Source: a virus. Taken from it: a DNA stretch of 21,790 nt. The translations under genes and the position numbers were made by a program. The notes beneath the pieces were generated by a model. That model did no database searches and had not been told where the DNA came from. It saw only the letters and a list, made by a program, of their open reading frames with translations. Below are positions 1-21,790 of the stretch, one piece after another; within the stretch, counting starts at the first letter, position 1; the number at the start of each line of letters is the position of its first letter. The stretch is taken from positions 1 to 21,790 of IMG/VR virus record IMGVR_UViG_3300048828_000530; one strand, 5' to 3'.

Positions 1-302
1 ATCTAGTGAAGGCCGATGCTGATTACGGATCAATAAGAGCACAATTTTCAGAGGATCAGGTAAATAGTATGATAATACCACCATCAGTTAAAGCAAACAC
101 CGAAGGCAAAATTGAAACTGCTAACACAATACAAGCAGACGGTGTAGAAAAAGGTTCAACGATAGTAAACAATAGTCAGAATAGTGGTAATACGGTTATT
201 AATAATCAAAACAATGTTGACGCTTCAAATACACAAAATAAAACAGACTATGGGTCAACAACAATAGGTACTGGAAACACACACTATCCAGACTATTATT
301 AA
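1..302 (+). CDS. 3' end of a tail protein, probably the tape-measure protein (partial)
   Basis: The reading frame is open from the left edge of the window to the TAA at 300-302, so this is the C-terminal end of a longer gene. The GTG at position 6 need not be a start. About 99 residues are visible. The last 60 are rich in Asn, Thr and Gln, with alternating Val/Ile and Asn stretches, and end in an aromatic tail (YPDYY). Low-complexity tails like this are common at the C-terminus of phage tail and tape-measure proteins. In T4 the tape-measure gene 29 lies directly before gene 48, and a gp48-like gene follows here after 21 nt. Position and composition therefore suggest gp29, but no diagnostic domain is visible. 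Confidence 0.45.
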   Translation, partial: LVKADADYGSIRAQFSEDQVNSMIIPPSVKANTEGKIETANTIQADGVEKGSTIVNNSQNSGNTVINNQNNVDASNTQNKTDYGSTTIGTGNTHYPDYY

Positions 303-310
303 GATAGGTA

Positions 311-318
311 GATAAATA
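311..318 (+). promoter_or_regulatory. T4-type late promoter octamer GATAAATA before gp48
   Basis: GATAAATA differs at one base from the T4 late consensus TATAAATA. It ends exactly 5 nt before the ATG of the gp48-like gene. If transcription starts at the usual T4 late distance, the mRNA begins at or next to the ATG and has no leader. No Shine-Dalgarno sequence lies between the octamer and the ATG. Confidence 0.6.
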
Positions 319-323
319 TTAAT

Positions 324-1424
324 ATGAAAGCATTTAAAGTAATCGGTAACATAATCAAAGGTCTTAATAAACCTCAATCAGTCCTAAAAGGTTTTACATC
401 ACCAGTTTCGTTTCAAACTATAGCGACTAAAAAAGGTGTTATCAATTACAATCCTACAAACGTAGATTACTCTGCTCACCCTATAACAGATAGTAATAAG
501 TTTTATGTTTATCCTATAGACAAAGATGACCAAGAGCATTACATCTTATTTGATATTATAGAAAGAAGAAGTGAAGGTGGTAATAATACAAGTGTTAGAA
601 ACACACAATTTACAAAAAGAGCAGACAATTTAAACGAAGTTGTATATGGTGCTAACAGATTTTTTAGTGAAGGTACTACTTCAGGTCTATTAGGTATACC
701 TACAGGTAAAGGTGCAGTAAGGGAAGTAAAAACTACAATCGCTATTTACATGCCACAAACACTTAAATTCAATTTACAGGCAGACTATGGTGCTGAAGAA
801 ATAGGTGGTGGTTTAGGTGCTCTTTCAAAATTAAGGGACGCAATGAATAGTGGTAAATTCTTTGGTGGTGATTTAAAAGCAGTTGGTGCTCAAGTCGGTA
901 AGTTAGTTACAGGTTTAGGATCATTTGCTACTGGTGGTTTAGGTGCAGGTGTAAATGCTGCCTTACAACGTAGAACTGGTATTGCACCAGCAGCCATGAC
1001 AGAAATGATATTTAATGGTATAGATTATAGAACGTTTAGTTTTACGTTTAAGTTTACACCTAGAAGCAGAAAAGAGTCAGACGTAGTTAACAACCTATTA
1101 CATGCTATCAAAGACGGAATGCTACCAACAAGAGTCGGTACAAAAAGTATTGCTGCATATCAAGTACCACATGAATTTGTAATTAGATTTATGAAAGGTA
1201 CTAAAATCAATCCATACCTAGATCAGATAGGTTTATGTGCATGTACAGGTGTTGACATAGACTACGGTTCAGATAAGTTTTCAACACACGCTAGTGGTGA
1301 TCCTGTATCAATAGACGCAACACTAACATTTAGAGAACTAGAACTAATGGAGAGAACAAGATATAACGCATTAAGAAGTAGTGCTCAAAACACAGACAGA
1401 AGCTCAACGGAAGGTTCTAATTAA
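324..1424 (+). CDS. gp48: Baseplate tail tube cap (gp48/gp54-like)
   Basis: This is a 366-residue protein, close to T4 gp48 (364 aa). Gp48 and its paralogue gp54 sit on the baseplate hub and start and cap tail-tube polymerisation. The C-terminal part carries the family layout: an F-x-F-x-FTPRS segment near residues 240-250 (T4 gp48 has WDLTPRS at the matching place). Near the end comes an IDATLTFRELELMER-type strand that matches the T4 TFTLEITMREI region. The middle is Gly- and Ala-rich. The stop codon overlaps the gp53 ATG (TAATG). Its place before gp53 and after a probable tape measure also fits. Gp54 is the alternative; length favours gp48, but the two are hard to separate by eye. Confidence 0.7.
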   Translation: MKAFKVIGNIIKGLNKPQSVLKGFTSPVSFQTIATKKGVINYNPTNVDYSAHPITDSNKFYVYPIDKDDQEHYILFDIIERRSEGGNNTSVRNTQFTKRADNLNEVVYGANRFFSEGTTSGLLGIPTGKGAVREVKTTIAIYMPQTLKFNLQADYGAEEIGGGLGALSKLRDAMNSGKFFGGDLKAVGAQVGKLVTGLGSFATGGLGAGVNAALQRRTGIAPAAMTEMIFNGIDYRTFSFTFKFTPRSRKESDVVNNLLHAIKDGMLPTRVGTKSIAAYQVPHEFVIRFMKGTKINPYLDQIGLCACTGVDIDYGSDKFSTHASGDPVSIDATLTFRELELMERTRYNALRSSAQNTDRSSTEGSN

Positions 1425-1954
1425 TGCCTAATTATTTCAATGCCTTTCCTAAAATATATTATGACGCTGAGGGTAAAGGTAATTTCAAACTAGTTACAAA
1501 CCTATTAAGACGAGTACAAATGAAAAAGGGATTAAAAGAAAGTGCTGCTCTATTTGACCTATACGACATAATGGGTGAAGACACACCTGAATCAGTATCA
1601 GAGCAATACTATGGCGATCAGCAGTATTACTGGATTATACTATTGTTCAATGATGTAAAAGATAGATTTTATGACTGGCCGTTAACAGCAGGTCAATTTG
1701 AGAAGTACGTACAAGATAAGTATAGTGACGTAAATGCTATACATCATTACGAAGTTGCTCAATCAAGTGGTGCTACATCATCATTTGACGACTCACACAA
1801 AATACAAGTAAACAGCACCGTGTCAGGTGCAACAAGTGTATCTAACTATGATTATGAGCAAAAATTACAGGATAAGAAATCAAGGATCAAATTAATCAAA
1901 CCTGAATTTTTAGAATTAATTACGGAAGAGTTTAGAACATTGATAGGAGCGTAA
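1424..1954 (+). CDS. gp53: Baseplate wedge subunit gp53
   Basis: This is a 176-residue protein with the gp53 signature: a short N-terminal F-P-K-I-Y-Y segment, then a region around residues 55-85 (DTPESVSEQYYGD, YYWIILLFNDV, FYDWPLT) that aligns with T4 gp53 (PEELANAIYGNPQLYWVLLMCND and YYGW). This region is LysM-like in the family. In T4, gp53 joins neighbouring wedges into the six-fold baseplate. The start codon overlaps the stop of the previous gene, and the next gene starts 1 nt after its stop, so the three are probably translationally coupled. Length is similar to T4 gp53 (196 aa). Confidence 0.9.
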   Translation: MPNYFNAFPKIYYDAEGKGNFKLVTNLLRRVQMKKGLKESAALFDLYDIMGEDTPESVSEQYYGDQQYYWIILLFNDVKDRFYDWPLTAGQFEKYVQDKYSDVNAIHHYEVAQSSGATSSFDDSHKIQVNSTVSGATSVSNYDYEQKLQDKKSRIKLIKPEFLELITEEFRTLIGA

Positions 1955-1955
1955 T

Positions 1956-3959
1956 ATGTCAACAGACGCACCAAAATATGATGATTTAAATAACAGATAT
2001 CCTGGCGACTTTAGATCAGGTGAAATTATTTTATACGGTTACAATGGTACACAATTTGATATATCAGGTCTAACCGCAGTTGTCAACGTCTATCAAAACC
2101 TAGACTCACCATTTCTATCAGGCAACATTTTATTCTTTGACACAATGGGTATACAAACTAGTTTACCTATTGTAGGTAACGAACATTTAGAGTTTAAATT
2201 TAGAAACCCAATTGACGCTGCAGGTGATGAAGAACTGAATGCTACTAATCATAGATTTAAGGTGTATGAAAAGAGATCGGTTAAGACACAGCAAAACGTA
2301 CAAGCAATTGCTTTATTCTTTACATCAATCGAGTCAGTACGTAACGAAAGAGTACGTGTTTCAAAATCATTAGAAGGTTCGTTTGCAGAAATGGTTGACA
2401 AGTTAGTCAAGTCAGATAAAGAATTATTGAACTCTAAAAAAGACCTATTCATTGACGCAACATTAGGTAATTATAAGTACACATTCCCAAATGTACGACC
2501 GATAGATGGTGTAAGATCAATGGCAGACCTAGCAGAACCAGTTAATTACAAGACACCACATTATATGTTTTATGAGAACAATAGAGGTTTTCATTTTAGA
2601 TGTTTAGAGTCATTGTATAGAGAAGGCGCTGATACAACACAAACTAGAAAGTTTGTTGCTTTCATAGACCTATTATCAGCATTTAATCCTAACTTTAGTC
2701 CACCTGATACCGAGGCAGACTCTATCGTAACTAAACCATATTCATTTTCGTTTGACGCTTCATATAACATATTAGCAAATACAAGAAGAGGTATGTTTGG
2801 TAGTATGACCTATGCTCACGACCTGATTGATAAGAAGTTTATCAAATCAAAACTATCATATACAAACTACTATGAACAAGCATTACACATAGACGCACCG
2901 ACTGGTGCTGGTAACAAATATCAAGGCGTTATGCCACCAGGTCCTGCTGACTTTGATGATGATTACACCGTAGATGATAAGTCATATACAAGTGAGAATA
3001 AACACCAGATTAATCGTTTACATGCTAGTAAACTATCTAAAAAAGGAAATGATAAACGTAAGTATATGGATGATTACCTATCACGTGTATTTGTAGAACC
3101 TGCTACTAAATGGAATCATAGACGTAATAGTGAAGGCATAGGTATAGACAAGAGAGCAACAGCAAAACAAGCATTATCAAGTGGGTCACGTGATTACTTC
3201 TCAATGGATATAGACGTACCTGGTAACTTTACATATAACGTAGGCGACCTTGTATGGTGTGAGGTACCAAAATATGCTGCTACAGAGGTTGGCAATGACG
3301 CCAAACTTGAACGAAATGATGTAACAGACGTATTGTTATCGGGTCGTTATCTAATATCTAAATTACACCATCAAGTTGACCTATTAGAACAAAAGCACAC
3401 TACATCAATGACCGTAGTACGTAACATATTTGCTACAGATTTACCTCAAGCAGAAACGTTTAAAGCAAGTGCTCATTTCAGATCACAACCTATTGATGTA
3501 ATAGGGTCGGGTATAGACATAACCACCCTAGTCCCATTGAAAAATAAGAACTTAAAGATACCATCGCCGCAGATAAGCACCGTAGAAGACATTGCTACGC
3601 AGTTAGGCGTTGATTTAAGTAGTACAGACTTAAACGTCAAGGATGCCGCTAATAAGTCTATTAACGCCGTTTTAAATAGTACTTCTAATAGGGTATTATC
3701 TAACAAAAACCTTGCAAAAATCAACAATGCCATATTAACAAGAAAGACCGTAGTAGAGAAAATCGCAGAAAAGGCAAAACTAGCACTAGGTGGTATCAAT
3801 CTATCAGGTATTGCAGGTGGCAATGGTCTAAACCCTATGGGTGCAGATAGAATAAGAAGTAGAATACAAGGCAATGTCAATAAGTTTGTACAATCCTCAA
3901 TGGTAAACTTCAAGCAAAGTCTTGCAAGTGCTAGAAGTTTCTTTAAGGGGTTCTTTTAA
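1956..3959 (+). CDS. gp27: Baseplate hub protein, gp27-like
   Basis: This 667-residue protein occupies the hub position between gp53 and gp5. The N-terminal part (about residues 20-90) is a beta-rich tube-like domain with phrases such as GEIILYGYNGTQFDISGLT and a strand-turn-strand run typical of gp27/tail-tube folds. Around residues 465-490 a RYLISKLHHQ...TTSMTVVRN segment resembles the end of gp27-family proteins, where a strand pair is followed by a Lys/Arg-rich strand. After that comes a tail of about 170 residues rich in Ser, Asn, Ala and Lys that T4 gp27 (391 aa) lacks. In T4 the gp27 trimer forms the torus on which the gp5 spike sits. The assignment rests on position and fold-like features rather than strong identity. 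Confidence 0.6.
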   Translation: MSTDAPKYDDLNNRYPGDFRSGEIILYGYNGTQFDISGLTAVVNVYQNLDSPFLSGNILFFDTMGIQTSLPIVGNEHLEFKFRNPIDAAGDEELNATNHRFKVYEKRSVKTQQNVQAIALFFTSIESVRNERVRVSKSLEGSFAEMVDKLVKSDKELLNSKKDLFIDATLGNYKYTFPNVRPIDGVRSMADLAEPVNYKTPHYMFYENNRGFHFRCLESLYREGADTTQTRKFVAFIDLLSAFNPNFSPPDTEADSIVTKPYSFSFDASYNILANTRRGMFGSMTYAHDLIDKKFIKSKLSYTNYYEQALHIDAPTGAGNKYQGVMPPGPADFDDDYTVDDKSYTSENKHQINRLHASKLSKKGNDKRKYMDDYLSRVFVEPATKWNHRRNSEGIGIDKRATAKQALSSGSRDYFSMDIDVPGNFTYNVGDLVWCEVPKYAATEVGNDAKLERNDVTDVLLSGRYLISKLHHQVDLLEQKHTTSMTVVRNIFATDLPQAETFKASAHFRSQPIDVIGSGIDITTLVPLKNKNLKIPSPQISTVEDIATQLGVDLSSTDLNVKDAANKSINAVLNSTSNRVLSNKNLAKINNAILTRKTVVEKIAEKAKLALGGINLSGIAGGNGLNPMGADRIRSRIQGNVNKFVQSSMVNFKQSLASARSFFKGFF

Positions 3960-4069
3960 TGAACAAAACATTGAACCACCTCAACGCTTATTGCGAGTTA
4001 CGAAAAAAATTTTTACTAAAGGGTGGCCACATGAGAGCAACCCTAATAGCAACAATACAAACAATGTAA
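3959..4069 (+). CDS. Possible small ORF (36 aa) coupled to the hub gene
   Basis: The ATG overlaps the hub stop codon as TAATG, the same coupling seen elsewhere in this window. The ORF encodes 36 residues (MNKTLNHLNAY... ending ATIQTM) with basic and hydrophobic patches but no recognisable domain. It ends before the gp5 leader. It may be a real coupled peptide, a decayed gene, or chance. Only the start overlap supports it. Confidence 0.25.
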   Translation: MNKTLNHLNAYCELRKKFLLKGGHMRATLIATIQTM

Positions 4070-4083
4070 GAAAGACAATAGGA

Positions 4084-4269
4084 ATGATACATAGAACAAC
4101 CAAGAAACCAGAACTATATATGAGAAAAGAACCTCAATTACCTATGAAAGAGAATAGGTCTCGTAATTACATGAGAAGAATGTATAGTAAAACCAACTGG
4201 TTATCATGGACTAATAGATATGACCATAGAGTAGTGCTACGCACCGCGGCGCCTACGCAGATTGTTTAA
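4084..4269 (+). CDS. Possible small basic protein (61 aa), unknown
   Basis: An ATG at 4084 opens a 61-residue frame rich in Arg, Lys and Met that ends TAAPTQIV. The frame remains open upstream into the hub gene, so the true start is uncertain. No good ribosome-binding site is correctly spaced: AGGA abuts the ATG. The last 30 codons run through a GC-rich patch (CGCACCGCGGCGCC) that is unlike the rest of the window. No family is recognised. It could be a remnant of an inserted or recombined segment rather than an expressed gene. Confidence 0.25.
   Translation: MIHRTTKKPELYMRKEPQLPMKENRSRNYMRRMYSKTNWLSWTNRYDHRVVLRTAAPTQIV
4233..4244 (+). repeat. 12-nt inverted repeat, left copy, flanking gp5
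   Basis: AGTGCTACGCAC here is the exact reverse complement of GTGCGTAGCACT at 5551-5562. The two copies flank gp5 and its leader. Each copy also contains a small hairpin (GTGC, 3-nt loop, GCAC). The heptamer CTACGCA occurs again in direct orientation at 4253-4259. Confidence 0.6.
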
Positions 4270-4311
4270 ATACGGATAAATATAAGGAGGTGACCGCTTT
4301 AAATACGGTCA
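4265..4311 (+). promoter_or_regulatory. gp5 leader: late promoter, anti-SD match and hairpin
   Basis: The leader holds a GATAAATA octamer (4275-4282), then AAGGAGGTGA (about 4283-4292), a full-length complement to the usual 3' end of 16S rRNA. Next comes an inverted repeat TGACCG/CGGTCA (4291-4296 with 4306-4311, 9-nt loop). The 11-mer TTTAAATACGG is repeated at 4265-4275 and 4298-4308. The strong SD has no start codon at a useful distance. A separate AGGA at 4317-4320 lies 8 nt before the gp5 ATG. The strong SD may be a ribosome standby site or the trace of a lost start. Confidence 0.5.
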
Positions 4312-4328
4312 TTTATAGGAAAAAATAA

Positions 4329-5420
4329 ATGAGTACTACAGATTTTATGGGCAGAGATGGCTTCATCTGGTTCGCAGGTGTGGTAGAAGATAGAGCAGAC
4401 CCGCTTAAACTTGGCCGTTGCAGAGTCAGATGTCTAGGTTATCACACAGAGGACAAGAGTGTATTGCCTACTTCAGATTTACCTTGGGCACACCCTCTCT
4501 TACCTATTACTTCATCAGGCATATCTGGTATAGGCCAGACGCCACTAGGACTCCTTGAAGGGTCATGGGTCATAGGTTTCTTTAGGGATGCAGATACTAA
4601 ACAAGACGCAGTAATACTTGGGTCCTTACCTGGCAAACCTATTTCTACAGGCGCTCTTAATGCGGCCGAGGGTTTAGGGTTTAGCGATCCCAATGGAGTA
4701 TACCCACGTTATGCGGCCGAGAGTGATGTTAATAGATTAGCACGGAATGACGCAGATAATCAGTCACTCATACTAGAAGCAAGAAAGACCATACGAGCGG
4801 CCTCATATACAAACATACCAACAGGTAACATTATAGAAGTTAAAGATGGCATTGCTGAGATTGACGCAAGTGCAGGTGATGTATGGTCCCTACCAGAAAA
4901 TACCTATGCAACTGAATACCCATACGGCCATGTATATGAATCAGAATCAGGCCACATATTAGAATTTGATGATACACCAAACAAAGAACGTATCCTCTTA
5001 TATCACCATAGTGGGACTGAAACAGAAATTACAGACAAAGGCACAACCAATACGATTATTAAAGATGACCTTAATACCATAATAGAAAAGAATAGTAAGC
5101 ATTACATCAAAGGCAATTCAGACATTACAATACAAGGCCGTCATAAGATAATGCTCAATGCGAATGGCGCTGCAGATAATAACTATGACATACAGGTAGG
5201 ACCTAATGCTAATGTAAATATACAAGTAGATAAAGGTAACATTAACATGGCCGCTTTAGATGGTGATATTAATATGTTTGCTAATAACAACATGAATATA
5301 TCAGTAGGTGGTACATACAAAGTAGTCGCAGGTCAGATATTAGAGACCAGTAAGAGTACAACAACACGTACAGCACAAGGTGAATACCATACGTTTGGGT
5401 CGCCGATTGACCATAACTAG
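4329..5420 (+). CDS. gp5: Baseplate spike protein gp5-like, without lysozyme domain
   Basis: This 363-residue protein has the two outer parts of T4 gp5 (575 aa) but not the lysozyme between them. Residues 11-100 match the OB-fold domain: WFAGVVEDRADPLKLGR, LPWAHPLLPITSSGISGIG and a GSWVIGFFRD strand. Around residue 195 a YPYGHVYESESGHILEFDD segment aligns with the start of the T4 gp5 C-terminal region. The tail then becomes a string of alternating hydrophobic and Asn/Asp strands (NINMAALDGDINMFANNN), the triple-stranded beta-helix needle. The linker at about 105-190 shows no lysozyme active-site sequence. It would form the membrane-piercing spike on the gp27-like hub, capped by the PAAR protein at 16047. 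Base use is odd: nine GGCC words occur in this one gene. Confidence 0.9.
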   Translation: MSTTDFMGRDGFIWFAGVVEDRADPLKLGRCRVRCLGYHTEDKSVLPTSDLPWAHPLLPITSSGISGIGQTPLGLLEGSWVIGFFRDADTKQDAVILGSLPGKPISTGALNAAEGLGFSDPNGVYPRYAAESDVNRLARNDADNQSLILEARKTIRAASYTNIPTGNIIEVKDGIAEIDASAGDVWSLPENTYATEYPYGHVYESESGHILEFDDTPNKERILLYHHSGTETEITDKGTTNTIIKDDLNTIIEKNSKHYIKGNSDITIQGRHKIMLNANGAADNNYDIQVGPNANVNIQVDKGNINMAALDGDINMFANNNMNISVGGTYKVVAGQILETSKSTTTRTAQGEYHTFGSPIDHN

Positions 5421-5604
5421 ACTATTAAAACTGGCTGGGCTTTCTAATCTATAAAAGTAGTAAGTAACATATAGATATAAGGGAGCGGCTTTTCTTGGTT
5501 TAGATATTAGAATTTTTTTCGTGCTATTTTTTACTATATAAGACGGCCGTGTGCGTAGCACTTACTTGAATACGTTTTAGAGATTAATACTTTTATACAT
5601 AGTT
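5421..5604. other. Non-coding gap between gp5 and the Fe-S carrier gene
   Basis: I see no convincing gene in this 184-nt gap. It holds the right copy of the 12-nt inverted repeat (5551-5562), and a GTGCTA/TAGCAC pair (5521-5526 with 5556-5561) that could fold around it. A GGCC word (5544-5547) lies next to the repeat. A TTGAAT at 5566-5571 is not followed by a well-placed -10 box, so the promoter of the next gene is not identified. Confidence 0.5.
5551..5562 (-). repeat. 12-nt inverted repeat, right copy, flanking gp5
   Basis: GTGCGTAGCACT is the exact reverse complement of the 12-mer at 4233-4244, on the other side of gp5. The two copies are about 1.3 kb apart. Confidence 0.6.
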
Positions 5605-5625
5605 ATGTTGAAACCCAAAGGAACC

Positions 5626-5934
5626 ATGCTAGAGCTAACAGATAACGCAATAAAGAGATTAACTTACATAGCAAATAAGGCAGGCACGAGTTATGTTCGT
5701 TTAGACATTAAGGGTGGTGGATGTGCAGGCTTTGAATATAAATGGTCTACTACTAACGAAAGAGAAGATACTGATTGTTTATTAGGTAACGTATTAGTTG
5801 TATCTTTAGAATTAGAATTATACTTATTAGGTACTACGTTAGATTGGGTAGAGGGTGAGTTTAATAGCGAATTTAAGATAACTAATCCTAATAGTAAGAG
5901 TAGCTGTGGCTGTGGGGAAAGTTTTAGCGTCTAA
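5626..5934 (+). CDS. A-type iron-sulfur cluster carrier (IscA/HesB-like)
   Basis: The 102-residue protein has the three conserved Cys of A-type carriers: C33 in GGGCAGFEY, and C94 and C96 in SCGCGESF. These three residues bind an Fe-S cluster or iron in IscA, SufA and ErpA, which pass clusters to target proteins. The N-terminus LELTDNAIKRL is the usual first helix. I chose the ATG at 5626 because AAAGGA lies just before it and the family normally starts here; an ATG at 5605 would add seven residues. The next gene encodes a 7Fe ferredoxin and radical SAM genes follow. It may therefore mature the phage's own Fe-S enzymes, or alternatively supply iron for the nearby spike proteins. Confidence 0.88.
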   Translation: MLELTDNAIKRLTYIANKAGTSYVRLDIKGGGCAGFEYKWSTTNEREDTDCLLGNVLVVSLELELYLLGTTLDWVEGEFNSEFKITNPNSKSSCGCGESFSV

Positions 5935-5991
5935 AAATTTTTCGCTTTAAGAGAGCGAGACTCGAATGTTAACTTGTGCGGAATTTGTGAT

Positions 5992-6318
5992 ATGACTTAT
6001 GTAGTAAATGAAAAGTGTATAAAATGTAAGTTGATGGATTGTGTGGATGTCTGTCCTGTTGATTGTTTCTATGAAGGTGAAAATATGTTGGTAATTAATC
6101 CTGAAGAATGTATTGATTGTGGTGTATGTGAACCTGAATGTCCTATTAACGCTATTGTTGAGGAATCAGAGTCAAGTGGTTTAATGAAAAAAGTAAATGA
6201 TGAGTATTCTCGTATATGGCCTAACATAACAGAAAATAGGGATAGTCCTTATGGTGACGCTTTAAAGGATGAACCCGATAAGTATGACAAGTATTTCAAA
6301 GAAAACATCAAGGAATAG
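5992..6318 (+). CDS. fdxA: 7Fe ferredoxin (FdxA type, 3Fe-4S plus 4Fe-4S)
   Basis: From the ATG at 5992 the protein is 108 residues, matching FdxA length, and begins MTYVV as that family does. A TTG at 5974 would add six atypical residues. Cysteines fall at 9, 12, 17, 21, 25, 40, 43, 46 and 50, the spacing of Azotobacter ferredoxin I. By that homology C9, C17 and C50 bind the 3Fe-4S cluster, and C21, C40, C43 and C46 bind the 4Fe-4S cluster. The WPNIT motif and the C-terminal extension of about 50 residues are also present. It is a low-potential electron carrier of the cytoplasm. In this phage the obvious clients are the radical SAM enzymes downstream. The sequence resembles alphaproteobacterial FdxA, which suggests capture from the host lineage. 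Confidence 0.95.
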
Positions 6319-7111
6319 ATACGTTCAATTAATTAGTATGCACAAGAGTGGATCTACTTGGGTGCAAAGTTATATTCATAAAAAGTATAGACAATTTGGT
6401 GTTACGTTGCCACCTGGTAATTTATTTAATGAGTTCTTTTGTGTAAGAAACCATGAAGATAATGAACATGACTTTAGGAAAAAGACAATGACTCAACGTA
6501 TTGAATTATTAAAAGAGTTAAGAGAGTATGGTTTAGAATTAGCACATAAAGCACATGTACCTGAAATCATATCTATATGGCCTTGGTTTAAAACCTTTTA
6601 TAAAGACCATAATATATTAGTTTTAAAAAGACGACATATGTTTACCCATTGGTTAGCAATATTGTTTTATAATTGTATTGGACTTGCAACAGGTCCAAAT
6701 AATGTTAAAGGTAATAACAAAGAAGGTTATACTTATATTACACCATCAAAGACTGATGAAGGTAAATATGGATTTGATGTAGCTGAAGATATTATAAAAA
6801 GCACAATACAAGAATACAAAGTAGAATTTAAATTTAATGAAATATGTTGGAATAACTTTGTTAATAGTATTCGCTTTTTAAATGATGTTGTTATTGAAGA
6901 ATTAGATAAACCACAAATAATATGGACTGAAGATATTACTACAGAATGGTTAGAAGATTATTTTAAAGTTGTTTTGAAAAAACTTCCTACACCTTTTACT
7001 ACCTTTGAGTATAAAACTTATTTTAAACCAGAAGATATGAAAATCATAAGAGAAATATTTGAAGAACGTTTTTACAATGAATTTCAATACTATGGTTATG
7101 AATTAAAGTAA
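6284..7111 (+). CDS. PAPS-dependent sulfotransferase-like protein
   Basis: The protein has 275 residues from the ATG at 6284; an ATG at 6269 would add five. The N-terminal strand-loop-helix [19 protein letters not shown] (about residues 13-31) is the 5'-phosphosulfate loop of sulfotransferases (PKSGTTW type). The [18 protein letters not shown] segment (111-128) sits where the 3'-phosphate motif (RNPxDxxxS) lies, but it lacks the usual Asp and Ser. Family members move sulfate from PAPS to a hydroxyl or amine on sugars, lipids or proteins. The start overlaps the end of the ferredoxin gene. The end overlaps the convergent PP-loop gene by 9 nt. The substrate is unknown, and the weak second motif leaves room for a non-enzymatic or divergent role. 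Confidence 0.7.
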
Positions 7112-7948
7112 ATCAAATGCCCATGCTTTTTCATAACACCAAAAGCATTGCCAACACCATTCAGTAAAGTTATTAGTTTGATTAGGTCCACCAACACAAC
7201 TACGTGTTATAGGATATAGGTCTTTCATTAAACCTTCTTCTTTATAGATACTTGCAATAAATTTTTTAGATTGATTAACCCAAGGTTTATATACATTGTA
7301 TTTTAATTCAGGTTCTTTACCACCCGTATCACGTCTTGCTTCACCTCTTATTCTAGCAATGTTCTTTTCATCAAACTTAATATTAGGAAACTTCTTTATT
7401 GCATAATCACTAAATTGTTTTCTTACTTCCATAGGTGGGTTTGCTGACATACCATCTAAACGTAAAGGTCTATCTAAACGTGCCATAAATTCATCCGAAC
7501 CATCATCTATCTGGTTACACTTTGACATTTGTTGTAAGTTCAATGTTTTATATTCAGGTCTTGTATCTATAAATTTTTGTGCCTTTTCATAGTGTACAGG
7601 ATCCTTATCATCAAAATCTATTATTGTATGTTCACGTATATTTGCAAAAGGAAACTTGTTCTTTATAAACTCAACTATTTCAGCAGCTGCGTCAGCGTCT
7701 TTTGGTGCGTGTACATCTCTAAACGTTAATGGATAGATGTCAATATTAATAAAGTGTTTTGCAGTTAGATATAATGCAGCTGCAGAATCACAACCACCTG
7801 ATAATGAAGCAACAATTGTTTTAGGTATGCCATCTTCATCTAGTGCTACATCAGCCTTTGCTCTATCTCTATAAGGTGATGTTTCCATTAAATCTAATAA
7901 GTGTTTTCCATAGAAAGGAATTGTTATGTTGTTATATGTTATATTCAT
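7103..7948 (-). CDS. QueC-like PP-loop ATPase with Cys4 zinc site
   Basis: From the ATG at 7948, which overlaps the preceding stop as TAATG, the protein has 281 residues. SLSGGCDSAAAL (49-60) is the ATP-pyrophosphatase PP-loop. Near the end, the KPWVNQSKKFIASIYKEEGL segment and then SC (C251), C265, C268 and C271 followed by an Ala-Trp-Ala-Phe end reproduce the QueC C-terminal zinc motif (C...CxxCxxC). QueC adenylates a carboxylate and replaces it with amide and then nitrile to make preQ0. Some QueC-like proteins instead join deazaguanines to proteins. At 281 residues it is longer than typical QueC, with an inserted segment at about 120-215. No folE, queD or queE accompanies it, so the substrate is probably not the standard one. 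It is the last gene of the minus-strand operon. Confidence 0.75.
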   Translation of the reverse strand: MNITYNNITIPFYGKHLLDLMETSPYRDRAKADVALDEDGIPKTIVASLSGGCDSAAALYLTAKHFINIDIYPLTFRDVHAPKDADAAAEIVEFIKNKFPFANIREHTIIDFDDKDPVHYEKAQKFIDTRPEYKTLNLQQMSKCNQIDDGSDEFMARLDRPLRLDGMSANPPMEVRKQFSDYAIKKFPNIKFDEKNIARIRGEARRDTGGKEPELKYNVYKPWVNQSKKFIASIYKEEGLMKDLYPITRSCVGGPNQTNNFTEWCWQCFWCYEKAWAFDLL

Positions 7949-8709
7949 TATTTTAATGCTCCGTGTCTTACTTTTCTCCAATGTGTCAACTCTGGTGTTA
8001 CATTAAAGTAAGTTTCTTTTTTTATTTTTTTTACTGTATGCTTGTCACTAGGCTTTTGAAAGTTAGCATATGCTTCTTGTACGTTCTTTCTTAAATTTCT
8101 ACTTCTAGGATCAAAACCTCTATTAGTATTAATTAGTAATAAAGTTATACCTTCTTTTTCAGCCATCTCTTTTGCTTGTTCTATTTCATGTTCATTGTAT
8201 CCAAATATTATATATTGCCAAACTATCGGGTGACCCATGGCAACACCCATTTTCATAGTTTCCCATACTTGTTCAAAGTTAGAACCTATACGATACAATT
8301 CTGATTTCTTATCTAAACCATCAACACCAAAGTACCAACAGTTTTCTCCTACACCATAACTATATGCTTTTTCCCACCACTTATCATCCATGCCTTTTGT
8401 ATTAGTACCATTAGTTGCAACTCTTAAACCTTTACCTAAACCATCCATCATTTCTAAAAATGTTAAAAATTGTGGGTGATATATTGGGTCTGATATTTGA
8501 CCACAAAAGGTTATTTGATGTTCATAGTAGGATAGTATTTTTCTAAACTCATTAGGATCAATGTCAAATGATCTTGCTATTCTAGGTAGACCTTCTACCT
8601 TTTGTCGTAAACATTGTGGGCAACGTAATATACACCTATGAGATAAATCCATATTAGGTGATGAGAAACGTTGGTTACGAATATAGAAATCTGAATGTTT
8701 TTCCTTCAT
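7948..8709 (-). CDS. Radical SAM core enzyme, no SPASM domain of its own
   Basis: This 253-residue protein carries the standard radical SAM motif: C26, C30 and C33 in LSHRCILRCPQC (CX3CX2C), which bind the 4Fe-4S cluster that cleaves S-adenosylmethionine. TFCGQISDP (near 68-76) stands where the GGEP strand usually lies. The RVATNGT strand (near 96-102) is the typical beta-3/4 region of the partial TIM barrel. The C-terminal 80 residues are basic and have no Cys cluster. The start overlaps the end of the SPASM-like gene as ATGA, so the two are probably made together and may form one functional enzyme. It needs a reductant, for which the phage ferredoxin is a candidate. It lacks the CX14CX2C spacing of QueE. 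Confidence 0.88.
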   Translation of the reverse strand: MKEKHSDFYIRNQRFSSPNMDLSHRCILRCPQCLRQKVEGLPRIARSFDIDPNEFRKILSYYEHQITFCGQISDPIYHPQFLTFLEMMDGLGKGLRVATNGTNTKGMDDKWWEKAYSYGVGENCWYFGVDGLDKKSELYRIGSNFEQVWETMKMGVAMGHPIVWQYIIFGYNEHEIEQAKEMAEKEGITLLLINTNRGFDPRSRNLRKNVQEAYANFQKPSDKHTVKKIKKETYFNVTPELTHWRKVRHGALK

Positions 8710-9053
8710 ATTTTATAATTATCTTTTTCTCTATTGCCACATTTATATTGACATTGTTTCAAAGCACAACTAGGATTATTTATTAGTGTATCAAAGAAGT
8801 GTTCCCATTCTTCAGAACCAAATATGTCTTCTAACTTATCGTTATTCTTTAATGCAAGGTGTTCATCTTTTAAATGAAATACTTCCTCTACGCCATGATC
8901 ATTTTTAGGATCATCTAACCAACAACAAGGTAACATATAACCATCTGCTGTGTAAGCTGCAGGCTTATGATAACTCTTTGGCTCATATACTAAACAACGA
9001 GGTTTAATTTTAATATCTTTAGGATCTATTTCTTTACTACTAAATTTGCTCAT
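8706..9053 (-). CDS. Free-standing SPASM/twitch-like Cys-cluster protein
   Basis: This 115-residue protein has six Cys in a SPASM-like order: C20 in KPRCLVYE, C43 and C44 in ADGYMLPCCW, then C96, C101 and C105 in SCALKQCQYKCGN. In SPASM radical SAM enzymes this C-terminal region (including a G-x-x-PCC strand) binds auxiliary 4Fe-4S clusters. Here it stands alone with no CX3CX2C core, and the next gene is a radical SAM core that lacks it. The pair looks like a two-subunit version of a SPASM enzyme, with the order reversed. A sigma70-like promoter (9059-9086) lies directly upstream, and the stop overlaps the next start as ATGA. Confidence 0.7.
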   Translation of the reverse strand: MSKFSSKEIDPKDIKIKPRCLVYEPKSYHKPAAYTADGYMLPCCWLDDPKNDHGVEEVFHLKDEHLALKNNDKLEDIFGSEEWEHFFDTLINNPSCALKQCQYKCGNREKDNYKI

Positions 9054-9058
9054 CTTTC

Positions 9059-9086
9059 ATTATATCATATCTATTGTTAAAGTCAA
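9059..9086 (-). promoter_or_regulatory. Sigma70-like promoter TTGACT-N16-TATAAT for the SPASM/rSAM/QueC-like operon
   Basis: On the minus strand TTGACT (9086-9081) is followed after 16 nt by TATAAT (9064-9059), close to a consensus bacterial promoter. The -35 box overlaps the stop of the nitroreductase gene. The predicted start of transcription falls within a base or two of the ATG at 9053, so this mRNA would also have almost no leader. Confidence 0.65.
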
Positions 9087-9784
9087 GCAGGTAGCCATTT
9101 AATTATCTTATTAATAGAAGGCTTATAGTCATATGTAATTGGGTGTATATCTCGTCTATATTTTTTACCATAACCAACGGATATCATTACATTAACTCGT
9201 CTATCAACAAAAGGTAATTGCTTCCATACCTTTGTATCTAATTGCTTATTAAAATTGCAAGTGTATGTTGTATCAATACCTTTTTCAATTGCTAAACTTC
9301 TAAAATTCATTGCAAATAATCCACATTCAACACAAATATTTTCTCTACTATCAGCAAGACCTTTTTCTGTACAAGGGTCATAAAATATACCTCTACTCCA
9401 AGCGTCTTTTTGATATGGACTTGTTAGTTCAGATTTTCTTTGTGTTACAATTAAAACATATGGGGCGGTATTCAAACTTCTATACATAACATTTTCTCTT
9501 GGTATACCTTTTTTTTCATTTTCGTGCCCTATATCTACATAATCTTTATTACCTATATTAGAGAGTGTATCATTTGCTGCCGACCCTTCAAAAAGAGCGT
9601 CTTTATATTTTTGATGTTCTGGACCTAAAACGTGTACTTGCCAAGCAGCCATATTATTTTTTGATGGTGTAATTTCATAAGTCTTTTCTAATAAGTCTTT
9701 TAATACTTCTTTATCAACAGGTTTTTCTTTGTAAGTATAAAACTCATGTACGTGTCTTGCTTTTTTTACTGTTTCGTATATCAT
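9083..9784 (-). CDS. Nitroreductase-family flavoprotein
   Basis: This 233-residue protein has nitroreductase-fold features. An early Arg in the first helix (KKARHVHEFY) is followed by TPSKNNMAAWQVHVLG (40-54, the S-x-x-N-x-Q-x-W FMN-contact region), then a hydrophobic APYVLIV strand. Next comes a CGLFAMNFRSLAIEKGI helix-loop, and near the end VMISVGYG followed by basic residues. Family members bind FMN and reduce or oxidise small molecules with NAD(P)H. In some natural-product clusters they dehydrogenate peptide heterocycles. The start overlaps the stop of the twitch radical SAM gene (ATGA), so the two are co-translated. The substrate is unknown; a redox step in the cassette's pathway is the best inference. 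Confidence 0.8.
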   Translation of the reverse strand: MIYETVKKARHVHEFYTYKEKPVDKEVLKDLLEKTYEITPSKNNMAAWQVHVLGPEHQKYKDALFEGSAANDTLSNIGNKDYVDIGHENEKKGIPRENVMYRSLNTAPYVLIVTQRKSELTSPYQKDAWSRGIFYDPCTEKGLADSRENICVECGLFAMNFRSLAIEKGIDTTYTCNFNKQLDTKVWKQLPFVDRRVNVMISVGYGKKYRRDIHPITYDYKPSINKIIKWLPA

Positions 9785-11343
9785 ATAATATTTGTATCTG
9801 AAGTTTCTTCAGCTTCCTTTACTGATTTATCCCATGTTTGAAATATTTTTGCTTGTTCGTTATGATCTCTATGTTTAGTAGGATCGTAATATGGTTCTAA
9901 TTCAGGAAACACTTCAAACAAATGTGATTCCCATTTTGTGCCTTCATAGAATTTATCTGCCTTTAACATATAATCAAATACGTTTTGTAAATCTACATCT
10001 GGATCAGCAGGTCTTTCTAATGCAGCTATTATATCAGGCCAGTCTTTATATTTTGGTATTAATGACTTCTTAATTTCTTCTGGTAAGTTATTAGGTCTTA
10101 AATGTTTAGGTTTGTCAATCATTGCCCAATTCAATTGATCAATAACAGGATTGTCTTTACACCAATCAATAACTTCATAAAATCTCATAACTGAAAGATT
10201 AGAAACTAAACCATTGAAGTCAACAACAACGTTAGGGTGTTGACGACACATCTCTATATTTTCTACAACTTCTTCCCATTCAGTTCTTCTTCTCATGTAT
10301 TCAATAGTCTTACCAATACCATCTACTGAAGCAACCATAGATACATTTTTAAAATGAGGAATGTAATTAAATATATTGTGTCTACCTTTTTTAGTTTTAG
10401 TTAAGTTAGTTTGATATTTTAAATAGATATGTTTTGCATGGCCACTTTCAATAACCTTTTCTAATAACTCATAATGTTTTTTCATAATCAATGGTTCACC
10501 ACCAATTACTTTAATACTTCTAACATATGGTAATAATTCCATAACTTGTTCAGTAACACCTTCAGTTTTATCTGCCATAACAAGTTTCATATAATCTTCT
10601 CTAACTTTACCACGTTCACCAAACACAGCGTCATTCCAAACACCTTTTTCAGCAACACGTTGTCTAGTTGTAGAATTAGCATGTACACACATAAAACAAT
10701 CAAGGTTACATTCTGACCCAAATACTTTTAATTGTATTTCTAAAATTCTTTCATCAAAGGCATACTGACCACTTGCGTTATATAGTTCAACATTCTTTTG
10801 AATATTATCCCAAAACTCTTTATCGTTAGTATGAATTTTTAAGCAGTTTGTTCTTCTACTTCTACCATATATTTCCTCATCACTTCTACATCTTCGGCAT
10901 ATATCATTTACTGCTTTATGATCTGATTTAGGATCAAGCATTTCTTTACGAATACTATTCATGTATTCACTATCAACCATCCATTCTTTTAATGATGTGT
11001 TCTTAATAGTTTCATGTTCAGCGTCTTTACCAAAACAACATGCTCTATATTTACCACTTATCTCATTATAGACTTGTGTAAATGGTATTGTACAAAACCA
11101 TATATCTTTATCTTTTGCTTGTTGTAGAATTGATTTGTCTGATGGTGGTTGACCACGTACGGTTTTACCTGCTTTAAGTTTAGTATAGTCTGATAAATTA
11201 TTCCACTTCCACCATTCTTCAGTATTTACATTACCAGGAGAAGAACGGTCACCAGGGCCACCTTTTGTGAGCATGTCCTCAACTTGTTTGTCGTGCATGT
11301 CATCAATATCTTTCACCACTTTTTTATTTAAATCAGTTTCCAT
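9781..11343 (-). CDS. Twitch-domain radical SAM enzyme (N-terminal twitch)
   Basis: This is a 520-residue protein. Residues 80-170 form an N-terminal twitch-like Cys module: C84 in IWFCTIPF, C102 and C103 in YRACCFG, and C149 and C152 in ICRRC, followed by a basic stretch (YGRSRRTN). The radical SAM core follows, with C212, C216 and C219 in SECNLDCFMC (CX3CX2C), and IKVIGGEPL (277-285), the SAM-contact GGE motif. This matches the family known as twitch domain-containing radical SAM proteins, which are seen in marine phages. The reaction is unknown; auxiliary cluster modules in this superfamily often go with peptide or protein modification. GATAAATA lies 5 nt before the ATG. The gene heads the minus-strand run and overlaps the nitroreductase start. 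Confidence 0.88.
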   Translation of the reverse strand: METDLNKKVVKDIDDMHDKQVEDMLTKGGPGDRSSPGNVNTEEWWKWNNLSDYTKLKAGKTVRGQPPSDKSILQQAKDKDIWFCTIPFTQVYNEISGKYRACCFGKDAEHETIKNTSLKEWMVDSEYMNSIRKEMLDPKSDHKAVNDICRRCRSDEEIYGRSRRTNCLKIHTNDKEFWDNIQKNVELYNASGQYAFDERILEIQLKVFGSECNLDCFMCVHANSTTRQRVAEKGVWNDAVFGERGKVREDYMKLVMADKTEGVTEQVMELLPYVRSIKVIGGEPLIMKKHYELLEKVIESGHAKHIYLKYQTNLTKTKKGRHNIFNYIPHFKNVSMVASVDGIGKTIEYMRRRTEWEEVVENIEMCRQHPNVVVDFNGLVSNLSVMRFYEVIDWCKDNPVIDQLNWAMIDKPKHLRPNNLPEEIKKSLIPKYKDWPDIIAALERPADPDVDLQNVFDYMLKADKFYEGTKWESHLFEVFPELEPYYDPTKHRDHNEQAKIFQTWDKSVKEAEETSDTNII

Positions 11344-11348
11344 AAAAT

Positions 11349-11356
11349 TATTTATC
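11349..11356 (-). promoter_or_regulatory. Late promoter octamer GATAAATA before the twitch radical SAM gene
   Basis: On the minus strand GATAAATA ends exactly 5 nt before the ATG at 11343, the same spacing as at gp48 and gp25. It sits just downstream of the stop of the hydrolase gene. There is no room for a Shine-Dalgarno site, so a leaderless late message is predicted. Confidence 0.6.
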
Positions 11357-11357
11357 T

Positions 11358-11933
11358 CTATATTATCTGTTTATCATATTTGATAAAGTTAACTCTCATA
11401 ACGTCCTCTGCTATATGAATATTTTTTAACTTATTATCTTTTATAAAAGTAAACACTTTACCAAACGCTCTCATATTTTTTTCAATATCATTTATACCAT
11501 GGTGGGCATATTCAGCACACATAGGTAATAGTATAGTTGTCTTATATTGTTTCCATGAAAAATATTTTGCACTACACAATTTAGATTTTATCACACATCC
11601 TGCAGTATTGCAACCTCCTATGACTATTTGAGTATCGGTATTATTCATACTAAAGTTAAGTTTTTCAAGTACTAACTTTTCTATGCTTTCTACACTTAAA
11701 CTATCATCTGGTATTTCTAGCCATTGCCACTTATCCTCTATGGCCATACTTTTTAGTTCTTGTAATTTTTTATCTCTTACACTATTACCAATAGATAATA
11801 TGATATTAGCATTTCTATCTATGCTCGTGTCGTCTATGATATGTTGAAGTGTGCTGTATCGTAATTTGTTTACATACTCATCAGCAAGTATTTTATGACC
11901 ATCAAAATCAATTAGTAATATAACCGTTTTCAT
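11358..11933 (-). CDS. Degenerate isochorismatase-like (cysteine hydrolase) protein
   Basis: I take the ATG at 11933 because the late octamer TATAAATA lies just upstream of it. The longer frame to 11984 would read through that promoter. The 191-residue protein starts MKTVILLIDF, like the first strand of isochorismatase-fold hydrolases with their catalytic Asp (D9). It has QIVIGGCNTAGCVIKS at about 102-117, resembling the family's GxxTxxCVxxT nucleophile loop with C113. A TTILLPMCAEYA strand follows. The family hydrolyses amides and related bonds (nicotinamidase, isochorismatase). The third catalytic residue, Lys, is not clear, so the protein may be inactive or divergent. It could belong to the neighbouring pathway, but there is no operon proof. 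Confidence 0.45.
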   Translation of the reverse strand: MKTVILLIDFDGHKILADEYVNKLRYSTLQHIIDDTSIDRNANIILSIGNSVRDKKLQELKSMAIEDKWQWLEIPDDSLSVESIEKLVLEKLNFSMNNTDTQIVIGGCNTAGCVIKSKLCSAKYFSWKQYKTTILLPMCAEYAHHGINDIEKNMRAFGKVFTFIKDNKLKNIHIAEDVMRVNFIKYDKQII

Positions 11934-11938
11934 ACTGA

Positions 11939-11946
11939 TATTTATA
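11939..11946 (-). promoter_or_regulatory. Late promoter octamer TATAAATA (minus), divergent pair
   Basis: A perfect TATAAATA on the minus strand ends 5 nt before the ATG at 11933. It is separated by 1 nt from a plus-strand GATAAATA. Confidence 0.65.
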
Positions 11947-11947
11947 A

Positions 11948-11955
11948 GATAAATA
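11948..11955 (+). promoter_or_regulatory. Late promoter octamer GATAAATA (plus), divergent pair
   Basis: GATAAATA on the plus strand ends 5 nt before the ATG at 11961. With the octamer at 11939-11946 it fills the 27-nt gap between two divergent genes. Confidence 0.6.
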
Positions 11956-11960
11956 AAAAC

Positions 11961-12857
11961 ATGAGTAACAAATATTTCCCTCAAAATTTTTATCTAAATA
12001 AAAACGTGAATAAGAAATACTTAATAGTAAGTGGTTGTAGTTGGGCTGACCCATATACGGATTCTGAAGATCCTAGGGTTTCACATGATATTGTAAAAGG
12101 TTATAATAGATGGTTTAATATATTAGCTGATAAGTTAGATATGCAACTAATAAATTTTGGTAAATATTCTTCAGGTAATGAATATATATGTTCTTCTTTA
12201 ATTGATAACATATCAGCAATGGGTGAAAAGAAAAAAAGTAACATTGGTTTAGTTATTCCTGCTTGGAGTGAGGCTAAACGTACAGATTTTGAATTTAGAC
12301 AAAGTGAAAATGATTACTACGTAAAAAATTTATTTGAAAACAAATATAAAGAATATAGATATAATCCAAAATATATTTGGGATAGTATATTATATACAGA
12401 CCCTTTAAGAGGTGATATGTTTTATAGGGTAAAACAAAGTATTAGATATATGTACATGCTACAGACGTTTTTAAAACATAATAATATTCCTTATACAATG
12501 GTACAATCTCTGCCTTTAGAAAAATTGCCAAATTTAGGTACAGAATTTAATTTAGGTCTTACATTAGGTACACCACAAAGATCATTACAAAGTGCTAAAG
12601 AAGTTAAAACTATTTTTAGACAACAATTGGCTGAAGAATTGTCACAGTTTCCTATGTACAATTTAATTGATAAAAATAATTTTATAAATTGGCCAATATT
12701 AAATTCTTCGTTGTATAAAAAACTAGATAGAGAAAAAGACTTTATATCTAATTTAAATGAAAAAAAAAATGATTTTAGACAAGACAATCATCCTAATCAA
12801 TCAGGCCATAATAAAATAGCAGATATTATTCTTAACAATATAAATATTACATTATAA
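11961..12857 (+). CDS. SGNH/GDSL-type hydrolase
   Basis: This 298-residue protein has the blocks of SGNH hydrolases: YLIVSGCSWAD with the likely nucleophile S27 (block I), NFGKYSSGNEY with G72/N73 (block II), IPAWSE near 99-104 (block III position) and DNHPNQSGH with D275 and H277 (block V). This fold includes esterases and deacetylases acting on lipids, sugars and peptidoglycan, and O-acyl groups are common substrates. No signal peptide is visible, so it acts in the cytoplasm or is carried in the virion. It lies divergent from the isochorismatase-like gene behind its own late octamer. Late expression argues for a role in particle assembly, in modifying a structural protein or glycan, or in the end stage of infection. 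Confidence 0.8.
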   Translation: MSNKYFPQNFYLNKNVNKKYLIVSGCSWADPYTDSEDPRVSHDIVKGYNRWFNILADKLDMQLINFGKYSSGNEYICSSLIDNISAMGEKKKSNIGLVIPAWSEAKRTDFEFRQSENDYYVKNLFENKYKEYRYNPKYIWDSILYTDPLRGDMFYRVKQSIRYMYMLQTFLKHNNIPYTMVQSLPLEKLPNLGTEFNLGLTLGTPQRSLQSAKEVKTIFRQQLAEELSQFPMYNLIDKNNFINWPILNSSLYKKLDREKDFISNLNEKKNDFRQDNHPNQSGHNKIADIILNNINITL

Positions 12858-12902
12858 TCTTATATTACTTACCGAACATTGCAGACAACTAGGAGATAGA
12901 CT

Positions 12903-13160
12903 ATGGCTAAAAAGCCAAAGAAAATATCTATATCTTCATTAAAGAAAAAGGCACCTAAAATTCCGCCTTTGACGTGTATAAGTATTGACAATGTAATAAG
13001 TAAATTAGAGAAGATAGTAGATAAGAAAAAAACGTTAGATAAGAAACAATTAAAAGACTTAACAAAACGTTTAGAGAAATTAAGGGACGCCAATGATAAA
13101 CTACGAGATGGTGGTATCTATTGGTATGAAAAATTAAAACACTTATTAAAAACAAGGTAG
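12903..13160 (+). CDS. Small Lys-rich coiled-coil protein, unknown
   Basis: This 85-residue protein has a strong Shine-Dalgarno (AGGAG, about 8 nt before the ATG). Residues 1-22 are very basic (KKPKKISISSLKKK). From about 30 to 65 it has heptad-like Leu/Ile/Lys patterning (ISKLEKIVDKK..., LTKRLEKLRDANDKLRD) that predicts a coiled coil. It ends in an aromatic patch (GIYWYEKL). Overlapping frames on the other strand have no ribosome-binding site and are chance. No function is recognised. Proteins of this look are common in T4-like marine phages. Confidence 0.7.
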   Translation: MAKKPKKISISSLKKKAPKIPPLTCISIDNVISKLEKIVDKKKTLDKKQLKDLTKRLEKLRDANDKLRDGGIYWYEKLKHLLKTR

Positions 13161-13166
13161 GTAATT

Positions 13167-13244
13167 ATGAATTACTACTTTACAGGATTACTAATTGTTA
13201 TGATGTGCTTATTAGCATTTTGTGTAGGGCCCATAACTTATTAA
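13167..13244 (+). CDS. Tiny membrane peptide (25 aa)
   Basis: An ATG at 13167, 6 nt after the previous stop and behind AAGG/TAGG, opens a 25-residue frame that is nearly all hydrophobic (LLIVMMCLLAFCV), a single membrane span. Its TAA overlaps the next ATG as TAATG. The coupling on the 3' side and the composition support a real small gene. It may act with the next membrane protein. Confidence 0.5.
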   Translation: MNYYFTGLLIVMMCLLAFCVGPITY

Positions 13245-13465
13245 TGATTAAATGGACTAAAAACAAATGGCAAAAATTTAAAGAGTGGTCTTCCGTAGAT
13301 CATTGGATTGATATGTTTGTTGATGTTGGACTTATTGCGTTTGATGTCTTATCTAGTCCTATATTAATTATTGTAAGATTTATTCGGTTCTTTTTTAATA
13401 GATATATTAACGAACATATAAAAAGATTTCTAAAATGGTTCGCTCATAGAGTTTTACGATTATAA
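13244..13465 (+). CDS. Small membrane protein with amphipathic basic tail
   Basis: I chose the ATG at 13244 (TAATG with the tiny membrane peptide) over an upstream start in the same frame. The protein has 73 residues: a Trp/Lys-rich N-terminus, a hydrophobic segment at about 27-46 (VGLIAFDVLSSPILIIVRF), then an Arg/Lys-rich amphipathic helix ending HRVLRL. One membrane span with basic flanks is compatible with a holin-like or membrane-bound accessory role, but nothing is diagnostic. Confidence 0.6.
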   Translation: MIKWTKNKWQKFKEWSSVDHWIDMFVDVGLIAFDVLSSPILIIVRFIRFFFNRYINEHIKRFLKWFAHRVLRL

Positions 13466-13468
13466 ATA
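13461..13468 (+). promoter_or_regulatory. Late promoter octamer TATAAATA
   Basis: A perfect TATAAATA overlaps the stop of the membrane protein gene and lies 13 nt before the GTG at 13482. Confidence 0.55.
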
Positions 13469-13481
13469 AATGTAAAACACC

Positions 13482-13640
13482 GTGTCTAAAAAAAGATATA
13501 CTCGTAGCGAATACGGAAATTATCAACCTAATAGTCCTTTAACTCAACACTATATTACAACAGGTGCAATATTGCCTGAAAAGAAAGAAGTACCCAAGGT
13601 TGTAAAGAGAAAGAGAAGACGTATTTTAACAAGGTTCTAA
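13482..13640 (+). CDS. Small basic protein (52 aa), GTG start, unknown
   Basis: A GTG start 13 nt after a perfect late octamer opens a 52-residue frame. It has a basic N-terminus (SKKRYTRSEYG), a Pro/Thr-rich middle and a strongly basic end (KVVKRKRRRILTRF). Its last 15 nt overlap the end of the convergent beta-lactamase-like gene. No ATG alternative exists in frame. The charge suggests nucleic-acid or membrane contact. No family is recognised. Support comes from the promoter and the balanced composition. Confidence 0.5.
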   Translation: MSKKRYTRSEYGNYQPNSPLTQHYITTGAILPEKKEVPKVVKRKRRRILTRF

Positions 13641-14825
13641 AACAAAGTTTCCGTCATCTTTATATTTTCTACAAACTGGTCTACCATTATCTAAAGTGTC
13701 TGAAGTTAATTGTAGATAGATCAGAGCATAGTAGTCGTAATTTCTGTCGGTTGAATGGGCAGTTATAATTTTGTTATTTTCAAAATCAATTACTACTTGT
13801 TGACCCCAAGCACCATCCATCATTAAGATAGGTCTATCTTCAACACCAACAGCATCCCATAAAAACTGACCACCATATCTTAATGCAACTCTATGGTTAC
13901 CATTAAACTTATTTGTTTTATAATCTCTATCAATTCTATTTTCATACATTGTTTTTAAATACTTACCAACGCAAGTATCATTCTTCCAGTGATTTAACAT
14001 TAAGTTAGCAATTCTTACATAATCGTATCTGTCAGCATAGAAAGAATATCTACCGTACTCACCTTTTGATCTATTACCTGTATTGTGTTTTTCTAATGAC
14101 TTACCAAAATAAACTTTTTTAGCAACTTTAGCGTCTTCTACAAATATCTTATGTAATAACTTATTCCAATCATCACCAGTTTTGTAAATAACATAGTTCA
14201 TAATAACATTGGTTGCCATGGCACTATAGTTAAAATAAACACCAGGTTCTAAACCATCTTTATTTTTAAAGTATGCTTTCATAGCAGATTTAATAGGTAT
14301 AGTATTAATATTTTTACCATTACCTTTTATTCTATTATCTTTATTGTGTATTCTATCACCTACTATTTCACCATCACCTGCCTGCATATTAAGTAAGTTA
14401 ATTAATTTTTGATTTTCATATAAAGTACCTGCAACCGTTGGGTAATCTATTGAATCAAAAACCGTATGATTTATATAACCACCACATACAGCATAACCTG
14501 TAACCAAAGATACTAAAGATTTACCAACCGAGTGTGAAGGATAAGGTCCTGTATATTTTGATTTTCTGTTTTCATCAATTAAAATTTTATTGTTTTCAAA
14601 TAAGATATAAGATACAAGACCAGTTTTCTTATCACTAATTTGTTCTTTAACTTTTACAGATAAATTATTCTCCTGTAAATCAATCTCAAAATCATAGGTT
14701 TCATTTTTCTTATCACCTATTTTATATTTGTGCATACAATCAAAACAATATTTCTCACCAGCAAATACTACGCCGATCATTAATATTGAGTGAATTACTA
14801 TAATAAAAATCCAAAGTCTAAACAT
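13626..14825 (-). CDS. Exported serine hydrolase, class C beta-lactamase/NylB-like
   Basis: This 399-residue protein begins with a hydrophobic segment (residues 4-22, ending VVFAG) that looks like a signal peptide or membrane anchor. The serine-lactamase motifs follow in order: SVGK (S99 to K102), YSA (Y200 to A202, the YxN position) and DGAWGQQ (337-343, the position of the KTG strand, as in 6-aminohexanoate-dimer hydrolases). This fold covers beta-lactamases, penicillin-binding proteins, carboxypeptidases and esterases. In a phage, an exported enzyme of this kind could act on cell-wall peptides during lysis or against other phages, or on a surface polymer. It is the last gene of the minus-strand operon that starts at 15618. 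Confidence 0.85.
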   Translation of the reverse strand: MFRLWIFIIVIHSILMIGVVFAGEKYCFDCMHKYKIGDKKNETYDFEIDLQENNLSVKVKEQISDKKTGLVSYILFENNKILIDENRKSKYTGPYPSHSVGKSLVSLVTGYAVCGGYINHTVFDSIDYPTVAGTLYENQKLINLLNMQAGDGEIVGDRIHNKDNRIKGNGKNINTIPIKSAMKAYFKNKDGLEPGVYFNYSAMATNVIMNYVIYKTGDDWNKLLHKIFVEDAKVAKKVYFGKSLEKHNTGNRSKGEYGRYSFYADRYDYVRIANLMLNHWKNDTCVGKYLKTMYENRIDRDYKTNKFNGNHRVALRYGGQFLWDAVGVEDRPILMMDGAWGQQVVIDFENNKIITAHSTDRNYDYYALIYLQLTSDTLDNGRPVCRKYKDDGNFVLEPC

Positions 14826-14826
14826 A

Positions 14827-15105
14827 TTATATTCCCATCCCTTCTAATCTAAAATCTACAACAGGTACAAAGTCGTAAGCATATTCTTCATCAGCACCCA
14901 TAGGACCTGACATCTTAACAACGCAATCATTTTTCTTTCTGTTGTCAAAGAAAGTCTGTAAAGCAAGTTTTAAACTATCTGCCATTTGTTGATGTACAGA
15001 TACATTAAACTTCGTAAACAAGGTACCACAACAAATTGTAATACCATCAGCAGACTCTGCCTTTGCAATGTTCATAATATCTTTTTTTAATTGTGTATCT
15101 TTCAT
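14827..15105 (-). CDS. Conserved-looking protein of unknown function (92 aa)
   Basis: AAGGAG lies about 5 nt before the ATG at 15105, a strong ribosome-binding site. The 92-residue protein is soluble. It begins with Lys-rich helices, has a central ICCGTLFTKFN stretch with adjacent Cys 25 and 26, and ends with an acidic-to-hydrophobic strand run (EEYAYDFVPVVDF). The gap to the beta-lactamase-like start is 1 nt. I do not recognise it. Confidence 0.7.
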   Translation of the reverse strand: MKDTQLKKDIMNIAKAESADGITICCGTLFTKFNVSVHQQMADSLKLALQTFFDNRKKNDCVVKMSGPMGADEEYAYDFVPVVDFRLEGMGI

Positions 15106-15114
15106 AGTGTCTCC

Positions 15115-15327
15115 TTATTTAATTTTAACTACGCCTGTTAATCTTTCACATTTATAGTCGTTGATAATTTTATTAATAGCATTTTTCATATTAATGTCAA
15201 TTCTTTTTAAAAGATCATCTTCAACTTGAACGATTTCCTTCACATCTTTAGACATATCTTTAATTTTTTTATATGCAATGTTTCTTACGATTGATAAATT
15301 GTTTACCATAATGTTTTGATTAGCCAT
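15115..15327 (-). CDS. Small helical protein (70 aa), unknown
   Basis: AAAAAGGA lies about 11 nt before the ATG at 15327. The 70-residue protein is rich in Lys, Ile, Val and Asn and predicted to be mostly helical. It has no Cys cluster or other motif apart from a single Cys near the end. It lies between two coupled small genes in the same operon. Confidence 0.6.
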   Translation of the reverse strand: MANQNIMVNNLSIVRNIAYKKIKDMSKDVKEIVQVEDDLLKRIDINMKNAINKIINDYKCERLTGVVKIK

Positions 15328-15331
15328 AGTG

Positions 15332-15460
15332 TTATATATCCTTTTTAGTTTTCATTATTTGTATTACTTGAAATAGAGATTTTGTTTTAAGTAACTTATT
15401 TCCGTAAGCAACTCTTTTTTCAAGTTTCTTAATTGCAGTTTTTAACTTTTTATTATTCAT
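15332..15460 (-). CDS. Small Lys-rich protein (42 aa)
   Basis: The ATG at 15460 overlaps the stop of the upstream membrane protein as TAATG, and the stop lies 4 nt before the next ATG. The 42-residue product (MNNKKLKTAIKKLEKRV..., ending TKKDI) is basic and helical. The tight coupling on both sides makes it likely to be translated. Function is unknown. Confidence 0.55.
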   Translation of the reverse strand: MNNKKLKTAIKKLEKRVAYGNKLLKTKSLFQVIQIMKTKKDI

Positions 15461-15618
15461 TATTTGTTAGATAAACTGATTGTTGTTAATCCTGTAATAA
15501 CACCAATAAGTGTCATTGTAGCACCGAGTAAATATTGATCAGTTTCAATAGCACCAGTAGCACCGATCATACTCATTACAAATATAACGGCAAAAAATGT
15601 TGTCATTTTGTCTATCAT
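15460..15618 (-). CDS. Small two-span membrane protein (52 aa)
   Basis: I chose the ATG at 15618, which has AAAGGA well placed 7 nt before it. An in-frame ATG further up would read through the promoter. The 52-residue protein has hydrophobic stretches at about 5-20 (MTTFFAVIFVMSMIGA) and 29-47 (LLGATMTLIGVITGLTTIS) joined by a short acidic loop (AIETDQ). It is the first gene of the operon that ends in the beta-lactamase-like protein, so a holin-like or export-helper role is possible but unproven. Confidence 0.6.
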   Translation of the reverse strand: MIDKMTTFFAVIFVMSMIGATGAIETDQYLLGATMTLIGVITGLTTISLSNK

Positions 15619-15654
15619 TGTGTTGTCCTTTGTTTTTTTGTTATACATACTATT

Positions 15655-15683
15655 ATAATACCGTATTTTTACATAAAAATCAA
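15655..15683 (-). promoter_or_regulatory. Sigma70-like promoter TTGATT-N17-TATTAT for the minus operon
   Basis: On the minus strand TTGATT (15683-15678) and TATTAT (15660-15655) are separated by 17 nt, a normal bacterial spacing. They lie about 37 nt before the ATG at 15618, leaving a leader of normal length with a ribosome-binding site. No late octamer is present here. Confidence 0.55.
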
Positions 15684-15736
15684 GCAAAAAATGGAAAAAA
15701 ATGGCATATGTTCTTGTTTTGTTCTCTAAAAACCCT

Positions 15737-15744
15737 TATAAATA
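15737..15744 (+). promoter_or_regulatory. Late promoter octamer TATAAATA
   Basis: A perfect TATAAATA followed by a 28-nt leader with GAGGA 5 nt before the ATG at 15773: a classical late unit with a normal leader. Confidence 0.65.
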
Positions 15745-15772
15745 GTAGAAAAACACAAAAATTGAGGAAATT

Positions 15773-16057
15773 ATGAAAAAAATGAGAATTTTTAAGTTCT
15801 GGAACGAATCAGGTGACGAAAAAGAGAAGGAAGCCATGAGTTTGAAGAAAGCCACCATGTCTGTACAAGGGGATTTCAAGGATGAGTTTATTGGTGTTGA
15901 ATATATTAGTAAAAAAGGCAAAAAAATCGTAGATTCGGTAAAAATACCAGTTGGACGAAAAGTACGTCAATCAATTGAGATAGAAAAGAAAAGAATGTTA
16001 CTAAAAGCCGAAAGAGAACAAAGGCAAGCAGAGGCAAAACAAAGATATGGCAGTTAG
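15773..16057 (+). CDS. Small Lys/Glu-rich protein (94 aa) before the spike-tip gene
   Basis: GAGGA lies 5 nt before the ATG. The 94-residue protein has a short aromatic N-terminus (RIFKFWN), a basic beta-like middle (EYISKKGKKIVDSVKIP) and a C-terminal charged helix (IEKKRMLLKAEREQRQAEAKQ) that may form a coiled coil. The last 11 nt overlap the PAAR gene. It shares the late promoter with PAAR and may help assemble the spike tip. No family is recognised. Confidence 0.7.
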   Translation: MKKMRIFKFWNESGDEKEKEAMSLKKATMSVQGDFKDEFIGVEYISKKGKKIVDSVKIPVGRKVRQSIEIEKKRMLLKAEREQRQAEAKQRYGS

Positions 16058-16346
16058 AGAAGGCGATCCGTTGACTACAGGTCATGCTTGTACTGGAATT
16101 ACAACTTTAGCAATATCTTTAGTAAGAACAGTAAAAGCAAACGGTATTGTAGGTGCTGTACAAGGCACTCCTACTGTTGCACACCCAGCTCCACCTACTC
16201 CTATCTGTCCTGCTCATATAGCTGCATTAAATAAAGGATCAAATAACGTTAAGATAGGTGGTATACCTTGGGGACGTGTAGGACATAGTGCTGACGCAGG
16301 TGCAATGATTTCAGGTTCTTTAAACGTATTAGTAAATGGTCTGTAA
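16047..16346 (+). CDS. gp5.4: PAAR-domain spike-tip protein (gp5.4-like)
   Basis: The 99-residue protein matches the size of T4 gp5.4 (97 aa). It starts with the PAAR pattern: GDPLTTGHAC, a Gly-rich strand series, and HPAPPTPICPAH at about 46-57. NVKIGGIPWGRVGH follows at about 67-80. H13, H57, H80 and a Cys (C15 or C54) could bind the single metal that stabilises the cone. PAAR proteins cap the gp5 needle and form the sharp point that breaches the membrane. It lies in a different block from gp5, separated by the accessory region, but the two must meet in the particle. Confidence 0.88.
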   Translation: MAVREGDPLTTGHACTGITTLAISLVRTVKANGIVGAVQGTPTVAHPAPPTPICPAHIAALNKGSNNVKIGGIPWGRVGHSADAGAMISGSLNVLVNGL

Positions 16347-16351
16347 AGTCA

Positions 16352-16359
16352 TATAAATA
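16352..16359 (+). promoter_or_regulatory. Late promoter octamer TATAAATA before gp25
   Basis: A perfect TATAAATA ends exactly 5 nt before the gp25 ATG at 16365. A leaderless message is predicted, as at gp48. Confidence 0.65.
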
Positions 16360-16364
16360 TAGAT

Positions 16365-16796
16365 ATGGCATACTCAAACTATGACGCAACTACAACTAAC
16401 AAAAGTAAAAGATCAAATAGAATCTATAGTGATTTAAATTTGAGTTTTACTAAAAATCCTGCTACAAAGGATGTTGCAAAATTATTTGATGTACAAGCAA
16501 TTAAAAGAAGTGTTAAGAATATTATCTTAACAAACAAATACGAAAGACCTTTTAATTCTGACTTCGGTTGTAATTTAAGAGGTTTCTTATTTGAGAATAT
16601 TACTGAACCTTTATTAGTAGTAATAAAAGATAGAGTATCTATGGCGATTGAAAAGTATGAGCCAAGAGTTTCAGTAGAAGATGTTGTTGTTCAAAGTGAA
16701 GATGGTAGTAACGGCATTAGTATTATGGTTTCATTTAAAATAAATGGTGTTGAACAACCAGTATCAGTATCAACATTTTTACAAAGAGTAAGATAA
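16365..16796 (+). CDS. gp25: Baseplate wedge subunit gp25
   Basis: The 143-residue protein (T4 gp25 has 132) has the gp25/TssE layout: SVKNIILTNKYERPFNSDFG, then a helix (LRGFLFENITEPL). The YEPRV strand holds the conserved EPR motif (residues 99-101), which is needed to anchor the sheath to the wedge. Gp25 links gp53 and gp6 and is the nucleus of sheath assembly. Gp6 starts 1 nt after the stop. Confidence 0.95.
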   Translation: MAYSNYDATTTNKSKRSNRIYSDLNLSFTKNPATKDVAKLFDVQAIKRSVKNIILTNKYERPFNSDFGCNLRGFLFENITEPLLVVIKDRVSMAIEKYEPRVSVEDVVVQSEDGSNGISIMVSFKINGVEQPVSVSTFLQRVR

Positions 16797-16797
16797 A

Positions 16798-18657
16798 ATG
16801 GCAAAGCAACATAGATTAGATATTTCAGAATTAGATTTTGAAAATATAAAAGGTTCACTTAAAAGATTTTTAGCAAATCAAAACGAATTTAAAGATTACG
16901 ACTTTGAAGGAAGTTCTCTTTCAATTTTATTAGACACATTAGCATACAATACACATTACTTGGCTTACAATGCAAACTTTGTAGCAAACGAAATGTATAT
17001 GGACACAGCACAATTAAGATCAAGTGTTGCGTCATTATCTAAATTAGTAGGTTATGTACCTAACTCTGCTAGAGCACCAATCGCTGATTTAAAATTAGTA
17101 ATCAATGATGGTACAGGATCATCAATTACAGTTCCTGCAGGTACAAAATTTACTTCATCAATAGATGGTTTAACTTATACGTTTGTTTCTGTAGCAGATA
17201 AAGTTGTACAACCAGTTGATGGTATTTACACAGCACAAAGTTTAGATGTTTACGAAGGCACATATGTAACATACACTTATACAAATGATAGTGATGACAT
17301 AGACCAAAGATTTTTAATACCTAGTGACAGAGCAGATACAACTACAATAAAAGTTGTAGTACAAAATAGTGCTTCTGATACTACATCAAGTACATATACA
17401 AAAGCAACTTCTATTACACAATTAGATGGTGACTCTAAAGTTTATTTCTTACAAGAAGCTGAAGACGGTCAATTTGAAATATACTTTGGTGATGGTGTCA
17501 TAGGACAAAATTTAGATGATGGTAACATTATTGCTATAAGTTATGTTGTTACAAACAAAACAGAAGCTAACGGTGCAACATCATTTACATTATCTGGTTC
17601 AATATCAGGTTTCAATAATGTAACGGTTACAGTTAACTCATCAGCACAAGGTGGTGCTGATCCTGAAGCATTAGAAAGTATAAAATTCAATGCACCTAAT
17701 TTTTATGCGTCACAAGATAGAGCAGTTACGGTAGAAGATTATAAAACAAAAGTAAAACAACTTTATGCTAACACACAATCAGTTAGTGCTTGGGGTGGTG
17801 AAGACGCTGAAACGCCATTCTATGGTAGAGTTTATCTTTCTATATTACCAACAAGTGGTTCTAACTTAACAGACTCTACAAAAGATTCTATTGTAAAAGA
17901 ATTAAAAAAATATTCAGTTGCTTCAGTAACACCAGTTATTATTGATCCTGAAACAACAGATTTAATTTTAACTTCTACGGTTAAGTTTGATGAAAAGACT
18001 ACACCAAAAACTGCTGATACAATTAAATCAAATGTAATTACAACTTTAACAAATTACAATTCAAATACTTTACAATCGTTTGATACTATATTCAGATTTT
18101 CAAAACTTATTGGTCTGATTGATGATACAGATGATAGTATCTTATCAAACATAACAACAATTAAATTAAGAAAATCTTTTTTACCTACAATCGGTAGTTC
18201 TACAAAATATTCAATTAACTTTGCTAACGCATTATACAATCCACACTCTGGTCACAATACTGCTTCAGGTGGTATTTTAGAATCTTCAGGATTCAAAGTT
18301 GATGGCGATACAACAAACGTATGGTTTTTAGATGATGATGGACAAGGTAATGTAAGAAGATATAGATTAGATGGTGCTGTAAGATCATATGCTAATAGTA
18401 CACAAGGTACTATAAACTATTCTTCAGGTCTAGTTGAAGTAAACTCTTTAAATGTTTCTAATATAGAAAATATTAGAGGTGCAGCTAGTACAGTTATTGA
18501 AGTAACGGTTAAACCTAATTCAAACGATATTGTTCCTATCAGAAATCAAGTATTAGATATTGATGTTGCAAACAGTTCAGTTACAGTTGAGGCTGATACA
18601 TTAGCAGGAGGCTCAGCAAACGCTGGTATAGGATATACCACGACTAGTAGTTATTAG
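16798..18657 (+). CDS. gp6: Baseplate wedge subunit gp6
   Basis: The 619-residue protein is close to T4 gp6 (660 aa). The N-terminus (DFENIKGSLKRFLANQNEFKDY, DFEGSSLSILLDTLAYNTHYLAYNANFVANEMYMDTA) is the gp6/J-family helical signature. A beta-rich middle with DGVIGQNLDDGNIIAISYVVT follows, then an EDYKTKVKQLYANTQSVSAWGGED segment. Gp6 dimers form the inner ring of the baseplate. The gene comes directly after gp25, as in many T4-like phages, and belongs to the same transcription unit. Confidence 0.93.
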   Translation: MAKQHRLDISELDFENIKGSLKRFLANQNEFKDYDFEGSSLSILLDTLAYNTHYLAYNANFVANEMYMDTAQLRSSVASLSKLVGYVPNSARAPIADLKLVINDGTGSSITVPAGTKFTSSIDGLTYTFVSVADKVVQPVDGIYTAQSLDVYEGTYVTYTYTNDSDDIDQRFLIPSDRADTTTIKVVVQNSASDTTSSTYTKATSITQLDGDSKVYFLQEAEDGQFEIYFGDGVIGQNLDDGNIIAISYVVTNKTEANGATSFTLSGSISGFNNVTVTVNSSAQGGADPEALESIKFNAPNFYASQDRAVTVEDYKTKVKQLYANTQSVSAWGGEDAETPFYGRVYLSILPTSGSNLTDSTKDSIVKELKKYSVASVTPVIIDPETTDLILTSTVKFDEKTTPKTADTIKSNVITTLTNYNSNTLQSFDTIFRFSKLIGLIDDTDDSILSNITTIKLRKSFLPTIGSSTKYSINFANALYNPHSGHNTASGGILESSGFKVDGDTTNVWFLDDDGQGNVRRYRLDGAVRSYANSTQGTINYSSGLVEVNSLNVSNIENIRGAASTVIEVTVKPNSNDIVPIRNQVLDIDVANSSVTVEADTLAGGSANAGIGYTTTSSY

Positions 18658-18662
18658 ATGAA

Positions 18663-21242
18663 ATGGCCGACTTTAAAGATAAAATATCAAACCTTATAAA
18701 TTCACAAGTACCTGATTTTGTACTTGAAGATCACCCATTATTTTTAGACTTTATAAAAGCATATTATCAGTTGATGGAATCAGCTGAAATCAAGTTAACA
18801 AACATTGGCGATCCTGACGTTATAAAATTAGAAGGATCAGCAGGTGGTTTAATTCAATTAGATGGTACAAACGTAAGTGATGATGACGATAGCGATAATA
18901 TTCTTTTAGAAGATACAAGTTATGGTGACTTCATAAATGGTGAAACAATTACAGGTGCTACATCTGGTGCTACTGCTACAGTTTTAATTGAAGACGTTGA
19001 TGATGGTGCTCGTTTATTTGTAACACATAATAATAAATTTATTGAGGGTGAATTAATTACAGGTTCATCTTCAGCTGCTCAGGCAAGTATAAGTCAATAC
19101 AGAGCAAATCCAGTTCAAAACATTCAACAACTTTTAGATTACGCTGACGTAGATAAAACTTTATCTTCATTTTTATTAAAATTTAGAAACTCATTTTTAA
19201 CTTCTATACCTGATAGATTACATGATCAGATTAATAAAAGAAAATTAATAAAAAATATTAAATCGCTATATCAATCAAAAGGTACAAAACGTGCAAGTGA
19301 GATATTTTTTAAATTACTATTTAATGAACCTGCTGAAATAAAATATCCTAAAGATGAGATGTTAAGAATATCTGATGGTAAATGGGATACTAGAAAAATA
19401 TTACGTTGTTTAGAATTAGGAACTTCAGACGCTTCTAATCTTATAGGACAAAAAGTTACACAAGCAAACGACCCAACAGATACAAATGTAAACGAAGCAA
19501 CTGCCATAGTTGAAGACGTATTTAAATTTTTAGTTGGTGGCATTACGGTTACAGAATTAGTTTTAGGTGACGACTCTGTAAATGGTACGTTTGTTGATAA
19601 TCAAACAATTACAGGTACAGACAATACAGATTCAGATGTATTAGTTTCATTAACAGTTTCAAGTATCATTGATAATAAAACACTTACAAATGATGGTGCA
19701 TTATATAATGTTGATGATGATGTTGTTGTAACTGGTGGTGGTACAGGAGCACTTTTAAAAGTAGATACTATAGGTCCTGGACCTATACAAGAAATTGTCG
19801 TAGATAATGGTGGTACAAATTACGCTGTAGGTGATGTAATTAATTTTAGTTCTGGTACTGCGTCTGCAAAAGTTTCTGTTGTTAATGGTGGTGTAACATT
19901 AGAAAGTGGTACAGGTACAGGTCAATTAATTTTAGAAGATGAAACAGGTGTTGATGACCCTTATCATGGAGATAAAGTTGTACAAGAAAGTGGTACAGGT
20001 AATGGTGACATTACCGACATTAGAATGATAGACTTTGGTAATAGTTACAATACATTACCTACACTAACAGTTACATCTTCATCTGGTGCAAGTGCCACAA
20101 TATTCGCATATGGTTCAGAAATAGGTCGTGCATTAAAAATTAAAGTTGTAGAGGCAGGTTATAACTATGCAAATAGTCCTGCACCAACAATAAAATTACC
20201 AACGTATATTTTATATACATCTCTTTCAGGTTCGCCATCAGCAGATGAAACTGCTACAGGAGCTTCAAGTAGTGTTACTGCTAAAGTTGTTTCTATTGAT
20301 ACAACAACACAAATTATAAAATTAAAAAATCATAGTGGTACTTTTACTGAAGGTGAAACAATAAACTTTTCAGGTGGTGCTTCATTAGTTGCAAGTAAAC
20401 TACAACAGGCAACTGGTACCGTAACAGTAGCACCTATCGTAACAACTGATGGTGCATTTATAAATGAAGATGGTTGGGTTTCAGAAAACTCAATGAAAGT
20501 ACAAGATAGTTTATTATACCAAGATTACTCTTATGTAATAAAAGTTGGTAGATCAATCAACGAATGGAGAGATAGTTATATTAAAACACTTCATAGTTCT
20601 GGTTTCTATTTTCAAGGTGAGATTAACATTGAAACATCTTTAAATGCTGAAATCAAAACAATAACAGGACTAAACTCTGGTACAGAAGCAATATTAAAAT
20701 CTGTGCTTACAAGATTATATTCAAAACTTATTGGTCGTAGATTGGGTACACAAACAGATGGTACAAGTTTAAGAGCAAATGCAAAAGAGGCTGTTGCAGC
20801 TGATTTTGATACAGATACAATTACACAATTTAGTAAAACAACAAGAGATGTAACTTTAAAAACACAACCTATTGATATTAGGTATGTTAGTAGGGTTAGA
20901 CGTACTATAGGTACAACAAATATCAGACAAGGGTTTGCATATGCAGGACCTAGATTTGGCACTCTTAATAGATTTATAAACACAGCATATGGCGTAAATG
21001 CAAATTCAACATTTAGTAGTAGTGGTATAACTATTGCTGAGTTAAGTGCAATAAAAATTCAAGGTACTAGAACAGCGTTAGATGGTACAAATGCGATATT
21101 CTTAATGACATCTAGTAGTGCAGGACAAAAGATTAAAACAAAGTTTACAATACCTGCAGCTATAGGGGAAGTAGATGGTGATACGTTTGATGAAACAACT
21201 ACAATGTTTGATAGTACATCAACTAAATTTGATAAGGTTTAA
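18663..21242 (+). CDS. Large baseplate wedge/structural protein (gp7 position)
   Basis: The 859-residue protein starts 5 nt after gp6. Residues 15-45 (QVPDFVLEDHPLFLDFIKAYYQLME) and about 155-235 (DYADVDKTLSSFLLKFRNSF, LIKNIKSLYQSKGTKRASEIFFKLLFNEP) form a helical part found in T4-like marine phage structural proteins. Residues 240-640 are Gly/Thr/Asp-rich short strands of the repeated type VxxGGTxYxVGD. At about 650, SYVIKVGRSINEWRDSYIK begins a conserved end domain. T4 gp7 (1032 aa) follows gp6 and links wedge to tail pins. Position suggests the same role, but identity to gp7 is not visible. Confidence 0.75.
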   Translation: MADFKDKISNLINSQVPDFVLEDHPLFLDFIKAYYQLMESAEIKLTNIGDPDVIKLEGSAGGLIQLDGTNVSDDDDSDNILLEDTSYGDFINGETITGATSGATATVLIEDVDDGARLFVTHNNKFIEGELITGSSSAAQASISQYRANPVQNIQQLLDYADVDKTLSSFLLKFRNSFLTSIPDRLHDQINKRKLIKNIKSLYQSKGTKRASEIFFKLLFNEPAEIKYPKDEMLRISDGKWDTRKILRCLELGTSDASNLIGQKVTQANDPTDTNVNEATAIVEDVFKFLVGGITVTELVLGDDSVNGTFVDNQTITGTDNTDSDVLVSLTVSSIIDNKTLTNDGALYNVDDDVVVTGGGTGALLKVDTIGPGPIQEIVVDNGGTNYAVGDVINFSSGTASAKVSVVNGGVTLESGTGTGQLILEDETGVDDPYHGDKVVQESGTGNGDITDIRMIDFGNSYNTLPTLTVTSSSGASATIFAYGSEIGRALKIKVVEAGYNYANSPAPTIKLPTYILYTSLSGSPSADETATGASSSVTAKVVSIDTTTQIIKLKNHSGTFTEGETINFSGGASLVASKLQQATGTVTVAPIVTTDGAFINEDGWVSENSMKVQDSLLYQDYSYVIKVGRSINEWRDSYIKTLHSSGFYFQGEINIETSLNAEIKTITGLNSGTEAILKSVLTRLYSKLIGRRLGTQTDGTSLRANAKEAVAADFDTDTITQFSKTTRDVTLKTQPIDIRYVSRVRRTIGTTNIRQGFAYAGPRFGTLNRFINTAYGVNANSTFSSSGITIAELSAIKIQGTRTALDGTNAIFLMTSSSAGQKIKTKFTIPAAIGEVDGDTFDETTTMFDSTSTKFDKV

Positions 21243-21244
21243 CG

Positions 21245-21252
21245 TATAAATA
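21245..21252 (+). promoter_or_regulatory. Late promoter octamer TATAAATA before the fibre-like gene
   Basis: A perfect TATAAATA begins 2 nt after the preceding stop. A 13-nt leader with AAGAGAGAG leads to the ATG at 21266. Confidence 0.65.
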
Positions 21253-21265
21253 GTAAGAGAGAGTT

Positions 21266-21790
21266 ATGGCAAAACAGACAATAAACATAGGATCAACAGC
21301 AAATGACGGAACAGGTAGTTCGTTACGTGCAGGTGGTGATTTAATTAACGACAACTTTAATGAAATCTACACAGCATTTGGTAACGGATCTACTTTAAGT
21401 TCTGGTTTTATTACTGCTTCATCTACAGATACATTAACAAACAAAACAATAGATTTAGGTGGTACTGGTAATAGTTTTACTGGTTCACTAGCAGAATTTA
21501 ATACTGCCTTACAAGGCGATAGTTTTGTTACATTAACAGGTTCAGAAACGTTAACTAATAAGACGTTAACAACACCAACAATAGCAGAGGTAGACGCAAC
21601 AGGCGATTTTACTATTGACGCTGTTGGTGATATAAAATTAGACGCTGGCGGTGGAGAGGTAGAAATTTTTGATGATGGAACTAGTATTGGTAAATTAGCA
21701 AATAGTTCAAGTAATTTTCAACTTTCCTCTATGGTTCAGGATAAAGATTTTATAATTAGAGGTAATGATGGTGGATCATTTATCACAGCA
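21266..21790 (+). CDS. Tail-fibre-like or appendage structural protein (5' part, truncated by window)
   Basis: An ATG behind a late octamer and a purine-rich ribosome-binding site opens a frame that runs to the edge of the window (about 175 residues seen). The start (INIGSTANDGTGSSLRAGGD, INDNFNEIYTAFG) and the repeats TLTNKTIDLGGTGN and TLTNKTLTTPTI are typical of marine T4-like phage fibre and baseplate appendage proteins. Repeats of this type form beta-solenoid shafts. The rest lies outside the window. Confidence 0.8.
   Translation, partial: MAKQTINIGSTANDGTGSSLRAGGDLINDNFNEIYTAFGNGSTLSSGFITASSTDTLTNKTIDLGGTGNSFTGSLAEFNTALQGDSFVTLTGSETLTNKTLTTPTIAEVDATGDFTIDAVGDIKLDAGGGEVEIFDDGTSIGKLANSSSNFQLSSMVQDKDFIIRGNDGGSFITA

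Follow-up and report, generated by a model that had tools for sequence, protein, structure and literature searches.

The window analyzed here is a 21,790-base IMG/VR fragment (IMGVR_UViG_3300048828_000530) in which an ORF predicted to encode a 399-amino-acid serine hydrolase, starting with ATG, lies on the minus strand at exactly positions 13626 to 14825. The product is annotated as an exported-looking NylB/PIB-1-like enzyme of the class C beta-lactamase fold on the basis of the ORF, alignments, a structural model, fold matches, profile-profile alignment (hhalign), and copies in SAR11 genomes.

Genomic context of the hydrolase ORF

The hydrolase ORF is located between undoubted phage genes. 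T4-type tail genes around it include those for a tail-tube cap, a wedge subunit, a gp5-like baseplate hub (4329 to 5420, plus strand), a PAAR-motif spike-tip protein (16047 to 16346, plus strand), and the baseplate wedge proteins gp25 (16365 to 16796, plus strand) and gp6 (16798 to 18657, plus strand). The best cultured matches of the window gp6 were to Pelagibacter phage Mosig (60.0%) and then to HTVC008M (54.4%). The interval between gp5 and gp25 contains an LpxH-like hydrolase, an annotated phosphate ABC transporter protein, and tRNAs in Mosig and an endonuclease V, an outer membrane porin, and a methyltransferase in HTVC008M. Based on the gp6 similarity to these two phages and the varied gp5-gp25 content of both, the window comes from a T4-like pelagimyophage, in which the hydrolase gene is cargo in the region bordered on one side by gp5 and on the other by gp25. 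Mosig (EXVC030M) and HTVC008M are phages of the same type with the same cargo region, which is occupied by different genes.

The hydrolase is encoded by the last of five consecutive minus-strand ORFs (15618/15687 to 15460, 15460 to 15332, 15327 to 15115, 15105 to 14827, and 14825 to 13626) separated by gaps of no more than 9 nucleotides. The first ORF (15460 to 15618) codes for a 52-amino-acid protein with two hydrophobic stretches, as judged by eye; its ATG at 15618, preceded by AAAGGA, was chosen by eye over the listed TTG start at 15687. It is followed by ORFs of 42 (15332 to 15460), 70 (15115 to 15327), and 92 (14827 to 15105) amino acids, all on the minus strand, the last of which directly precedes the hydrolase and is retained by some phages but not by others. 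These small companion ORFs differ among phages, and the hydrolase is retained. The original prediction had described an operon with small membrane proteins, opened by a two-span membrane protein, closed by the hydrolase, and driven by a sigma70-like promoter. The tight run, the terminal position of the hydrolase, and, by eye, the two hydrophobic stretches of the first ORF were borne out, while the plural was an overstatement, as only that ORF appears to be membrane spanning. The promoter did not hold up: sigma70-like sites between positions 11000 and 16500 occurred at chance level (33 sites, versus 34.8 expected in shuffled sequences). A candidate late-promoter motif, TATAAATA, was likewise dropped (6 occurrences, versus 5.98 expected).

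Other ORFs were noted in the same region. A second minus-strand cargo block (7103 to 11984) includes ORFs annotated as encoding a radical SAM protein (9781 to 11343) and a weakly QueC-like protein (7103 to 7981), among others. A 298-amino-acid protein with a below-threshold match to DUF6071 (E = 1.4e-4) is encoded on the plus strand at 11961 to 12857, adjoining the hydrolase block. A plus-strand ORF of 52 amino acids (13482 to 13640; cluster c43), kept in several of the phages, converges on the hydrolase ORF, with a 15-base overlap at the stop of the latter.

Predicted active-site residues, cysteines, and selection

Sequences of 51 family members were aligned, and the motifs that had been read as marks of an active enzyme, SVGK (residues 99 to 102), YSA (200 to 202), and DGAWGQQ (337 to 343), proved to be strongly conserved. 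Residues S99, G101, K102, S103, Y200, G338, and G341 were identical in 51/51 members, and Q342 was identical in 50/51. Conservation among viral copies was counted over 35 viral rows, with each position scored where letters covered it. The predicted nucleophile Ser99 (14529 to 14531, minus strand) and the predicted general base Lys102 (14520 to 14522, minus strand) were each present in 32/32 such rows, and the predicted catalytic tyrosine, Tyr200 (14226 to 14228, minus strand), was present in 33/33. Variation of the catalytic Ser or Lys among phage homologues had been proposed as the sign of a structural role; as both residues were kept in every covering viral copy, that reading fails. The third active-site motif, G338-x-x-G341-Q342 (13800 to 13814, minus strand), lies at the position of the class C KTG motif and aligns with the G-x-x-G-Q of PIB-1-like proteins; a Cys replaces its second Gly in three viral rows. 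The hydrolase thus has SxxK, a catalytic Tyr, and GxxGQ, with YSA and GxxGQ found in place of the Y-x-N and K-T/S-G motifs of class C enzymes.

The N terminus (residues 1 to 22; 14760 to 14825, minus strand) contains approximately 16 hydrophobic residues ending in V-F-A and, by eye, reads as a type I signal peptide, in agreement with the exported-looking N terminus originally predicted. Two cysteines, Cys114 (14484 to 14486, minus strand; 32/32 viral rows) and Cys285 (13971 to 13973, minus strand; 34/34 viral rows), were invariant in all 51 members and may form a disulfide with each other. Just past the signal, a Cys27-x-x-Cys30 motif (14736 to 14747, minus strand) was missing both cysteines together in 7/51 rows, consisting of five close host copies and two paralogues. 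The invariance of the first pair and the joint loss of the second suggest disulfides and, hence, export of the hydrolase.

Values of dN/dS were between 0.14 and 0.44 in 12 of 13 sequence pairs; the thirteenth value (0.53) came from almost identical sequences with a dS of 0.008. Given the invariant catalytic set and the low dN/dS, these alignments are most naturally read as those of an enzyme under purifying selection. Variable residues were concentrated at positions 151 to 200, 241 to 250, and 301 to 311, between the conserved motifs.

Fold and family assignment

An AlphaFold2 model of the hydrolase was built from a 29-sequence alignment (A3) and had a pLDDT of 78.3 and a pTM of 0.81, with less confident parts in residues 121 to 180 and 301 to 320 (block means of about 60 to 80). 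It replaced an earlier model built from 11 close sequences (pLDDT 54). The top Foldseek matches of the model were 4gb7, PIB-1, and NylB (E values from 1.3e-13 to 3e-11). VIA Z scores were 26.3 for PIB-1 (313 residues; root mean square deviation, 3.5), 23.3 for 4gb7, 22.9 for NylB, and about 21 (at most 21.5) for class C beta-lactamases; across the 50 entries listed, they ranged from 20.9 to 26.3, placing the protein within the class C beta-lactamase-type fold. Over the fold match, the protein was 13% identical in sequence to PIB-1.

Sequence searches of standard databases gave little. The window protein matched no Pfam family even at an E value of 0.1, it had no match in PHROGs, and it had a single weak class C match in NCBIfam (E = 0.047). 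Direct matches to PF00144 at E values of up to 1 were found for only 23/51 members, with a best E value of 0.0027. Because the Pfam gathering score was not reached, the hydrolase was filed as a divergent relative of this family rather than as a member. A phmmer search of the window protein against solved structures returned nothing at an E value of 1. Against the same structures, the sole match of the A1 profile was a chance match to a ribosomal protein, and the top match of the A3 profile was an adenylate cyclase-like chain (E = 0.035) that was rejected, as it covered only 55 residues and had no Ser/Lys pair in register. NylB entries ranked behind that chain with A3 (E values of 0.61 and up), and class C beta-lactamase entries in the PDB were matched by profile only at an E value of about 1. 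In the match of the A2 profile to NylB (E value of about 0.2), S99, K102, and Y200 aligned to S112, K115, and Y215, the catalytic residues of NylB.

The family could be linked to PF00144 through intermediate proteins. When 398 Pseudomonadota genomes were searched by profile, 26 had matches at E values of up to 1e-5; one of these was the SAR11 centre genome, and the matches in the others lay mostly in open frames of about 400 amino acids. Two of these Pseudomonadota proteins were checked, and they matched PF00144 at E values of about 1e-39, with one matching PIB-1 at 4e-73. From 11 loci of such PF00144 relatives, 9 ORFs were extracted and 8 were aligned. When A3 was compared by hhalign with these eight NylB/PIB-1-like proteins, the E value was 2.5e-11, and S99/K102, Y200, and G338-x-x-G341-Q were in register. 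The model, the fold matches, and the profile-profile alignment therefore agree with the NylB-like, class C beta-lactamase-type fold originally predicted, and the hydrolase family is a new divergent branch of NylB/PIB-1-like serine hydrolases. It adds to the beta-lactamase-fold hydrolases a branch that has been overlooked by standard annotation, since Pfam, PHROGs, and NCBIfam yield no confident name for it.

Several features distinguish this branch from its relatives. The best fold match, PIB-1 (8rlj), is a serine hydrolase from Pseudomonas aeruginosa that is related to class C beta-lactamases, and PIB-1/PF00144 relatives in Pseudomonadota share the order of SxxK, catalytic Tyr, and GxxGQ with the hydrolase. 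In the SAR11/phage branch, unlike in PIB-1, two cysteines never vary, the signal is usually followed by a CxxC, and Pfam scores are near background. PIB-1 is extracytoplasmic, and NylB, the 6-aminohexanoate-dimer hydrolase (1wyb family), is cytoplasmic. Class C beta-lactamases (AmpC, ADC, and MOX) have SxxK and the catalytic Tyr in common with the hydrolase, but they have YAN and KTG where the hydrolase has YSA and no KTG.

Distribution in phages and SAR11

Relatives of the hydrolase were found on 40 distinct IMG/VR contigs (17, then 8 more, and then 15 more). On the first 17, the hydrolase ORF was beside shared phage gene families, and three separate viral contigs encoded a protein 100% identical to that of the window. 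Two further T4-like phage groups carried a relative beside replication/repair genes. No match to the hydrolase was found in 50,697 phage records, and a tblastn search of the phage records with the copy from the second phage type was likewise negative. The words “lactamase,” “hydrolase,” and “peptidoglycan” do not occur in the main text of a paper on pelagimyophages (PMC7029224). Literature searches did not find SAR11 together with 6-aminohexanoate, and a search for 6-aminohexanoate with “auxiliary metabolic” found the term in a reference list only.

The insertion sites in these further groups were beside a gp45-type sliding clamp gene (L063, 4989 to 6071) and beside uvsX (L066, 4992 to 6125). 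At least one of the 40 IMG/VR contigs (L127, 3566 to 4843), which contained a longer paralogue type known from SAR11 (33%), may be of host origin despite its viral label; the long SAR11 paralogue, used as a query against viral sequences, had no match.

SAR11 bacteria are the most abundant in the ocean. A scan of genome contigs identified 42 loci in SAR11 single-cell and metagenome-assembled genome contigs, all assigned to Pelagibacter or Pelagibacteraceae. The window protein was up to 84% identical to SAR11 copies in the best segment. Homologues were found in 78/397 sampled genomes of the SAR11 order, with a close one (≥71%) in 19/397. At the class level, only 3/289 genomes matched at 1e-10, and two of these three had already been counted at the order level. 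The SAR11 copies occupied five or more chromosomal sites, and in SAR11, too, the gene is accessory. In the cases examined, one site was flanked by typA and groEL, a second had an xsc/oxidoreductase pair on one side and an M23 protein on the other, and a third followed a pta-like gene. A nuclease-like gene (named by eye) and soxG bordered a fourth site, and genes for a gamma carbonic anhydrase and a PNPOx-like protein (named by eye) bordered a fifth. Host neighbors were rejected as a guide to function because they differ among the SAR11 sites.

With close homologues in the chromosome of the likely host, the hydrolase gene is, as far as sequence comparison can tell, a host-derived (SAR11) gene carried as phage cargo and not a phage invention. 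The original description of an enzyme on a phage accordingly stands with respect to its place among phage genes, but the gene is a SAR11 one that has been swapped repeatedly, as described below. Overall, the earlier observation was confirmed and its interpretation was partly supported.

Among the SAR11 loci, the typA-groEL interval (L023, L028, L037, and L055) carried, in addition to the hydrolase, an assortment of singletons and thus resembles an insertion hotspot. SAR11 relatives at about 30 to 40% identity, in frames of 420 to 480 amino acids, were common. On one contig (L059, 6427 to 9011), tandem SAR11 paralogues of 478 and 380 amino acids (33% and 43% identity with the window protein, respectively) lay upstream of a recA-like gene.

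Exchange of hydrolase sequences between phages and SAR11

Phylogenetic analysis of 51 rows placed virus and host sequences in an intermixed arrangement, with five changes between them, of which at least four were forced by well-supported branches. This tree left out the window copy (L001), exact duplicates (L003, L004, L009, L016, and L017), and truncated sequences (L018, L056, L057, and L058). In a second tree with 38 of the 51 rows (10 phage and 28 host rows), a single virus clade was rejected (p-AU = 6.2e-40). Phage copies were thus nested among host copies, even though the 10 phage rows of the second tree all came from one phage locus. Viruses and bacteria appear to have exchanged versions of the hydrolase repeatedly.

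In at least one phage, the exchange was limited to the gene. The hydrolase gene of phage L006, a single 5.6-kb metagenomic contig, was 93.2% identical in DNA sequence to that of SAR11 locus L019 over 1,160 bp, and the two loci had no match elsewhere. The sister phages L006 and L014 had gp6 proteins that were 100% alike and hydrolases that were 72 to 74% alike; their DNA was 95 to 100% identical over the gp6-side flank and 97% identical just downstream, versus 71 to 84% within the gene. Similarly, phages L015 and L008 were 99% alike in gp6 and 74% alike in the hydrolase. Two host pairs (L026/L060 and L019/L036) had flanks mostly 90 to 97% alike around a gene about 75 to 86% alike. Phage and host copies are similar enough to recombine.

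That swapping is peculiar to the hydrolase was considered and rejected, as other cargo genes of the same phages were also mosaic; some neighboring cargo genes were 59 to 63% alike in phage pairs with gp6 proteins 99 to 100% alike. The recombination rate of Pelagibacter is described in one study as among the highest in bacteria (PMC9599517). With mosaic phage cargo and heavy recombination in SAR11, the hydrolase swapping may be ordinary.

Signal peptides and mature domains had different histories. Among host pairs with mature domains less than 80% alike, signals were 78% identical in the 48 same-site pairs, compared with 26% in the 383 pairs from different sites. None of 2,000 label shuffles gave a difference as large, although the shuffles ignore relatedness among genomes, so this count is not a strict probability. 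The proteins of phages L010 and L012 were 97% alike over their whole length and near identical from about codon 20, with signals 55% alike. Signal peptides therefore track genomic location, and mature domains track other lineages. The C-terminal tails were mosaics of a few modules, with the tail of the window protein resembling those of SAR11 locus L021 and phage L007. Mature domains thus probably move between phages and five or more chromosomal sites in SAR11, with every site keeping a signal peptide of its own.

A broader reading, which is conceivable yet doubtful, is that pelagimyophages serve as vehicles that reshuffle an exported SAR11 hydrolase, with modular mature domains that break near the signal junction, frequency-dependent sampling of specificities, and retention of each carrier's own export signal. 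If true, it would mean frequency-dependent selection, for instance via rival phages or changing dissolved peptides. A parallel is offered by cyanophage psbA, a host gene on T4-like phages for which repeated phage-host recombination is described (PMC3900582). Unlike psbA, the gene here encodes an exported-looking SAR11 hydrolase that is patchy even in hosts, and its signal stays with the location as the mature domain moves. An exported-looking hydrolase that phages and SAR11 share and exchange provides a specific instance in which gene flow between the two can be tested.

Predicted function and alternatives

The gene is probably a host-derived auxiliary gene for a SAR11 periplasmic amide or ester serine hydrolase, a divergent NylB/PIB-1-like enzyme carried in the gp5-gp25 cargo region of pelagimyophages. 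We infer that the protein would be exported by the Sec pathway and its signal would then be removed. Ser99, activated by Lys102 and Tyr200, would attack an amide or ester carbonyl; an acyl-enzyme intermediate would form, and water would release the product. During infection, the phage copy may supplement host periplasmic hydrolysis of small amide/peptide or ester compounds or may substitute another specificity, to the presumed benefit of the phage. Hydrolysis of such small compounds is favored because the nearest folds are those of PIB-1 and NylB and because the SAR11 gene lies outside wall- or lysis-related clusters at four of five sites.

An envelope-altering role that excludes competitors is unlikely, though it is a serious rival. 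The enzyme would strip an acyl or amide group off a molecule on the surface of the infected cell and thereby lower adsorption of other phages. The high allelic diversity and repeated swapping of the hydrolase fit selection by rivals. Variability is clustered between the conserved motifs, and the same cargo region holds the LpxH-like hydrolase of Mosig and the outer membrane porin of HTVC008M. Neutral recombination in a highly recombining host, however, accounts for the swapping equally well, and dN/dS was well below 1.

Also rather unlikely, but again a serious rival, is a peptidoglycan-active enzyme, similar to a DD-peptidase or endopeptidase, that loosens or remodels the SAR11 wall for lysis. 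The fold family includes D-alanine carboxypeptidases (5e2h and 5evl; Z of about 21) and penicillin-binding-type esterases (Lsa45; Z of 22.6), and a periplasmic location would fit. The gene for an M23 peptidoglycan peptidase-like protein lies next door at one SAR11 site, but at only one of the five; the sites otherwise have unrelated neighbors, which is ill suited to a lysis gene. Moreover, the closest folds belong to PIB-1 and NylB rather than to DD-peptidases, and no holin or lysin was named among the window proteins scanned.

A true beta-lactamase that shields infected cells from beta-lactam compounds is very unlikely. The fold, SxxK, and the catalytic Tyr are all present, and PIB-1 is described in a review as hydrolyzing imipenem. 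The same review describes it as not inactivating other beta-lactams, and the hydrolase is only distantly similar to it in sequence. As the KTG motif is replaced by GxxGQ, beta-lactamase activity is not supported.

A virion component is highly improbable. The gene sits among baseplate genes, and mycobacteriophage minor tail proteins in BFVD have a beta-lactamase-fold domain matching that of the hydrolase (E values of about 2e-7 to 3e-7), but the hydrolase is encoded on the strand opposite to the baseplate genes. A tail role is further opposed by the signal-like N terminus, the kept catalytic residues, the closely similar SAR11 chromosomal copies, and the relatives beside replication/repair genes in two further phage groups. 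Misassembly of host DNA into viral contigs, which the similarity to SAR11 copies (best-segment identity of up to 84% for the window protein and 93% in DNA for L006) might suggest, is almost certainly not the explanation, given the 17 viral contigs with the hydrolase beside shared phage gene families and the identical protein encoded by three separate contigs.
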